Of a stretch of 64,000 nt of DNA, positions 1-64,000 are shown in pieces. Under the pieces are notes generated by a model, which was given only the letters and a program-made list of their open reading frames with translations, was not told the DNA's origin and searched no databases. The DNA lies in assembly GCF_004365575.1 (NCBI RefSeq), contig NZ_SOBG01000002.1:192312-256311 (forward strand), written 5' to 3'. Numbering within the stretch: the first letter of the stretch is position 1; every line of letters starts with the position of its first letter. Source of the DNA: Hypnocyclicus thermotrophus (GTDB taxonomy: Bacteria; Fusobacteriota; Fusobacteriia; Fusobacteriales; Fusobacteriaceae). The position numbers and the translations under genes were made by a program.

Positions 1-955
1 CTTTTAATTCTATAAATTCTTTTTCTGTTTCACCAGGAAATCCCACAATAACAGTAGTTCTAATTGTAGCATCTGGAATTTCTTTTCTTATTTTTGATAA
101 AATTGATTTTATTTGTTTAGAATTTTTTGCTCTTCCCATTTTTTGTAATTGTAAATCTGAAATATGTTGAATAGGAACATCAAAATAGTTACATATTTTT
201 GGTTCATTTTTTATTACTTCTATTAATTCATCAGTTATAGAATTTGGAAACATATAGTATAATCTAATCCATTCTATTCCTTCTACTTTTACAAGTTCTT
301 TTAATAAATCAGGGAGAGCTTTTTTATTGTATAAATCAAGTCCATATTCTGTAGTTTCTTGAGCTAAAATATTTAATTCTTTTACTCCGGATTTTGCTAA
401 TGCAGTAGCTTCATTGACAATATCTTCAATAGTTCTACTTCTCAATCTTCCACGAAGAGATGGAATTATACAATAAGTACATTTTCTATCACAACCTTCA
501 GCAATTTTTAAATATGCTGTATGAGGGAAAGTAGTTAAAATTCTTTCTGTTTGAGCATTTGCTAAAAAATCAAGACTTTCATTTTTAATAACTCTATTAT
601 CTTTTAAAACTTCATCAATTACTTCTTCTATTTTATCAATATCACCAGTTCCTATAATAGCGTCAGCTTCTGGCATTTCTAGTAAAAGTTCTTCGGCATA
701 TCTTTGTGCAAGACAACCAGCTACAATAAGTTTTTTTAGTTTTGCTGTTTTTTTATATTCGCCAACTTCAATTATTGTTTGAATTGATTCTTCTTTTGCA
801 TCTCCAATAAAACCACAAGTATTGATAATCGCAATTTCTGCTTCTTCGATATTATTTGTAAGTTCTAAACCTTTTCTAGCTACAAGTATTCCTATAAGAT
901 TTTCACTATCAACTAAATTTTTACTACAACCTAAACTAATAATTCCTAATTTCAT
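1..955 (-). CDS. rimO: Ribosomal protein S12 methylthiotransferase RimO (3' end cut by window)
   Basis: Reading from the ATG at 955, the protein begins MKLGIISLGCSKNLVDSEN, the RimO form of the UPF0004 domain, with the second cysteine in NTCGFIGDAKEES and the third in AGCLAQRY. The radical-SAM motif is GCDRKCTYC. RimO uses two [4Fe-4S] clusters and SAM to methylthiolate an aspartate of ribosomal protein S12. About 318 codons are visible of roughly 435 usual; the C-terminal TRAM domain lies outside the window. MiaB is the alternative, but KNLVDSE and AKEES favour RimO. It lies 55 bases downstream of pnp on the same strand. Confidence 0.92.
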   Translation of the reverse strand, partial: MKLGIISLGCSKNLVDSENLIGILVARKGLELTNNIEEAEIAIINTCGFIGDAKEESIQTIIEVGEYKKTAKLKKLIVAGCLAQRYAEELLLEMPEADAIIGTGDIDKIEEVIDEVLKDNRVIKNESLDFLANAQTERILTTFPHTAYLKIAEGCDRKCTYCIIPSLRGRLRSRTIEDIVNEATALAKSGVKELNILAQETTEYGLDLYNKKALPDLLKELVKVEGIEWIRLYYMFPNSITDELIEVIKNEPKICNYFDVPIQHISDLQLQKMGRAKNSKQIKSILSKIRKEIPDATIRTTVIVGFPGETEKEFIELK

Positions 956-1009
956 TTATAACACCTTTCTAAAATAACTATAAAGATATAAATAGCACAG
1001 AAATCTGTG

Positions 1010-3118
1010 CTATTTTTTTAATAATGCTTTTCTACTTACATTTATTTTTCCTTTTTCAGTACTTATAACTTTTACTTCTATTTCATCGCCAACTTTTAAT
1101 ACGTCCTCAACTTTTTCAGTTCTTTCATTAGCTATTTCTGATATATGAAGTAACCCTTCTTTTCCAGGTAAAAGTTCTATAAAAGCACCAAATTTCATTA
1201 ATTTTGTTACTTTACCAATATATATTTCATCTACTTTTATTTCTTTTACTAAATTATTAATAAGTTTAATTGTTTTTTCTAACATATCCCCATCATTTGT
1301 AAAAATAGAAACTCTTCCATTATCTTCAATATCTATTTTTGCACCAGTTTCATCAATAATAGCTTTAATATTTTTTCCAGCTGGTCCTATTAATAAAGAT
1401 ATTTTTTCTGGATTAATATTTAAAGTATGAATTCTAGGAGCATATTTTGATATTTCATTAGGTTCTGAAATAGTATTTTCCATTTTTTCAAGTATAAATA
1501 ATCTAGCATCTAAAGCTTGTTTTAAAGCAATTTCCATAATTTCTTTTGTAATACCTTCTATTTTTATATCCATTTGAAGAGCTGTGATACCTTTTTTTGT
1601 ACCAGCAACTTTAAAATCCATATCTCCTAAATGATCTTCTAATCCCATAATATCAGTAAGAACTATATAATCATCATCTTCTTTAATAAGTCCCATAGCA
1701 ATACCGGCTACATGAGATTTTATAGGTACACCAGCAGACATTAATGCCAAAGAACCGGCACAAATACTTGCTTGAGATGATGAACCATTTGATTCTGTTA
1801 TATCAGAGACTACTCTTATTGTATAAGGAAAATCATTTTCTGAAGGGATAACATATTTTAATGCTCTTTCAGCTAAAGAACCGTGTCCTAATTCTCTTCT
1901 TCCAAGAGCTCTCATAAATCCAGTTTCACCAACAGAATATGGTGGGAAATTATAGTGTAAAAAGAATTTTTTATATGATTCTCCTTCTATTGAGTCAACT
2001 AGTTGTTCATCTTCTTTTGTACCTAATGTAGCTGTAGCAAGAGATTGAGTTTCTCCTCTTGTAAATAATGCAGATCCATGAGTTCTAGGTAATACTCCTA
2101 TTTCCATAGCTAAAGGTCTAATATCAGTTGTATTTCTACCATCAGCTCTATATTTATCATATAAAATGGCATCTCTAACTAATTTTTTCATTAAATCATG
2201 ATAATAATTTTTTAAATCTTTTTCTAATTCTGCTGGAAACTCTTCGGCTTCATTATTTTGTAAATACTCTTCTTTATATTCTTCGACTAATTTTTCTTCT
2301 AATGCATCAATAGCATCATATCTCTCTTGTTTACCTTCAGTTTTTATAGCTTTTTTAAGTTCTTCAGTACCATTTTTATCAACAAAATCTTTAATAGATT
2401 TATCGATTTCTTTTATATCAAAAGTAATCTTTTCTTTTCCAGCTAATTTTTGGAATTCTTCTTGGAATTCACAAATAATTTTAATATTTTCATGACCAAA
2501 CATGATAGCTTCTAACATATCTTTTTCGGATACTTCATTAGCACCAGCTTCTACCATTGTTACAGCTTCTTTTGTACCAGCAACTGATAAATGAATATCA
2601 CTAGTAGCAAGCTCCTCTGGAGTAGGATTTAACACTAATTCGCCATCTATTTTACCAACAACTACACCACTAACTGGTCCTGAAAATGGAATATCTGATA
2701 TAGTTAAAGCAGCAGACGCAGCTATAATTCCTAGATAATCTGGTGTATTTTTTTCATCATATGATAAAGTTGTTACAACTATGTGAATATCATAAAAGAA
2801 ATTTTCAGGGAAAAGTGGTCTAATAGGTCTATCAATAAGACGTGAAATTAAAGTAGCATCAACAGAAGGTTTGCCTTCTCTCTTTACAAATCCCCCAGGG
2901 ACTTTACCTGCAGCATAAAATTTTTCAATATAATCAACAGTTAATGGGAAAAAAGTAGCACCTTCTCTAGGTTCTTTACTTCTTGTAGCTGTAGCTAAAA
3001 GAACAGTTTCTCCATATTCTAATAATACAGAACCATGAGCTTGTCTAGCTATTTTACCAGTTTTAATAGTAAGTTTTCTACCCGCCAAGTCCATTTCTAA
3101 TATTTTTTCATCAAACAT
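1010..3118 (-). CDS. pnp: Polynucleotide phosphorylase
   Basis: This 702-residue protein has the usual PNPase length and order: a first RNase PH domain (about 10-145), a helical linker, a second RNase PH domain (about 335-540), a KH domain ([13 protein letters not shown], about 570-625) and a C-terminal S1 domain ([15 protein letters not shown] to the end). The catalytic region [11 protein letters not shown] is intact. PNPase degrades RNA 3' to 5' by phosphorolysis and also adds heteropolymeric tails. The ATG follows AGGAGG. Upstream lies a long RNA hairpin and a good promoter, suggesting post-transcriptional autocontrol. Confidence 0.97.
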
Positions 3119-3139
3119 AAATACCTCCTAAATTTTTTT

Positions 3140-3224
3140 AAGAGATAAAGTTGTAAATAATAAGAAAAAAACAAATTAATAAATAATTAATTTATCCCTT
3201 ACTACTTACTCCACTTTATCTCTT
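3140..3224 (-). ncRNA. Structured pnp leader: long imperfect duplex
   Basis: In the pnp transcript, 3213-3224 pairs with 3140-3151 (12 bp, perfect), then 3198-3209 pairs with 3153-3164 (12 bp with two G-U pairs), and an 8-bp apical stem forms from 3173-3180 and 3186-3193 with a 5-base loop. The two wobbles would be A-C mismatches on the plus strand, so the fold belongs to the minus-strand RNA. The T-rich interior makes it unlike a terminator. It sits between the pnp promoter and its ribosome-binding site, where E. coli pnp carries its RNase III-cut autoregulatory hairpin. Confidence 0.75.
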
Positions 3225-3245
3225 TATATAAATAAAATATATAAT

Positions 3246-3274
3246 ATTATATCATTAAATAAATTAAAAATCAA
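3246..3274 (-). promoter_or_regulatory. Promoter of pnp
   Basis: On the minus strand TTGATT, a 17-base spacer and TATAAT. The predicted start near 3239 lies about 15 bases before the leader hairpin. Confidence 0.75.
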
Positions 3275-3290
3275 TAAATTGAAAAAATAT

Positions 3291-3319
3291 TTGAAACAGA
3301 AATTTATATATGTTAATAT
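3291..3319 (+). promoter_or_regulatory. Promoter of the DHH phosphoesterase gene
   Basis: TTGAAA, 17 bases, TAATAT, about 33 bases before the ATG at 3352. It is divergent from the pnp promoter with 16 bases between the two -35 boxes. Confidence 0.65.
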
Positions 3320-3351
3320 TAATTAAGTAAAATTATTTTGGGGGTGCTAAA

Positions 3352-4272
3352 ATGAGTCATTATAGATTAGTAACAAGAAGTGATATGGATGGTTTAGTGT
3401 GTGCAGTATTATTAAAAGAATTGGACATGATAGATGATATTAAATTTGTTCATCCAAAAGATATGCAAGATGGTATAATAGAAATAACAGAAAATGATAT
3501 TATAACTAATTTGCCATATGCTGAAAAAGCACATTTAGTATTTGATCATCATTTAAGTGAAACAATAAGAAATAAGGGGAAAAAGCCAAATCATATAATT
3601 GATCCCGATGCTCCATCAGCATCAAGAGTAGTATATGATTATTTTGGTGGTAAAAAAGTATTTAAAAATATATCAGAAGATATGATGATAGCTGTAGATA
3701 AAGCAGATGCAGCAAGATTTAATAAAGAGGATGTATTAAATCCAAAAGGTTGGGAACTTTTAAGTTTTCTAATGGATGCTAGAACAGGACTTGGAAGATT
3801 TAGAGACTTTACAATTTCAAATTATAATTTAATGATGAATTTAATAGATTATTGTAAAGATCATTCAATAGAAGAAATATTAGAACTTCCAGATGTAAAA
3901 GAAAGAGTAGATTTATATTTTAAATATGAAAATGATTTTAAAGAACAACTTAAAAAATGCTCAACTTTATATAATAATGTTTTAGTTGTAGATTTAAGAG
4001 AAGAAGAAATTATTTATCCTGGAAATAGATTTATGAAATATGCTTTATTTCCAGAAGCAAATATTTCAATTCAAGTAATTTGGGGATTAAGAAAACAAAA
4101 TACAGTATTTGCAGTGGGGAAATCTATATTTAATAGAACATCTGAAAAAAATATAGGTGAACTTATGTTAAAACGTGATGGCGGGGGTCATAAAGCGGCT
4201 GGAACTTGTCAAGTTAATAATGAAATTGCTGAAGAAGAATTAAAGAAATTAATTGAAGAATTAAAAGATTAA
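3352..4272 (+). CDS. DHH/DHHA1-family phosphoesterase
   Basis: The 306-residue protein carries DHH-family metal-binding motifs: SDMDGL near residue 10, FDHHLSE near residue 65 and the DHHA1 motif GGGHKAAG near residue 277. Members of this superfamily hydrolyse phosphodiester or phosphoanhydride bonds (NrnA oligoribonuclease/pAp phosphatase, c-di-AMP phosphodiesterase, exopolyphosphatase). Similar short proteins are often labelled exopolyphosphatase-like, but the substrate cannot be fixed from sequence. It is the only plus-strand gene in the first 30 kb, with its own promoter and a shared terminator. RBS GGGGGTG precedes the ATG. Confidence 0.85.
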   Translation: MSHYRLVTRSDMDGLVCAVLLKELDMIDDIKFVHPKDMQDGIIEITENDIITNLPYAEKAHLVFDHHLSETIRNKGKKPNHIIDPDAPSASRVVYDYFGGKKVFKNISEDMMIAVDKADAARFNKEDVLNPKGWELLSFLMDARTGLGRFRDFTISNYNLMMNLIDYCKDHSIEEILELPDVKERVDLYFKYENDFKEQLKKCSTLYNNVLVVDLREEEIIYPGNRFMKYALFPEANISIQVIWGLRKQNTVFAVGKSIFNRTSEKNIGELMLKRDGGGHKAAGTCQVNNEIAEEELKKLIEELKD

Positions 4273-4276
4273 TATT

Positions 4277-4312
4277 AAAAGTCTATCGAATGAATCTTCG
4301 ATAGACTTTTTT
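4277..4312. terminator. Bidirectional terminator between convergent genes
   Basis: A 14-bp perfect stem (AAAAGTCTATCGAA and its complement) with a 6-base loop and T/A tracts on both sides. It serves the DHH gene on plus and yqeH on minus. Confidence 0.85.
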
Positions 4313-4314
4313 AA

Positions 4315-5436
4315 TTAAAACATGTCTTCAGGTCTTTTAGGTTCAATAAATGCTTCTCTAATAACATATTCTACTGACTCTGGAATAGTTAATTCAATAA
4401 TTAATGGACCTCTTTTTACAGTTAACCAACCAAGACCTTTTATAACTAATTCTTCTTTATCTTCAATTTCAATAATTTCACTTTTAAATTTATTATTATA
4501 ATAATCTGTTTTGCAATCATTACATGGTGGTGTTAACATATTACCACTATGTTTTTCAATAATTGAATCAATTTTATCTTTATTAGTTTCATGAAATATT
4601 ACATTTTTTGATAAATAAACTGAAAAAATAGGTTTTACATCAAATTCTTTTAATATTCTAAAATATGCAAGACCACCTAAAAATAAAACTCTATCTTTTC
4701 CAAACTTAAAAGTTTTTCTTGAAATTTCATTAGACGGAACTATATCTAAATTACATTTTTCGCATACTAAATCAGATAATCTTCCTTTTGGAATTATTCC
4801 TGGAGTATCAAAAAAAACAAATTTTTCTTTTGTATGTTTTACAGTTTTTAAAGTAGTACCAGGATATTTAGAAATGGTAGCTCTATTATCATTAAAAAGT
4901 TTGTTTATTAGACTTGATTTTCCTACATTTGTAGCTCCTATAATAGCTATTTTTGCTCCATTAGGAAAAAAATGTTTAAATTTTCTAAAGATTCCATTTA
5001 CACCATAATTTTTATGAGTGCTCAAAACAGCGATATCTAAAGCTTCAAGGCCTTCTTTAAATAGTCTCATTTTTATCCAATCAGATACTTCAGAAGCATG
5101 TTTATTTCCAGGAATTAAATCTATTTTATTTACGGCAATAATAAATTTTTTATTTTTAAGTAGCGATAAAATTTCTTTATCAAAAGAGCTTTCAAACTCA
5201 ATTATATCTAAAATTAATAAAATAGCATCCATATCTTTTATTACATTAATAACTTCATTTTTATAAAACTCTTTATCCAAATTAACAGGAATATAAGAGC
5301 CATAATTTTTAATTTTGAAACATCTTTGGCATAATGGCTGAGATTGTTCAATAGCAACTTTTTCAGGGACATATCCTATTTCTTTTGGATAATCGTATTG
5401 AAGCCAAGCTCCACAACCAGTACATTTTTTATTCAA
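4315..5436 (-). CDS. yqeH: Ribosome biogenesis GTPase YqeH
   Basis: A circularly permuted GTPase: an N-terminal zinc finger (CTGCG...CQRC), then G4 NKID near residue 120, G1 GATNVGKSS near 185 and G3 DTPG near 230, followed by a C-terminal domain with a CNDC motif. YqeH acts in assembly of the 30S subunit. I place the start at TTG 5436 because AGGAGG (5444-5449) lies 7 bases upstream and the zinc finger begins at once; the longer ATG start at 5493 would overlap hslV by 46 bases and has no visible RBS. The result is 373 residues. It occupies the place where hslU often follows hslV. Confidence 0.9.
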   Translation of the reverse strand: MNKKCTGCGAWLQYDYPKEIGYVPEKVAIEQSQPLCQRCFKIKNYGSYIPVNLDKEFYKNEVINVIKDMDAILLILDIIEFESSFDKEILSLLKNKKFIIAVNKIDLIPGNKHASEVSDWIKMRLFKEGLEALDIAVLSTHKNYGVNGIFRKFKHFFPNGAKIAIIGATNVGKSSLINKLFNDNRATISKYPGTTLKTVKHTKEKFVFFDTPGIIPKGRLSDLVCEKCNLDIVPSNEISRKTFKFGKDRVLFLGGLAYFRILKEFDVKPIFSVYLSKNVIFHETNKDKIDSIIEKHSGNMLTPPCNDCKTDYYNNKFKSEIIEIEDKEELVIKGLGWLTVKRGPLIIELTIPESVEYVIREAFIEPKRPEDMF

Positions 5437-5447
5437 ATTAAATCCTC

Positions 5448-5975
5448 CTAATCTAATGTTTCTACTGAAATATTTTGATTTGTATATATACAAATTTCGC
5501 CAGCTATATTTAATGATTTTTTTACAATATCTTTTGCACTCATATCTGTATGGTAATATAATGCTTTAGCAGCAGCATAAGCATATGAACCACCAGAACC
5601 AATAGCAGCAATATCATCATCTGGCTCTATTACTTCACCTTTACCAGAAACTAAAAGTAAATTATTTTTATCAGCAACAATAAGCATAGCTTCTAGATTA
5701 ATACTTTTTTTTCGCCACTCTTTAGTAAGTTCAACTGCAGCTTTTTTTAAAATACCTCCATGTTCATCAAGTTTATTTTCAAATTTTTCAAATAATTTAA
5801 AAGCATCGGCAACTGAACCCGCAAATCCAGTTATTATTTCGTTATTATATATTTTTCTTATTTTTTTAGCACTGTTTTTCATAACAGTATTTCCAAAAGT
5901 AACTTGACCATCACCAGCGATAGCTACTTGATTATCTTTTTTTACAGCAATAATTGTAGTTGCTTTAATATCCAT
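5448..5975 (-). CDS. hslV: HslV (ClpQ) peptidase of the HslUV protease
   Basis: This 175-residue protein has the HslV fold, with the nucleophile threonine in ATTIIAV after a five-residue propeptide (as in Bacillus ClpQ, which keeps extra N-terminal residues) and the motif [14 protein letters not shown]. HslV forms a double hexameric peptidase activated by the ATPase HslU. It is tightly linked to xerC upstream (15 bases), as in Firmicutes, but hslU is not next to it. AGGAGG precedes the ATG. Confidence 0.95.
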
Positions 5976-5990
5976 TTAGTACCTCCTAAA

Positions 5991-6887
5991 TTAAATATTT
6001 TTATTATAATATGTTTTATCATCAATTTTGATACTATTATTTAAGTAATTAAGATATACTTTAGTACTTTCTAAACTACTATGTCCCATTATTTCTTGTA
6101 AATAATGTATATTCATACCATTTTGTAGCATATATACAGCAAATGAATGTCTAAAAGTATGTGGACTTATTTCTTTATTAATATTTGAGTTTATTCTTAT
6201 TTTTTCAACAATTCTTCTAAGTGATCTATCAGTTAGTTTATTGTTACTATTATTTGTAATTAATATCTTGGGATTAAAATTTTCTTTGAATTTTTGCTTT
6301 TGAGCTTCTAAATATTTTAAATAATATTCTTTTGCAGTTCGACTAAAAAAAGTAATTCTATCTTTTTTATTTTTAGATACTATATATAATTCTCTTTCTT
6401 CGATATTAATATTATTATGAGATAGTTCTAGCAATTCACTTGGTCGTATTCCACTTGAATATAATAATTCAATAATAAATCTATTTCTGATATTATTTAT
6501 TTTATTTTCTTCGATACTTTCTCTTAATTTGATAAAATCATTTTTAGTTAATATATCAGGAAGTTTTGTATGAAGTTCTTGATTTTCTAAAAATAGTGTA
6601 GGATTTTTAATAACTATATTTTTATCTTTTAAATATTTAAAAAAAGTTTTAATAGCAGATAATTTTCTATTTCTTGAACGTTTAGTAATATTTTTATTTT
6701 TTAAATGCTTAAAGAAAGCTTTAATATCAATTTCTTCAACTTTATCAATAGATTTTTTTTCGATATTAGAAATAAAATCACTAAACTGTAAAAGATCTGC
6801 TTTATATGATTTAATGGTATTTTCAGTTTTATTTTCTGAAATATCTTGATAATACAAAAAATTGTCAATAATTTGATTTAATTCCAT
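5991..6887 (-). CDS. xerC: Tyrosine recombinase XerC/XerD-like
   Basis: A 298-residue integrase-family protein with an N-terminal SAM-like core-binding domain (1-95) and a catalytic domain carrying Arg in SSGIRPSELLEL, HTFRHSFAVYML (H-x-x-R), GHSSLESTKVYLNY with the second His and the nucleophile Tyr. XerC-type enzymes resolve chromosome dimers at dif. Position between trmFO and hslV matches the Firmicute xerC (codV) gene. Whether it acts alone (XerS/XerH style) or with a partner cannot be told here. No dif-like site was recognised nearby. Confidence 0.9.
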   Translation of the reverse strand: MELNQIIDNFLYYQDISENKTENTIKSYKADLLQFSDFISNIEKKSIDKVEEIDIKAFFKHLKNKNITKRSRNRKLSAIKTFFKYLKDKNIVIKNPTLFLENQELHTKLPDILTKNDFIKLRESIEENKINNIRNRFIIELLYSSGIRPSELLELSHNNINIEERELYIVSKNKKDRITFFSRTAKEYYLKYLEAQKQKFKENFNPKILITNNSNNKLTDRSLRRIVEKIRINSNINKEISPHTFRHSFAVYMLQNGMNIHYLQEIMGHSSLESTKVYLNYLNNSIKIDDKTYYNKNI

Positions 6888-6895
6888 AGATACAC

Positions 6896-8206
6896 CTACT
6901 CATAATTTTTTTTGTTAATAGTTTTTAGATACTCCATAGTTCTATTAGCAATAGTCATATACCGTTCCCTTTTATCTCTTATTTTTTTTCCGTCAAGAGA
7001 TCTAATAATACCCATATTTGGTCCCATTGGTTGAAAATTTTTATTTTCAGTAGTTATATAGTCTATAATTGCTCCAATAGAAGAGAGATTATTTAGTTCA
7101 AAATATGGTTTATTATTTAATTGATTAGCAATATTAATAGCACTAATAAGTCCAGTAGCAATAGCTAAAACATATCCTTCACTACCAGTTATTTGCCCAG
7201 CAAAAAAAATATTTTTATTGTTTTTTAAATTAAGACTTTTGTTTAATAATTTTGGGGAATTAATAAAAGTATTTCTATGCATCACTCCATATCTAATAAA
7301 TTCAGCATTTTCAAGACCTGGAATCATCTGGAATACTCTTTTTTGTTCGCCCCACTTTAAATTAGTTTGAAATCCTACAAGATTGTATAATTTTCCTTCT
7401 TTATCATCCTGTCTAAGTTGTACAACAGCATGATCTCTAGTACTGGTTCTAGGATTTGTAAGTCCTTTTGGTTTTAATGGACCAAATAAAAGAGTTTTTT
7501 CTCCTCGAGAAGCAATTTTTTCTACAGGCATACATGCTTCAAATAATTTTTCTTCTTCAAACTTTTTTAAAGGAATTCTTTCTGCGTTTATTAATTCAGT
7601 ATAAAACTTTTTATATTCTTCTTCTGTCATAGGGCAATTAATATATTCACCATCACCTTTATCATATCTTGATTGAAAATAGACTTTATTAAGATTAATA
7701 GATTCTTTAGTAATAATAGGTGCAACAGCATCATAAAAATACAAATATTCATCACCAGTAAATTTTTTTATATCTTTTGCTAGTGCATCACTTGTTAGAG
7801 GTCCAGATGCTATAAGAACTGTTTTATCATTAGGAATTTCAGTGACTTCTTTATTAATTATTTCAATATTTTTGTTTTTTTTAAGCTCTTGTGTAACAAG
7901 TTTTGAAAAAAGATCTCTATCCACAGCTAAAGCTTGCCCAGCAGGAACTTTTGTTTTATCTGCAATTTTAATTAACAATGAGTCAAAAAATCTAAGTTCC
8001 TCTTTCATAAGACCAGCAGCACTATTTATTAGATTTGAGCCTAAAGAATTACTACATACAAGCTCAGCAAATGTTTCTAAATTATGAACTTCAGTATATT
8101 TTTTAGGTTTCATATCATACAATTTAACTTTTATTCCTCGTTTTGCAAGTTGATAAGCAGCCTCACTACCAGCAAGACCAGCTCCAATAATAATTACTTC
8201 TTTCAT
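6896..8206 (-). CDS. trmFO: tRNA (uracil-54-C5)-methyltransferase, folate-dependent (TrmFO)
   Basis: A 436-residue flavoprotein opening with [17 protein letters not shown] (FAD-binding dinucleotide fold) and containing ACMPVE and [20 protein letters not shown], typical of TrmFO (formerly Gid). It forms ribothymidine at tRNA position 54 using methylenetetrahydrofolate and FADH2. It sits between topA and xerC in the conserved order. The ATG is preceded by AAAGG. Confidence 0.96.
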
Positions 8207-8228
8207 TTTTTTCCTTTCTACATAACAT

Positions 8229-8252
8229 ATAGAGCCTCAATTTGAGGCTCTA
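8229..8252. repeat. Inverted repeat between topA and trmFO
   Basis: TAGAGCCTCAA and its exact complement around one base, just after the topA stop. A T-rich run follows it only on the plus strand; on the minus (operon) strand there is no T-tract, so it is a poor intrinsic terminator for topA. It may be an mRNA processing or stability element, or terminate antisense RNA. Confidence 0.55.
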
Positions 8253-10496
8253 TTATTTTTTAGGTATTTTTTTTATATTTTTACATTCAGGATAACCAGT
8301 ACAAGCTAAAAATTTTCCAAAACGACCTCTTTTAATTTCAAAAGAACTTCCACATTTTTCACATTTTCCAGCTTCTTTAATAATTTGTTCTTCTTCTCGT
8401 TTTATATTTTCAAATATTTCTTTTAAATAAACAATATTATTTTCTTCTTTTATTAGTTCTTGTGCAAGCATTTTTCTTATTTCACTAGGTAAACTTATTC
8501 TTATATTGTCTTCTTTATAGTTTTCACTCTCTAGATAACTGCCAAAACGACCATATTTTAAAAGTAGATTTTTACCATTCTCTGTATACATATCAGTTTT
8601 TTTACCGTTTTTTTCAGTTAATTTTTTTGCAATTGCTTCTTTTACAAAAATTTTACCATTTTCAATATCCTCTTTTGGAATTTCGATACCTTTCAAACTA
8701 ATTTTTTCTTCGCATTCTTCATTTTCACATAAAAGATATTTTCCAAATCTACCCGTTTTAAGAATCATAATACCATTACACTTCGTACACATAACATCAG
8801 ATTCTATTCTACGATTTTCTATTTTTTTTACTTCTTTTTCAAAGTTTTCTAAATATCCTTTTAAGTCATTATAAAAATCATTTAATAAATTAATCCAATT
8901 AATATCTCCTGATTCTATTTTATCAAGATTTTCTTCCATATTTGCAGTAAATTTTATATTCATAATATTAGGAAAATATTTTTCTAACTCGTTTTTTACA
9001 GTAAATCCTAGATTAGTAGGTATAAATTTTTTACCTTCAACAATTACATATTCTCTTTTTTTTAAAGTTTCGATTATAGAAGCATATGTAGAAGGTCTTC
9101 CAATTCCCTCTGATTCTAATTTTTTTACCAATGAAGACTCAGTTAAACGAGCAGGAGGTTTTGTTACACCATCTATGATATTTAATTTTGTTAAAATAAA
9201 TTTATCATTTTCTGTTATATTTGGAAGTGAGCTGTTTTTTATCTCGTCTTCGTCTTTAAAAATTTTATAATAACCATCAAAAATAATTTTAGTAGCTACA
9301 CCTCTAAAAGTATACTCACCATCACTTGCTAATATTTCCATATTTTTATATTTCATAGGCGCTAATTGAGAAATTAAAAATCTTTCCCAAATAAGTCTAT
9401 AAAGTTTAAATTGATCAGTATTAAGTTTATTTCCAAGATAATCAGGAGTAAGATTAACATCAGTAGGTCTTATACCTTCGTGAGCATCTTGAATTTTTGT
9501 TTTACTTTTTTTAGTTTTTTGATTATTTATATATTCTTTTCCAAATTCATTAATAATATATTCTTTTGCAGCTTCTTTTGCCTCATCAGAAATTCTTGTA
9601 GAATCTGTTCTCATATATGTTATTAGACCTTTATGAGAACCATCTATTTCTAAACCTTCATATAAAGATTGTGCTATTCTCATTGTTTTTGAAGCAGAAA
9701 AACCTAAATATGAAGATGCTAATTGTTGTAAAGTACTAGTTTTTAATGGTTGAGGTGGATTTTTAACTCTATCAGATTTTTTTACTGAAATAACAGTAAA
9801 ATCTTTTTTTATTTCAGATTTTAGAGTATCAATTATTTTTTTATCTTTTATTTTACTAACTTTTTTTTCACCAATTTTATTTAAAGTAAAATCAAATTCA
9901 TCATTAAATAAACCTTTTACTTCCCAATAATTTTCAGGGATAAAGTTTTTTATCGCCTCTTCTAAATCACAAATAAGTTTAAGTGCTACGGATTGAACTC
10001 TTCCAGCACTTGTATTTGACTCAATAAGTTTCCATAATAACGGACTAATTTTATAACCAACTAGTCTATCTAATATTCTTCTAGCTTGTTGAGCATTAAC
10101 CTTATTTGTATCAATTTTTCTTGGATTTTTAATAGCTTCTTTAATAGCTGTTTTTGTGATTTCATTAAATTCAATTCGAATATTATCATCTAAGTTTAAT
10201 TTTAGTAAATTTGCTACATGCCATGCAATAGCTTCTCCTTCTCTATCCATATCGGATGCTAGAAAAACTTTATCAGCTTTTTTAGCAAAAGTTTTTAATT
10301 TTTTTACTAATTCAGCTTTCCCACGAATAGTTTTATATGAAGGAGTAAAATTATTTTCGATATCAACACCAATTTTACTTTTAGGAAGGTCTCTTATATG
10401 TCCATATGAAGCCATAACATCATAATTTCTTCCTAAGATTTTTTTTATTGTTTCAGCTTTGGCAGGAGACTCAACAATAACTAATTTTTTTGACAC
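8253..10496 (-). CDS. topA: DNA topoisomerase I
   Basis: A 747-residue type IA topoisomerase. The TOPRIM domain starts LVIVESPAKAETIKKILG and holds SDMDREGEAIAWH; the active-site tyrosine is in TYMRTDSTR near residue 295, followed by EGIGRPSTYASII. The C-terminus has zinc-finger modules (CTKC...CENEEC near 575-600 and CEKC...CTGYPEC near 715-740) separated by a cysteine-free GRFGSYLE repeat. It relaxes negative supercoils. The start is GTG (10496) with GGGAGG upstream. Confidence 0.97.
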   Translation of the reverse strand: MSKKLVIVESPAKAETIKKILGRNYDVMASYGHIRDLPKSKIGVDIENNFTPSYKTIRGKAELVKKLKTFAKKADKVFLASDMDREGEAIAWHVANLLKLNLDDNIRIEFNEITKTAIKEAIKNPRKIDTNKVNAQQARRILDRLVGYKISPLLWKLIESNTSAGRVQSVALKLICDLEEAIKNFIPENYWEVKGLFNDEFDFTLNKIGEKKVSKIKDKKIIDTLKSEIKKDFTVISVKKSDRVKNPPQPLKTSTLQQLASSYLGFSASKTMRIAQSLYEGLEIDGSHKGLITYMRTDSTRISDEAKEAAKEYIINEFGKEYINNQKTKKSKTKIQDAHEGIRPTDVNLTPDYLGNKLNTDQFKLYRLIWERFLISQLAPMKYKNMEILASDGEYTFRGVATKIIFDGYYKIFKDEDEIKNSSLPNITENDKFILTKLNIIDGVTKPPARLTESSLVKKLESEGIGRPSTYASIIETLKKREYVIVEGKKFIPTNLGFTVKNELEKYFPNIMNIKFTANMEENLDKIESGDINWINLLNDFYNDLKGYLENFEKEVKKIENRRIESDVMCTKCNGIMILKTGRFGKYLLCENEECEEKISLKGIEIPKEDIENGKIFVKEAIAKKLTEKNGKKTDMYTENGKNLLLKYGRFGSYLESENYKEDNIRISLPSEIRKMLAQELIKEENNIVYLKEIFENIKREEEQIIKEAGKCEKCGSSFEIKRGRFGKFLACTGYPECKNIKKIPKK

Positions 10497-10510
10497 AGTA
10501 AACCTCCCTG

Positions 10511-10918
10511 TTAATTTATAGTAATATTTTCAGATATTCCTTTTAAAGATAATAAATTTTTAAGGTCCTCAAGCTCAAAAAAATAATAACTAAAATTTAT
10601 TTCATCTAAAATATTTTCAAATTCTTCTTCTGATATAATCATCTTATTTTTTAAATTAAGTAGATAATCACGAGCACTATCTGAGAGATTTTCAAGTTCA
10701 AATGGACTCAACATTCTAAATACTGCTCTATTTTTCTCTTTATTAATAGTTTTAAATATTTCATCTAAGATATCATTGATTTCATGCAACGAATAACCTT
10801 TTTTTATTAATTTTTCAACAATTAATTTTTCGAGTTTTTCTATATCTTGGTCAAAAGGATTAAGCATTGTATTAATGACTTCACTTAAAACTTCTAAAAA
10901 TTTTTCCTCTTTTTTCAT
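10511..10918 (-). CDS. smg: Smg-family protein (DUF494)
   Basis: A 135-residue acidic helical protein. The region FRMLSPFELENLSDSARDYLLNL matches the conserved core of the Smg/DUF494 family, and the place between dprA and topA matches the proteobacterial dprA-smg-topA-like neighbourhood. Function is unknown. I choose ATG 10918, preceded by AAAGG; an upstream ATG at 10957 would start at about the predicted transcription start and give an unlikely hydrophobic extension. Confidence 0.75.
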   Translation of the reverse strand: MKKEEKFLEVLSEVINTMLNPFDQDIEKLEKLIVEKLIKKGYSLHEINDILDEIFKTINKEKNRAVFRMLSPFELENLSDSARDYLLNLKNKMIISEEEFENILDEINFSYYFFELEDLKNLLSLKGISENITIN

Positions 10919-10967
10919 GTTAAACCTTTCTATTAAATATGATGTTATAAAAAACACTAGTTTCTAA

Positions 10968-10996
10968 ATTATAATAAAAACTTAATAAAAAATCAA
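10968..10996 (-). promoter_or_regulatory. Promoter for smg-topA
   Basis: On the minus strand TTGATT, 17 bases, TATAAT. Predicted start near 10961, 43 bases before the chosen smg start codon. Confidence 0.7.
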
Positions 10997-11019
10997 GTCC
11001 GATTTTATAAAAAAGAAAA

Positions 11020-12009
11020 TTAATCATTCTCCTTGTAATAGCAAACACGATTTCTACCACTATTTTTTGCTATATATAAAGCAATATCTGCTGATTTTAT
11101 AACATCGTCTATATTATTATGTTTTTTTATATCATTTTTTGCGACGCCCATACTAACTGTAAATTTTATATTATTGTAATTTAAATTTTCAATAATTTCT
11201 CTAATTCTATTTGCTATATTTATCGCTGTTTCCAGAGAAGTATTTTCTAAATATATCAAAAATTCTTCACCACCATACCTGCAAATAATATCATTATTTC
11301 TAAAATGTGTTTTAAATTCTTTTGAAATTTTTTTAAGAATTTCGTCACCCGCTTGGTGGCCATAAGTATCATTAATTTTTTTGAAATAATCAATATCAGC
11401 TAAAATAATAGAATAATTTTCAGATGACCTTTTTTCAGTATAATTGAAGAAAAATCGTCTATTATATAAATTTGTTAAGCTGTCAATATTTGATAAATCA
11501 TTAACTTTTTTATAATGTAATACGTTTTTTATATATGGATTTATCATATTGATAAAATTTTTAAGTAAATTAATAGTATCTATATCAAAACAACTTGGAT
11601 TATGCTTTATAAAAAAAATAGGTGATTTTTTATAAGGCTCTAATTGAAGAATTAAATAATCTAAATAGCAGTTTAAATTATTAAGATTATTTAAAAATTC
11701 TATTTTAACTTGTTGTTCTACGGAAGTAAGTTTATCGACTCGTTTTAAAATAGAAAAATTTTTGTTATTTAATTTTATATCATATATATTATTTTCATCT
11801 ATATAAAAAATAATTGATTTAAATGGAATTATTGTGTAAAGAAAAGATGAAAAATTTAATAAAAGGTCATTTAGTTTCAAACTAAAATTTAGTAATTTAT
11901 TTAATTCTAAAACTCTATTTAAATGAGCAATTTCAACATCTTTTTCTATCTTTTCTTTTAATATTTTTTTATAAATCTTTTTTAAGTGTTCTTTTGATTT
12001 ATTTTTCAT
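11020..12009 (-). CDS. Diguanylate cyclase (GGDEF domain)
   Basis: A 329-residue soluble protein with a helical N-terminus (1-40), a middle region resembling a degenerate GAF-type sensor (40-160), and a C-terminal GGDEF domain: LTNLYNRRFF, the metal-binding ADIDYFKKINDTYGHQAGD and the active-site motif RYGGEEFL. It should make c-di-GMP from GTP. No RxxD inhibitory site is evident five residues before the motif. It lies between dprA and smg, an insertion into an otherwise conserved order. Confidence 0.9.
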   Translation of the reverse strand: MKNKSKEHLKKIYKKILKEKIEKDVEIAHLNRVLELNKLLNFSLKLNDLLLNFSSFLYTIIPFKSIIFYIDENNIYDIKLNNKNFSILKRVDKLTSVEQQVKIEFLNNLNNLNCYLDYLILQLEPYKKSPIFFIKHNPSCFDIDTINLLKNFINMINPYIKNVLHYKKVNDLSNIDSLTNLYNRRFFFNYTEKRSSENYSIILADIDYFKKINDTYGHQAGDEILKKISKEFKTHFRNNDIICRYGGEEFLIYLENTSLETAINIANRIREIIENLNYNNIKFTVSMGVAKNDIKKHNNIDDVIKSADIALYIAKNSGRNRVCYYKEND

Positions 12010-12020
12010 ATTTATGTCTC

Positions 12021-13076
12021 CTACTCTATTCTTTGATACTTTCCACCAGAAATACTTTTTACAAGATTTTTCAATTCTAATTGAGTTATTTGAACAAGAA
12101 TCTCTCTAAAATCTAAACTTGTATCTAATATAAGTTCATCTAAAGTTTTAGGTACAAGTAGTGAAGTATATACAATAAGTTCTTTTTTACTTAAATTCCA
12201 ATCAAAATCTAGTCTTTTTAAATTCCAATCAAATTCTTCTATAATATCATCTACTTTAGTAACGAGCTTTGCTATGTTTTTTTTGATTAATTGATTACAT
12301 CCTTCAAAAGAGGGATAATTAAAAAAACCAGGAACAGCAAAAACTTCTCTATTTTCTTCATATGCAATTTTGGCTGTAATTAAAGAACCGCCTTTTTTAT
12401 AACTTTCACAAACTAAAATACCTCTAGATAAACCAGCGATGATTCTATTTCTTTCAGGAAAATTCCATCTAAAAGGTTCGGTTCCTAAAGGATATTCGCT
12501 AATTATAGTTCCTTGTTCTTCCATTTTTTCCCAGAGATATCTATTTTCTTCTGGATAAATTTTGTCAAGACCATTTGCAACAACTCCGATAGTACTTCCA
12601 TTATATTTTAATGCTCTAGAATGTGCAACAGCATCCACTCCGCTAGCTAAACCACTTATAATAGTAACACCTGCATTAACTAAATCTTTTGTAAATTTTT
12701 CAACAGCCATTTTTCCATAATCGCTCATTTTTCGAGTTCCTACAATACCAATACTTTTTTCAGGAAAATCAATTTTTCCTTTTACATGTAAAAAGGGTGG
12801 AGGAGAGGATATATTTTTTAGTAATAATGGATAATTTTGATCAGAAATAGAAATAAGTTTAATTTTTAGCTTTTCTAATTTTTCTAATTCTTTTGAAATA
12901 TCAATTTTACTGCTATTATAAATTTTCTCTAGAGTAAAATTTGTAATATTTAGTGTTTTTAAAATAGAAATGTCGTCTTGAGCAAAAAGCTCATCTAAAG
13001 AATTATAATTTTCTATAATTTTCATTATAGTTTTTGAGTCAATCCCATTAATTAATAATTTGTATAAATCTAACAT
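12021..13076 (-). CDS. dprA: DNA processing protein DprA (Smf)
   Basis: A 351-residue protein with the Rossmann-like DprA core: GIVGTRKMSDYG, SGLASGVDAVAHSRAL and GVVANGLDKIYPEENRYL, then a C-terminal winged-helix-like (DML1) region. DprA loads RecA on incoming single-stranded DNA during transformation. An N-terminal helix-hairpin-helix-like stretch is present (1-60). Confidence 0.94.
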   Translation of the reverse strand: MLDLYKLLINGIDSKTIMKIIENYNSLDELFAQDDISILKTLNITNFTLEKIYNSSKIDISKELEKLEKLKIKLISISDQNYPLLLKNISSPPPFLHVKGKIDFPEKSIGIVGTRKMSDYGKMAVEKFTKDLVNAGVTIISGLASGVDAVAHSRALKYNGSTIGVVANGLDKIYPEENRYLWEKMEEQGTIISEYPLGTEPFRWNFPERNRIIAGLSRGILVCESYKKGGSLITAKIAYEENREVFAVPGFFNYPSFEGCNQLIKKNIAKLVTKVDDIIEEFDWNLKRLDFDWNLSKKELIVYTSLLVPKTLDELILDTSLDFREILVQITQLELKNLVKSISGGKYQRIE

Positions 13077-13094
13077 TAGTATCCCCCTAATTTT

Positions 13095-13949
13095 TTATAG
13101 ATTTGAATAAACTTCAATTAAAAGATTTTCAATTTCTTTTGACAAAGGAAAATCTTTTTTTGCTAATTCAAGAGTAGTTTTCGCAGCACTATAACGATTT
13201 CTTGCGATCTCTATTTCTGCAATTGCAATATATGCTTCTTTGCTTTTGTTATATTCTAAATATTTATTAAAATTTTTTACTGCTTCAGCAAATTGACCAC
13301 TTAATTTATAACTAACCCCTATTCCAAAATAACTTTCTTTTATTTCAGGATAATTATTAATTAAATATTTATATTCTTCTATAGATTTATCATAATAACC
13401 TAAAAATCTATACATAAGAGCTCTACCAAAAACATTTTTATAATAATTACTTTTATCAGTTAAAAATATCTCTAATGCAGAATTATATTTATTATCTTTA
13501 ATATAGTTATTTCCTATTTCATAAATAAGTTTAGCGTCATTATAATTGACTAATGATAAGTATTCTTTTGAAATAGTGTAATATTCATCCTTATAGTTAT
13601 TATCGGTAGAAATTAATTTAGAAAGGACATTTAAATACGCTTTATAAGTTTTTTCTGTTTTATTATTTTCAAATAATTTTTTTGCAATTTCAAAAGCATC
13701 AGATACTCTATTAATATCTAAAAATAAATTTATCTTTTTTATAATAAATTTCGTATCATTTGGAAAATCTTCTAAATGTGAATCAAGAAGAAATAATGCA
13801 CCGTAGTAATCATTTAGTTTTATTAATTTATCAATCTCTGCAAATTCATTTGTAGTAATAGCAGAATTTGTGGAGAAATTTTCAGTAAAACTAAGTGTCG
13901 TAAATAATAAAAATATTAAAAATAATAAAAATATTAAAATTCTATTCAT
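13095..13949 (-). CDS. Exported tetratricopeptide-repeat protein
   Basis: An N-terminal hydrophobic signal segment (MNRILIFLLFLIFLLFTTLS) precedes several TPR-like helix pairs, for example YDKSIEEYKYLINNYPEIKESYFGIGVSYKLSGQ near 190-225. TPR proteins are scaffolds, and no enzymatic motif is visible. The RBS AAGGAGTG fixes the start at ATG 13949, giving 284 residues; it overlaps the end of xseA by 8 bases, implying translational coupling. Specific role unknown. Confidence 0.75.
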   Translation of the reverse strand: MNRILIFLLFLIFLLFTTLSFTENFSTNSAITTNEFAEIDKLIKLNDYYGALFLLDSHLEDFPNDTKFIIKKINLFLDINRVSDAFEIAKKLFENNKTEKTYKAYLNVLSKLISTDNNYKDEYYTISKEYLSLVNYNDAKLIYEIGNNYIKDNKYNSALEIFLTDKSNYYKNVFGRALMYRFLGYYDKSIEEYKYLINNYPEIKESYFGIGVSYKLSGQFAEAVKNFNKYLEYNKSKEAYIAIAEIEIARNRYSAAKTTLELAKKDFPLSKEIENLLIEVYSNL

Positions 13950-15156
13950 TGTCACTCCTTTTTATGTCTAATATTTTAGCTTTAAATTCACCATCAGATA
14001 CTCTTATTTTAATTATATCATTTTTTTTAAAATTTTGCATAGTTTTTACAACATTTTCATCTTTGTAAACAATAGAGTATCCTTTTTCTAATATAGATAG
14101 AGGATTAACTTTCTTTAAGACATCAATTTTGTTTAATAAAGTTTTTTTGTCAAATTTAAATTTATTATCTATAAGAACATTTAAATTGTTATATTTATTG
14201 GATAAAACCTCTTTTTTTATTTGGATTAATTTATTAATATTATTTAAAGTATAATTATTTTTAGAGCTAATTAATTTTTCTTTTTTAGAATTAATTTTAT
14301 TATCTATAATTTTATTTAATATATTATATTTATTATTTAAAATTTCATAAAAATATTTTTTTTCGGGAAGGATTATTTCGATAGCTTGAGTAGGAGTAGA
14401 AGCTCTTTTATCTGCAATTAAATCTGTAAGTAATAAATCAGATTCATGTCCAACAGCAGAAATAGTGACTTTTTTACAATAATAAAAAGCTTTAACTGTG
14501 ATTTCTTGATTAAAAGCCCATAAATCTTCTATACTTCCACCACCTCTACCAGCTATAATAACATCAATAAAATCAAGATTAGAAAGAGTATCAATGCCTT
14601 TTGCAATCTCTACATCTGCACCGGTTCCCTGAACTTTAGCAGGATATAAATAAATATTAGCATTTTTAAATCTTTTTTTTGTAGTATTAATAATATCATG
14701 TATAGCGGCACCATGTTCAGAAGTAACGACTCCTATATTAAGAGGTAAAAAAGGTAATGATTTTTTTCTTTCGGTGTCAAACCAACCTTTTTCACGGTAT
14801 TTTTTTTTTAATCTTTCAAGTTTTTCAAAAAGCGATCCTAATTTATCTTGTTTTTCAATAAAACTAACTAAAATTTGAATTTGTCCAGTTTTTTCATAAA
14901 AATTTACACGACCAAATAATTTTATCAAATCTCCATTTTTTAAATCATTAGATATTTTTTTATAACGATAATTAAATGCAGTACAATTTATTGAAGAGTT
15001 TTCATCTTTAAGTGTAAAATATAAATGACCACTTTTGTAATATTTAATATTTGAAATTTCACCTTTAATAAAAAGATCATAGAAATTTATTTCATTATCA
15101 ATAAAATCTTTAATTTTTAAATTAATTTCATTTACACTATATATTTTTTCAGACAT
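13942..15156 (-). CDS. xseA: Exodeoxyribonuclease VII large subunit
   Basis: An N-terminal OB fold (ISNIKYYKSGHLYFTLKD) is followed by the catalytic core with GRGGGSIEDLWAFN and SAVGHESDLLLTDLIADKRASTPTQAI, then a long coiled coil (about 260-350). Exonuclease VII degrades single-stranded DNA with the small subunit XseB, which is not adjacent here. A GTG at 15165 is an alternative start three codons upstream; neither has a strong RBS. The gene starts close to the uvrB stop. Confidence 0.94.
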   Translation of the reverse strand: MSEKIYSVNEINLKIKDFIDNEINFYDLFIKGEISNIKYYKSGHLYFTLKDENSSINCTAFNYRYKKISNDLKNGDLIKLFGRVNFYEKTGQIQILVSFIEKQDKLGSLFEKLERLKKKYREKGWFDTERKKSLPFLPLNIGVVTSEHGAAIHDIINTTKKRFKNANIYLYPAKVQGTGADVEIAKGIDTLSNLDFIDVIIAGRGGGSIEDLWAFNQEITVKAFYYCKKVTISAVGHESDLLLTDLIADKRASTPTQAIEIILPEKKYFYEILNNKYNILNKIIDNKINSKKEKLISSKNNYTLNNINKLIQIKKEVLSNKYNNLNVLIDNKFKFDKKTLLNKIDVLKKVNPLSILEKGYSIVYKDENVVKTMQNFKKNDIIKIRVSDGEFKAKILDIKRSDNE

Positions 15157-15166
15157 AGTAATCACG

Positions 15167-17143
15167 CTACAATTCCAATAATAATTTTTTTAAATTTAAC
15201 ATTATATCTCTTTTTTCAATTGCTTTTTCAAAGTCAAGTTCTTTTGATAAAATTTTTATCTCTTTTTCAAGTTTTGCTATTTCTTTCTCTATATCTTTTT
15301 TAGATTTAAAGACCTGTTTTATTTTTATAGTTTCTTTTAAATCAAGTCCATAGTCAAAATTGAGAACTTCTTCAGAAATAGTTCTAATTACAGATTTTGG
15401 ATTAATATTATATTTTTTATTATATGCTATTTGTTTTTTCTTACGTCTTTCTACTTCTTTTATTGCGTCATTCATAGATTTTGTCATAATATCTGCATAA
15501 AGTATAACTTTACCATTTATATTTCTAGCAGCTCTTCCCATTGTCTGTATAAGAGAACGTTTACTACGTAAAAAACCTTCTTTGTCTGCCTCTAATATAG
15601 CTACAAGAGAAACTTCAGGAATATCTAAACCTTCTCTAAGAAGATTTATACCAATTAATACATCAAAACTACCTTTTCGAAGTTCTCTAATGATTTCGAT
15701 TCTTTCAAGAGTGTCTATATCAGAATGCATATATTTCACTTTTATTCCATATTCTAAATAATATTCAGTAAGTTGTTCAGCCATTTTTTTTGTAAGAGTA
15801 GTAATAAGAATTCTTTCTTTTTTTTCTTCTCTTATACGGATTTCTTCCATAAGGTCGTCAATTTGGTTTTGAGTTTTTCTTATTTCTATTTCAGGTTCTA
15901 TTAATCCAGTTGGTCTAACAAGTTGTTCTACAACACAACTACTTGCTCCAAGTTCATAATCTCCAGGAGTAGCAGAAACATATATTAATTGATTAGCTTT
16001 TTTTAAAAATTCTTCAAATTTTAAAGGTCTATTATCAAGAGCTGAAGGAAGTCTAAATCCATTTTCAACTAATGTAGTTTTTCTACTTTTATCACCATTA
16101 TACATTCCTCTAATTTGTGGAATTCCAATATGAGATTCATCTACAAATATAAGAAAATCTTTTGGAAAATAATCTAAAAGAGTAAAAGGTGTCTCACCAG
16201 GTTTTTTATTTGTAAGATATCGGCTATAATTTTCTATTCCTTTACAATATCCAATTTCTTTTAACATTTCCAAATCATAGTTTGTTCTTTGTTTTATTCG
16301 TTGAGCTTCTAAAAGCATATTTTTTGATTCAAAAAATTTTACTTGTTCTTTTAAATCTTTTTCAATAGAAGAAATAATATTATTAAAATTACTTTCTTCT
16401 GCAAGATAATGTGTAGCAGGAAGCAAAGAAAATCTTTCGATATTTTTTCTTGTCGTTTGACCAGTAAGAGTATTAATTTCTGAAATTTCTTCTAAGTCAT
16501 CTCCAAAAAATTCAAGTCTATATCCAGTATCCATATAACTAGGAAATATATCAATAATATCACCTTTAACTCTAAATTTTCCTCTTTCAAAATCATAATC
16601 ATTTCTTTCATAACGTAATTTTATTAATTTTGATATAATTTGATTACGTGAAGCTCCGACTTTTCGATCAAGAGAAAGCGTCATTTTTTTGTAAGTATCT
16701 GGAGAACCTAAACCATAAATAGCAGAGACAGATGCAACGATAATTACATCTTTTCTAGTCATAAGAGCAGCTGTAGCGGCGTGGCGTAACTTATCGATTT
16801 CTTCATTTATGGAACTATCTTTTTCAATATATGTATCAGTAGTTGGGACATATGCTTCAGGCTGATAATAGTCATAGTATGATACAAAATATTCAACAGC
16901 ATTATAAGGGAAAAATTTTTTATATTCAGAATAAAGTTGTGCTGCTAAAGTTTTATTTGGTGCGATAATTAGAGTAGGTTTACTTGTTTCATTTATTACA
17001 TTTGCTATCGTAAAAGTTTTACCAGAACCAGTAACACCAAGTAAAACTTGATGTTTATGTCCAAATTCTATATTTTCTTTTAATTTTTTTATTGCTTCAG
17101 GTTGATCACCAGATTTTTTAAAATTAGACACTAATTTAAACAT
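15167..17143 (-). CDS. uvrB: Excinuclease ABC subunit B
   Basis: A 658-residue protein with Walker A GVTGSGKT, the beta-hairpin [12 protein letters not shown], helicase motif II in FVDESH, motif [11 protein letters not shown] and a C-terminal UVR motif that contacts UvrC. It verifies DNA lesions in nucleotide excision repair. The GTG nine bases further upstream overlaps the RBS (AGGTGA), so ATG 17143 is the better start. Confidence 0.97.
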
Positions 17144-17162
17144 ATTTATCACCTATTTTTTT

Positions 17163-17196
17163 AAATTTAAAAAATGCCGAATTATTTCGGCATTTT
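17163..17196 (-). terminator. Terminator of the HD-GYP gene
   Basis: An 11-bp stem (AATGCCGAA core) with a 4-base loop; on the minus strand it is followed by a T-rich run. Confidence 0.75.
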
Positions 17197-17209
17197 AATT
17201 GTAACATGT

Positions 17210-18547
17210 TTAATTGAATTCTAAAATTATTTTTTTAAATATTTTTTCATTTTTTATAAATAAATTTGACAAAATAGGATCAAATTGAGAGCCACTATAT
17301 TTTTTTATTTCCTTAAGAGCAATTTCATGAGAAAGAGCTTTCCTATAAGGTCTAGCAGTAGTCATAGCATCATAACAATCTGCAATTGCAATAATTCTAG
17401 CTTCAAGAGGAGTATGATATCCTTTTAATCCTTCAGGATATCCTTTACCATCCCATCTTTCATGATGATATTTAATTATTTCAGCAATTTTATCCATTCC
17501 TTCTATATCTTTAATTATTTCAAAACCAAATTCGGGATGTTTTTTAATTTCTTCATATTCTTCATTTGATAATTTACCTGGTTTTAAAAGAACAGAATCT
17601 CTAATACCGATTTTTCCAACATCATGTAAAAAAGCAGCCATTTCAATAGTTTCTACATGATTTTTAGGTAAATTAAGTATTAGTGCTATTTCTTTTGAAA
17701 GTTTTGCTACTCGAGAAGTATGTCCTTTTGTATATTTATCTTTAGCTTCAATTGCTTTTATTAAGGCTTTAACAATATTATAGTAATGATTTTTACTATT
17801 TTCTAATAAAAAATAATTTTTACAAACAACAGCAAATTGACTTAAAATAATATTTAATAATTCCAATTCTTTCGGCGAAAGAATTTTTTGACGAAATAAT
17901 AGCACTTTACCAATTATATCATTTTTATTTATAATAGGCAAAAGTAAAGCTTTCTCTTTTTCAAAATTAATTGGCGTATAATAATTTTCTTCATTAAATT
18001 TATTTAAAAAATTTAATTTATAATGATTAGATAAAATCGCTTCATTTTTACTATTAAATACTTTTTTTCTATAATAATACTTTTCTTTTATTATAAAAAG
18101 AGTATCTACATTAAAACTATTTTTAATAAATTTTTCTAATTGTAGTATGATGTTTTCTATATCAAGATTTAATCTAAGAATTTTCGTAAATTCGTAAAGA
18201 AGCTTATAATCATTATTTTCATTATTTTTTAAATAGTTTTTAATTAAGTCAAGATTGAAATCATTATAAAAATCATGAGTTATTATTGATTTTGCGCCAT
18301 TTTTTAAATACCAGTTAGCATCTTCAAACTCTTTATTATTATAAAGAGCTAAAAAAGGTATATTGTATTTATTTAAAATAGAAACAACTTTTTTAGAATT
18401 ATTCCCAATTTTAATAATACTAAAAACAAAATCTTTAAAAGTATTAAGTTTTTCTAATAATTCTTCAATAGTTTTAACAAATGCAAGTTCAAAATTTAAA
18501 GGGGAGTTGATTGATAAATTTTCGTCACTAAAAATAAGAATTTTCAA
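17210..18547 (-). CDS. HD-GYP cyclic-di-nucleotide phosphodiesterase with receiver-like and GAF-like regions
   Basis: The 445-residue protein has an N-terminal receiver-like segment (1-110) that lacks a clear phospho-acceptor pattern, a GAF-like region (about 120-235) and a C-terminal HD-GYP domain: HTSRVAKLSKEI, HDVGKIGI, KKHPEFGF, HHERWDGKGYPEGL and IADCYDAMTTARPYR. The metal ligands are intact, so it should hydrolyse c-di-GMP or a related cyclic dinucleotide. Start is TTG 18547, 7 bases after AGGAGG. Confidence 0.9.
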   Translation of the reverse strand: MKILIFSDENLSINSPLNFELAFVKTIEELLEKLNTFKDFVFSIIKIGNNSKKVVSILNKYNIPFLALYNNKEFEDANWYLKNGAKSIITHDFYNDFNLDLIKNYLKNNENNDYKLLYEFTKILRLNLDIENIILQLEKFIKNSFNVDTLFIIKEKYYYRKKVFNSKNEAILSNHYKLNFLNKFNEENYYTPINFEKEKALLLPIINKNDIIGKVLLFRQKILSPKELELLNIILSQFAVVCKNYFLLENSKNHYYNIVKALIKAIEAKDKYTKGHTSRVAKLSKEIALILNLPKNHVETIEMAAFLHDVGKIGIRDSVLLKPGKLSNEEYEEIKKHPEFGFEIIKDIEGMDKIAEIIKYHHERWDGKGYPEGLKGYHTPLEARIIAIADCYDAMTTARPYRKALSHEIALKEIKKYSGSQFDPILSNLFIKNEKIFKKIILEFN

Positions 18548-18558
18548 AGCATTGCCTC

Positions 18559-19284
18559 CTAGTAATAATAAGTTTTGACCTCAGTACTGTATTCTCCCTT
18601 TTTATCAAATATGTATAGAGGTTCAAGTACTTTAAAATCCCCTTTTTTTCCCTTTATAGATTTCAAAATAAACAAATCAGAATTTTTATTATTTTGTTTT
18701 GTGTATACAAACCTTATTTCTTTTGGATATAATTTGTAATTTTCTAACTTAGTAATAACTTCATAAAACCTGTTAGTTCGATATATTAAGTAAAAACTAC
18801 CATTTAATGTAAGATGTTCTCTAACAGATTGAAGTAAATTATCTAAAGTCAATTTTATCTCATGACGTGAAATAGCTTTTATTATATTACTACTAATATT
18901 ACTAGTTTCACATTTCATATATGGTGGATTAGTAATAATTATATCATATTTTTTATTTTTTTTAAATTCTTTTATATCTATATTATAAATATTAATTAAA
19001 TTTTCTAATGAATTATATTCTATACTTCTTTTAGCCATATTAGCTATTTCATCTTGAATTTCAATTGCATCAATGTATTCAATATTTTTGTTATTTGAAA
19101 TAAGAAGAGGTATAATAGCTGTTCCAGTACCAATATCTAATATTTTAGAGGGTTTATCTATTTTTATATTATTGGCTAATAAAACAGCATCAACACCAAA
19201 TCTAAATCCTTTTTTCTTTTGAATAATTTTTTTATTTACTTTTTGTAAAGTATCAAGTGTTTCATCATTTTCTATAAAAGACAT
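18559..19284 (-). CDS. TrmN6/YfiC-type tRNA (adenine-N6)-methyltransferase
   Basis: A 241-residue Rossmann methyltransferase with the SAM-binding motif ILDIGTGTAIIPLL and the catalytic NPPY of amino-methyltransferases in IITNPPYMKCET. The opening QKKKGFRFGVDAVLLAN matches the family that modifies tRNA1(Val) A37. The neighbours ricT-like and radC on the same strand follow a common low-GC arrangement. Substrate by family only. Confidence 0.82.
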   Translation of the reverse strand: MSFIENDETLDTLQKVNKKIIQKKKGFRFGVDAVLLANNIKIDKPSKILDIGTGTAIIPLLISNNKNIEYIDAIEIQDEIANMAKRSIEYNSLENLINIYNIDIKEFKKNKKYDIIITNPPYMKCETSNISSNIIKAISRHEIKLTLDNLLQSVREHLTLNGSFYLIYRTNRFYEVITKLENYKLYPKEIRFVYTKQNNKNSDLFILKSIKGKKGDFKVLEPLYIFDKKGEYSTEVKTYYY

Positions 19285-19285
19285 A

Positions 19286-20182
19286 TTATTCCTCTTCTAA
19301 TTTTTTTAATAAATCTTTATCAATTTTTTCATCTGATTCATAATGGTTGTTTTTTAATGAGTTAGCTTCTTCTAAATCAAATCTAATTTCACGCAAAGAA
19401 AATTTATTTATTCCTTTTTCAGGAATTTCAATATACATATAGTCATTTAAAGGGTTAACAGTAGTCACCTTACCAGAACCTAGAGGCGTTTCAACAATTT
19501 GATTAACAGCAGGATATTTTTTTAATTCATCTACATATTGTGAATATTCATATTTTATACAACATAATAATCTCCCACATGCCCCTGATATTTTAGATGG
19601 ATTTATAACTAATCCTTGTTCTCTTGCCATTTTAATAGATACAGAGTCAAATTTATTAATAAATTTTCTACAGCAAAGTTCAACACCACAAAGACCAACA
19701 CTACCAAGGATTCTAGCTTCATCTCTTACACCAATTTGACGAAGTTCTATTCTTAATTTAAATATAGCTGCTAAATCCTTGACTAATTTTCTAAAATCAA
19801 TTCTTCCTTCAGCAGTAAAATAAAAAATCAATTTACTTTTGTCATAAGTATATTCTGAAGTGACTAACTTCATTGGTAATTCATGTTCAAAAATTTTCTT
19901 TTTACATATATCAAAAGCGGAATCAGCTTCTTTACGAAGTTCTAAAAAATAATCATATTCTTCTTTTGAAGCTTTTTTTATAACAGGTTTTAAAGGTAAA
20001 ACAAGCTCTTTTTCATCCTTTATAGAAGCTTCTGCATAAACAGTACCTAATTCTTGACCTCTTGCAGTATCGACTATAACATGATCCCCTTTTTTATAAG
20101 TTGTTTTATCTTCTTTTTTTATTTCGAAAAAATATCTTTTTTTAGTAACATTAAAAATTACTCCAAGTACATTGTATTCCAA
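19286..20182 (-). CDS. ricT: PSP1-domain protein, RicT (YaaT)-like
   Basis: A 298-residue protein with the PSP1 domain and the cysteine pattern CGVELCCRKF plus CGRLLCCIKYE, which in the Bacillus RicAFT complex helps bind [4Fe-4S] clusters. RicT takes part in RNA processing through RNase Y. The start is TTG 20182, 9 bases after AGGAGG. It ends 2 bases from the methyltransferase start. The symbol is by family similarity. Confidence 0.85.
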   Translation of the reverse strand: MEYNVLGVIFNVTKKRYFFEIKKEDKTTYKKGDHVIVDTARGQELGTVYAEASIKDEKELVLPLKPVIKKASKEEYDYFLELRKEADSAFDICKKKIFEHELPMKLVTSEYTYDKSKLIFYFTAEGRIDFRKLVKDLAAIFKLRIELRQIGVRDEARILGSVGLCGVELCCRKFINKFDSVSIKMAREQGLVINPSKISGACGRLLCCIKYEYSQYVDELKKYPAVNQIVETPLGSGKVTTVNPLNDYMYIEIPEKGINKFSLREIRFDLEEANSLKNNHYESDEKIDKDLLKKLEEE

Positions 20183-20198
20183 AAAAAATTCCTCCTAA

Positions 20199-20867
20199 CT
20201 AAATAATGTTATTTTCTTTAAAGCTATAATAACAATTTTTACCAATAATAATGTGATCTAATAAAATTATTTCTAATTTATATAATAAATCTTTAAGAAA
20301 AAGTGTTAAATCAATATCTGATTTTGAAGGTGAGACATCACCAGAAGGGTGATTATGAACAAAAATAACAGATTTTGCTTCATGAAAAAGGATTTTTTTT
20401 ACTAATTCTCGAGGATAAATAATACTTTTATCAAGAGTACCTTCAAATAAAATCTCATCAGAAATAAACTGATTTTTAGTATCTAAATAAATAATTTTAA
20501 AATTTTCTTTTTCAAGATAAGAAAGTTCTAAATATAAAAAATCTAAAATATCCTTTAAAGAAGTAAATTTTATTTTAGAATACATTTTATCCTTTAAAGA
20601 AAGTTTTACTAAAGAATTTAATAATTTTATTAAAATAAAACTATTTTCTTTAAAACCTTTTATTTGAAAAAGTTCTTCTTTTGATGCATTTAAAATTGAA
20701 TTTAAATTATCAAATTTTTTTAAAAGTTCTTTTGCAATAGGTTTAGTATCTTTTCTAGGAATTGAAAATGTTAAAAGTAATTCAATGATTTCATAATCTA
20801 AAAAAGAATCTATATCATTATTTAAAAATTTTAATTTTAATCTTTGTCTATGTCCTTCATTGCCCAC
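20199..20867 (-). CDS. radC: RadC-family JAB/MPN protein
   Basis: A 222-residue protein with an N-terminal helix-hairpin-helix-like region and a JAB1/MPN metal site, HNHPSGDVSPSKSDIDL, with the upstream glutamate in FEGTLDKS. RadC proteins were named for DNA repair, but their role is unsettled. I choose GTG 20867, 5 bases after AGGTGA; a GTG at 20876 overlaps that RBS. Confidence 0.9.
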   Translation of the reverse strand: MGNEGHRQRLKLKFLNNDIDSFLDYEIIELLLTFSIPRKDTKPIAKELLKKFDNLNSILNASKEELFQIKGFKENSFILIKLLNSLVKLSLKDKMYSKIKFTSLKDILDFLYLELSYLEKENFKIIYLDTKNQFISDEILFEGTLDKSIIYPRELVKKILFHEAKSVIFVHNHPSGDVSPSKSDIDLTLFLKDLLYKLEIILLDHIIIGKNCYYSFKENNII

Positions 20868-20949
20868 TTTAATCACCTATTTATAATTATAACTAGATTT
20901 ATTTTTTTTGTCAATTAAATAAAAAATAGAAAAGAATAAAATTTTTTAA

Positions 20950-20984
20950 AAAAATAAAAAAGCTAAAGCATTTAGCTTTAGCTT
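20950..20984 (-). terminator. Terminator of hpf
   Basis: A 10-bp stem (AAGCTAAAGC) with a 5-base loop; on the minus strand a run of T follows. Confidence 0.85.
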
Positions 20985-20990
20985 AATATA

Positions 20991-21563
20991 TTAATTCCAA
21001 TCAGGTTCTACGTGACCGTAATCACCATCATCTCTCTTATAAACTATATTTAATTCATCAGTTTCATGATTTAAGAATAAATAAAAAGATGTTTCAAGAG
21101 CTTCCATTTGTAATATAGCTTCTTCAACACTCATTGGTTTAGTTGTAGAAACTTTTGTAGAGATTATTTTTTTTAATTCTCCGTTTATATTTATTTTTTC
21201 TTCTTCTTCAGTAAAAATTCGATTTGCTTTTTTTAAAGTAAATTTCTCGCTATGTTTGTGTTTATTATCTCTTAATTTTTCTTTATATTTAGTTATTTGA
21301 TTTTCTAAAATATCAATAACCTCATCTATTGAAGCATAGAGATTTTTGTCAGCTGCTTCAGCTTTTAACTTTGTACCATTTGCAAATATTAAAACATCTG
21401 CAATATGTTTTTCCCCTTCTGATTTAGTGTTTTCCACTGATAATGTGATATCTACTTCGATAATATTATCAAAGTATTTTTTTAGTTTTCCAACTTTTTT
21501 TTCTGCATAGTCTCTAATTGCTTCTGTGATTTCAAGGTGTTTTCCACTTATGATAATTCTCAT
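20991..21563 (-). CDS. hpf: Long-form ribosome hibernation promoting factor
   Basis: A 190-residue protein: an N-terminal S30AE domain (MRIIISGKHLEITEAIRDY...) and a C-terminal dimerisation domain ending in MSVEEAILQMEALETSFYLF and DDGDYGHVEPDW. Long HPF joins 70S ribosomes into inactive 100S dimers. AAAGGAAGTGGG sets the start at ATG 21563; the upstream codons back to 21623 have no conserved content. Confidence 0.95.
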   Translation of the reverse strand: MRIIISGKHLEITEAIRDYAEKKVGKLKKYFDNIIEVDITLSVENTKSEGEKHIADVLIFANGTKLKAEAADKNLYASIDEVIDILENQITKYKEKLRDNKHKHSEKFTLKKANRIFTEEEEKININGELKKIISTKVSTTKPMSVEEAILQMEALETSFYLFLNHETDELNIVYKRDDGDYGHVEPDWN

Positions 21564-21644
21564 AAGTCCCACTTCCTTTCTTTGTGTAGTATTTTTTAGT
21601 TTATTATTATGTAAATATATCATTTAATTGAGATATAAAATAAT

Positions 21645-21673
21645 GTTATACTTATATATACTTATGATTTGAA
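21645..21673 (-). promoter_or_regulatory. Probable hpf promoter
   Basis: On the minus strand TTCAAA, 17 bases, TATAAC, between the anti-sigma gene and hpf. Confidence 0.5.
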
Positions 21674-21684
21674 AAAATCCTTTT

Positions 21685-22122
21685 TTATTTTTCATTTTTT
21701 TTTAAAAATTTTTTCATTTTTATTTTCACTAAATCATTTTCTTGGTAATATTCAACTTCATCCATCAAGGTATGAATTAAAAAGATTCCTCTTCCAGACT
21801 CTGAAAGTGTATTTATATTTAAAGAATCATTTAAATGTTTCCCTTTATTTAAAATATTTTCATCAATTATTTCCCCTTCGAAAGATATATCTAGTAGAAT
21901 AGAATTATTTTCTAAAAAAACATTAATATTAATGCCAGGTTTTTCTATAAGTTTTTTTTGACCATGTTTTATAACATTTGTTAAAGCTTCTCCTAAAGCT
22001 AATTCAATATAAGAATGAAATTCTTCAAAAAAATCGTATTTTTTTGAGATTTTTTTAATTTCTTCTCTACAATATTTTATGTCTTTGTATTCAGAATTTA
22101 TAAAAAATGATTTTAAAAGCAT
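21685..22122 (-). CDS. Anti-sigma-factor-type serine kinase (RsbW/SpoIIAB-like ATPase)
   Basis: A 145-residue single GHKL ATPase domain. The N-box is ALGEALTNVIKHGQ and the G-box is SESGRGIFLIHTLMDEVEYY. In this family the protein binds a sigma factor and phosphorylates an anti-anti-sigma STAS protein, but neither partner is next to it. It follows an ABC exporter operon (10 bases apart). Confidence 0.85.
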   Translation of the reverse strand: MLLKSFFINSEYKDIKYCREEIKKISKKYDFFEEFHSYIELALGEALTNVIKHGQKKLIEKPGININVFLENNSILLDISFEGEIIDENILNKGKHLNDSLNINTLSESGRGIFLIHTLMDEVEYYQENDLVKIKMKKFLKKNEK

Positions 22123-22132
22123 AAATCCTCCT

Positions 22133-22822
22133 TTACTTTAAAACTAAAGCTCCTTTTTTTAAATGATACCTTTTTTGAGAAACATTTGCAAGCTCTGAAC
22201 TATGAGTTACAACAATAATTGTTTGATTAAATTCAGTATTAATTTTTTTAAATAAAGAGTTAATATGCTCACTTGTTTCTTCATCAAGATTTCCAGTAGG
22301 TTCATCAGCAAGAAGTACTTTTGGATTATTAATAAGAGCTCTTGCTACAGCAACTCGTTGTTTTTCACCACCAGAAAGCATAGAGGGTTTATGATTTAAT
22401 CTATCTTTTAATTCTAATATTTCTAATAATTCGCTAGCTCTTTTTTTTATGCTGTTAATATTTTTTAAATTTTTATTTTGGACAAAACAAGGCAAAGTAA
22501 CATTTTCAAGAGCAGTAAATTCAGGTAAAAGATAGTGAAATTGGAAAACAAAACCAAGATATTTATTACGTGTAATATTTTTTTCTTGCTCATTAAGCTC
22601 ATTGATATTTATACCATCATAGTATAAAGCGCCGCTATTAACTGCATCTAAAAGGCCTAAAATATTTAAAAGTGTTGTTTTTCCAGAACCGGATTTTCCT
22701 AAAATACTTATAAATTCACCAGATTTTATTTCTAAATTTAGATTATTAAGTATATGAAGTTTATTTTTATTTTCAAAATAATATTTATGTATATTTTCAA
22801 GTTTAAGAATGTGATTATTCAT
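22133..22822 (-). CDS. ABC transporter ATP-binding protein, LolD/MacB type
   Basis: A 229-residue ATPase with Walker [11 protein letters not shown]-loop, signature LSGGEKQR and Walker [16 protein letters not shown]. It overlaps the preceding permease gene by 8 bases, so the two work as one transporter. In a diderm such pairs extract lipoproteins (LolCDE) or drive efflux or cell-division functions; lipoprotein release is plausible because lipoproteins are encoded nearby at 30.3 kb. Confidence 0.88.
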
Positions 22823-23984
22823 ATTTTAAAGCCTCCACAGGGTTTAAATTACCAGCCTTTAAAGCAGGGAAAAAACTAGAAAGAATAATAATTATAAAAG
22901 CTGATATAACAATAATTGATATCTCAAAAAAACTTATGTCAACTGGAATACTAGTTAGATAATAAATAGCTGTTAATTTTTCAAATAAAAAATTTTCTAT
23001 TAAATATAATATAAAAGCTGAAAAAATTAATCCTAAAAATATTCCTATTCCACCTAAAAATATTCCTTCTAATAAAAAAGTATTAATAATAGTTTTTTTA
23101 GAATATCCTATAGAACGTAATATACCAATATCTTTTGTTTTTTCTCTAACCATCATATTTAAAATAACACCTATTACAAATCCTGCAACTATAATTATTA
23201 ATGATACAAGTACAATCATTACAGTTTTTTCTAAAGATATAGATTTTAGTAAAGTACTATTTAATTCACCCCAAGTACGTGAACGGTAATTAATTTTATT
23301 TTTTATAATATCATTTATTTTATAAGCATCATAAGGATTTTTTAAACGAACATCTATATTTTTTACAACTTCTCCACTATCTGAAATTATTTGAGCTGTT
23401 TTTAAAGGAATAATTACCAAAGTAGTATCATGTTCTAAATATCCAGTCTGAAAAACACCAACAATAGTAAGATAGATTTTTTTATTCTCGGCAGAAATAA
23501 GTTGAACTTTATCTCCAACTTTAGCACCTAATTGGTCAAAAAGTTCTTTTCCTAATAAAATAGAAGTTAATTTAGAAAAATTAATATTGCCTGCTACAAT
23601 TTTTTCTTTGAAATTCATATCATTAATTAATTTATCTTCTGATATCCCTTCTACTTTTATACCAAGCATTGCATTTATGAAATTATTTTGATATTTCAAT
23701 ATTCCTTGAGTTGAAAATTGTGGTACAATACCAGAAATTCCATTTATATTTGATAAATTTTCTTCAATTTTTTTATAATCTTCAATATTATATCCACCAT
23801 TATCAATAAGAATATGTGGCGAAATAGATAAAATTCCGTTTATCATATTTTTATCTAATCCGTTACCAATTGCAATAGATACAATAAGAACAATTATACC
23901 AATAGCTATGCCTAAGATTGCTAAAAAACTTTGTTTTTTTCTTTCAAGAAGATGTTTTTTAGCTATAAAAAATTCTATTGTCAT
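22815..23984 (-). CDS. ABC transporter permease, FtsX/LolC family
   Basis: A 389-residue membrane protein with one N-terminal transmembrane segment (20-42), a large MacB-like periplasmic domain (about 45-250) and three C-terminal segments with the FtsX motif [20 protein letters not shown]. This is the LolC/LolE layout. The RBS AGGAGG precedes the ATG. Only one permease is encoded, so it may act as a homodimer. Confidence 0.87.
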
Positions 23985-24089
23985 GAATCCTCCTAAATTT
24001 TAATAAAATTATGAAAAAAATAATGTTTTATTATATTATATACTTTATTGTATCATAAATAAAGATATTCTTAAAAATTATTTATAAAA

Positions 24090-24114
24090 AATGTCCTGTA
24101 AAAAACAGGACATT
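24090..24114 (-). terminator. Terminator of lysS
   Basis: AATGTCCTGT stem of 10 bp with a 5-base loop; T-run on the minus strand. Confidence 0.85.
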
Positions 24115-24118
24115 AAAA

Positions 24119-25603
<1,485 letters not shown>

Positions 25604-25615
25604 CTATATTAATAA

Positions 25616-26908
25616 TTATATTTTTTGTAATCTAATTTTATATATATTTGATTTTGTAGCCCAGATTGTTTTAGGGTATTTATTTATTATATCATTAAAA
25701 ATCTTTAAACTATTTTCTTTGTCATTTAATTTGTAATAAATAAGACCGATATTATAATAAATATCAATATCTTTTAAAGAAATCAATTTTTTTAAATATT
25801 TATTATAAGTACTCAGTGCTTCAGTATATTTATATTTTAAATTATAAATAGAAATTAAATCAATAGCTGCCTGTTTTTTAAGCTTGTCATCATTTGATTG
25901 GCTAAGGACTCTTTTTAAATATATTTCAGCAAGTTCAAAACGTTCTTTTAAAATATTTTCTTTTGCATATTGGTAATACTCGCTATATCTAGTTTTATTT
26001 TTTTTGTCGTCTTCAATTAATTTTAATTTGTTTTTTTCATCTTCAGATAATAATTTAAATAAACTTGAATAATCTTTATTAGCTAAAAGCAAATTTTTGG
26101 CAGCTAAATAATTATTAAATTTAGAGTAAAAAAAAGCAGCTTTTTCATAATTTTTATTTTTTTCATAATAATTGGCTAAAATATTAGCTATATTTATATC
26201 AAAATTTTCAAAAAAATATTTTTCAAGATTTTCTAAACCTAAATTATGGTATTTTACATCATTAAAATATGTAATAAAAAGTTCTTTTTTATATCGATTA
26301 TCATATTTCACTAATTTTTTTAAAACTTGTATTTTTAATTCAGTTTTATTAAAAAAATCATAAAATAGATAATTTATTTTTAACAAATCTACATATTCAT
26401 TTTCTAGACCAATAAAATTAGAATTCAATTTATTTAAATAATTCAAACCTGTTTTAAAATCATTATCAATTTTACTTAATTCAATAGCTTTTTTGTAACT
26501 AAAATTAATATATTTAGAATTAGGAAAATTTAATTCAAGTAAATTTATACCATATTTTAATAATTTTAAATTTTTAGAATTGAAACTCTCAGTTATTATA
26601 TCATAAATTTGTTTTTCGTCAAATTGATTAATGCTTTTTATTTCAAAGAAATTTATTTCTTTTTCACCATTATTATGTTCAAAAGTTACCTCAAAATTAC
26701 CAATTGTATCTGGGATAAAAGTAGCACTATATCCACTATCAATCAATTTACCTTTTGAATATGTTGGTTTTCCGGAAATATACCATTTTCCTTTTGTTTG
26801 AGAAATAAGAGTAATAGGAGTATTAACAAAATTTACTCCAGATATTTCTATTTTTGAATAAGAAATTGATGAAAATAAAAGCATAATAAATAGTAATTGC
26901 CTTTTCAT
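25616..26908 (-). CDS. Exported TPR-containing protein of unknown function
   Basis: A signal peptide (MKRQLLFIMLLFSSISYS) is followed by a beta-rich segment of about 100 residues (SQTKGKWYISGKPTYSKG...) and then helical TPR-like repeats, clearest near the C-terminus (YYNIGLIYYKLNDKENSLKIFNDIINKYP). The layout suggests a periplasmic or outer-membrane-associated scaffold. No catalytic motif was seen. It sits 25 bases downstream of lysS. Confidence 0.7.
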   Translation of the reverse strand: MKRQLLFIMLLFSSISYSKIEISGVNFVNTPITLISQTKGKWYISGKPTYSKGKLIDSGYSATFIPDTIGNFEVTFEHNNGEKEINFFEIKSINQFDEKQIYDIITESFNSKNLKLLKYGINLLELNFPNSKYINFSYKKAIELSKIDNDFKTGLNYLNKLNSNFIGLENEYVDLLKINYLFYDFFNKTELKIQVLKKLVKYDNRYKKELFITYFNDVKYHNLGLENLEKYFFENFDINIANILANYYEKNKNYEKAAFFYSKFNNYLAAKNLLLANKDYSSLFKLLSEDEKNKLKLIEDDKKNKTRYSEYYQYAKENILKERFELAEIYLKRVLSQSNDDKLKKQAAIDLISIYNLKYKYTEALSTYNKYLKKLISLKDIDIYYNIGLIYYKLNDKENSLKIFNDIINKYPKTIWATKSNIYKIRLQKI

Positions 26909-26928
26909 AAAACTCCTTTCTAAAATTA

Positions 26929-26958
26929 AGAGAGCAAATTAAATTTGCTCTCTTATAA
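26929..26958 (-). terminator. Hairpin after the DUF1934-like gene
   Basis: TAAGAGAGCAAATT and its complement form a 14-bp palindromic stem overlapping the stop codon. The T-tract on the minus strand is weak. Confidence 0.55.
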
Positions 26959-27321
26959 TTCTTTTATGTGAATTGTAATATTATTTACTAATTCTGAATC
27001 ATCATATATAGAATACACTAATTTTATATCTTTTTCAAGTGTTTCAATTTTTTTTGTTGAAATTTTAAATATTTTATTTATATATGAGCTCGAATAACTA
27101 AATTGAGTATGTTTATTAAGCTCTAAAATAAGTTTACTATTTATTTTACCCTTTCTAAATATTTTTATACTATCATTTTTTAAAAATATTTTATTTACAC
27201 CAAATTCATCATTATAAGTATATTTTATAATACCATTATTAATAGTTTTAGTACCATTGAAAATATTTTCTGTTTTTTCGTTAAAACTATCAAATGTAGA
27301 AATTTTTAATTTTATATTCAT
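26953..27321 (-). CDS. Small beta-rich protein, DUF1934-like
   Basis: A 122-residue protein of alternating strands (KINNGIIKYTYNDEFGVNKIFLKNDSIKIFRKG...) that resembles the YwiB/DUF1934 calycin-like beta-barrel family in length and pattern; the assignment is tentative. It lies 2 bases downstream of the acidic protein gene and in an operon with rlmH. Role unknown. Confidence 0.55.
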   Translation of the reverse strand: MNIKLKISTFDSFNEKTENIFNGTKTINNGIIKYTYNDEFGVNKIFLKNDSIKIFRKGKINSKLILELNKHTQFSYSSSYINKIFKISTKKIETLEKDIKLVYSIYDDSELVNNITIHIKEL

Positions 27322-27323
27322 TA

Positions 27324-27686
27324 TTAAAATTCCTCTTCATAAAATTCATCATAGTCATCAAAATCATCTTCGATATAAAGTTCGTTATTATCAATTAAAT
27401 CTTCATCTTCTAAAGATTCGTAATCATCATCCCAAAACTCTATTTCAGCAGCAGTACCATAATATTCAGATTCCCACTCTTCTAATAGTTCATCAGATTC
27501 TTCTTCATCATCGATCAAAACAATGATTTCTTCAAGGTCATCATAATAAAAAATATATTTTTTTTCTTCAAATATATTTTGTGCAACTAAATATTCTTTG
27601 CCATGCATTATCATATCACCAATTACTTCAAACTCTATATCATCATCATCAATTTCATAAATAAATCTCTCTCCGATAGAATACAT
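27324..27686 (-). CDS. Highly acidic DUF1292-like protein
   Basis: A 120-residue protein, with an N-terminal domain resembling DUF1292 (GERFIYEIDDDDIEFEVIGD, KEYLVAQNIFEEKKYIFYYD) and a C-terminal half made mostly of Asp, Glu and aromatic residues. ATG 27686 follows GAGGTG; the GTG nine bases upstream lies in the RBS. No function can be stated. Confidence 0.6.
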   Translation of the reverse strand: MYSIGERFIYEIDDDDIEFEVIGDMIMHGKEYLVAQNIFEEKKYIFYYDDLEEIIVLIDDEEESDELLEEWESEYYGTAAEIEFWDDDYESLEDEDLIDNNELYIEDDFDDYDEFYEEEF

Positions 27687-27696
27687 TTTTAACACC

Positions 27697-28167
27697 TCAC
27701 TTATGATATTTAATATTATTAGTTATAGAAAACCATCTATATAATTGCTCTAAAAAAAGTAAACGCATTAATTGATGCGGGAATGTCATTTTGGAAAAAC
27801 TAAGTCTATAATTTGAAATAGACCTAATACTGTCATTAACACCATATGAACCGCCAATGATGAAATTGATTCTACTTACTCCATTAACAGTAAGTCCTTC
27901 AATTTTTTTTGACATTTTTTCCGATGAAATATGCTCTCCAGAAACATCTAATAAAACTGTGTAACCTTTTAGTTTTTCTAGAATTTTTTGTATATCAACA
28001 CATTCTTTTTTTATAGAGTCATCTCGATTATTATCATTGCCTCTTTCTTTTAATTCTATAATTTTAAATTTACAAAAGGGTTTTAATCTTTTTGTAAATT
28101 CATCAATTCCATTATTTATATATTTTTCTTTTATTTTGCCAACACAAATCAAATTTACTTCTATCAT
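27697..28167 (-). CDS. rlmH: 23S rRNA (pseudouridine1915-N3)-methyltransferase
   Basis: A 156-residue SPOUT methyltransferase: INFIIGGSYGVNDSIR is the SAM-binding knot and the C-terminus SFSKMTFPHQLMRLLFLEQLYRWFSI is the family signature. It methylates the pseudouridine at 1915 in 23S rRNA of 70S ribosomes. Confidence 0.96.
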   Translation of the reverse strand: MIEVNLICVGKIKEKYINNGIDEFTKRLKPFCKFKIIELKERGNDNNRDDSIKKECVDIQKILEKLKGYTVLLDVSGEHISSEKMSKKIEGLTVNGVSRINFIIGGSYGVNDSIRSISNYRLSFSKMTFPHQLMRLLFLEQLYRWFSITNNIKYHK

Positions 28168-28235
28168 TATATAACACCTACTTTATTTTTTAGAAACAGA
28201 CGAATTATAACATCTTAGGAAGATATAAGTCAATA

Positions 28236-30050
28236 CTATTTTCGACCAAATTTTTTATCTAATTCCAAAAATGGAATTTTTAAAATAATAGGTCTACCAT
28301 GCGGGCAAGTAAATTTTCCGTATAAATATAATTTATTAAGAAGTATTGAAATTTCTTCGATTTCTAATTTTTCTCCTGCTTTTATGGCGTTTTTACATGA
28401 CATGGATATAATAATATTTTCTCTGATATCTGTTTCTTTTTTGGACATCATCTCCTTTATAATATTAAAAAAAGTTTCTTTAACACTTTTTCTAAAATTA
28501 AATGTAGGAACTGTTCTAATAATAATTTCATTTTCACCAAAATCTTCTATTTCAAATCCAAAATCATTAAAAATATCTAAATTTTGTATAACTTTTTCTT
28601 TTTCGATTTCACTAACTTCTATACTGATTGGAGTAAGAAGATTTTGTTTTGATATTTTTTTATTATAATATTTTTCTTTTAATTCTTCATAGAGAATTCT
28701 TTCATGAACGATATGTTGGTCATATATTTCTAGAGTTTCATTTCTTTCAACTAAAATATACATATTATTTAATTGTCCAAGTATTTTGATATTTTTTAAT
28801 CTATTTATTTTATACTCCATAATATTATCATTAACAACTTTTTTTTGTGAAATTTTATTAAAATTTTGAAAGTTATTATTACTTTGTATATTAATATTTT
28901 CTACAAAACTATTTTTTTCCTCTTTTATTTTATAAATAGAATCAATTTTTTTAATCTCTTGATAATTTTGTTTATTTAATTCAAAATTATTAAATATTTG
29001 AGTAGGAGTAGTAGTAATTTTTTCATTATTAAAATATTTGGTAGGTTTAATATTATTATTTTCAATATTTAAAGAGGGCATAGAATCGCTTTCATTTTCC
29101 CATAAAGTTTTCTTTAATTCTGATTTAATATCGTTATAAACAGTATTGTCATTAGAAAATTTAATTATTTTTTTAGAAGGATGAACATTTACGTCAATTT
29201 CTTTAGGGTTAATATCAAAATATATTATAGCAAAAGGATATTTTCCTTTCATAAGTTTTGTATAATAAGCATCAATTATAGCAGTTTCAATAATTTTTGA
29301 TTTTACATATCTTTTATTTATATAAGTAAAAATATAATCTTTTGTACTACGCAAAATATCCATAGTTCCGTAGTAACCATATTTAAACTTTTTTAAATTT
29401 TTAAGTATATTAAATGAAAAAAGTTCAGTAATACAATTTTCAAAGCCTTTTCCACTTGTTTTTAAAACGATCTTATTATCCAAAGAAAGTTGAAAAGAAA
29501 CATTGTAATTAGCAAGAGCTTGTGTTAATACGACATGTTTAATTTTATTGTATTCGGTATTTTTTGTACGTAAAAATTTTAATCTAGCGGGAGTATTAAA
29601 AAATAATTCTTTTATTTCTATTTCAGTTCCTTGATTTTTTACAACTTCTTTATCTTTTATAATTTTACCAGCATTAACGTATATTTGATGTCCAGTAATG
29701 CTATCAATATTTTTAGAAGCAATAGACATTTTAGAAACAGAAGCAATAGAAGCAAGTGCCTCACCTCTAAATCCATAACTTTTTAAATTATAAATATCTT
29801 CTTTTGAAATAATTTTACTTGTAGCATGCCGTTCAATAGATAAAAAAAGATCAGTTTTTGACATACCATTACCATTATCTATTATTTTTACATTTCTTCC
29901 TTTGTTTGTAACATTTATTTTAATTGAAGATGAGTTTGCATCCAAGCTATTTTCAATAAGTTCTTTTATCATACTTGCGGGGTTTTCGACTACTTCACCA
30001 GCAGCTATTATATTTGAAATAGATTCATCAAGTATTTTTATTTTATTCAT
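28236..30050 (-). CDS. mutL: DNA mismatch repair protein MutL with endonuclease motif
   Basis: A 604-residue protein with a GHKL ATPase N-terminus (ELIENSLDAN, DNGNGM, GFRGEALASI), a low-complexity Asn-rich linker (about 325-420), and a C-terminal domain containing DQHIVHERILYEE, which fits the endonuclease pattern DQHA(X)2E(X)4E, plus SCKNAIKAG and CPHGRPIIL. This marks the nicking type of MutL found in organisms without MutH. mutS is not in the window. Confidence 0.95.
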   Translation of the reverse strand: MNKIKILDESISNIIAAGEVVENPASMIKELIENSLDANSSSIKINVTNKGRNVKIIDNGNGMSKTDLFLSIERHATSKIISKEDIYNLKSYGFRGEALASIASVSKMSIASKNIDSITGHQIYVNAGKIIKDKEVVKNQGTEIEIKELFFNTPARLKFLRTKNTEYNKIKHVVLTQALANYNVSFQLSLDNKIVLKTSGKGFENCITELFSFNILKNLKKFKYGYYGTMDILRSTKDYIFTYINKRYVKSKIIETAIIDAYYTKLMKGKYPFAIIYFDINPKEIDVNVHPSKKIIKFSNDNTVYNDIKSELKKTLWENESDSMPSLNIENNNIKPTKYFNNEKITTTPTQIFNNFELNKQNYQEIKKIDSIYKIKEEKNSFVENINIQSNNNFQNFNKISQKKVVNDNIMEYKINRLKNIKILGQLNNMYILVERNETLEIYDQHIVHERILYEELKEKYYNKKISKQNLLTPISIEVSEIEKEKVIQNLDIFNDFGFEIEDFGENEIIIRTVPTFNFRKSVKETFFNIIKEMMSKKETDIRENIIISMSCKNAIKAGEKLEIEEISILLNKLYLYGKFTCPHGRPIILKIPFLELDKKFGRK

Positions 30051-30250
30051 TTTAAAACCTCTTTCTTAAATATTAATAAATATATTATAATAGTATATTA
30101 TACAATTTTTTTAGAATAAATACTACAATAAAAAGGAAAATTAATAGGAATAGAGTAGATAATATTAGTGAGTAAATATTTCTTAAAAATTAATTTTAAA
30201 TGAATTTTAAGAATGATAGAATAATATTCTAGTGTAATAGCTTAGAATAG

Positions 30251-30279
30251 TTGACTTTTATATTTTAATACATTATAAT
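30251..30279 (+). promoter_or_regulatory. Promoter of the LPP20 lipoprotein gene
   Basis: TTGACT, 17 bases, TATAAT, 38 bases before the ATG. It is the first plus-strand promoter after the change of gene direction. Confidence 0.75.
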
Positions 30280-30317
30280 TTCAATGTTGATAAAATAACC
30301 AATGGAGGCGATTAAAT

Positions 30318-30920
30318 ATGAAAAAAATTTATTTGGTATTAGCAGCAATTGTTTTACTTGTTTTTACAGCTTGTAGCAATAACCAAACAAAAGGGAATAA
30401 TGTAATGCAAAAAGTAGACAATAGTGGTATGGAAGAAATGGTTAATTATCCAGCTTGGGTATTAGATCCATCAATAGAAGATGGAATAGGAGCAGTTGGG
30501 AGTGCTAAAATAGGAGCAGCAGGCGTATCATTTGCAAGACAAGAAGCTTTAGCGCAAGCAAGAGATGAATTAGCTAGACAAATAGAAGTAAAAGTAAATA
30601 ATATGTTTAAATCTTATACTAATGCTATAGGATTGGCTGGTGAAGATGGTGTAGAAAAAATAGCTACAAATGTATCAAAACAAGTAGCAAGTCAAACTCT
30701 TAGAGGAACAAAACAAAAAGAATTATGGATATCACCAGATAAAGAATTATTTGTACAAGTAGTATTACCTAATGAAATATTAGTAGATGAAGCTAAAAAT
30801 GCGTTTAAAAATGAAACTCCTATAGGAAATAGTGATAGAGCTTTATGGCAAGAATTTAAATCAGAAAAAGCTCAAAAACAATTAGATTATGAAATTGAAA
30901 AAATGGTAAATAATCAATAA
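30318..30920 (+). CDS. LPP20-family lipoprotein
   Basis: A 200-residue protein with a lipoprotein signal (MKKIYLVLAAIVLLVFTAC, lipobox FTAC) and an LPP20-like domain: PAWVLDP, GAVGSAKIG and FARQEALAQARDELARQIEVKV. LPP20 of Helicobacter is an outer-membrane lipoprotein; the fold resembles FlgT-N. GGAGGCG precedes the ATG, and strong promoter and terminator flank it, suggesting high expression as a single-gene unit. Confidence 0.85.
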   Translation: MKKIYLVLAAIVLLVFTACSNNQTKGNNVMQKVDNSGMEEMVNYPAWVLDPSIEDGIGAVGSAKIGAAGVSFARQEALAQARDELARQIEVKVNNMFKSYTNAIGLAGEDGVEKIATNVSKQVASQTLRGTKQKELWISPDKELFVQVVLPNEILVDEAKNAFKNETPIGNSDRALWQEFKSEKAQKQLDYEIEKMVNNQ

Positions 30921-30932
30921 ATAATACAATGG

Positions 30933-30972
30933 GGTGACTAAAATTAAATAAAATTTTATGTCACCTTTTTTT
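30933..30972 (+). terminator. Terminator after the first LPP20 gene
   Basis: GGTGAC...GTCACC closing stem with an inner TAAAATT/AATTTTA stem, followed by seven T. Confidence 0.8.
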
Positions 30973-30996
30973 GTAAATGAGAGGATGTTGATAAAC

Positions 30997-31416
30997 ATGA
31001 AAAAAATAATTATATTATTACTATTTGTATTAACTATTATAGGTTGTACCAATAGTAATATAAATAATTTTGGTCAAGAAAAAAAAATAGTAAAAATAAA
31101 AAAAGTTTATCCAGAATGGTTTTATAATCCTAGAATGAATAAATATAGTTATGCAGGAGTAGGAATAGCAAAAGAAAGTGCATATGGTGTATATAGACAA
31201 AGACAATTAGCTATAGAAAGAGGAATAGATGAAATAGCTAGACAAATTGGTACGAAAGTAAATACAATAACACAGAGAATAGAAACAAAAAACAATTCTA
31301 AATTTAGTATATATAGCATTCAAACTGTAGATGGTAATATTGTACAAGCTATTTTACAAGAAATATGGATAGATAAAAGAACAAAAGAGATGTATGCATG
31401 GCTTGTAGTAAAATAA
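30997..31416 (+). CDS. Second LPP20-like lipoprotein
   Basis: A 139-residue lipoprotein (MKKIIILLLFVLTIIGC) with the same core as the gene before it: PEWFYNP, YAGVGIAKES and RQRQLAIERGIDEIARQIGTKV. I place the start at ATG 30997, after GAGAGG; upstream ATG codons at 30958 and 30985 would add residues before an already complete signal peptide. It leads an envelope cluster with MltC and a third LPP20-like protein. Confidence 0.8.
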   Translation: MKKIIILLLFVLTIIGCTNSNINNFGQEKKIVKIKKVYPEWFYNPRMNKYSYAGVGIAKESAYGVYRQRQLAIERGIDEIARQIGTKVNTITQRIETKNNSKFSIYSIQTVDGNIVQAILQEIWIDKRTKEMYAWLVVK

Positions 31417-31436
31417 AAATAGGAGTGTGAGATTTT

Positions 31437-32669
31437 ATGAAAAAAAGACACTTTTTTAATCTTTTTTTATTAGTTCTTTTTTCTACTTCAAATGTGTATA
31501 GTGAAGAAAATTTTGATACATATAAAAAAACACAAGTTGGAGAATATAAAGAATATAAAGAAGATATTTTAAAAGAGTATGAAACTTATAAAAAAGTTTT
31601 TGATGAAGAATTAAAAAAATATAAAGAAAATATTTTAAAAAAATGGGAAGATGTTAAGATTAGTGATAAAAAAAATTGGGTATTATATTCAAATGATTAT
31701 AATATAAGAAAAAGTGCAGATTTTGAAAATAATGAAATAGAAGTTGACATTATTGTAGATGAAAAAACTAAAGATGATGAAATAAAAAAAATATTTATTA
31801 AAGAATTTGCTTCTTTTATATTAGAAGATACAGAAACAGCATATAGTAAAGATAAATTATTTCAATCTATTGATAAAAAAATGAAAGAATTAAATTCTAA
31901 ATATGTTATTTCAAATATAGAAAAAATACCCGTGTTATCAGATATTTTTTTGAATAAAGATTCGAGCAAAGAAGTGAGATATACACAAAATGATGTAAAA
32001 GAATTGGTGAATATAAGTAAGGAAAATGTTGAAAAAGGAAAAATCAAAGAAAAAAAATCAAAATTAAAAGGTAAAAAAATAGTGTCTTTAAATATCAAAA
32101 TGCCAAGTGATGCATTATTAAAAAAAGCAAAAGCATTTAAAAATTATGTGTTTAGTTATTCAAATAGAGAAGGAATAGATCCAGCACTTGTATATGCTAT
32201 TATTCATACTGAAAGCAGCTTTAATCCAATGGCGAAATCATATGTACCAGCTTATGGACTTATGCAAATTGTACCTAGAAGAGCAGGAATAGATGCGAGT
32301 AAAAAAGTATATGGATACGAAAAAATATTATCACCGTCAGAATTGTATAATTCTAGAAAAAATATAGAACTAGGGACAGCATATATAAATATTCTTTATT
32401 ATAGATATTTAAAAAATGTAGAAAATAGAGAAAGTAGATATTATTTAACAGTAGCGTCATATAATACAGGTGCAGGAAATGTGGCAAAAGCATTTGTAGG
32501 CACTACAAATTTAAATAAAGCAATAAATAAAATAAATAAAATGTCTTCAAAAGAAGTGTATAATACTTTACTTAGAAAATTACCATATGATGAGACAAAA
32601 AATTATTTACAAAAAGTTACTAAAAGAACAAATGAATATGAAAAAGCTATAAATAGAGGAGAATTATAA
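31437..32669 (+). CDS. mltC: Lytic murein transglycosylase, MltC type
   Basis: A 410-residue exported protein (signal FFNLFLLVLFSTSNVYS). The N-terminal half is a charged helical domain like the MltC DUF3393 region; the C-terminal SLT domain (about 230-400) has the catalytic glutamate in IHTESSFNP, then AYGLMQIVP and ASYNTGAGNVAKAF. It cleaves peptidoglycan to anhydromuropeptides. There is no lipobox cysteine, unlike E. coli MltC, so it is probably not lipidated. Confidence 0.88.
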   Translation: MKKRHFFNLFLLVLFSTSNVYSEENFDTYKKTQVGEYKEYKEDILKEYETYKKVFDEELKKYKENILKKWEDVKISDKKNWVLYSNDYNIRKSADFENNEIEVDIIVDEKTKDDEIKKIFIKEFASFILEDTETAYSKDKLFQSIDKKMKELNSKYVISNIEKIPVLSDIFLNKDSSKEVRYTQNDVKELVNISKENVEKGKIKEKKSKLKGKKIVSLNIKMPSDALLKKAKAFKNYVFSYSNREGIDPALVYAIIHTESSFNPMAKSYVPAYGLMQIVPRRAGIDASKKVYGYEKILSPSELYNSRKNIELGTAYINILYYRYLKNVENRESRYYLTVASYNTGAGNVAKAFVGTTNLNKAINKINKMSSKEVYNTLLRKLPYDETKNYLQKVTKRTNEYEKAINRGEL

Positions 32670-33655
32670 TGAAAGACTTTAATAAAGTAATATTATTTTT
32701 CATAATAAATATAACTATTTTTGCAAATATTACAGGATATGGAAATAAAATTACATTAGAAGAAGCTAAAAAAGAAGCTCTTGTTAACTTAGCGAATCAA
32801 ATTTCAGTAAAAGTAGATAGTGAGTTTTATAAAGAAGTGAATGTAGATGAAAAAAATAATTATAGTGAAAAAAAATCAAATAAAATAAAATTAACCACAA
32901 TAAAAGAATTTTTGGGAGTAGAATTTATAATAAATAAATTAAAATCAGGATATGAAGTATATGCAGTATTAGATAAAGAAGATATACCTTTATATCTTAA
33001 TGAAATAGACAAACTAAATGAAAAAATAAGTTATAAATTAAATATTAAAGAAGAAAATTTGTTAAAAGAAAAAGAAAAATATAAAGAAGTGATTAGTTTG
33101 CTTGAAAAAATAGAAGATTATAGATACATCTTAAATGGACTTGGATATAGTAAAAATATAAAAATGATAGTTTCTGTAACTAAGATAGAAAATAATCTTG
33201 AAGAAATAGAAAAAAAACTAAATGAAAAAAAATATTTATATATAGATATAAGGAAAAGTTTTAAAAATATTTTATATAATGATTATTTAATAAAAGATTT
33301 AAATAGAAAACTGGAATATTTTGCAAACAATAATAATATAATGATAACTACAAATAAAACAAAAGGAAATATTATAGTAAAAATAAATATAGATAATAAT
33401 ATTACAGAAAAAACAAAACCATTTTATTATAATAACAAAAAAATATCAAATGGAATCTATAAAAATAGTCTAACTGTAACAATTGAAATATATGATAAAA
33501 GAATAGGTAGTATAATCGGAGAAAAAAATATAAATACAACTTCAAAAAGTGTAATCAGTAAAGATAGTGTAATAAAAAATAATATAAAAAAAATATCAGC
33601 TGAAATTAATAAAGAAATAAAAAAAGCTTTACAAACTAATAAAATAGTAATATAA
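32669..33655 (+). CDS. Exported LPP20/FlgT-like protein
   Basis: A 328-residue protein starting at the base where mltC ends (TAATG). A signal segment (VILFFIINITIFANITG) is followed by an LPP20-like domain (TLEEAKKEALVNLANQISVKV) and a C-terminal region with VKINIDNNITEKTKPF and a CsgG/FlgT-like strand pattern. No lipobox is present. It is probably a partner of MltC and the small LPP20 lipoproteins at the outer membrane; exact function unknown. Confidence 0.65.
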   Translation: MKDFNKVILFFIINITIFANITGYGNKITLEEAKKEALVNLANQISVKVDSEFYKEVNVDEKNNYSEKKSNKIKLTTIKEFLGVEFIINKLKSGYEVYAVLDKEDIPLYLNEIDKLNEKISYKLNIKEENLLKEKEKYKEVISLLEKIEDYRYILNGLGYSKNIKMIVSVTKIENNLEEIEKKLNEKKYLYIDIRKSFKNILYNDYLIKDLNRKLEYFANNNNIMITTNKTKGNIIVKINIDNNITEKTKPFYYNNKKISNGIYKNSLTVTIEIYDKRIGSIIGEKNINTTSKSVISKDSVIKNNIKKISAEINKEIKKALQTNKIVI

Positions 33656-33693
33656 TTCTTCTGATAAAGTTAAAGCAGAAAGGGAAATTCTAA

Positions 33694-33891
33694 ATGAAAG
33701 AAATAATTGAAATTAAAAGAGACTATGATGTATATAATATTTGTTCACTTTGTTATAACTTAGGAAAAACTCATAAAATTTATACATTAGAAATAGGTAA
33801 TGAAAATAAAGGAGAAAAAAAGACTAAAAAAATAAAGATATGTAATAGTTGCTTAAAAAAATTAAAATTAGAAATTGATAAAGAATTTTAA
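33694..33891 (+). CDS. Small zinc-ribbon protein
   Basis: A 65-residue basic protein with two CxxC knuckles (CSLC near residue 18 and CNSC near residue 50), as in a single zinc ribbon. AGAAAGGG precedes the ATG. I do not recognise a family. Confidence 0.6.
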   Translation: MKEIIEIKRDYDVYNICSLCYNLGKTHKIYTLEIGNENKGEKKTKKIKICNSCLKKLKLEIDKEF

Positions 33892-33897
33892 AAAAGG

Positions 33898-33927
33898 TTG
33901 TTTTAGGAGTTCTTAAGGTAATATAAT
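33898..33927 (+). promoter_or_regulatory. Promoter of the 28-residue peptide gene
   Basis: TTGTTT, 18 bases, TATAAT. Confidence 0.5.
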
Positions 33928-33970
33928 ATTAATGTAAGAGTCTCTATAAAAATAGGAGGCGAGTATATTG

Positions 33971-34057
33971 ATGTTTTGGGATGTTTTAGGAATTTCTATA
34001 TTTATAAGTTTTTTAATTGTATTTGTACATGATTTATTACGGACATTTAATACATAA
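33971..34057 (+). CDS. 28-residue single-span membrane peptide
   Basis: The peptide begins MFWDVLGISIFISFLIVF and ends HDLLRTFNT: one hydrophobic span with a short, mildly charged tail. A perfect AGGAGG lies 11 bases before the ATG, or 8 bases before an adjoining TTG (33968), and its own promoter and intrinsic terminator enclose a transcript of roughly 150 bases. The layout suits a small regulatory membrane protein or a type I toxin-like peptide; neither can be proved from sequence. Confidence 0.6.
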   Translation: MFWDVLGISIFISFLIVFVHDLLRTFNT

Positions 34058-34084
34058 AAAGAGACGTAAAAGTCTCTTTTTTTT
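34056..34084. terminator. Terminator of the small peptide gene
   Basis: AAAAAGAGAC stem of 10 bp with a 6-base loop followed by a run of T; the complementary strand also ends in T residues, so it may work both ways. Confidence 0.85.
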
Positions 34085-34156
34085 ATAAAAAACTTTATTT
34101 ATATTAAAAAATAAGGTATACTTTGTAAGTAATTTTAATTAATTTGGAGGCGGTTA

Positions 34157-35497
34157 ATGTCAGTAACTTATATTGTAGATACTAATGTGATTATAAAAAA
34201 TCCATATTTTACTGGTGATTTTAAAGAGTGTAAAATCATTCTTCCAATAAATGTACTAGAAGAACTTGATAAAATAAAATCAAGAGAAGGAAATAGTGGA
34301 TTTAGAGCAAGACAATTTTTTAGATATTTTAAATCTCTAGAACAAAAAGGAAATCTTTTAGAGGGCATAAAAATAGAAAATAATGTTATACTTCAGACTA
34401 TTCTATACGAAGGAGATATGACAAAATTACCTTCTAGTTTTGATAAAGATTATGTAGATAACAAATTGCTTGCAATTATGCTTGATGAAAGATATAAAAA
34501 TTGTATACTATTAACTAATGATATTAGTATGAGAGTAAAAGCATCTTCATTAGGTATTAAAAGCGAAGTCTTAGATTTATCAGATAAACATAAATTAGAT
34601 GATTTGTATAATGGAGTAATAGAAAAAAAAGTAGATATAGATATTGTAAAAAAATTTTATCAAAATGGTGGAATTACTCTAAATGAGCTTGAAATTAAAG
34701 AAATGTATCCAAATCAATTTTTTTACGGATATACTGATTATGACTATAATAAAATAATAGGGTATTATGATAGTAATAAAAATTTAATAAGAAAATTGCA
34801 TTATGAAAACTATTCGCCATATGGAATAAGTGCAAAAGATATTAGACAAAAATTTGCTTTTGAAGCATTGCTTAATCCTAAAATCAATTTTATAACAATT
34901 ACATCAAAACAAGGTTGTGGAAAGACATTTTTAGCAGTTGCAGCGGCTATGCATCATGTAATTGAATCTGGACAATATGAAAAAATTGTAATAGGGAAAA
35001 ATACTTCTCCTATTGATAAATGGAGTTATCAAGGATTTACTACTGGAGATACTGAAGAAAAATTGTTAACGCATTTTGGAAATTATATAACTACTTTTGA
35101 AAATATACAGGCTGCTAGAAATAAAAAAAATAAAAATGGAATTGATATACTAAATGCATTAAAAAATCAAAATAAATTAGAGGTGTTGGATATATCATCG
35201 GTACTTGGAAGCAGTTTTTTAAATAAAATAGTTATTATAGATGAAGCACAATCATTTGATATACATGCTATGAGATCAATAATTACTAGAATAGGAGAGA
35301 ATTCAAAACTTATTCTTATAGGAGATATAGCACAACAAACAATTTCTAGGCTTGATCCAGATAAATCAGGTCTTTATGCAGCAGTTGAGTGGTTAAAAGA
35401 ATTGCCAGAAACAGCACATATTACATTGAATAAAGTGCATAGAAGTGAGTTTGTAGAGAAAGCAAGTAAAATATTTGATGAAAATATATTTGGATAG
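34157..35497 (+). CDS. PIN domain - PhoH family ATPase
   Basis: A 446-residue fusion: an N-terminal PIN nuclease domain (YIVDTNVIIKNP, LLTNDISMRVKA; residues 1-135) and a C-terminal PhoH ATPase (SKQGCGKTFLAVAAAMHH near 255, VIIDEAQSFD near 365, IGDIAQQ). PhoH-PIN proteins couple ATP-driven RNA unwinding to ribonuclease action. TTGGAGGCGG precedes the ATG; a terminator overlaps the stop. Confidence 0.92.
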   Translation: MSVTYIVDTNVIIKNPYFTGDFKECKIILPINVLEELDKIKSREGNSGFRARQFFRYFKSLEQKGNLLEGIKIENNVILQTILYEGDMTKLPSSFDKDYVDNKLLAIMLDERYKNCILLTNDISMRVKASSLGIKSEVLDLSDKHKLDDLYNGVIEKKVDIDIVKKFYQNGGITLNELEIKEMYPNQFFYGYTDYDYNKIIGYYDSNKNLIRKLHYENYSPYGISAKDIRQKFAFEALLNPKINFITITSKQGCGKTFLAVAAAMHHVIESGQYEKIVIGKNTSPIDKWSYQGFTTGDTEEKLLTHFGNYITTFENIQAARNKKNKNGIDILNALKNQNKLEVLDISSVLGSSFLNKIVIIDEAQSFDIHAMRSIITRIGENSKLILIGDIAQQTISRLDPDKSGLYAAVEWLKELPETAHITLNKVHRSEFVEKASKIFDENIFG

Positions 35498-35524
35498 AGT
35501 AAAGAAAGATCTTTACTCTTTTTT
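35496..35524 (+). terminator. Terminator of the PIN-PhoH gene
   Basis: AGAGTAAAGA stem of 10 bp, 4-base loop, six T. Confidence 0.85.
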
Positions 35525-35622
35525 AATTTATTTAAAATAATATTAATAATTTATAAGTAAAAGCTATTAAAATGATTATAAAAATGATATAATTACATAT
35601 ATAAATTAGAGGTGAAGATAAA

Positions 35623-37221
35623 TTGGAAAGAAAATATATTTATGAAAAAGTAAAAAAAAATATAGAAATTTTAAATAAAGGGCTAGTAGAAAGAGAAGAA
35701 ATAATATCATTAGCTATACTTGCTATATTATCAAAAGAAAATATTCTTTTGATAGGACCACCAGGAACTGCTAAAAGTGAAATATCACGGCGAGTATCAT
35801 CTGTAATAGAGAAGAAAAAATATTTTGAATATTTATTAACAAAATTTACAACTCCTGAAGAAATATTTGGACCAATATCAATTAAAAACCTTGAAAATGA
35901 TATATTTAAAAGAGTAATAAATGGATATATGCCAGATTCGCATATAACATTTTTAGATGAAATATTTAAAGCTAATTCATCTATATTAAATGCATTACTT
36001 ACTTTATTAAATGAAAAAATATACCATAATGGAAATAATATAGAAAAATCTAACCTTATTTCAATAATAGCGTCATCAAATGAAATCCCTTTAAATGAAG
36101 AAGAATTACAAGCTTTGTATGATAGATTTATTTTAAAATTAACAGTTGAATATGTAAATGATTTAAAAGAACTAGTATTTATAGATGAAGATGATTATAA
36201 TGAGAAAAACATAAAAAAATTTACTTTAAAAGAGATAGAAGAGATAAATAATTTATCGAAAAATGAAAAAATATCAGATGAAATAGTAGAAAAAATCATT
36301 AAAATAAAACAAGAAATAGAAAAAGAATATGAGAATAGTAATGAGGTTATAAATGAAAAAATATCAGATAGAAAATTTGTAAAAACAATAAAACTTTTAA
36401 AATTAGTTAGTTTTTTAAATAATAAAGATGAAATAACCATAGATGATTTAATTGTTTTAAAAAATATATTTTGGAGTGATCCTAAAAATATAAATAGAGT
36501 AAAAACTATAATTATTAATAATATTTGTTTAACAGGAAAAAATTATGATAAAAAAATAAATATGATATATAATTCTTGGGAAGAAAATTTTGAAGAAATT
36601 TTTAAAATTCAAGAAAAAGATAGTAATGGAAACTTATTATATTTAGATATTAATGGAGAAAAAACTACAGAAGTAAAAGGGAAAATTCATTTAAAAGATG
36701 AATTTGGAGATTTTTTATTTTTTAAAGGACATAGAGAATATATAAAAATAGCAAAGCAGTTATCATCATGGGATCATGATTATGAAGATACTGGGATTAT
36801 TACAATAGATGGTAGAAAAATATGGAAATATGAATTTTCAAATATTCAAATAATAAAAACAAATAAAAATAATGTTGAAGGTTATGAAAAATTATTTGAG
36901 ATCGGGAAATTAAAACCTTTGTTATTAAGTGGCTATAATGAATTCATTAAAAAAAATTTAAAATTATCAGAGGATAAAAAGGAAAAACTAGAAACAATAA
37001 CTATTAATATAAAAAAAGAGTATAAAATAGTTTTTGAAAAGTATAATGAAATAAGTAAAATATATAATGAAATAAAGAAATACATATATAATAATTTATT
37101 TATTGTAGAAAAAGATAAAGATTATGTTATAAAGAAAATAGAAAATAATAAAAAAAATATAGAATTGATAGTAGAAAAATACAATAAATTATTAGAAAAA
37201 ATAAATATGGTGAAAAAATGA
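35623..37221 (+). CDS. MoxR-family AAA+ ATPase, RavA-like
   Basis: A 532-residue AAA+ protein with Walker A GPPGTAKSEIS near residue 45, Walker B THITFLDEIFKANS written as ITFLDEIFK near 110 and sensor 1 IIASSNEIP; a beta-rich insertion (about 335-400) resembles the LARA region, and the C-terminal 100 residues are coiled coil. In E. coli RavA works with ViaA on respiratory complexes and Fe-S enzymes. The start is TTG 35623 after AGAGGTGA. Confidence 0.83.
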   Translation: MERKYIYEKVKKNIEILNKGLVEREEIISLAILAILSKENILLIGPPGTAKSEISRRVSSVIEKKKYFEYLLTKFTTPEEIFGPISIKNLENDIFKRVINGYMPDSHITFLDEIFKANSSILNALLTLLNEKIYHNGNNIEKSNLISIIASSNEIPLNEEELQALYDRFILKLTVEYVNDLKELVFIDEDDYNEKNIKKFTLKEIEEINNLSKNEKISDEIVEKIIKIKQEIEKEYENSNEVINEKISDRKFVKTIKLLKLVSFLNNKDEITIDDLIVLKNIFWSDPKNINRVKTIIINNICLTGKNYDKKINMIYNSWEENFEEIFKIQEKDSNGNLLYLDINGEKTTEVKGKIHLKDEFGDFLFFKGHREYIKIAKQLSSWDHDYEDTGIITIDGRKIWKYEFSNIQIIKTNKNNVEGYEKLFEIGKLKPLLLSGYNEFIKKNLKLSEDKKEKLETITINIKKEYKIVFEKYNEISKIYNEIKKYIYNNLFIVEKDKDYVIKKIENNKKNIELIVEKYNKLLEKINMVKK

Positions 37222-38783
37222 AAAATATAGAGAATTTAACAAAAATAGAAAAAATAAAAGAGATGTTTAATAATGAAATTGCAGATGATAACGAATTTAA
37301 TAATGTAATCTGGATAAATTATATTGAGGATAGAGAAATCAGAGAGAAAGTGGCACTCAATCAGTTTATAAAATTATACTTAGGTGAAAAAAAAGATTTT
37401 ATAGAAGTGGATTCAATATTAAATAGAGGTATAATTATATTAGACAAATTTTTTGACTATACAAAAAATAATTTAGAATTTACAAAAAAACTCATAAAAG
37501 ATTTTTTTTTTAAAATAAAAGAAGATATAATAAAAAATAATATAAATTTTAATATAGAAGAATTTATTAATAAAATTGACAAAACAAGATATAATTATAA
37601 GAAAAAACAATTTGATAAAATGAAAAATTTATATTTAAATAATGAATTGACTATAGAAGAAATAGAAAAATATAAATTACAAGCTCTAAAAGATATAAAA
37701 AATATAAAAGATAGTAGCAAAATAAAGAATTTGTATGAAAAAATAAAAGATAGTAAAAATAAATGGAGTGAAATATTAAAAAAATATGAAGAGTTTTATG
37801 AAGATTATTATAAAAAAATAGAAAAATTAAAAGAAGTATGGGGAAATAATAGTATAACAGCTTCATTAGGATGGGATTTAAGTAACTCAGATTTTTCTAT
37901 GGAAAATATAAATAACTTAATTAAAATAGAAAAATTTATAAGAATAGAAGATAATAAAGAAATAAATAAATTATTAAAAAAATTAGGAAAAAGTAAAGTA
38001 GATACAAATAAAATTAAATCTAATAGAATAAGAAAAAGGATTAATTTTAGAAGTAATAATGAAATATTAGGAATAACTAGAAGTAGCGATATAACAAGAG
38101 TTCTTTCTTCGGAATATACATTATTAAATAATAAATTATTAAAATATTATTTTTATCAAAAATATATAGAAAGTGAATTATTATCATATCGATTAGCTGA
38201 TAATAAAAATGAAGATAATAAGAATAATAAAAGAAATGAAGGGCCTTTTATTATTTGCTTAGATACATCTAGTAGTATGGAAGGATTGCCAGAAATTTTA
38301 TCAAAATCAATAACAATAGATATTATAAAACAAGCTAAAAAACAAAAAAGAGATATTTATTTAATAATGTTTGGAAGTATTGATGAAGTAATAGAATTAA
38401 AAATAGATTACACAAAAGAAAATAGTATCAGATTATTAAAATTTCTACAAAAAAAATATTATGGTGGAACAGATTTTGTAACACCAATAAAAAAATCATT
38501 TGAATTAATTGATAATAAAAAAATAGAAAATGCAGATATACTTATGATAAGTGATGGACTTGTAAAAATTCCTAATGATTTTATAAAAAAAATAAATGAA
38601 ACAAAACAAAAAAGAGATATAAAAATTTATTCATTAATTATAAATACTGAAAAAATAAAAGATAAATTTAGTGATGAAGTATATTATTATAAATATAAAA
38701 ATAGTGAGAAAAAAGTTGATAGAAAGGTAACAAGAAGAGAAATATCATTTTATGCAGATGATTTATCATTATTTATTGATTAA
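37218..38783 (+). CDS. von Willebrand factor A protein, ViaA-like
   Basis: This 521-residue protein overlaps the RavA-like gene by 4 bases (ATGA). Its long helical N-terminal part (1-300) is followed by a VWA domain with an intact MIDAS site: CLDTSSSMEG near 350, GGTDF and MISDGLVKIP. MoxR-VWA gene pairs form chaperone-like complexes in which the VWA partner binds metal and target. Very lysine- and isoleucine-rich composition fits the local base bias. Confidence 0.83.
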   Translation: MKNIENLTKIEKIKEMFNNEIADDNEFNNVIWINYIEDREIREKVALNQFIKLYLGEKKDFIEVDSILNRGIIILDKFFDYTKNNLEFTKKLIKDFFFKIKEDIIKNNINFNIEEFINKIDKTRYNYKKKQFDKMKNLYLNNELTIEEIEKYKLQALKDIKNIKDSSKIKNLYEKIKDSKNKWSEILKKYEEFYEDYYKKIEKLKEVWGNNSITASLGWDLSNSDFSMENINNLIKIEKFIRIEDNKEINKLLKKLGKSKVDTNKIKSNRIRKRINFRSNNEILGITRSSDITRVLSSEYTLLNNKLLKYYFYQKYIESELLSYRLADNKNEDNKNNKRNEGPFIICLDTSSSMEGLPEILSKSITIDIIKQAKKQKRDIYLIMFGSIDEVIELKIDYTKENSIRLLKFLQKKYYGGTDFVTPIKKSFELIDNKKIENADILMISDGLVKIPNDFIKKINETKQKRDIKIYSLIINTEKIKDKFSDEVYYYKYKNSEKKVDRKVTRREISFYADDLSLFID

Positions 38784-38987
38784 AAAAACTAGATATTAAT
38801 ATATCAAATTAGAATTTTCTTGACTAAATATATTTTATATGATTTAATACATTCGCTTAAAAGCAAAAAAGATAAAAAATAATGGATAAGTAAAATTTTT
38901 ATTGTTAATTTTAATTGTTTTTATTTTTTAAAGACAAGTTTAGAGTGACTTTAATAAGATTTAAGAAAAAAATCAACTAAATAATTC
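38784..38987. other. Intergenic stretch before the thiamine locus
   Basis: No gene seen. It contains a second TTGACT (38819-38824) with a poor -10 and no clear product. Confidence 0.5.
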
Positions 38988-39016
38988 TTGACTAAAAAAG
39001 TTAAATATAGTAATAT
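38988..39016 (+). promoter_or_regulatory. Promoter of the thiamine riboswitch transcript
   Basis: TTGACT, 17 bases, TAATAT, ending about 17 bases before the riboswitch. Confidence 0.75.
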
Positions 39017-39032
39017 GAATTATTAATATATA

Positions 39033-39104
39033 TCTCCAGGGGTGCTGTAAAAGGCTGAGAATATACCCTCAAACCTGATATAGATAATGCTATCGCAGGG
39101 AGTG
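39033..39104 (+). ncRNA. TPP (THI-box) riboswitch
   Basis: It shows the conserved blocks of the thiamine pyrophosphate aptamer: GGGGTGC, GGCTGAGA, ACCCTCAAACCTGAT, AGATAATGCTATCGCAGGGA, with CTCC/GGAG closing the P1 stem. A terminator hairpin follows directly, so ligand binding should end transcription before thiN-thiB. The GAGTGT segment after P1 can pair with ACACT in the 5' arm of the terminator, a possible antiterminator. Confidence 0.96.
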
Positions 39105-39110
39105 AGTGTA

Positions 39111-39146
39111 AAAAAACACTTCTTCATAGCAAGAAGTGTTTTTTGT
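39111..39146 (+). terminator. Riboswitch-controlled terminator
   Basis: AAAACACTTCTT and its complement with a 6-base loop, followed by a T-tract, directly after the TPP aptamer. Confidence 0.9.
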
Positions 39147-39181
39147 TTAAAGAAATATAATTATTTTAAAGAAAGGTTATT

Positions 39182-39790
39182 ATGAAAAAAGCTATTATAG
39201 TATTAAATAATAAATTTGATATAAATATAAATTTTGATAATTATGATGTGTATTGTGCTGATGGAGGAGCAAATTATTTATATGAAATAAAAAAAATCCC
39301 TAAATTAATAGTAGGAGATATGGATTCTATAAAAAAAGAAATATTAAAATATTATATAGAAAAAAATGTAAAAATAGAAAAATATCCAAAAGATAAAGAT
39401 ATAACTGATGGAGAATTAATAATAAAAAAAATATATAATAAATATGAAGAAATAATAGTTTTAGGTGCTATTGGTGGGAAAAATTCACATTTTCTAACAA
39501 ATCTTTATTTGTTAGAAAAATATCCTAAAATAAAATATTTTAATAATAACGAAGAAGTTTTTATTATAGAGAAAAACTGTATTTTAAAAAATTATCAAAA
39601 TAAAGAGATATCTTTTATACCAATTGATAAGATGATAAAACTTACTCTTAAAGGGTTTAAATATAATTTAAATAATAAAGATGTTGAAAGAGGGAGCTCT
39701 CTTTTAGTGAGTAATATAGGAATTTTAAACGAATTAGAAATAAAATTTGAAAAAGGTAAAATGATATGTATAATTAATGATTTTATATAA
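39182..39790 (+). CDS. thiN: Thiamine pyrophosphokinase
   Basis: A 202-residue enzyme with YCADGGANYLYE, the metal-binding VGDMDSIKKE and the substrate loop YPKDKDITDGELI of the TPK family. It converts thiamine and ATP to thiamine pyrophosphate and AMP in one step. Its place directly behind a TPP riboswitch and before the thiamine uptake genes supports salvage rather than the ThiL route. Confidence 0.95.
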   Translation: MKKAIIVLNNKFDININFDNYDVYCADGGANYLYEIKKIPKLIVGDMDSIKKEILKYYIEKNVKIEKYPKDKDITDGELIIKKIYNKYEEIIVLGAIGGKNSHFLTNLYLLEKYPKIKYFNNNEEVFIIEKNCILKNYQNKEISFIPIDKMIKLTLKGFKYNLNNKDVERGSSLLVSNIGILNELEIKFEKGKMICIINDFI

Positions 39791-39817
39791 AATATATAAG
39801 ACTAAGGAGGAGATTAA

Positions 39818-40789
39818 ATGAAGAAAATATTATTAATATTTTTATTGTTATCTAATTTTATATTTGGAGAAACGTTAACTGTATATATACCAGATGCAAT
39901 GAAATGGATGGAAAAAGAGATAAAAGATAGTTTTGAATCACAATATGGAGTAGAATTAAAGTTTGTAAAATTTGAAGGTGCAGCTAAAATAGTATCAAGG
40001 TTAAAACTAGAAAAAATAAATCCAAAAGCGGATATAGTAGTAGGACTTAGTAGTTCTACATTAGCACTAGCTAAAAAAGAGGAAATATTAAAGCAATACA
40101 AGCCAGTAAATAGTAATAAAATAAAAGATATAGGACTTGTAATAGACAAAGATTATTTTGCAACTACATTTGATTATGGAGGACTTGCGATAATATATGC
40201 ACCAGATAGATTAAAACAAGTACCTACTAGTTTTAATGATATAATAAAATTAGATAAATCTTTGATTGTAGAAGACCCAAGAACATCTACAACAGGACAA
40301 GATTTTTTATTATGGACAATAGCAATATATAAAGATAATTGGAAAGAGTTTTGGGAAAAATTAAAACCAGCTATTCTTACGATAACACCAGGATGGAGTG
40401 AAGCGTTTAATAAATTTGAGGCTAAAGAAGCGCCTATGATGGTAAGTTATGCTACTGATGGAGCTTATTCAACATATTATTATGGTGGGACATCTTATAA
40501 AGCACTTATACCAAATGAGGGTGGATATGTACAGATAGAAGGAGCAGCTATAATAAATAAAAAAGATATAAAAGACAGTGCATATAAATTTATAGAATTT
40601 TTATTATCAGATGAATTTCAAGAAAAAATACCTTTAAATCAATGGATGTTTCCTGTAACTAATGTAAAATTACCTGCAGCATTTGATTATGCTGAAGAGA
40701 TAAAAAATCCTGTAACTGTATCTGGAGAAGATATTTCTAATAATCTTGAAAAATGGTTAAAAGAATGGGAAGAATTAATGAAAAAATAG
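39818..40789 (+). CDS. thiB: Thiamine ABC transporter substrate-binding protein
   Basis: A 323-residue exported protein (signal MKKILLIFLLLSNFIFG) of the TbpA/ThiB family: TLTVYIPDAMKWMEKEI, FEGAAKIVSRLKLE, ADIVVGLSSST, DYGGLAIIYAPDRL and DPRTSTTGQDFLLW. It captures thiamine or its phosphates in the periplasm. The gene shares the riboswitch transcript with thiN (27 bases apart). There is no lipobox, as expected for a diderm. Confidence 0.9.
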   Translation: MKKILLIFLLLSNFIFGETLTVYIPDAMKWMEKEIKDSFESQYGVELKFVKFEGAAKIVSRLKLEKINPKADIVVGLSSSTLALAKKEEILKQYKPVNSNKIKDIGLVIDKDYFATTFDYGGLAIIYAPDRLKQVPTSFNDIIKLDKSLIVEDPRTSTTGQDFLLWTIAIYKDNWKEFWEKLKPAILTITPGWSEAFNKFEAKEAPMMVSYATDGAYSTYYYGGTSYKALIPNEGGYVQIEGAAIINKKDIKDSAYKFIEFLLSDEFQEKIPLNQWMFPVTNVKLPAAFDYAEEIKNPVTVSGEDISNNLEKWLKEWEELMKK

Positions 40790-40796
40790 GATATTT

Positions 40797-40825
40797 AACC
40801 TCTTGTATTACAAGAGGTTTTTTAT
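40797..40825 (+). terminator. Terminator after thiB
   Basis: AACCTCTTGT stem of 10 bp with a short loop and six T. It separates thiB from thiP. Confidence 0.85.
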
Positions 40826-40945
40826 TTATAAAATTATAGTATATATTTAAAAACAAAGTAAAAATAATAAAATTAAAATAATAAAATTTGTGATATAATA
40901 TAAAAAAATTATTTGTAAAATAAAAAAAGAATTGGATGTGAATTA

Positions 40946-42451
40946 ATGAAAAAAAGGTTTAATAAATTGAATCTAATATACCTCTTACTATGGATTATAC
41001 CTTTTTATATATTTGGTAGAGATTTTTTTAAATTTAAAAGAATAGATAATAGTACAGTTAATGTGATATTATTTACAGTATATCAAGCATTTATTTCATC
41101 AGGATTTGCATTTTTAATAGCAATATTTCCATCTTATTATGTAGCATCACATAATAATAATATATCAAAATTAATAAAAACAACCCTTTTTATACCTTTT
41201 TTATTTCCAGTAGTATCAGCAATTACAGCATTCTCTATTATTGGAAATTTTATGATTTTAAAAAAAATAGGATTTTTATATAGTTTAAAAGCTATAATTG
41301 TCGCAAATGTATTTTATAATACACCAATATTTATAAAATATATCTCAATAGCAATTCAAAGAATACCGAAGAATTTAGAAGAAACATTGGAAATAGAGGG
41401 AATAAAAGGTATAAAAAAATTTTTATATATTGATTTACCATTAATTTTGCCCTCTGTTTTTAGAGCTTTCTTTTTAGTTTTTACTTATTGTTTTACTTCA
41501 CTTGGAATAGTTTTAGGACTTGGTGGAATAAAATACAGTATTTTAGAGGTAGAAATAGCTACAATAATGATGTCTAGTTTGGATTTTTCAAAAGCTTTTT
41601 TACTTGGAATCATTCAATTTATAATATTATCTTTTATAAATGTAATAAATAATATTATTCCACATTATGAATTGGAAAAAAGCGAGATAAAAAAATATAA
41701 AATAAATATATTAGGTAAAATTATAGTAATATTATTTATAATTTTAGAATATATTGTATTAATAATTTCTTTTTTATTTTCAGTATATAATTTTTATGAT
41801 AATAAATTTACATTAAGAGGAATAAAAAATCTTTTTAGTAAAGAATTTAATATTGATTATAAAATAATTGATGCTTTTAAAAATACAACACTAATAGCGA
41901 TAATAACAGCAATTATAGTAATAATTTTCACTTATGTATTTATAAAAAATGAAAATAAATATAGTAATTTTATACTTATGGGAACATTTGGTATATCAAA
42001 TGCATTTATAGCAATAGCTCTTATCTATCTTAATATTTTATATAATATTCCATATATAATATTATTAATAATAGGATTTTTCTATATTACAGTACCACTT
42101 GCATATTCATTTTTACATCATCCTATTAAAACTATAAAGAATGAGATAATAGAAGCAAGTAAAATAGATGGAGCTAATACTTTTGATTTGTTTTTTAAAA
42201 TAGAGTTTCCTATATTAAAAAACAGTTTTATATCAGTATTTATACAGATATTTGCTATAATTTTTGGAGAATTTTCACTTGTATATACTATGCAAATAAG
42301 TGATTACTTTCCTGTAATATCAGTAGTGAACTATTCTTTAGCTAGTGATAAAAAAATATTTGAAAGTATGGCATTAAGTAGTATAGTTTTATTGATTATA
42401 TTTACATTATTTTATCTTTCTGAAAAATTGAGTGATGAAGAAAAAAGATAA
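40946..42451 (+). CDS. thiP: Thiamine ABC transporter permease, ThiP-like
   Basis: A 501-residue membrane protein with about 12 hydrophobic spans and two copies of the binding-protein-dependent permease EAA motif (ETLEIEGIKGIKKFLYIDLP near 150; EIIEASKIDGANTFDLFFKIEFP near 410), the double-length form typical of ThiP. It follows thiB after a terminator. The ATPase thiQ is missing: the next gene is manA. Confidence 0.85.
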   Translation: MKKRFNKLNLIYLLLWIIPFYIFGRDFFKFKRIDNSTVNVILFTVYQAFISSGFAFLIAIFPSYYVASHNNNISKLIKTTLFIPFLFPVVSAITAFSIIGNFMILKKIGFLYSLKAIIVANVFYNTPIFIKYISIAIQRIPKNLEETLEIEGIKGIKKFLYIDLPLILPSVFRAFFLVFTYCFTSLGIVLGLGGIKYSILEVEIATIMMSSLDFSKAFLLGIIQFIILSFINVINNIIPHYELEKSEIKKYKINILGKIIVILFIILEYIVLIISFLFSVYNFYDNKFTLRGIKNLFSKEFNIDYKIIDAFKNTTLIAIITAIIVIIFTYVFIKNENKYSNFILMGTFGISNAFIAIALIYLNILYNIPYIILLIIGFFYITVPLAYSFLHHPIKTIKNEIIEASKIDGANTFDLFFKIEFPILKNSFISVFIQIFAIIFGEFSLVYTMQISDYFPVISVVNYSLASDKKIFESMALSSIVLLIIFTLFYLSEKLSDEEKR

Positions 42452-42531
42452 GAACTATTAATATATCTATAATAAAATAATGTATTGTTTATAATAAAAA
42501 ATAAAAATGAATAAAAAGTAGGAGGTAAAAG

Positions 42532-43503
42532 ATGTATCCTTTAGTTTTTAAAAAAGTACTTATTAAAAAAATTTGGGGTGGAAGGGCCTTTGAAAAAGAA
42601 TTGAACTTTAGGTTAGAAGATAATGATAAATATGGAGAAAGTTGGGAAGTAAGTAGCCATCCTAATGGAATGTCAGTGGTAGAGAATGGGGAGTTCAAAG
42701 GGAAAACTTTACAAGAATTATTAAGTGAATATAAAGGAAAATTAGTTGGAGAGAGAATTTATAAAAAATATGGAGATAAATTTCCTTTATTGATAAAATA
42801 TCTTGATATTAATGATAGACTTTCTGTACAAGTTCATCCAGATGATGAGTATGCATTAAAAAATGAGAATGAATATGGGAAAAGTGAAAGTTGGTATGTA
42901 TTAAAAGCGAGTAGTGACGCTAAATTAATACTTGGAATAAAAGAAGGGATAACAAAAGATATATTTAAAAAGAAAGTAGAAAAAAATGATTTTAATGATT
43001 TATTTAATATAGTAAGAGTAAAGGAAGGCGATTTAATAAATATAAATCCAGGAACAGTTCATGCATCATTAGAAGGTTCTATACTTATTTGTGAACCACA
43101 ACAAAATTCTGATTCAACATATAGAATATATGACTTTGATAGAATAGTAGATGGTAAAAAAAGAGAGCTTCATATAGATAAAGCACTTGATGTAATAAAA
43201 TTTGATGAAAAAGCAAAAATAATTAATGAAAATAGTGTGGAAAGTATAAAAAAAGAGAATTTCATAAAGAAAGAGTTAACAAAGGATAAATACTATGATC
43301 TTGAAATATTAGAGATAAAAAAAGAATACAATGAAAAAGCAGAAGATTTATTTAAAGTGTATATGATATTAGAAGGTGAAGGGGAAATAGAGTATGATAA
43401 TAATAAATATAATATAAAAAAAGGTAAAAGTTATCTAATACCTGCAAATTTAGAAATTAATATAAATGGTAAAGTGAAAATATTGAGAATTATACCTAAA
43501 TAA
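42532..43503 (+). CDS. manA: Mannose-6-phosphate isomerase, class I
   Basis: A 323-residue cupin-type isomerase. Zinc ligands lie in SVQVHPDDEYA and GTVHASLEGSILICEPQQNSD; the N-terminus WGGRAFEKELNF is typical of the short bacterial type. It interconverts mannose 6-phosphate and fructose 6-phosphate. AGGAGG precedes the ATG, and an intrinsic terminator follows. Confidence 0.93.
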   Translation: MYPLVFKKVLIKKIWGGRAFEKELNFRLEDNDKYGESWEVSSHPNGMSVVENGEFKGKTLQELLSEYKGKLVGERIYKKYGDKFPLLIKYLDINDRLSVQVHPDDEYALKNENEYGKSESWYVLKASSDAKLILGIKEGITKDIFKKKVEKNDFNDLFNIVRVKEGDLININPGTVHASLEGSILICEPQQNSDSTYRIYDFDRIVDGKKRELHIDKALDVIKFDEKAKIINENSVESIKKENFIKKELTKDKYYDLEILEIKKEYNEKAEDLFKVYMILEGEGEIEYDNNKYNIKKGKSYLIPANLEININGKVKILRIIPK

Positions 43504-43516
43504 TATATTTTTTAAA

Positions 43517-43544
43517 TAAAAGGAGCGAATGCTCTTTTTTTTAT
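43517..43544 (+). terminator. Terminator of manA
   Basis: AAAAGGAGC/GCTCTTTT stem (one G-U) with loop GAAT and a T-tract. Confidence 0.8.
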
Positions 43545-43711
43545 TTGAAACATAAGATAATTAAATTTATTTATCTATTAAAATTAAATAAATATACTAA
43601 ATATATATAAAAATTTATTTTTATATATTTAATTAATTCGTATAATTGTGTTAAGATATCATATATAATTAAAAGTAAATTAATTGTATGTAAAAAAAGG
43701 AGGGGGTTATA

Positions 43712-44926
43712 ATGTTAGGATTAGCTGAAAAAGAAACATTACTTAATATTGAAGAAAAAATAGAATTATCAAGTTATTTTCAACCGATAATTTCATTAAA
43801 AGAAAATAAAATTATTGGATATGAATTATTACTTCGTGGAATTATTAATAAAGAAGTAATATCACCAGAAAATATATATAATGTTTTTGAATCAAATAAT
43901 GAACTTATTGACTTTGATTTTAAAGTAGTAAAACATCATATAAAGGAGATATCAAAAATTTATAATGAAAATTATTTATATTCAGTTAATATTAGTTTTC
44001 CAAATAAAAAATTATCTACTATAGATGAAACTATGTTAAAAATAAATATAAATGAAATAGTAGAAAAAATAAAAAAATACAGAATGGACACTAAAAATAT
44101 TATTATAGAGATAAGTGAAAATGAGGTAGTTTCTACAGGAGTACAAATAGCATTTGTAAATCAATTAAAAGAAAAAGGGTTTTTAGTAGCACTTGATGAT
44201 GTTGGTAAAAATAATAGTAATTTTTCTAAATTGGTAGATTTAAAACCAGATATTTTAAAAATAGATAAAAGTCTAATAAAAGATATAGAAAAAAGTGGAT
44301 ATAAAAGTTCTATAGTAAAAAATATAATATCAATAGCAGAAGAAACAGGAAGTATTGTAATAACAGAAGGAGTAGAAAAAATAGAAGAGCTTGAAAAAAT
44401 TACTTGGCTTGGTTGTGATCTTGTACAAGGATATTTTTATAGTAAAGCAATGGAAATAAAAAAAATAGATATCTATAACATCATTAATAAGATAGAGTGG
44501 GGGAAAAATAAAGTTATTCAATATATTGATATGAGAATGAAACAAATAATAGATAATGAAATAATATGTAATGATATTATACTACAAGCAGAAAGAACTT
44601 TTGTTTTGTTTGGTAATGAATTTGCTGCATTTTCCTATAATTTATTTAGAAAATTTTCTAAAATAGAAGCTGTATATTTATTAAATGAAAAAGGGATACA
44701 AATAAGTGATACATTTTTGAATAAAGAGATAAAGATAAAGAAAAATAAAATATTTCATCCAGCTAGAATAGGAGATAATCATAACTTAAAAGAGTATTAT
44801 TATAATTTGAAATATAAAGAAATGTATGTATCTGATGTATATATCTCAAAAGCTACTGGAAATAGATGTATAACAATATCTAAAAAAATTATAAATAATA
44901 TATTATGTGTAGATATAAAAATATAA
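43712..44926 (+). CDS. EAL-domain c-di-GMP phosphodiesterase with C-terminal Cache/PAS-like domain
   Basis: A 404-residue protein. The EAL domain (about 15-265) has YFQPIISLKENKIIGYELLLRG, SVNISF, IEISEN, ALDDVGKNNSN, DILKIDKSLI, TEGVE and GYFYSKAM. The acidic pair DD and other metal ligands are kept, but the usual DDFGTG loop reads DDVGKN. The C-terminal 130 residues end with SDVYISKATGNRCITIS, like the Cache/YkuI C-terminal sensor. AGGAGGGGG precedes the ATG. Confidence 0.87.
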   Translation: MLGLAEKETLLNIEEKIELSSYFQPIISLKENKIIGYELLLRGIINKEVISPENIYNVFESNNELIDFDFKVVKHHIKEISKIYNENYLYSVNISFPNKKLSTIDETMLKININEIVEKIKKYRMDTKNIIIEISENEVVSTGVQIAFVNQLKEKGFLVALDDVGKNNSNFSKLVDLKPDILKIDKSLIKDIEKSGYKSSIVKNIISIAEETGSIVITEGVEKIEELEKITWLGCDLVQGYFYSKAMEIKKIDIYNIINKIEWGKNKVIQYIDMRMKQIIDNEIICNDIILQAERTFVLFGNEFAAFSYNLFRKFSKIEAVYLLNEKGIQISDTFLNKEIKIKKNKIFHPARIGDNHNLKEYYYNLKYKEMYVSDVYISKATGNRCITISKKIINNILCVDIKI

Positions 44927-44955
44927 AGGAGGTTTTACTCCTTTATATTTTTTTT
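44923..44955 (+). terminator. Terminator of the EAL gene
   Basis: ATAAAGGAG stem of 9 bp, loop GTTTTA, then nine T after one A. Confidence 0.85.
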
Positions 44956-45003
44956 GATGATTTTAATATTAAATAAATTTATATAATGTAAATTAATATC
45001 TCG

Positions 45004-45035
45004 TAATTGTATTTTGCAACAAATAATTGTATTTT
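45004..45035 (+). promoter_or_regulatory. Direct repeats upstream of the LytTR gene
   Basis: TAATTGTATTTT occurs at 45004-45015 and exactly again at 45024-45035, 20 bases apart, or about two helical turns. LytTR regulators bind direct repeats so spaced, so this is a likely autoregulatory operator. Confidence 0.55.
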
Positions 45036-45124
45036 ATCATTTAGAAAAAGTAAAAATTTTAAAAATATAGTATTATTATATTAGAAAAGAATATATATGG
45101 AAATTTAAAGAAAAGAGGGGGAAT

Positions 45125-45682
45125 ATGAAAATAAAATTAATATGTGATGAAAATAAAAAAGAAAATTATATAAAAAAAATTATTGAAAAGGGTTTTGAAA
45201 TAGTTGAAAATAGCAAAATTTTATTAGTTGAAAAAGGTTATGAAAATAAAATAAAAAATGATATATATATTGTATTTAATGAAAATAATTTTGAAAAAAT
45301 ATTTGAACTTATAAAAATAATACAAAATCAGAAAATAATAAGAAATGAAAAATTTATAACTGTAAAAAATGCAGAAAATTTTGAATTAATTAAATATGAA
45401 AAAATACAATATTTTGTTGCTGATAGAAACAAAATTTTTTGTGTAGTTGAAAATAATAAAAAATTTTATGAAGTAAAAGAAAAACTTTATTACCTAGAAA
45501 AAACATTAGATTCTAAAATGTTTATACGTGTTAGTAAATCTCATATTGTAAATGTTTTAAATATAAAAGAGATAGTACCTTGGTTTAATAGTAAATTAAT
45601 TATAAAATTTAAAGGAACAAACAAAACTGTAGAGGTAACTCGTAGTTATTTAAAAGATTTTAAAAAATTTTTAGGAATATAG
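45125..45682 (+). CDS. LytTR-family DNA-binding regulator
   Basis: A 185-residue protein whose C-terminal 95 residues are a LytTR domain (YFVADRNKIFCVVENNKKFYEVKEKL, FIRVSKSHIVNVLNIKEIVPWFNSKLIIKF, VTRSYLKDFKKFLGI). The N-terminal 85 residues are not a full receiver domain and lack an acidic pocket. It is paired with a DUF3021-like membrane protein 9 bases downstream, the usual one-component arrangement in which the membrane partner restrains the regulator. Confidence 0.88.
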   Translation: MKIKLICDENKKENYIKKIIEKGFEIVENSKILLVEKGYENKIKNDIYIVFNENNFEKIFELIKIIQNQKIIRNEKFITVKNAENFELIKYEKIQYFVADRNKIFCVVENNKKFYEVKEKLYYLEKTLDSKMFIRVSKSHIVNVLNIKEIVPWFNSKLIIKFKGTNKTVEVTRSYLKDFKKFLGI

Positions 45683-45691
45683 GAGGCTAAA

Positions 45692-46108
45692 ATGAATATA
45701 AAAAATTATATAATAAATAATTTAGTATCAGCATTTATTGGGATTTGTATAGGTGGTTTTTATCTTTTAGTTTTATTAAGTAAATATATAGTTTTAAAAT
45801 ATTTATTAATATCACTGGGATTAAGTAGTTTAATAGGAATATTTATTGGAAATGTAGCAATGATTATTTTTTGGTTATTTAAAAAAAATATATTAAAAAA
45901 ATTATGGATCGCTTATTTAATAGAGAGTATAGTTGTGATGTTATTAACAGCAATCTTTAGTTATTTAATGGGAGTAAGAGGAATAATTTATATTTTAATA
46001 ATGAGTTTTATAGCAATGATATTTGCAAATACTTTTTCGTATATTCATTATAGATATTTTGCTAAATTAAACAAAAAATTAAAAGAATATCAAGAAAAAA
46101 TTAGTTAA
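45692..46108 (+). CDS. DUF3021-like four-span membrane protein
   Basis: A 138-residue protein with four hydrophobic spans (about 10-35, 37-65, 70-95, 97-120) and a basic tail. Length, topology and position after a LytTR gene fit the DUF3021 family, a proposed partner that controls the regulator. AGGAGG precedes the ATG. Confidence 0.75.
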   Translation: MNIKNYIINNLVSAFIGICIGGFYLLVLLSKYIVLKYLLISLGLSSLIGIFIGNVAMIIFWLFKKNILKKLWIAYLIESIVVMLLTAIFSYLMGVRGIIYILIMSFIAMIFANTFSYIHYRYFAKLNKKLKEYQEKIS

Positions 46109-46137
46109 AAGGACTTTAAATTAAAAGTCCTTTTTTA
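46107..46137 (+). terminator. Terminator of the LytTR operon
   Basis: AAAAGGACTTT stem of 11 bp, 6-base loop, T-tract. Confidence 0.85.
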
Positions 46138-46154
46138 AATAGAAAATTTATGAC

Positions 46155-46202
46155 TTTTTATTTCTTCACATTTTTTCCATAACTATATTATAATATTATT
46201 AT
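46155..46202 (+). promoter_or_regulatory. Shared promoter block, copy A
   Basis: A 48-base block identical at 47 positions to 53679-53726. It contains TTCACA (46165-46170), an 18-base spacer and TATAAT (46189-46194). Both copies stand before polyferredoxin genes. TTCACA and a TTCATA-like half follow each other about 11 bases apart, as in OmpR-family tandem sites (inference). Confidence 0.75.
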
Positions 46203-46276
46203 CTTTAAATATTTTAAAGGATTTTTAATAAAAAAAAGTATATTATATTCATGTAAAAATATTAAGGAGGTAGGTT

Positions 46277-47701
46277 ATGAAAAAGCAATTAGGAATTATG
46301 TCAAGAAAAATTTTACAGGGATTATTTTTAATTTATATTTTATTTGTAAGTTTAGGACATGCATTTAACTGGAAAATAGGAGAAAATTTACATGGAATAT
46401 GCCCATTTGGAGCAATAGAAACTTTTTATACTTGGATAACAACGAATAATTTTATACATCATACAGGAGTAGGAAATTATTTTATATTATTAGGGCTAGT
46501 ATTTACATTAATAATTTCAGGAGCATTTTTTTGTGGTTGGATATGTCCATTTGGTACAGTGCAAGAATTTTTAGGAAAATTAGGTAAAAAAATCTTTAAG
46601 AAAAAATATAATAATATTATACCTAAAAAGTTAGATTCAATATTAAGATATTTTAAATATTTATTTTTAATATTTATATTAGTGCAAACAGCTAGAAATT
46701 TTAAACTTGTATTTGAAAATATAGATCCGTATTATACTTTTTTTAATATTTGGAGTGATGAAATAGCTATTTCAGGATATATTGTATTAACTATTACTTT
46801 ATTATTGTCATTAATTGTAGAAAGACCTTATTGTAAATATATGTGTCCATTAGGAGCAATAAATGGAATATTTAATTTTAAAAGTATTATTCAGATAAAA
46901 AGAGATAATAATAATTGTATTAATTGTGGTGCTTGTGATAAAGTATGTCCTGTTGGAATTAATGTATCAATAGCTAAAGAGATTTCAGATCCAAGATGTA
47001 TAAGATGTGCAGAATGTGTAGCAATATGTCCAGTTAATAAAACAAAAGATACACTTAACTTTAAAATAAGCTTATTAAAAAATAAAAAATTAAATATTAG
47101 TAAATTAATGTTAATTTCATTAATAATATTTTTAACACCTATTTTTATAGGTAGTATAACAGGCGGATTTAAAGAAGATACAAGTGATAGAAAATATGAA
47201 ACTGCAAATGATATAAAAGGTTCTTATACAATTAATGAGATCTCTGAACATTATAATATCACAGCAGAGGGACTTATTCATACATTTAATATTGAAGATA
47301 ATAGAGATCAAAAATTAAATGATTTATTAGAAAAAAGTGGATTTTCTATAGAAACATTAAGGGTTTATATGGAGAATATTGATAAACCATTAAAAGATGT
47401 ATTAGAAGATTATCCTGAAAAATATGAGGCCAATAAAACATTAAGAGAATTAGCAAAAGAAAATGAAGCAGGTGTTATTGCAAAATTATTTAATTCATCT
47501 GAAGAAGACACTACAGTTGAAATAAAAAGAAAAACAATGTTAGTAGAAATAAAAAATATAATAAAAGATTATAATGATTTTCTAAACACATTTAATATAA
47601 ATAAAGATGAACCATTAAATACAACGTTAAAAGATATTATTGATAAATATAGTATAGAAATGGAAGATATTAAAACTTATGTAGAAGATAATAAAAAATA
47701 A
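46277..47701 (+). CDS. Membrane polyferredoxin (NapH/CcoG-like) with extra C-terminal repeats
   Basis: A 474-residue protein with about five transmembrane spans before residue 300. It has two membrane-linked motifs (CGWICPFG near 90, CKYMCPLG near 190) and two [4Fe-4S] ferredoxin motifs (CINCGACDKVCP and CIRCAECVAICP, about 213-255). After a last span near 275-295, residues 305-474 hold loose repeats of a pattern like HTFNI-x-LND-x-FSIETLRVYME and NTFNI-x-LNT-x-YSIEMEDIKTYVE. It probably moves electrons at the membrane. A conserved promoter block precedes it. Confidence 0.8.
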   Translation: MKKQLGIMSRKILQGLFLIYILFVSLGHAFNWKIGENLHGICPFGAIETFYTWITTNNFIHHTGVGNYFILLGLVFTLIISGAFFCGWICPFGTVQEFLGKLGKKIFKKKYNNIIPKKLDSILRYFKYLFLIFILVQTARNFKLVFENIDPYYTFFNIWSDEIAISGYIVLTITLLLSLIVERPYCKYMCPLGAINGIFNFKSIIQIKRDNNNCINCGACDKVCPVGINVSIAKEISDPRCIRCAECVAICPVNKTKDTLNFKISLLKNKKLNISKLMLISLIIFLTPIFIGSITGGFKEDTSDRKYETANDIKGSYTINEISEHYNITAEGLIHTFNIEDNRDQKLNDLLEKSGFSIETLRVYMENIDKPLKDVLEDYPEKYEANKTLRELAKENEAGVIAKLFNSSEEDTTVEIKRKTMLVEIKNIIKDYNDFLNTFNINKDEPLNTTLKDIIDKYSIEMEDIKTYVEDNKK

Positions 47702-47735
47702 AAAATAGGATTTCATTTTGAAATCCTATTTTTTA
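47701..47735 (+). terminator. Terminator of the first polyferredoxin gene
   Basis: AAAATAGGATTTCA stem of about 14 bp with a short loop and six T. Confidence 0.9.
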
Positions 47736-47756
47736 TCTTAAATATTTAAATATTTA

Positions 47757-47785
47757 TTGACAAATATAAAGTTATAGAATATAAT
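47757..47785 (+). promoter_or_regulatory. Consensus promoter of mrp-nifX
   Basis: TTGACA, 17 bases, TATAAT: a perfect consensus. The start point should fall at the palindrome 47791-47802. Confidence 0.85.
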
Positions 47786-47790
47786 TTAAA

Positions 47791-47802
47791 GTGCATATGC
47801 AC
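47791..47802. promoter_or_regulatory. Operator-like palindrome GTGCATATGCAC
   Basis: A perfect 12-bp palindrome 5 bases after the -10 box, covering the expected start point. A variant with one changed base, GTGCATATACAC, lies directly after the -10 box of the ACR3-like gene (49430-49441). The position is that of a repressor site; the regulator is unknown. Confidence 0.65.
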
Positions 47803-48054
47803 ATTTTATTTTAGTGAGATATAATAACTTTTAAATAAACTTTAAAATGGGTAGTTGCAAGAAAGATTATTAAAAAATTTTAATTATTATAAAGAATGGA
47901 ATTTTATATTAATTAAATAAGTTTAATTGTATCTTTTAATTAAAAAATATTTAAAAATTAGATAATGTTTAAATAAATATATAAATTTAAAGTAATAAAA
48001 TTAATAATAGATGGTTAAAAGAGTTGAAAATTTAGAAATTTTAAGGAGGAGAAA
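47803..48054 (+). other. Long AT-rich leader of mrp-nifX
   Basis: About 250 bases separate the predicted start from the mrp ATG. No known riboswitch was recognised. An ATG at 47848 opens a nine-codon frame, MGSCKKDY-stop, without a good RBS. Confidence 0.45.
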
Positions 48055-49269
48055 ATGCACGGAATATCAGATGAAATGCAAAAGCAATTAGAAGAAAATA
48101 TGAGCAAAATAAAGCATAAAATAGTAGTAATGAGTGGAAAAGGGGGAGTAGGAAAGTCTACAGTTTCTACTAATATAGCTTTTGGACTTGCTATGGCAGG
48201 TAAAAAAGTAGGATTATTAGATGCTGATTTACATGGACCAAATATTCCTTTAATGCTAGGAATAGAAGGAACTAAATTAGGAGATTTGTCAAAACCATTT
48301 CAAGTAAACAAGAATCTTTTTGTTGTTTCTTTGAGTTTCTATATGAGAACTTCTGACGATCCGATTATTTGGAGAGGACCAGCTAAAATAGGAGCTATTA
48401 AACAAATGTTAGGTGAAGTAATATGGGGAGAATTGGATTATTTAGTTGTTGATCTTCCACCTGGTACAGGAGATGAACCGCTTACTATTGCTCAAGAATT
48501 AGGTAAAATAGATGGAAGTGTAATAGTAACAACACCTCAAGATGTAGCAATACTTGATTCGAGAAAATCAGTAAAATTTTCTACATTAGTAAATATGCCA
48601 ATATTAGGAATAGTAGAAAATATGAGTGGATTTGTTTGTCCTCATTGTAATAAAAGAATAGATATATTTAAACAGGGTGGAGGAGAAAAAGCAGCTAAAG
48701 AACTAGGAGTGGAATTATTAACAAAAATACCAATGACTCCTGGAATAGTACATGCTGGAGATGATGGTAAGCCATTTATATTTAATAATAAAGGTCCAGA
48801 AGTAGAAATTATGAAAGAATTAGTAAATAAACTTATAAATAAAGTAGAAATTAATAAAGAAATAGAAAATAAAGAGAAAGAGAGTGATAAAAAAATGGGA
48901 AATATATTGAAAGTTGCCTTTCCAACTAACGATAAAACAAATGTGGAAGAACATTTTGGACATTGTAAAGAGTTTGTAATATTTGAAATAGAAGATGCAA
49001 AAATAATAAATAAAAGTTTTGTGACACCACCTCCACATGAACCAGGTGTAATTCCTAGATTTTTAGGAGAACAAGGTGCAAACGTTATAATCACTGGTGG
49101 AATGGGTCAAAAAGCAATAGATATTTTTAAATCTCAAAATATTGATGTAATATTAGGAGCTAGAGGAAGTATAGAAGAAAATTTAAAAACATATCTTGAA
49201 GGTGAGTTATATTCAACTGCATCAGCGTGTAATCATGAACATGATGAAGATCATAGTTGTAACCATTAA
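48055..49269 (+). CDS. Mrp/NBP35 ATPase fused to a NifX/orange-protein-like domain
   Basis: A 404-residue protein. Residues 1-265 are a Mrp ATPase: deviant Walker [35 protein letters not shown] and the cluster-binding CPHCNKRI. Residues about 283-385 are a dinitrogenase Fe-Mo cofactor (NifX/NifB C-terminal) type domain ([32 protein letters not shown]). A tail rich in His and Cys ([13 protein letters not shown]) could bind metal. The same architecture is known for the MRP partner (DVU2109) of the Desulfovibrio orange-protein complex. AGGAGG precedes the ATG. Confidence 0.87.
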
Positions 49270-49278
49270 TAATTATAA

Positions 49279-49307
49279 TAAAGCGGAATAAATTCCGCTT
49301 TATTTTT
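49279..49307 (+). terminator. Terminator of mrp-nifX
   Basis: TAAAGCGGAA stem of 10 bp, loop TAAA, then a T-tract. Confidence 0.85.
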
Positions 49308-49372
49308 CACAGATGTATTAAGAGAATCAAACTATTTATATATAGATATATTGTTAAAAATAATATTTTTAA

Positions 49373-49400
49373 TAAAACATTAGAAATTTCTAATGTTTTA
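49373..49400. repeat. Perfect 28-bp palindrome before the ACR3-like promoter
   Basis: TAAAACATTAGAAA and its exact complement with no spacer, ending 1 base before the -35 box. It may be a second terminator for read-through from mrp or a binding site for an activator dimer. Confidence 0.7.
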
Positions 49401-49401
49401 T

Positions 49402-49441
49402 TTGACAAAATTCTAAAAAACATTATAATGTGCATATACAC
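49402..49441 (+). promoter_or_regulatory. Promoter and operator of the ACR3-like gene
   Basis: TTGACA (49402-49407), 16 bases, TATAAT (49424-49429), directly followed by the palindrome variant GTGCATATACAC (49430-49441), as at the mrp-nifX promoter. Confidence 0.75.
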
Positions 49442-49470
49442 AAAACGAAGAAAAAATCAGGAGGTAAAAA

Positions 49471-50460
49471 ATGAAGAAGATGTGGGGAACTATTGAATTT
49501 TTAAAAAAGAATTTGGCATGGTCTATATTAAGCTTTATGATAATGGGAATTTTAGCCGGAGCACTTTTTAATGTTAAAGGATTAAAAGTTTTTATAATGC
49601 CACTTACATTTTTAATGGTTTATCCAATGATGGTTACATTAAAAATAAATGAATTATTTGAAAAAGGTGGAGAAAAGGCTAATGTATTAGCATTAATAAT
49701 TAATTTTTTAATAATACCATTTATAGCTTTAGGAATTGGGAAAATATTTTTTAGAGATTCACCATTATTAATTGTTGGTTTATTATTAGCAGCATTACTT
49801 CCTACTAGTGGGATGACAATATCATGGACAGGATTTGCAAATGGAAATATGCACACAGCTATAAAAATGACAGTAATTGGGCTTATTGTAGGTTCGATAG
49901 CGACACCTATTTATATAAAATTATTAGTAGGGCAAACTATGAACATTCCTTTGATCAGTGTTACTAAACAAATAATTTTAATAGTATTTTTGCCTATGCT
50001 TTTTGGTTATATTACTCAAAAATTATTAATAAAAAAATTTGGTGAAAAAAAATTTAATAAAGATATAAAACAAAAATTTCCTGTTTTATCAACAATTGGA
50101 GTTTTGGGAATAGTTTTTGTAGCAATGGCATTGAAATCAAAAACAATAATAAGTAATCCATCAATTTTAATAAAAGGATTAATCCCAATATTCATTTTAT
50201 ATGTTATAAATTATACTATAAGCACTTTTATTGGAAAAATGTTTTTAGATAGAGATAATGCAATAGCATTAATATATGGAACAGTTATGAGAAATTTATC
50301 AATAGCATTAGCAATAGCAATGTCAGTATTTGGTAAAAATGGTTCAGAAATAGCTTTAATAATAGCATTGTCATATGTTGTACAAGTAAAATCAGCAGTA
50401 TGGTATATAAAAGTCGTTAATATTATTTTTAGTGAAGAAAAAACTTTAAAAAGAGCATAA
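49471..50460 (+). CDS. ACR3/bile-acid-symporter-family transporter
   Basis: A 329-residue membrane protein with about ten hydrophobic spans. LLAALLPTSGMTISWTGFANGNMHTAIKM resembles the fourth-span region of arsenite exporter ACR3, but the cysteine used for arsenite transport in ACR3 is not there, so the substrate may differ. The last spans contain GTVMRNLSIALAIAM. No arsR or arsC gene is near; the shared operator ties it to the Mrp/ORP cluster. AGGAGG precedes the ATG. Confidence 0.72.
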   Translation: MKKMWGTIEFLKKNLAWSILSFMIMGILAGALFNVKGLKVFIMPLTFLMVYPMMVTLKINELFEKGGEKANVLALIINFLIIPFIALGIGKIFFRDSPLLIVGLLLAALLPTSGMTISWTGFANGNMHTAIKMTVIGLIVGSIATPIYIKLLVGQTMNIPLISVTKQIILIVFLPMLFGYITQKLLIKKFGEKKFNKDIKQKFPVLSTIGVLGIVFVAMALKSKTIISNPSILIKGLIPIFILYVINYTISTFIGKMFLDRDNAIALIYGTVMRNLSIALAIAMSVFGKNGSEIALIIALSYVVQVKSAVWYIKVVNIIFSEEKTLKRA

Positions 50461-50529
50461 TTGTTTTTTATTTAAAATATGAGAAATATAACTATATATA
50501 AAAAAATAAAATAAATAGGAGGAATAAAT

Positions 50530-50910
50530 ATGAAAATAGCAGTATCAGCAAAAGAAGTTGGATTAAATGGGAAAATAGACGATAGATTTGGAAGAGCAGA
50601 ATATTATGTAATATTTGACACAGAAACAAAAGAAGTTAAAACTGTAGAGAATAGTGCAAAAAATGAAAGTGCTGGAGCTGGTGGGAAAGCTGTAAAAGTA
50701 TTAGGCGATGAAAATGTAAATATAATATTAGCACCAGAAGTAGGACCTAAAGCAATAACAGCATTAAAAGCTTTTGAAATAGAAGCTTATCTTTATGCTG
50801 GAATGGGATTAAATACAGTAGAAGACGCTATTAATGCTTTTAATGAAGGGAAATTAATAAAAGCAAATAACGCAACTGTTGAAGAGCATAGTGGATTAAG
50901 AAAAGCTTAA
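50530..50910 (+). CDS. NifX/orange-protein (ORP)-like cluster-binding protein
   Basis: A 126-residue stand-alone dinitrogenase Fe-Mo cofactor type domain: MKIAVSAKEVGLNGKIDDRFGRAEYYVIFD, then GGKAVKVLGDENVNIILAPEVGPKA and YAGMGLNTVEDAI. Family members hold metal clusters without cysteine ligands; the Desulfovibrio ORP carries a Mo-Cu-Mo sulfide cluster. Location between a Mrp-NifX fusion and two MinD-ferredoxin ATPases supports ORP rather than nitrogenase function, as no nif structural genes are present. Confidence 0.82.
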   Translation: MKIAVSAKEVGLNGKIDDRFGRAEYYVIFDTETKEVKTVENSAKNESAGAGGKAVKVLGDENVNIILAPEVGPKAITALKAFEIEAYLYAGMGLNTVEDAINAFNEGKLIKANNATVEEHSGLRKA

Positions 50911-50923
50911 AATATTTTAATAA

Positions 50924-50950
50924 AAGAGTGGATTTTTTCCACTCTTCATT
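50924..50950 (+). terminator. Hairpin after the ORP-like gene
   Basis: AAGAGTGG stem of 8 bp with a T-rich loop; weak T-tract. Confidence 0.5.
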
Positions 50951-51064
50951 ATTAATTAAAAATTATAAAAATTAAAAGTTTTTTTTATAGTTAAAAGTTT
51001 TGAAATTCACAAGAATTAAAAATAATAAAAAATTAAAAATAAATAAGAGAAGCGAGGGAAAAAT

Positions 51065-51898
51065 ATGAAAATAGCTGTTTTAAGTGGGAAAGGTGGAACA
51101 GGAAAAACGACAGTGTCTAATAATTTAGCAATAAATATAAAAAATACAATACTTATAGATACTGATGTCGAGGAACCAAATTCACATATATTTTTAAAAC
51201 CTGATATTGAAAAAATAGATTCTGTATTTATAGGGTATCCAGAAGTAGATATGAATAAATGTAATTTATGCGGTAAATGTGGAGAATTTTGTAGATTTAA
51301 TGCAATTATTCCAGCTAAAAATAGTGTTGTTGTATTTAATGAAAGTTGTCATGATTGTGGTGGATGTGCAATGGTATGCCCAACTAATGCAATTACTTAT
51401 AAACAAAGAGAAATTGGGAAAATATATAGCGGAAAGACAAAATATGATATAGATATGAAATACGGTGAGATAAATATTGGAGAAATGTCTGGTGTAAGAA
51501 TTATTGAAGAAGTAAAAGAAAAAATAAAAAATGAAGAAATAGTAATAATAGATTCACCGCCAGGAACAGCTTGTTCTACAGTAGCTGCTGTTGAAGGAGT
51601 AGATTATGCTATTTTAGTATCTGAACCTACGCCTTTTGGAGTTAGTGATATGAAAATGGTGGTTGAAATGCTAAGAGAAATGAATATACCTTTTGGATTA
51701 GTTATAAATAAAGCAAAATTAGGTGATGATGAGATATATGAATATGCTAATAATGAAAATATTGAAATATTAGCAGAAATTCCATTTAATAAAGAAATAG
51801 CAAAATTATATGCAAATGGAGAATTATTTAGTATTCATTTAAAAGAATATAAAGAAATTTTTGAAAATATATATAGTCAAATTTTATCAAAATTATAA
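51065..51898 (+). CDS. MinD-superfamily ATPase with inserted ferredoxin domain (first copy)
   Basis: A 277-residue P-loop ATPase (LSGKGGTGKTTVSNN; DTDVEEPNSH; DSPPGTACS) with an inserted two-cluster ferredoxin region near 65-110 (CNLCGKCGEFCRFNAI and CHDCGGCAMVCPTNAI). Such pairs accompany ORP-type proteins in strict anaerobes (Desulfovibrio DVU2103/DVU2104), where they are thought to load or transfer the metal cluster. It is followed by its paralogue after 17 bases. Confidence 0.87.
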   Translation: MKIAVLSGKGGTGKTTVSNNLAINIKNTILIDTDVEEPNSHIFLKPDIEKIDSVFIGYPEVDMNKCNLCGKCGEFCRFNAIIPAKNSVVVFNESCHDCGGCAMVCPTNAITYKQREIGKIYSGKTKYDIDMKYGEINIGEMSGVRIIEEVKEKIKNEEIVIIDSPPGTACSTVAAVEGVDYAILVSEPTPFGVSDMKMVVEMLREMNIPFGLVINKAKLGDDEIYEYANNENIEILAEIPFNKEIAKLYANGELFSIHLKEYKEIFENIYSQILSKL

Positions 51899-51915
51899 AA
51901 GAAAGGTTGATAATC

Positions 51916-52779
51916 ATGAATGAGATAAATGAAATAGTTGTTATATCGGGAAAAGGTGGAACAGGGAAAACAACATTAACAGCATCAATTATTCCATATT
52001 TAGATGATGTTATAATAGCAGATTGTGATGTTGATGCACCGGATCTTAATATTTTATTTGAGTTAGAAATAACAAAATCAGAAGATTTTATTGGTACTCA
52101 AAAGGCAGTAATTGATTATGAAAAATGTATAAAATGTGGTAAATGTTATAGAAGCTGTAATTTTGGAGCAATTACAAAAGAGATAGAGGTAAATATTCCG
52201 AAATGTGAAGGATGTGGAGTATGTGAATTTGTTTGTCCTGTAAATGCAATAGAAATGAAAGATGCAGTTGTTGGGAAATTATTTGTATCAAATAGTAATT
52301 ATGGACAAATAGTTCATGCAAGATTAAAACCAGGTGAGGAAACATCAGGGAGATTAGTTGCAGAAGTTAGAAAAAGAGCAAAAAAAATAGGAGAAGAAAA
52401 TAATATAAAAAATATGATAGTAGATGGGTCTCCTGGAGTTGCATGTAATGTTATTTCTTCTATTACAGGAGCTAAAAAAGTTATAATTGTAGTAGAATCA
52501 ACTTTTTCTGGATTACATGATTTAAAAAGAGTATATGAATTAACACAAAAATTTAGATTGTCTATAATTGTAGTTATTAATAAATATGATTTATCAGAAG
52601 AATTAACACAAGAAATTGAAAAATATTGTAAGGAAAATAAAATTGAAGTAGGATTAAAAATACCTTTTAATAAAAATATGGTAAAAGCAATAGTTAATAA
52701 AAAAATACCTTCATTAGAAGAAAAAGAATTTTTTGAACAAATAAGATTTGATAGATTTATAGATAAAATAAGAGTCTAA
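51916..52779 (+). CDS. MinD-superfamily ATPase with inserted ferredoxin domain (second copy)
   Basis: A 287-residue paralogue of the preceding protein: SGKGGTGKTTLTASI, DCDVDAPDLNILF, ferredoxin motifs CIKCGKCYRSCNFGAI and CEGCGVCEFVCPVNAI, and DGSPGVACNVISS. GAAAGG sets the start at ATG 51916; a TTG at 51907 touches the RBS. The two proteins probably form a heterodimer (inference from the pairing). Confidence 0.87.
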   Translation: MNEINEIVVISGKGGTGKTTLTASIIPYLDDVIIADCDVDAPDLNILFELEITKSEDFIGTQKAVIDYEKCIKCGKCYRSCNFGAITKEIEVNIPKCEGCGVCEFVCPVNAIEMKDAVVGKLFVSNSNYGQIVHARLKPGEETSGRLVAEVRKRAKKIGEENNIKNMIVDGSPGVACNVISSITGAKKVIIVVESTFSGLHDLKRVYELTQKFRLSIIVVINKYDLSEELTQEIEKYCKENKIEVGLKIPFNKNMVKAIVNKKIPSLEEKEFFEQIRFDRFIDKIRV

Positions 52780-52838
52780 TATAAATATAATTAAGATAAA
52801 ATAAAAAAACATTTCAAACATTTTTTGGGGGATTAAAA

Positions 52839-53657
52839 ATGGAAATAACAGTTTTAATAGAAAATTTAGTATATAATCAAGGTCTTTTTGGAGAACATGG
52901 ATTATCACTTCATATATTAGATAAAGAAACGAGCATATTATTTGATACAGGACAAACAGAAAATTTTTTATTAAATGCTAAAACATTAGGAATAGATATT
53001 AATAAGGTTAAATATACTATTTTAAGTCATGGACATTATGATCATACTGGGGGATTAAAATCATTATTAGAAAAAAATAATAAAATTGAATTGATGGTTA
53101 AAAAAGATATTTTTCAAAAAAAATATTCGAATTCTACAGGAAATATAAGAGAAATTGGATTAGATAATAAAATTTCTAAATATAATAATATTAAGTATTT
53201 AGATAAAAATATAGTTAGTTTAACAGAAAATATTTTTATTATTACAAAAATTAATAACTATAATGATTTTGAAAATGATGAAAAAAAATTATTTGTTAAA
53301 GAAAATAATAAATATGTAGTGGATAAGTTTATAGATGAAGTTTTTTTAGTATTAAAAAATAATGATGATACTTTAACAATAATAACAGGATGTGCACATA
53401 ATGGAATAATAAATATTTTAAAAACAACAAAAGAGTATTTTCTAAATAACAAAATTAAACAAGTAATAGGAGGATTTCATTTAAAAGGAAAATCCAAAGA
53501 AAGAATAGATAAAACTATAAATGAACTTATAAAATTAGAAATTCAAGAAATTTATATAAATCATTGTAGTGGAATAGAATTTTTTAGTGAATTAAAAAAT
53601 AAAAATTCAAATATTAAAGTTATATATGCTTATACTGGAAGTAAAATTATTTCATAA
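52839..53657 (+). CDS. MBL-fold metal-dependent hydrolase
   Basis: A 272-residue protein of the metallo-beta-lactamase fold with the metal motif SHGHYDHTGG, a later GCAHNGIINIL and IGGFHLKG, and HCSG near the C-terminus. This matches the family labelled 7,8-dihydropterin-6-methyl-4-(ribofuranosyl)aminobenzene-phosphate synthase-like, whose members often sit beside MinD-ferredoxin ATPases in anaerobes. Substrate unknown. The RBS is GGGGG. Confidence 0.82.
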   Translation: MEITVLIENLVYNQGLFGEHGLSLHILDKETSILFDTGQTENFLLNAKTLGIDINKVKYTILSHGHYDHTGGLKSLLEKNNKIELMVKKDIFQKKYSNSTGNIREIGLDNKISKYNNIKYLDKNIVSLTENIFIITKINNYNDFENDEKKLFVKENNKYVVDKFIDEVFLVLKNNDDTLTIITGCAHNGIINILKTTKEYFLNNKIKQVIGGFHLKGKSKERIDKTINELIKLEIQEIYINHCSGIEFFSELKNKNSNIKVIYAYTGSKIIS

Positions 53658-53678
53658 ATTAAAATAAAAGAAGATATA

Positions 53679-53726
53679 TTTTTATTTCTTCACATTTTTT
53701 TCATAACTATATTATAATATTATTAT
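53679..53726 (+). promoter_or_regulatory. Shared promoter block, copy B
   Basis: A 48-base copy of 46155-46202 with one substitution. TTCACA (53689-53694), 18 bases, TATAAT (53713-53718). TTCACA and TTCATA are direct repeats 11 bases apart. Confidence 0.75.
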
Positions 53727-53752
53727 ATAACGATATAAAAGGAGTGAAAAAA

Positions 53753-54451
53753 ATGAAGAAAATAAAAGAATTATATTTAAAATGGAATTGGTTGTTAATG
53801 ATATTGTTTTTATTATTAGCAATAATTAATCCTTTATTTGGATTAGCAGCATTATTTTGTATGGTACCTGCAATATATGTAAGTATTAAAGAGAAAAAAA
53901 AGACATTTTGTGGTTTTTATTGCCCAAGAGGAAATTTTTTAACAAAATTATTACAAAAAATTTCATTGAATAAAAAAGCACCAAAATTTTTTCAAAGCAG
54001 TAAATTTAAATCTTTATTTTTTGCATTAATGTTTGCTTTCTTTATATATTCATTAAATAAAACGGAAGGTGATTTATTTAAAATCGGATTTGTATTTTTT
54101 AGATTTATATTAACAAGTACAATAATAGGAAGTATATTAGGAATATTTTTTAAACCAAGAACTTGGTGTCAAATATGTCCTTTTGGATATATGACAGAAT
54201 TATCAGCACAACCTAAAAAAATAAAAAATTTAATAATAATTCCTAAATATATTGTAATAGGTATAATATTATTTTTAGCTGTTGTAGGAGCTAATACATT
54301 GATAGAAAAAGAAAATAATAGTTATACAAAAAATAATATAGTATATTATAAAAATAATAATACAAAGTTTTATAAAAAAAATTTTAAAAGAAACAGACAA
54401 AATTTAATACAAAATAATAAAATTATATTTGAAAAAAATATTAAAAATTAG
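53753..54451 (+). CDS. Short membrane Fe-S protein (NapH-like)
   Basis: A 232-residue protein with about five hydrophobic spans and two cysteine motifs facing the cytoplasm, CGFYCPRGNF near 55 and CQICPFGYMTEL near 138. Unlike the protein at 46.3 kb it has no ferredoxin domain; the C-terminus is an Asn/Lys-rich tail after the last span. AGGAGTG places the start at ATG 53753. It likely passes electrons across or along the membrane. Confidence 0.75.
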   Translation: MKKIKELYLKWNWLLMILFLLLAIINPLFGLAALFCMVPAIYVSIKEKKKTFCGFYCPRGNFLTKLLQKISLNKKAPKFFQSSKFKSLFFALMFAFFIYSLNKTEGDLFKIGFVFFRFILTSTIIGSILGIFFKPRTWCQICPFGYMTELSAQPKKIKNLIIIPKYIVIGIILFLAVVGANTLIEKENNSYTKNNIVYYKNNNTKFYKKNFKRNRQNLIQNNKIIFEKNIKN

Positions 54452-54463
54452 GAGATGAGTAAA

Positions 54464-54987
54464 ATGAAAAAAATAATTACTATGGTGTTGGGATTAATGA
54501 TTTTTTTAGGGTCAGTAATAATGGCTAAAGGGAATACAAATATTGTTACAGATACTCAAAATATAATTTAACTAATAAACAAAAAGAAGCTTTAATTTAT
54601 ATGTATCAAGAAGAACAATTAGCAAGAGATGTATATATAAAACTTGGAGAATATTGGAATGCTAGAGTTTTTCAAAATATATCTAAAGCAGAACAACAAC
54701 ATATGGATGCAGTAAAAAGTTTATTAGATAAATATGATATAAAAGTAGAGGTAAATGAACAAGGAGTATTTCAAGATAAAGAATTTCAAGATTTATACGA
54801 TGAGTTAATAAAAAAAGGAATGAAAAATATAACGGAAGCATATAAAGTTGGTAGGGATATAGAAATATTAGATATTAAAGATTTAGATAAAAGATTACAA
54901 GATGCAACTTTGGATATGAAATTAGTATTTGAAAATCTAAAAAAAGGAAGCGAACAACATTTAAGAGCTTTTAATAGACAATTGTAA
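54464..54987 (+). pseudogene. DUF2202 (ferritin-like) exported protein with a frameshift
   Basis: The frame from ATG 54464 encodes a signal peptide (MKKIITMVLGLMIFLGSVIM, then AKG) and stops at 54569-54571. The next frame, open from 54529, continues as NLTNKQKEALIYMYQEEQLARDVY and gives the whole DUF2202 domain to 54987, with ferritin-like ligands in EEQLARD and SKAEQQHMDAV. So secretion signal and domain are in different frames. An ATG at 54601 could still start the domain without a signal. Mutation, sequencing error and programmed shifting are all possible. Confidence 0.75.
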
Positions 54988-54992
54988 TTAAT

Positions 54993-55036
54993 TAAAATGG
55001 AGATTATATCTAAATAATCTCCATTTTAAAATTTTT
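54993..55036 (+). terminator. Terminator of the DUF2202 gene
   Basis: TAAAATGGAGATTA stem of 14 bp with a 7-base loop, then AAATTTTT. Confidence 0.8.
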
Positions 55037-55162
55037 AATAAAAATTTTGTAGATATTTTTATTAATGATATAATTATAAAATAATAAAAATATTTATGAA
55101 AAAGTTGATTAAAATAGTAAATTATTATATAATCTGTATATATTATTTAGAAAGGAGATAAA

Positions 55163-55456
55163 ATGCCAAGATTAAAGAAAAAAAGATGTTGTAGGCTACT
55201 TCCTAATGAAAAGGGTTTTAAATTAATGGGAGTAAAAGGTCAGGGTCTGGAAAAAGTAGAGTTGTCTCCAGATGAATTTGAGGTAATTAGACTTTGTGAT
55301 TATGAAGGTAAAAATCAAATAGAAGCAGCTGAGATTATGCAAATCTCAAGAGGAACTATTCAAAGAATAATGAAATCAGCTAGATATAAAATAGTTGATG
55401 CTTTTTTAAATGATAAAATAATAATTATAAAAAATACTGAGGAGGGAAAAAAATAA
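55163..55456 (+). CDS. DUF134 DNA-binding protein
   Basis: A 97-residue protein typical of DUF134: MPRLKKKRCCRLLP, FKLMGVKG, VELSPDEFEVIRLCDYEGKNQIEAAEIMQISRGTIQRIMKSARYKI, with a sigma-70 region 4-like helix-turn-helix. Its stop codon overlaps the ATG of the second mrp by one base (TAATG), so it is cotranscribed with it. It is the only obvious DNA-binding protein inside the island and a candidate regulator of its operators. Confidence 0.87.
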   Translation: MPRLKKKRCCRLLPNEKGFKLMGVKGQGLEKVELSPDEFEVIRLCDYEGKNQIEAAEIMQISRGTIQRIMKSARYKIVDAFLNDKIIIIKNTEEGKK

Positions 55457-56256
55457 TGCATGGAATTACTGATGAATTACAAAAACAATTAGAAGAAAAT
55501 ATGAAAAAAATTAAGCATAAAATAATAGTAATGAGTGGTAAAGGTGGAGTAGGAAAATCAACAATTACTACAAATATAGCTGTAGGTTTATCTATGCTTG
55601 GGAAAAAAGTAGGAATATTAGATGCAGATTTACATGGACCTAATATTCCTCTTATGTTTGGATTAGAAGGGAAAAAATTACCTGATATAAGTAAACCTTA
55701 TCAAGTAACAGAAAACTTATTTATTACGTCTCTTAGCTTTTTTATGAGAACTTCTGATGATCCTATTATTTGGAGAGGGCCAGCTAAAATAGGAGCTATT
55801 AAACAAATGTTAGGTGAAGTAATATGGGGAGAATTGGATTATTTAGTTGTTGATCTTCCACCTGGTACAGGAGATGAACCGCTTACTATTGCTCAAGAAC
55901 TTGGAAAAGTAGATGGAAGTGTAATAGTAACAACACCTCAAGATGTAGCAATACTTGATTCGAGAAAATCAGTAAAATTTTCTACATTAGTAAATATGCC
56001 AATATTAGGAATAGTAGAAAATATGAGTGGATTTATTTGTCCTCATTGTAATGAAAGAATAGATATATTTAAACAGGGTGGAGGAGAAAAAGCAGCTAAA
56101 GAACTAGGAGTAGAAATATTGGCAAAAATACCAATGACACCAGAAGTTGTACATGCTGGTGATGATGGGAAACCTTATATTTTCAATCAGCAAGGGCCTA
56201 CTGTAGAGATAATGAAAAAAATGATAGATAAAATAATATCAAAAGTAGAAGAATAA
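55456..56256 (+). CDS. Mrp/NBP35 Fe-S carrier ATPase (second copy)
   Basis: A 266-residue Mrp ATPase without the NifX-like extension: [40 protein letters not shown] and CPHCNERIDIF. Mrp proteins bind and transfer a bridging [4Fe-4S] cluster. Its middle (55780-56117) is nearly identical in DNA to 48379-48716 of the fused copy, whereas both ends are clearly more diverged. Confidence 0.92.
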   Translation: MHGITDELQKQLEENMKKIKHKIIVMSGKGGVGKSTITTNIAVGLSMLGKKVGILDADLHGPNIPLMFGLEGKKLPDISKPYQVTENLFITSLSFFMRTSDDPIIWRGPAKIGAIKQMLGEVIWGELDYLVVDLPPGTGDEPLTIAQELGKVDGSVIVTTPQDVAILDSRKSVKFSTLVNMPILGIVENMSGFICPHCNERIDIFKQGGGEKAAKELGVEILAKIPMTPEVVHAGDDGKPYIFNQQGPTVEIMKKMIDKIISKVEE

Positions 56257-56313
56257 TAAACCATATATAAATTTAGTGTAAAAAATATTAAAATATTGAA
56301 AAAAGGGGAGAAT

Positions 56314-56769
56314 ATGGAAAAAGCAAAAGATTTTAAACTTTTAAATCAAAATGGTGAAACTAGAAAATTATCAGATTATAAAGGGAAATGGATAGTACTT
56401 TATTTTTATCCTAGAGATAACACTCCAGGGTGTACTCTTGAGGCAAAAGATTTCACTTCATTAAAAAGTGAATTTGAAAAAGAAGAAGCTATAATAATAG
56501 GAATAAGTAAAGATTCTGTAAAAAAACATAAAAATTTTGTAGAAAAACATGATTTGAAAATTGAATTGTTAAGTGATGAAGATCTTAAAGTATTAAAAGA
56601 CTATGGGGTATGGCAATTGAAAAAAATATATGGAAAAGAAAGTTATGGAATAGTGCGTTCTACATTTTTAATTAATCCAGAATTTGAAATAGTTTTTAAA
56701 TGGGAAAAAGTTAAAACAAAAGGGCATGCAGAAACAGTATTAGAAAAATTAAAAGAATTAAAAAGATAG
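56314..56769 (+). CDS. bcp: Thioredoxin-dependent peroxiredoxin, Bcp/PrxQ type
   Basis: A 151-residue peroxiredoxin with LYFYPRDNTPGCTLEAKDF (peroxidatic Cys about residue 41) and RSTFLINPEFEIVFKW. The resolving cysteine five residues on is replaced by Ala-Lys, so it is a one-Cys form. GGGGAG sets the start at ATG 56314. It reduces hydroperoxides, fitting protection of the Fe-S proteins encoded before it. Confidence 0.92.
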   Translation: MEKAKDFKLLNQNGETRKLSDYKGKWIVLYFYPRDNTPGCTLEAKDFTSLKSEFEKEEAIIIGISKDSVKKHKNFVEKHDLKIELLSDEDLKVLKDYGVWQLKKIYGKESYGIVRSTFLINPEFEIVFKWEKVKTKGHAETVLEKLKELKR

Positions 56770-56806
56770 GAGAATATTTTATTCTCCTATCTTTATTTCT
56801 TTTTCC
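56761..56806. terminator. Bidirectional terminator between bcp and the phosphoesterase gene
   Basis: AAAGATAGGAGAAT stem of 14 bp with a 5-base loop and T-rich flanks on both strands; it overlaps the bcp stop. Confidence 0.85.
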
Positions 56807-57815
56807 AATGAAATAAAGAAGTAAACTCTTTAAAAGTTTTAAATTTTTTAGAGAAAATAAATATAATTAAAATATAAATTAATCCAAGGACTACAATAAT
56901 GCTCCAAGCATTGATAGATATAAATGCGTATAGATATATCCATAACGACCAAAAAACTCTATCAAAAATATTATAATCTGGAGAGTGTAATTTAACTAAT
57001 TCATAATTAATACCTTTTTCACTTACATGAACTTTTAAATAATGATAAAAATAATGAGCTTTATCAGTTCCTGCAAGTTCTGCGCCTGCTCCACCAGTAA
57101 TAATATATGGAGTGTTTCCCCATTTACCTTCATAATAAGCATGAATATGTGATGCAAAAATCATAGTAATATTATAGTTGTCAAATAATTTATTTAAATA
57201 TTTAGCTTGAGTAACATTTTTTAGTGAATGACCTGGTTGGATTTTGCTTCTTGGATCAAATAATGGGACATGCATAACAATAAATTTATATTTATAATTT
57301 TTAGATTTTTCAAGTTCTTTATGTAGCCATTTCATTTGCCATTTATCTATATAATTTTCATTTGCATCATCTAAAAAGATGAAGTATGAATTTTTAGTAT
57401 GAAAAGAATAATAAAATTTATCAAAAATTTTATAGTATCGACCTCTTCCATTATCTGCAATTTCGTGATTTCCAATGCTATAAAGCATAGGTTTTTTTAA
57501 TTTTGAAATTTGTTTTAGAAAAAAAGTATATTTTGCTTCACTACCATCAAAGACAATATCACCACCATTTATTACAAATTTAGAATTATCGTTATTTATT
57601 AATTTTATAATTTTATTAAATGTAGTAATAGAATTTTTATTATCTCCAAGAATATCAAAAGTGAAATTTGACATGTTAGTATCTATTTTAGCTACATTGT
57701 CAAAGGTGATATTGTCTTTTAAATTAAAAAAATAATAATGTGTATAAATTTTAATAGTAATGGCAATAATTGACATGCAAATTATAGATATTGTTAAATA
57801 TTTTTTCCATTTCAT
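56793..57815 (-). CDS. Membrane-anchored calcineurin-like metallophosphoesterase
   Basis: A 340-residue protein with an N-terminal membrane span (about 5-28) and a C-terminal span (about 295-320). Between them lies the metallophosphatase fold with FDILGDN, NGGDIVFDG, SIGNHEIADN, VMHVPLFDP and ASHIHAYYEG, the expected metal ligands. The first Asp-x-His is Asp-x-Asn here. The enzyme probably faces the periplasm. Substrate unknown. It is the only minus-strand gene between 30.1 kb and the right edge. Confidence 0.82.
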   Translation of the reverse strand: MKWKKYLTISIICMSIIAITIKIYTHYYFFNLKDNITFDNVAKIDTNMSNFTFDILGDNKNSITTFNKIIKLINNDNSKFVINGGDIVFDGSEAKYTFFLKQISKLKKPMLYSIGNHEIADNGRGRYYKIFDKFYYSFHTKNSYFIFLDDANENYIDKWQMKWLHKELEKSKNYKYKFIVMHVPLFDPRSKIQPGHSLKNVTQAKYLNKLFDNYNITMIFASHIHAYYEGKWGNTPYIITGGAGAELAGTDKAHYFYHYLKVHVSEKGINYELVKLHSPDYNIFDRVFWSLWIYLYAFISINAWSIIVVLGLIYILIIFIFSKKFKTFKEFTSLFHWKKK

Positions 57816-58174
57816 AATTTATTTCTCCTTATTTTTAATTTTATATAGTTTATGTATAAAATATAAATTTAATTTAGAAAAGTTATTATTATAATGTGAA
57901 ATTTTTAAAGTTAAAATATTTATAATAAAACTATATTTTCTATTATATCATAAAAATAATAATTTTTAAATTTTTATAAATTTCAAAAAAAGTTAAAATT
58001 TCATCTGGATATTTGTAGAAATTATTGCTAAAATATAAATAATATATTAAGTTTAATTAAGTTCAAAAAATATTTTTTTAGAAAATATTAAAAAATTTAA
58101 AAATAGAATGATATTTAATATAATCAGTATTTATTTTTTAATTAATTATTTTTAATGTTTTATGTGATGGTTAT
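57816..58174. other. AT-rich intergenic region, no gene seen
   Basis: Extremely AT-rich sequence without a coding pattern. It carries the leader of the phosphoesterase gene and runs into a decayed gene. Confidence 0.5.
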
Positions 58175-58491
58175 AGAGTATAAAAATAGATTATATAAAA
58201 TATTTTAATGTAAAATTTAATTAAAAATATATCAATTCAAAAAAGAAATTCGAATCATACTTTCTATCATTTACTGAAGGATGTCGTTTAGAAATGATGC
58301 AGATGCCAATTTTGAATAGTAGAAATATTGCCTTAACACATTTTACAGTATCTATAGGTAATAAATCAAAAGTAATATCACTAATAGAAGAATTACGAAA
58401 AGGCGTATAGTGAACCAAGAACAACAGGTGATGGATATTTTAAAAATATTGTAAGTAATCCTGACGGTAATCAAATTGAAATAACCATTTA
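58175..58491 (+). pseudogene. Decayed VOC (glyoxalase/bleomycin-resistance-like) gene
   Basis: Three pieces in different frames or separated by stops read like one VOC protein: YIKYFNVKFN-stop-KYINSKKKFESYF; LSFTEGCRLEMMQMP then ALTHFTVSIGNKSKVISLI; then, after two stops and a frame change near 58409, SEPRTTGDGYFKNIVSNPDG with the closing NQIEITI. The order and spacing match an intact VOC family, and the 5' end is lost. It lies beside the restriction system, as common for worn integration boundaries. Confidence 0.7.
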
Positions 58492-58707
58492 ATAAAATAG
58501 AATAAAATTAATGTTTGAGATAGCATATAAAAAGATGTTTTCAATATATTGAATAACAATGATTTAAGAATATTTGGAAATTAGTAAGTGGATTTAAAAT
58601 TTTTTAAGAGTATAAAAACAGAATTTTTTAAATTAAATAACTATAAATTGTATTTCTATAATAACTACTAATGCATGAATGTATTTTTACAAGAAAGGAG
58701 CATGATA

Positions 58708-59694
58708 GTGAATACGGAAATAATAGAAAATATAATATTAGAACAATATCCGGGAGTTTTAGAAACATTATTACGTGATCATACAACTCAAAAAAATATA
58801 TTTTGGGCGACCAATGACTATGAACATTTAGGCGAAGGATACAAATATAATAATCAAATTTTAATAGAGTTAATTACTGGTAATAATGGCAAGATTGTAA
58901 TGCCTAGAGTGAAAAAAGATAAAATTTTACAACAAAATCGTTCGAAAAAAATGGCTGAAGTATTTACTCCTTCTTGGGTTTGTAATGCACAAAATAATTT
59001 AATTGATAATGCTTGGTTTGGAAGAGAAAATATTTTTAATACTGAAATCAAAGAAAATAATGGTAATTCAACTTGGAAAGTAAATCAAGAAAAAATAACA
59101 TTTCCTAAACATAAAACATGGCAAGATTATATAAAAGATACTCGACTTGAGATTACATGTGGGGAAGCTCCTTATATTACGAGTCGTTATGACACTACAA
59201 CAGGTGAATTTATTCCTATAAAAAATAGAATAGGACTTCTTGATAGAAAGTTAAGAATTATCAATGAAAATGTAAATACAAGTGGTGAATGGCTTAAAGC
59301 GGCACAAATAGCTTATAAAAATATTTATGCTTTTGAATGGCATGGTGATAATCTATTGCTTGCAAGAATATCTATGCTTATTACTTTTATTGAAAATTAT
59401 CAGTATAAATTTGGGAAAAAACCAGTATTAAAATCTATTAATTATATTGCATATATTATATCATGGAATGTTTGGCAAATGGATGGAATAAAAGGAGTTA
59501 TTCCGAATAGTTGTGGTTATAAAATAGAAACAAGAGTAAATCTTTTTGGCGAAATAAAAATAAAAAAAACAAAATGTGTTGGTTGTCAGAAGAATGATAT
59601 TTTTCGACACAATGGAATATATTGTCTTATTAAAGATTGGACTAGTGGGAAAAAAATAAGATTTATTGATTTAATGAAAGGATATATAAAATGA
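58708..59694 (+). CDS. Restriction-modification subunit M-like protein (N-terminal part of an adenine methyltransferase)
   Basis: A 328-residue protein. KMAEVFTPSWVCNAQNNL (about 81-98) resembles methyltransferase motif X, LEITCGEAPYITSRY (147-161) motif I, and IYAFEWHGDNLLLARISML (206-224) motif II/III. The catalytic NPPY is absent; the C-terminus has a CxxC (CVGC). AAGGAG is 7 bases before GTG 58708, so I prefer that start to ATG 58675. The stop overlaps the next gene (ATGA). It probably supplies SAM binding to a split enzyme. Confidence 0.78.
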   Translation: MNTEIIENIILEQYPGVLETLLRDHTTQKNIFWATNDYEHLGEGYKYNNQILIELITGNNGKIVMPRVKKDKILQQNRSKKMAEVFTPSWVCNAQNNLIDNAWFGRENIFNTEIKENNGNSTWKVNQEKITFPKHKTWQDYIKDTRLEITCGEAPYITSRYDTTTGEFIPIKNRIGLLDRKLRIINENVNTSGEWLKAAQIAYKNIYAFEWHGDNLLLARISMLITFIENYQYKFGKKPVLKSINYIAYIISWNVWQMDGIKGVIPNSCGYKIETRVNLFGEIKIKKTKCVGCQKNDIFRHNGIYCLIKDWTSGKKIRFIDLMKGYIK

Positions 59695-62600
59695 AATTTA
59701 CGTCATCATTTAAATTGAAACTGATATATGTATTTCGTATTAATGACGAAGCACATATGGGATGCTTAAAAGTTGGTGAAACAAGTTTAGATAATAAAAA
59801 TATTTTGGGGCTTGAGCCAAATAGTAAAGTTCTTAACAAAGCTGCAAAGAAACGTATAAATCAATATACTCAAACTGCTGGTATTTCCTACGACTTAGTT
59901 TATACAGAGGTGGCGGTCTATGTAGATAAAGGTATTATTAAGGCTTTTTCCGATTCGGAAGTTCATAATGTATTGTTGCGTTCAGGTATAAAAAGAAAAA
60001 TATTTGACAAAGAAAATAAAGCAAATGAATGGTTTATAACAGATCTTGAAACTGTAAAAAAGGCAATTAAAGCAGTAAAAGAGGGAAAAGAAGGCTTAAA
60101 TGCCAACGAAATTACGCATGAACAAAATCCTATAATATTTAGACCGGAACAAAAAGAAGCAATTGAAAAAACAAAAAAACAATTCAAAAAAAGCAATGAA
60201 ATGCTTTGGTTTGCAAAAATGCGTTTTGGGAAAACACTCTCAGCATTACAAGTGGTAAAAGAACTTAATTTTACACGAACTCTCATTTTAACGCATAGAC
60301 CGGTTGTAGACAAAGGTTGGTTTGAAGATTTTGGCAAAATCTTTTACGATTCTCCTAATTTTCAATATGGCTCTAAAAACAAAGGTAACCAATTTGAAAC
60401 ATTGGAAAGACAATGTAAAAAAGAAAACAGTAAATATATCTATTTTGCATCAATGCAAGATTTAAGAGGTTCTGAATTAGTTGGAGGAAATTTTAATAAA
60501 AATGATGAAATATTTTCTACTCCCTGGGATTTTATTATTATAGATGAAGCACATGAGGGTACTCAAACCGAACTTGGTAAAAATGTTCTCAACGAATTAA
60601 AAAAAGAAAAAACTAAAATTTTGCATCTATCGGGAACGCCATTTAATCTGCTTGATAATTACAAAGAAGATGAAATCTATACTTGGGATTATGTAATGGA
60701 ACAAAAGGCGAAAGCGGATTGGGATAAAGTTCATTTTGGCGATCCAAACCCTTATGCTTCGCTCCCAAGACTCAATATTTTTACTTATGATTTGGGAAAA
60801 CTACTAAATGATTTTATTGATGAAGATGTAGCTTTTAATTTCCGTGAATTTTTTCGTGTAGATGATATCGGAGAATTTATTCATAAAAATGATGTTTTAT
60901 CTTTTTTGAATTTAATTTGTAAAGAAGATAAAGATAGTAATTACCCTTATTCAACAGAAGAATATCGTGATAATTTTCGTCATTCCCTTTGGATGGTACC
61001 CGGTGTAAAAGAAGCAAAAGCTTTAAGTAAAATGCTTAAAGAACATCTTGTTTTCAGTCAATTTGAAATTGTAAATGTAGCAGGTGACGGTGAAGAAGAA
61101 GAACCAAACGAAGAAGCACTTAAAAAAGTTGAGCAGGCCATAACAGATAAAGCTCACGAAACATATACGATTACTTTATCTTGCGGACGCTTAACAACAG
61201 GAGTATCTGTAAAAGCCTGGACGGCTGTGTTTATGCTTTCCGGATCGTATAATACTTCGGCTTCTTCCTACATGCAAACCATTTTCCGTGTACAAACCTC
61301 GGCAACAATAAATGGAAAAGTTAAAGAAGAATGTTTTGTTTTTGATTTTGCCCCGGATCGTACTTTAAAAGTAATTGCAAAGACAGCAAAAGTATCGGCA
61401 AAGGCTGGTAAAACAAAAGATTTGGACAGACTTATTATGGGAGAATTTCTTAATTTTTGTCCTATCATTTCTGTCCATGGCTCACAAATGAAAAGTTACG
61501 ATGTTAATGGAATGCTTGAACAACTTAAGAAAGTTTATATCGAACGGGTTGTTCGTAATGGATTTGAAGACGGCTACCTTTACAATAATGACCAATTAAT
61601 GAAATTAGGCGAACTCGATTTGGAAGAGTTCAATAGTTTGAAAAAAATTATTGGTAAGACAAAGGCAATACCCAAAAGTGGTGATATTGATATAAACCAG
61701 CAAGGGTTTACTGATGAAGAATATGAAGAGATTGAAAAAGCAAAGAAAAAAAAGAAAAAAAAGAAAAAAGAACTTACTGAAGAGGAAAAAAGATTATTAG
61801 AAGAAAGAAAAAAAAGAAAGAAAAACAGAGATACCGCTATTTCAATTTTAAGAGGTATATCCATCAGAATGCCTTTACTTATTTATGGGGCAGATGTTTC
61901 CGATGAAGAAAAAAAACTAAATATTGATAATTTTACGGAGTTGGTTGATGATCAATCTTGGCAAGAGTTTATGCCCAAAGGTGTGACAAAAGAGGTTTTT
62001 GAAAAATTTAAAAAATATTATGAACCTGATATCTTTCGTGCTGCCGGCAAGCGTATTCGTGCTATGGCACGAGCTGCCGATAATCTTACAATCGAATATA
62101 GAATAGAACGAATTACAGCTATTTTTAACACATTCAGAAATCCCGATAAGGAAACGGTTCTTACTCCGTGGCGAGTTGTCAATATGCACCTTGGAGATTG
62201 TTTGGGTGGCTATGTATTTTTAGATGAAAGTCGCGAAAGAACCATAGAGCATCCCCGATTTGTATCGCATGGCGATGTTACTGATAATGTTTTCTCACCC
62301 GATGCTCATATTTTGGAAATCAATTCTAAAAGCGGACTTTATCCCTTATATATGGCGTATGGTATTTTTAGAAATTCAATAAAACAAAAGTTTCCTGGAA
62401 AGGGACCTAACGAATTGTCTATTGATGAACAACAGAAAGTGTGGGATAAAGTTGTTAAAGAAAATATTTTTGTTATCTGCAAAACACCAATGGCTAAAAG
62501 TATTACAAAACGCACCTTAATCGGTTTCAGAGATGCAAAAGTCAATACACGCTATTTTGAAGATTTGGTTTATCAAATAACTCACAGAAATGAAGACTTC

Positions 62601-63686
62601 ATCAAAAAAATAAAAAAAGGTAAAACTTATTGGAAAACAAAGGAGAATGACGATATGAAATTTAACGCAATTGTAGGCAATCCGCCTTATCAGGATATGG
62701 GCGGGGCTGGAGGTAATAATGATGCTCCAATTTTTCAACATTTTTGTAGTATAGCAAGCAAAATATCTAATCAGTATGTTTCATTAATTATACCAGCACG
62801 ATGGTTTGCGGCTGGTCGCGAAAATTTATTGGGCGATTTTAGAAAAGAAATGCTGAATAGTGAACGAATAGAAAAACTTGTTACTTATAGTGATAGTAGC
62901 AATCTGTTTTCTAAGGTTGAAATAAAAGGTGGTATCTGCTATTATCTTGAAAATAAAAGATACAAAGGCAAATGCAACTATATATTGCATAGAGACCAAA
63001 CAATACAACAAGCCGAAATTCAATTAAATGTTTTTGATATTCTTATTAGAGAACCACAACTATCGAAGATTGTGGAAAAAGTTGATAAACAAAGGAGTGC
63101 CAGCAATATACCAAGCGTTGCTACAATAATTTCGTCAGATACTCCCTTTGGGATACCTTCAAATCCAAAAACAAGTAAAAAAACGCCATTTAAAGTCTAT
63201 TCAAAGTCTGAACCCGACCATGATGTTTTACTATATCATATTGAAAATGGAATGAGAAAAGTTGAATATGTTAATTATAATGATATAAAAAAGAACAAAA
63301 AAGATGTAGATAAGTTTAAAATTTTTGTCACGGGTTCTGGAGGTTCCGGTGCAGATCCTAAAGTAATGGGAGATCCTGAATTTGCTCCAAAGCATTCAGT
63401 ATGTTCACAGTCATATTTATATGCCTGCTTTGATTCGGAAACCGAAGCAAAAAATATGATAAAATATATTAAAACCAGATTTTTTAGAGTGCTAGTTTCA
63501 GCAATGAAAATTACTCAATCAGCACCTAGCCGTGTCTATCGCTTTGTCCCTCTTCAAGATTTCACCTCCAAATCAGACATAGATTGGAGCAAACCTATTG
63601 CTGATATTGACCGCCAGCTTTACAAAAAATATAAATTAACGGATAAAGAAATTGCATTTATTGAGAGTATGATACGACCAATGTAA
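59691..63686 (+). CDS. GIY-YIG-like nuclease - SF2 helicase - Eco57I-type methyltransferase fusion
   Basis: A 1331-residue protein. Residues 10-100 look like a GIY-YIG/T5orf172 nuclease (LIYVFRINDE, CLKVGETS). The SF2 helicase has Walker A MRFGKTLSA near 177, LILTHRPVVDKGW, DEAH at 285-288, SGTPF at 314, LSCGRLTTGVS and MQTIFRVQTSA. After a Lys-rich linker (about 682-712) and a helical region comes Eco57I-type methylase motif IV VGNPPYQDMGG (NPPY at 997-1000) and a probable target-recognition region. Base composition is visibly less AT-rich than its surroundings, suggesting transfer. Confidence 0.82.
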   Translation: MKFTSSFKLKLIYVFRINDEAHMGCLKVGETSLDNKNILGLEPNSKVLNKAAKKRINQYTQTAGISYDLVYTEVAVYVDKGIIKAFSDSEVHNVLLRSGIKRKIFDKENKANEWFITDLETVKKAIKAVKEGKEGLNANEITHEQNPIIFRPEQKEAIEKTKKQFKKSNEMLWFAKMRFGKTLSALQVVKELNFTRTLILTHRPVVDKGWFEDFGKIFYDSPNFQYGSKNKGNQFETLERQCKKENSKYIYFASMQDLRGSELVGGNFNKNDEIFSTPWDFIIIDEAHEGTQTELGKNVLNELKKEKTKILHLSGTPFNLLDNYKEDEIYTWDYVMEQKAKADWDKVHFGDPNPYASLPRLNIFTYDLGKLLNDFIDEDVAFNFREFFRVDDIGEFIHKNDVLSFLNLICKEDKDSNYPYSTEEYRDNFRHSLWMVPGVKEAKALSKMLKEHLVFSQFEIVNVAGDGEEEEPNEEALKKVEQAITDKAHETYTITLSCGRLTTGVSVKAWTAVFMLSGSYNTSASSYMQTIFRVQTSATINGKVKEECFVFDFAPDRTLKVIAKTAKVSAKAGKTKDLDRLIMGEFLNFCPIISVHGSQMKSYDVNGMLEQLKKVYIERVVRNGFEDGYLYNNDQLMKLGELDLEEFNSLKKIIGKTKAIPKSGDIDINQQGFTDEEYEEIEKAKKKKKKKKKELTEEEKRLLEERKKRKKNRDTAISILRGISIRMPLLIYGADVSDEEKKLNIDNFTELVDDQSWQEFMPKGVTKEVFEKFKKYYEPDIFRAAGKRIRAMARAADNLTIEYRIERITAIFNTFRNPDKETVLTPWRVVNMHLGDCLGGYVFLDESRERTIEHPRFVSHGDVTDNVFSPDAHILEINSKSGLYPLYMAYGIFRNSIKQKFPGKGPNELSIDEQQKVWDKVVKENIFVICKTPMAKSITKRTLIGFRDAKVNTRYFEDLVYQITHRNEDFIKKIKKGKTYWKTKENDDMKFNAIVGNPPYQDMGGAGGNNDAPIFQHFCSIASKISNQYVSLIIPARWFAAGRENLLGDFRKEMLNSERIEKLVTYSDSSNLFSKVEIKGGICYYLENKRYKGKCNYILHRDQTIQQAEIQLNVFDILIREPQLSKIVEKVDKQRSASNIPSVATIISSDTPFGIPSNPKTSKKTPFKVYSKSEPDHDVLLYHIENGMRKVEYVNYNDIKKNKKDVDKFKIFVTGSGGSGADPKVMGDPEFAPKHSVCSQSYLYACFDSETEAKNMIKYIKTRFFRVLVSAMKITQSAPSRVYRFVPLQDFTSKSDIDWSKPIADIDRQLYKKYKLTDKEIAFIESMIRPM
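61738..61830 (+). repeat. Purine-only poly-lysine coding tract
   Basis: Almost uninterrupted A/G with runs of eight, eight and six A broken by single G. It encodes a flexible basic linker between helicase and methylase parts. A-runs like this are prone to slippage. Confidence 0.7.
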
Positions 63687-64000
63687 CTATGAATATTAAA
63701 ACAACGCATAAAGCCATACATAAAATTAAAATAAGAAAAAAGAGTTGATAATAAATTTTAAAAATTAGTTAAATCCATTTCTTTTGATATCCTCTTTCTA
63801 AGTAAAGAAAGGATAAAAATTTCCTTTTAAAAAAAATGTATTAAGAGGAGTTAGAACTATACCTTAGAAAAAAGAAAATAATTTAAAATGTTTGAATAAA
63901 ACAATAAAAACTATATAAAAAATAACCGATTTAGTTTTTGATTTAAATTTTAGACCAGTGTATGAGCGTGAAATTAAAAAAGTATAAATGAAATAATCAA
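63687..64000. other. Region after the restriction system
   Basis: No full gene seen. A weak hairpin (TATCCT-TTTC / GAAAGGATA, 63787-63816) may end transcription. Near the edge a short open stretch reads ITDLVFDLNFRPVYEREI-KKV-stop (63929-63988) with no start codon; it may be a gene remnant that I cannot assign. Confidence 0.4.

What the first reader, a model, noticed from the sequence alone, without database searches (positions are those of the whole stretch)
3140..3224. pnp leader forms a long duplex with wobble pairs only in the sense RNA
The pnp leader has 12 perfect base pairs, a small bulge, 12 more with two G-U pairs, then an 8-bp apical stem, between a good promoter and the RBS. In E. 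coli, RNase III cuts a long pnp leader hairpin and PNPase then removes the duplex to repress itself. Finding the same layout in a distant phylum would mean either deep conservation or convergent evolution of this control.
Basis: partly seen in the sequence, partly recalled or inferred. Interest (0 to 1): 0.6.

Follow-up and report, generated by a model that had tools for sequence, protein, structure and literature searches.

The report
Conserved self-control hairpin in pnp leader
In nearly all Fusobacteriota, the mRNA for the RNA-degrading enzyme PNPase starts with a conserved hairpin whose 5' strand keeps a ribosome-blocking strand occupied, so an enzyme that chews that strand away could switch off its own synthesis.

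Summary
The hairpin is real, sits exactly at 3140-3224 on the pnp sense (minus) strand, and is the most stable 90-nt fold in the 64-kb window (rank 1 of 12,782). It is a conserved RNA element of the phylum Fusobacteriota: it precedes pnp, once per genome, in 84 of 98 species genomes (23 genera). Lower and upper stems covary strongly. A central duplex (GUAAGUAGUAAG/CUUAUUAUUUAC, two conserved G.U pairs) is almost invariant. Rfam has no such family.
The deep-branching relatives lack the element, and three of them still have pnp next to rpsO. The tree needs one gain and one loss.
New here: the 3' strand of the lower stem is an anti-Shine-Dalgarno and the 5' strand mimics the SD. With the 5' arm present the SD is open (mean unpaired probability 0.67 over 23 genera). 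With the 5' arm removed it closes (0.14; shuffled control 0.41). E. coli's leader does not do this.
Best explanation: RNase III opens the hairpin, PNPase erases the 5' strand, and the freed anti-SD shuts off pnp translation, an RNA-only counterpart of the CsrA step in E. coli. Structure and conservation are shown; the enzymes' roles are inferred.

The parts
3246..3274 (-). pnp promoter: -35 TTGATT, 17-nt spacer, extended -10 TGATATAAT
   Evidence: Consensus scan. The extended -10 is conserved, usually about 5-25 nt before the hairpin, in most relatives. Predicted start about 3239, not measured.
3140..3224 (-). pnp leader hairpin (whole element)
   Evidence: Folds; covariation; covariance-model hits at pnp across Fusobacteriota.
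3213..3224 (-). 5' strand of the lower stem, mimics the SD region (decoy)
   Evidence: Pairs with 3140-3151. While present it keeps the SD open; once trimming enters it the SD closes.
3198..3209 (-). 5' strand of the invariant core GUAAGUAGUAAG
   Evidence: Near-invariant in 25 leaders, two conserved G.U pairs.
3173..3193 (-). apical stem-loop (8 bp, 5-nt loop), part of the covarying upper stem
   Evidence: upper-stem pairs have changes on both sides in many sequences.
3153..3164 (-). 3' strand of the invariant core CUUAUUAUUUAC
3140..3151 (-). 3' strand of the lower stem
   Evidence: covaries with the 5' strand.
3137..3147 (-). anti-SD segment UAUCUCUUAAA (overlaps the 3' strand of the lower stem)
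   Evidence: Pairs with UUUAGGAGGUA (3132-3122) when the 5' arm is absent: SD unpaired 0.68 with the arm, 0.00 without.
3124..3129 (-). pnp Shine-Dalgarno AGGAGG
1010..3118 (-). pnp, polynucleotide phosphorylase (702 aa)
   Evidence: RNase_PH x2, PNPase, KH and S1 domains in Pfam; solved PNPases match at E down to 3.5e-231.

Best explanation
The element is a conserved autoregulatory switch at the 5' end of pnp mRNA. Shown by sequence: the hairpin, its conservation and covariation, and two mutually exclusive partners for one strand. In the intact leader the 3' strand of the lower stem pairs with the 5' strand, an SD look-alike, so the real SD is open and pnp is translated. Inferred: RNase III binds the conserved duplex and cuts near the top of the core. 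The 5' fragment stays paired and translation stays on. PNPase, when abundant, digests that 5' fragment from its new 3' end. Once digestion has passed the core and enters the lower stem, the freed 3' strand folds onto the SD and shuts translation, so PNPase limits its own synthesis.
For: Present at pnp, once per genome, in 84 of 98 Fusobacteriota genomes (with pnp positions). Covariation in f1-type leaders: 197 double-change cells against 86 +/- 8.5 in shuffles, score 0.470 against 0.198, and 0.15-0.22 when the pairing is slid. In f4-type leaders: 24 against 7.5. SD accessibility in 23 genera: 0.67 intact, 0.14 with the 5' arm removed, 0.41 in composition-shuffled controls; 22 of 23 genera are below their own control (Wilcoxon p = 1e-6). 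The anti-SD helix forms in all 23 genera sampled (weakest in g22), with varied flanking pairs. In seven leaders tested, simulated 3'-to-5' trimming of a cut 5' fragment leaves the SD open through the core, then closes it. Other genes in the window have open SDs (median 0.77), and leaders that lost the hairpin have open SDs of 0.65-0.95. RNase III is universal in good genomes. PNPase has KH and S1 domains. The E. coli precedent has its RNase III cut at the top of the 12-bp stem (PMC5371410 site mapped).
Against: No RNA or expression data were available: the start site, RNase III cleavage and PNPase action are all predicted. The near-invariant core sequence is more than RNase III is known to need, so another protein may read it. 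The g5+g8 clade lives without the element. In a few leaders the closing is weak (g22, some g2 and g13). Leaders of related species are not independent.
Confidence: 0.6

Rival explanations
1. The invariant core is the binding site of another protein (a sequence-specific dsRNA- or ssRNA-binding regulator, or PNPase bound through KH/S1 without cutting). Binding shifts the balance between the lower stem and the anti-SD helix, so the switch is real but not driven by strand erosion.
For: The core is invariant in sequence on both strands, including two G.U pairs, while the stems above and below covary freely. RNase III is not known to demand such a sequence (general knowledge).
Against: No candidate regulator was found. 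RNase E/G and CsrA do not follow the presence of the element. The gene is PNPase, whose own activity provides the simplest sensor.
Confidence: 0.22
2. The hairpin is a passive 5'-end stabiliser of pnp mRNA, and RNase III cleavage merely starts decay as in the simplest reading of E. coli. The anti-SD complementarity is incidental.
For: The hairpin starts close to the predicted 5' end in nearly all species. 5' hairpins often protect mRNAs (general knowledge).
Against: A stabiliser needs no invariant core and no anti-SD. The closing effect beats shuffled controls in 22 of 23 genera.
Confidence: 0.1
3. It is an RNA thermometer or cold-shock element that exposes or hides the SD with temperature.
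For: PNPase is cold-induced in E. coli (PMC8708148).
Against: Predicted SD openness of the intact leader changes only from 0.50 to 0.73 between 10 and 45 C, and the arm-less form stays closed.
Confidence: 0.03
4. It is a DNA-level feature or a transcription terminator/attenuator rather than an RNA element.
For: It is an inverted repeat between divergent genes.
Against: No terminator-like site was found. Conserved G.U pairs work only in the sense RNA: the model scores 66 bits sense against 34 antisense, and folding is -31.8 against -17.2 kcal/mol.
Confidence: 0.03

Closest known systems
E. coli pnp leader / PNPase autoregulation (RNase III cut, PNPase degradation of the duplex, CsrA repression of the processed mRNA; Jarrige 2001 and Park 2015 as cited in PMC3997798 and PMC8151843)
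   Same: Long leader hairpin just upstream of pnp, a 12-bp stem topped by 1x1 mismatches, RNase III present. The published E. coli cut maps to the top of the 12-bp stem.
   Different: No sequence homology. E. coli pnp follows rpsO; here pnp stands alone with the hairpin at the mRNA's 5' end. Removing the E. coli 5' arm does not change SD openness (0.40 to 0.39). CsrA is absent from 9 of the 10 element-bearing genomes checked.
RNase III-cut pnp leaders of Propionibacterium acnes (PMC3848588) and Streptococcus pyogenes (PMC6431027); RNase III repression of PNPase also in Borrelia and Streptomyces (PMC8708148)
   Same: A pnp 5' UTR hairpin with staggered cuts. In S. pyogenes a 22-nt 5' piece is seen and thought to stay paired to the mRNA.
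   Different: Those sequences were not fetched and no anti-SD switch is described in the passages read. Here the evidence is phylum-wide covariation plus an SD mimic, without cleavage data.

Membership tests
RNase III/PNPase-autoregulated pnp leader (E. coli type) | Long base-paired leader hairpin between the pnp transcription start and the RBS | tested here: met
   (start predicted from the promoter only).
RNase III/PNPase-autoregulated pnp leader (E. coli type) | Cleavage of the hairpin by RNase III | not testable with these tools
   RNase III genes are present; no cleavage data.
RNase III/PNPase-autoregulated pnp leader (E. coli type) | PNPase degrades the 5' strand and represses its own gene | not testable with these tools
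   Only the structural consequence of strand removal was computed.
RNase III/PNPase-autoregulated pnp leader (E. coli type) | Homology (shared ancestry) with the E. coli leader | tested here: not met
   No hit of R1 or R2 in the E. coli leader with filters off. Deep branches lack the element.
RNase III/PNPase-autoregulated pnp leader (E. coli type) | CsrA represses the processed transcript | tested here: not met
   CsrA gene in only 1 of the 10 element-bearing genomes checked; the window's own genome has it.
Any Rfam 15 family | Covariance-model match at or above the gathering score | tested here: not met
   No family at gathering in the leader; best weak match 13-16 bits with E about 5.
RNA thermometer | SD accessibility set by temperature | tested here: not met
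   Small predicted change from 10 to 45 C.

The most novel reading that the evidence does not exclude
In Fusobacteriota an exonuclease reads its own concentration by erasing one strand of an RNA: the erased strand is a decoy Shine-Dalgarno, and its loss releases an anti-SD that closes the gene. This is a self-contained RNA switch driven by strand degradation. It arose within the phylum independently of the E. coli system and works without CsrA.
Probability: 0.5. Interest if true: 0.75.

Novelty: new variant of a known kind. Interest (0 to 1): 0.62.

Why it matters
It is an undescribed RNA family (absent from Rfam) that covers nearly a whole phylum, including Fusobacterium, where RNA-based control is little known. 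It suggests that PNPase self-control by leader processing arose more than once. It also gives a concrete mechanism for how strand removal stops translation: a decoy-SD/anti-SD swap in place of the CsrA step described for E. coli. The model makes sharp mutational predictions, and existing fusobacterial 5'-end maps (dRNA-seq, PMC11005410) could already test it.

Tried and rejected
Rfam at gathering and at permissive thresholds: nothing. RNase III absence as the reason for loss of the element: rejected, since RNase III is present in g5, g8 and every good genome. RNase E/G as co-lost partner: present in g5/g8 but absent from Fusobacterium and g11, so not correlated. CsrA as partner: mostly absent. 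RNA thermometer: rejected. Terminator: none. Homology to E. coli: no model match. The shared '12 bp, 1x1, 2 bp, 1x1' pattern of E. coli and the f1 type is noted, but it does not hold in the f4 type and was seen after the fact, so it carries little weight. Apparent absence in g27 was a model miss; those leaders carry the element. Absences in G068, G084, G085 and G093 come from broken or missing pnp contigs. A viral-contig scan for the core found nothing. No paper found in the open library discusses a fusobacterial pnp leader.

Full report
OBSERVATION. The window is from a Fusobacteriota genome (G000, 2.2 Mb; its nearest named relative is a 'Fusobacteriales bacterium' MAG). pnp is at 3118-1010 on the minus strand and encodes a canonical PNPase with RNase PH, PNPase, KH and S1 domains. 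The fold is far better than shuffled sequence (z = -5.4) and is the most stable of 12,782 90-nt windows over both strands of the 64 kb, although only 19% G+C. The antisense strand folds much less well (-17.2 against -31.8 kcal/mol) because the G.U pairs become A.C mismatches.

CONSERVATION. pnp was located in 61 relatives and the leaders were compared. Almost all carry a hairpin of the same plan. An alignment of 25 leaders of the window's family (A1), made without structure information, gives an RNAalifold structure in which 13 of 23 pairs have two-sided changes. The full 39-pair structure has 197 cells with compensatory change against 86 +/- 8.5 in shuffles, and a covariation score of 0.470 against 0.198 shuffled and 0.15-0.22 for slid pairings. 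A second set, Fusobacterium and relatives (A2), has the same plan with a slightly different core (GAGUAAGUAAU/AUUAUUUGCUC), 98.5% of cells paired and 24 double changes against 7.5. The middle duplex behaves differently from the stems around it: AAGUAGUAAG with its partner CUUAUUAUU is almost identical in all 25 A1 leaders, including both G.U pairs. One relative (L003) has A-U at both G.U positions. This suggests that something reads the sequence as well as the shape.

DISTRIBUTION. Covariance models built from A1 (R1) and A2 (R2) were run over 98 genomes of the phylum. R1 hits 52 and R2 a further 30. Two more (g27) match R2 in the smaller search, giving 84 of 98 and 23 genera. There is one place per genome, immediately upstream of pnp wherever the pnp position is known; the only extra hit is marginal (G081, E = 0.009). 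Of the 14 without it, four have a pnp start that is missing from the assembly (G068, G084, G085, G093), one incomplete MAG (G082) has a rearranged leader, and one (G029, genus g8) yielded no full pnp. Real absences are genera g5 and g8 (promoter kept, short open leader), g15, g16, and two deep families f5 and f6. In g15, g16 and f5 pnp lies directly after rpsO, the arrangement seen in E. coli. A PNPase tree needs two changes: the element is absent from the deep lineages, and lost once in the well-supported g5+g8 clade. The root and the long branches f5, f6 and g15 are uncertain. The simplest reading is an origin inside Fusobacteriota, so the likeness to E. coli is convergent. E. coli's leader matches neither model with filters off.

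POSITION IN THE mRNA. An extended -10 (TGNTATAAT or close) is conserved, and the hairpin usually begins within about 5-25 nt of it, i.e. close to the 5' end of the message. The SD lies 9-13 nt before the start codon and outside the hairpin. In the window the -10 ends at 3246, so the start would be about 3239.

THE SWITCH. In the window the 3' strand of the lower stem can pair either with the 5' strand or, as UAUCUCUUAAA (3147-3137), with UUUAGGAGGUA (3132-3122), which contains the SD. With the whole leader the SD is open (0.68); without the 5' arm it is fully paired (0.00). This holds across the phylum. The 23 genus means are 0.67 intact, 0.14 with the arm removed, and 0.41 when the stretch between core and SD is shuffled; 22 of 23 genera lie below their shuffled control (p = 1e-6). 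The alternative helix forms in all 23 genera sampled, though weakly in g22, with SD-flank pairs of several types (A-U, U-A, G-C, C-G, G.U). Controls: other genes in the window have open SDs (median 0.77), leaders that lost the hairpin have open SDs (0.65-0.95), and the E. coli leader shows no such change (0.40 to 0.39). If the hairpin is cut at the top of the core and the 5' fragment is left paired, the SD stays open. Trimming that fragment 3'-to-5' changes nothing until the core is gone and the lower stem is entered, and then the SD closes sharply in all seven leaders tested.

MECHANISM. Read together: RNase III cut (inferred), then PNPase digestion of the 5' fragment (inferred), then anti-SD release (computed), then translation off (inferred from SD occlusion). 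In E. coli, RNase III cleavage of the pnp leader is documented, and the site reported in PMC5371410 maps to the top of the 12-bp stem. [quoted passage not shown] Of ten element-bearing fusobacterial genomes checked only one, the window's own, has CsrA, so an RNA-only closing step is plausible there. RNase III is present in all 79 good-quality genomes.

WHAT IS KNOWN. RNase III-cut pnp leader hairpins are also reported in P. acnes (PMC3848588) and S. pyogenes (PMC6431027), and RNase III repression of PNPase in Borrelia and Streptomyces (PMC8708148). The general idea is therefore known and widespread. The fusobacterial RNA family is not in Rfam 15, and no paper on it turned up in the open library.

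LIMITS. Everything here is sequence analysis with nearest-neighbour energies at 37 C. No 5'-end, cleavage or expression data were read. Related leaders are not independent, which is why the genus-level test was used. Phyla other than Fusobacteriota could not be searched with the models. The reason for the invariant core is unexplained.

Noticed in passing
window 39028-39119 (+): TPP riboswitch, the only Rfam gathering hit in the window.
   Followed up: no
L028, L041, L042 (genus g12), leader of pnp: The hairpin lies about 80-90 nt further upstream than elsewhere and is followed by a second structured stretch. CUCCUAUU of the hairpin can pair either with AAUAGGAG in its own 5' strand or with the SD AAUAGGAGG, the clearest case of the SD-mimic arrangement.
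   Followed up: partly
L003 and L013, about 1.1-1.2 kb upstream of pnp: An rpsO-like S15 C-terminus lies upstream with other sequence between it and pnp, perhaps a relic of the rpsO-pnp arrangement.
   Followed up: no
G053:C1:1616070-1618180: pnp of this Fusobacterium-group genome is matched in two overlapping pieces with stop codons inside, so it looks frameshifted, yet its leader hairpin is intact.
   Followed up: no
G000:C8:69104-69259; G037; G038: CsrA occurs in the window's genome and in g15 and g16 but not in the other 16 genomes checked.
   Followed up: no
genera g5 and g8 (L006, L012, L017, L021): One clade has lost the hairpin but kept the promoter; its PNPase level must be set some other way.
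   Followed up: partly
window 56721-56850 (-) and 13811-13900 (+): Other unusually stable folds in low-G+C DNA (about -25 to -26 kcal/mol), not examined.
   Followed up: no
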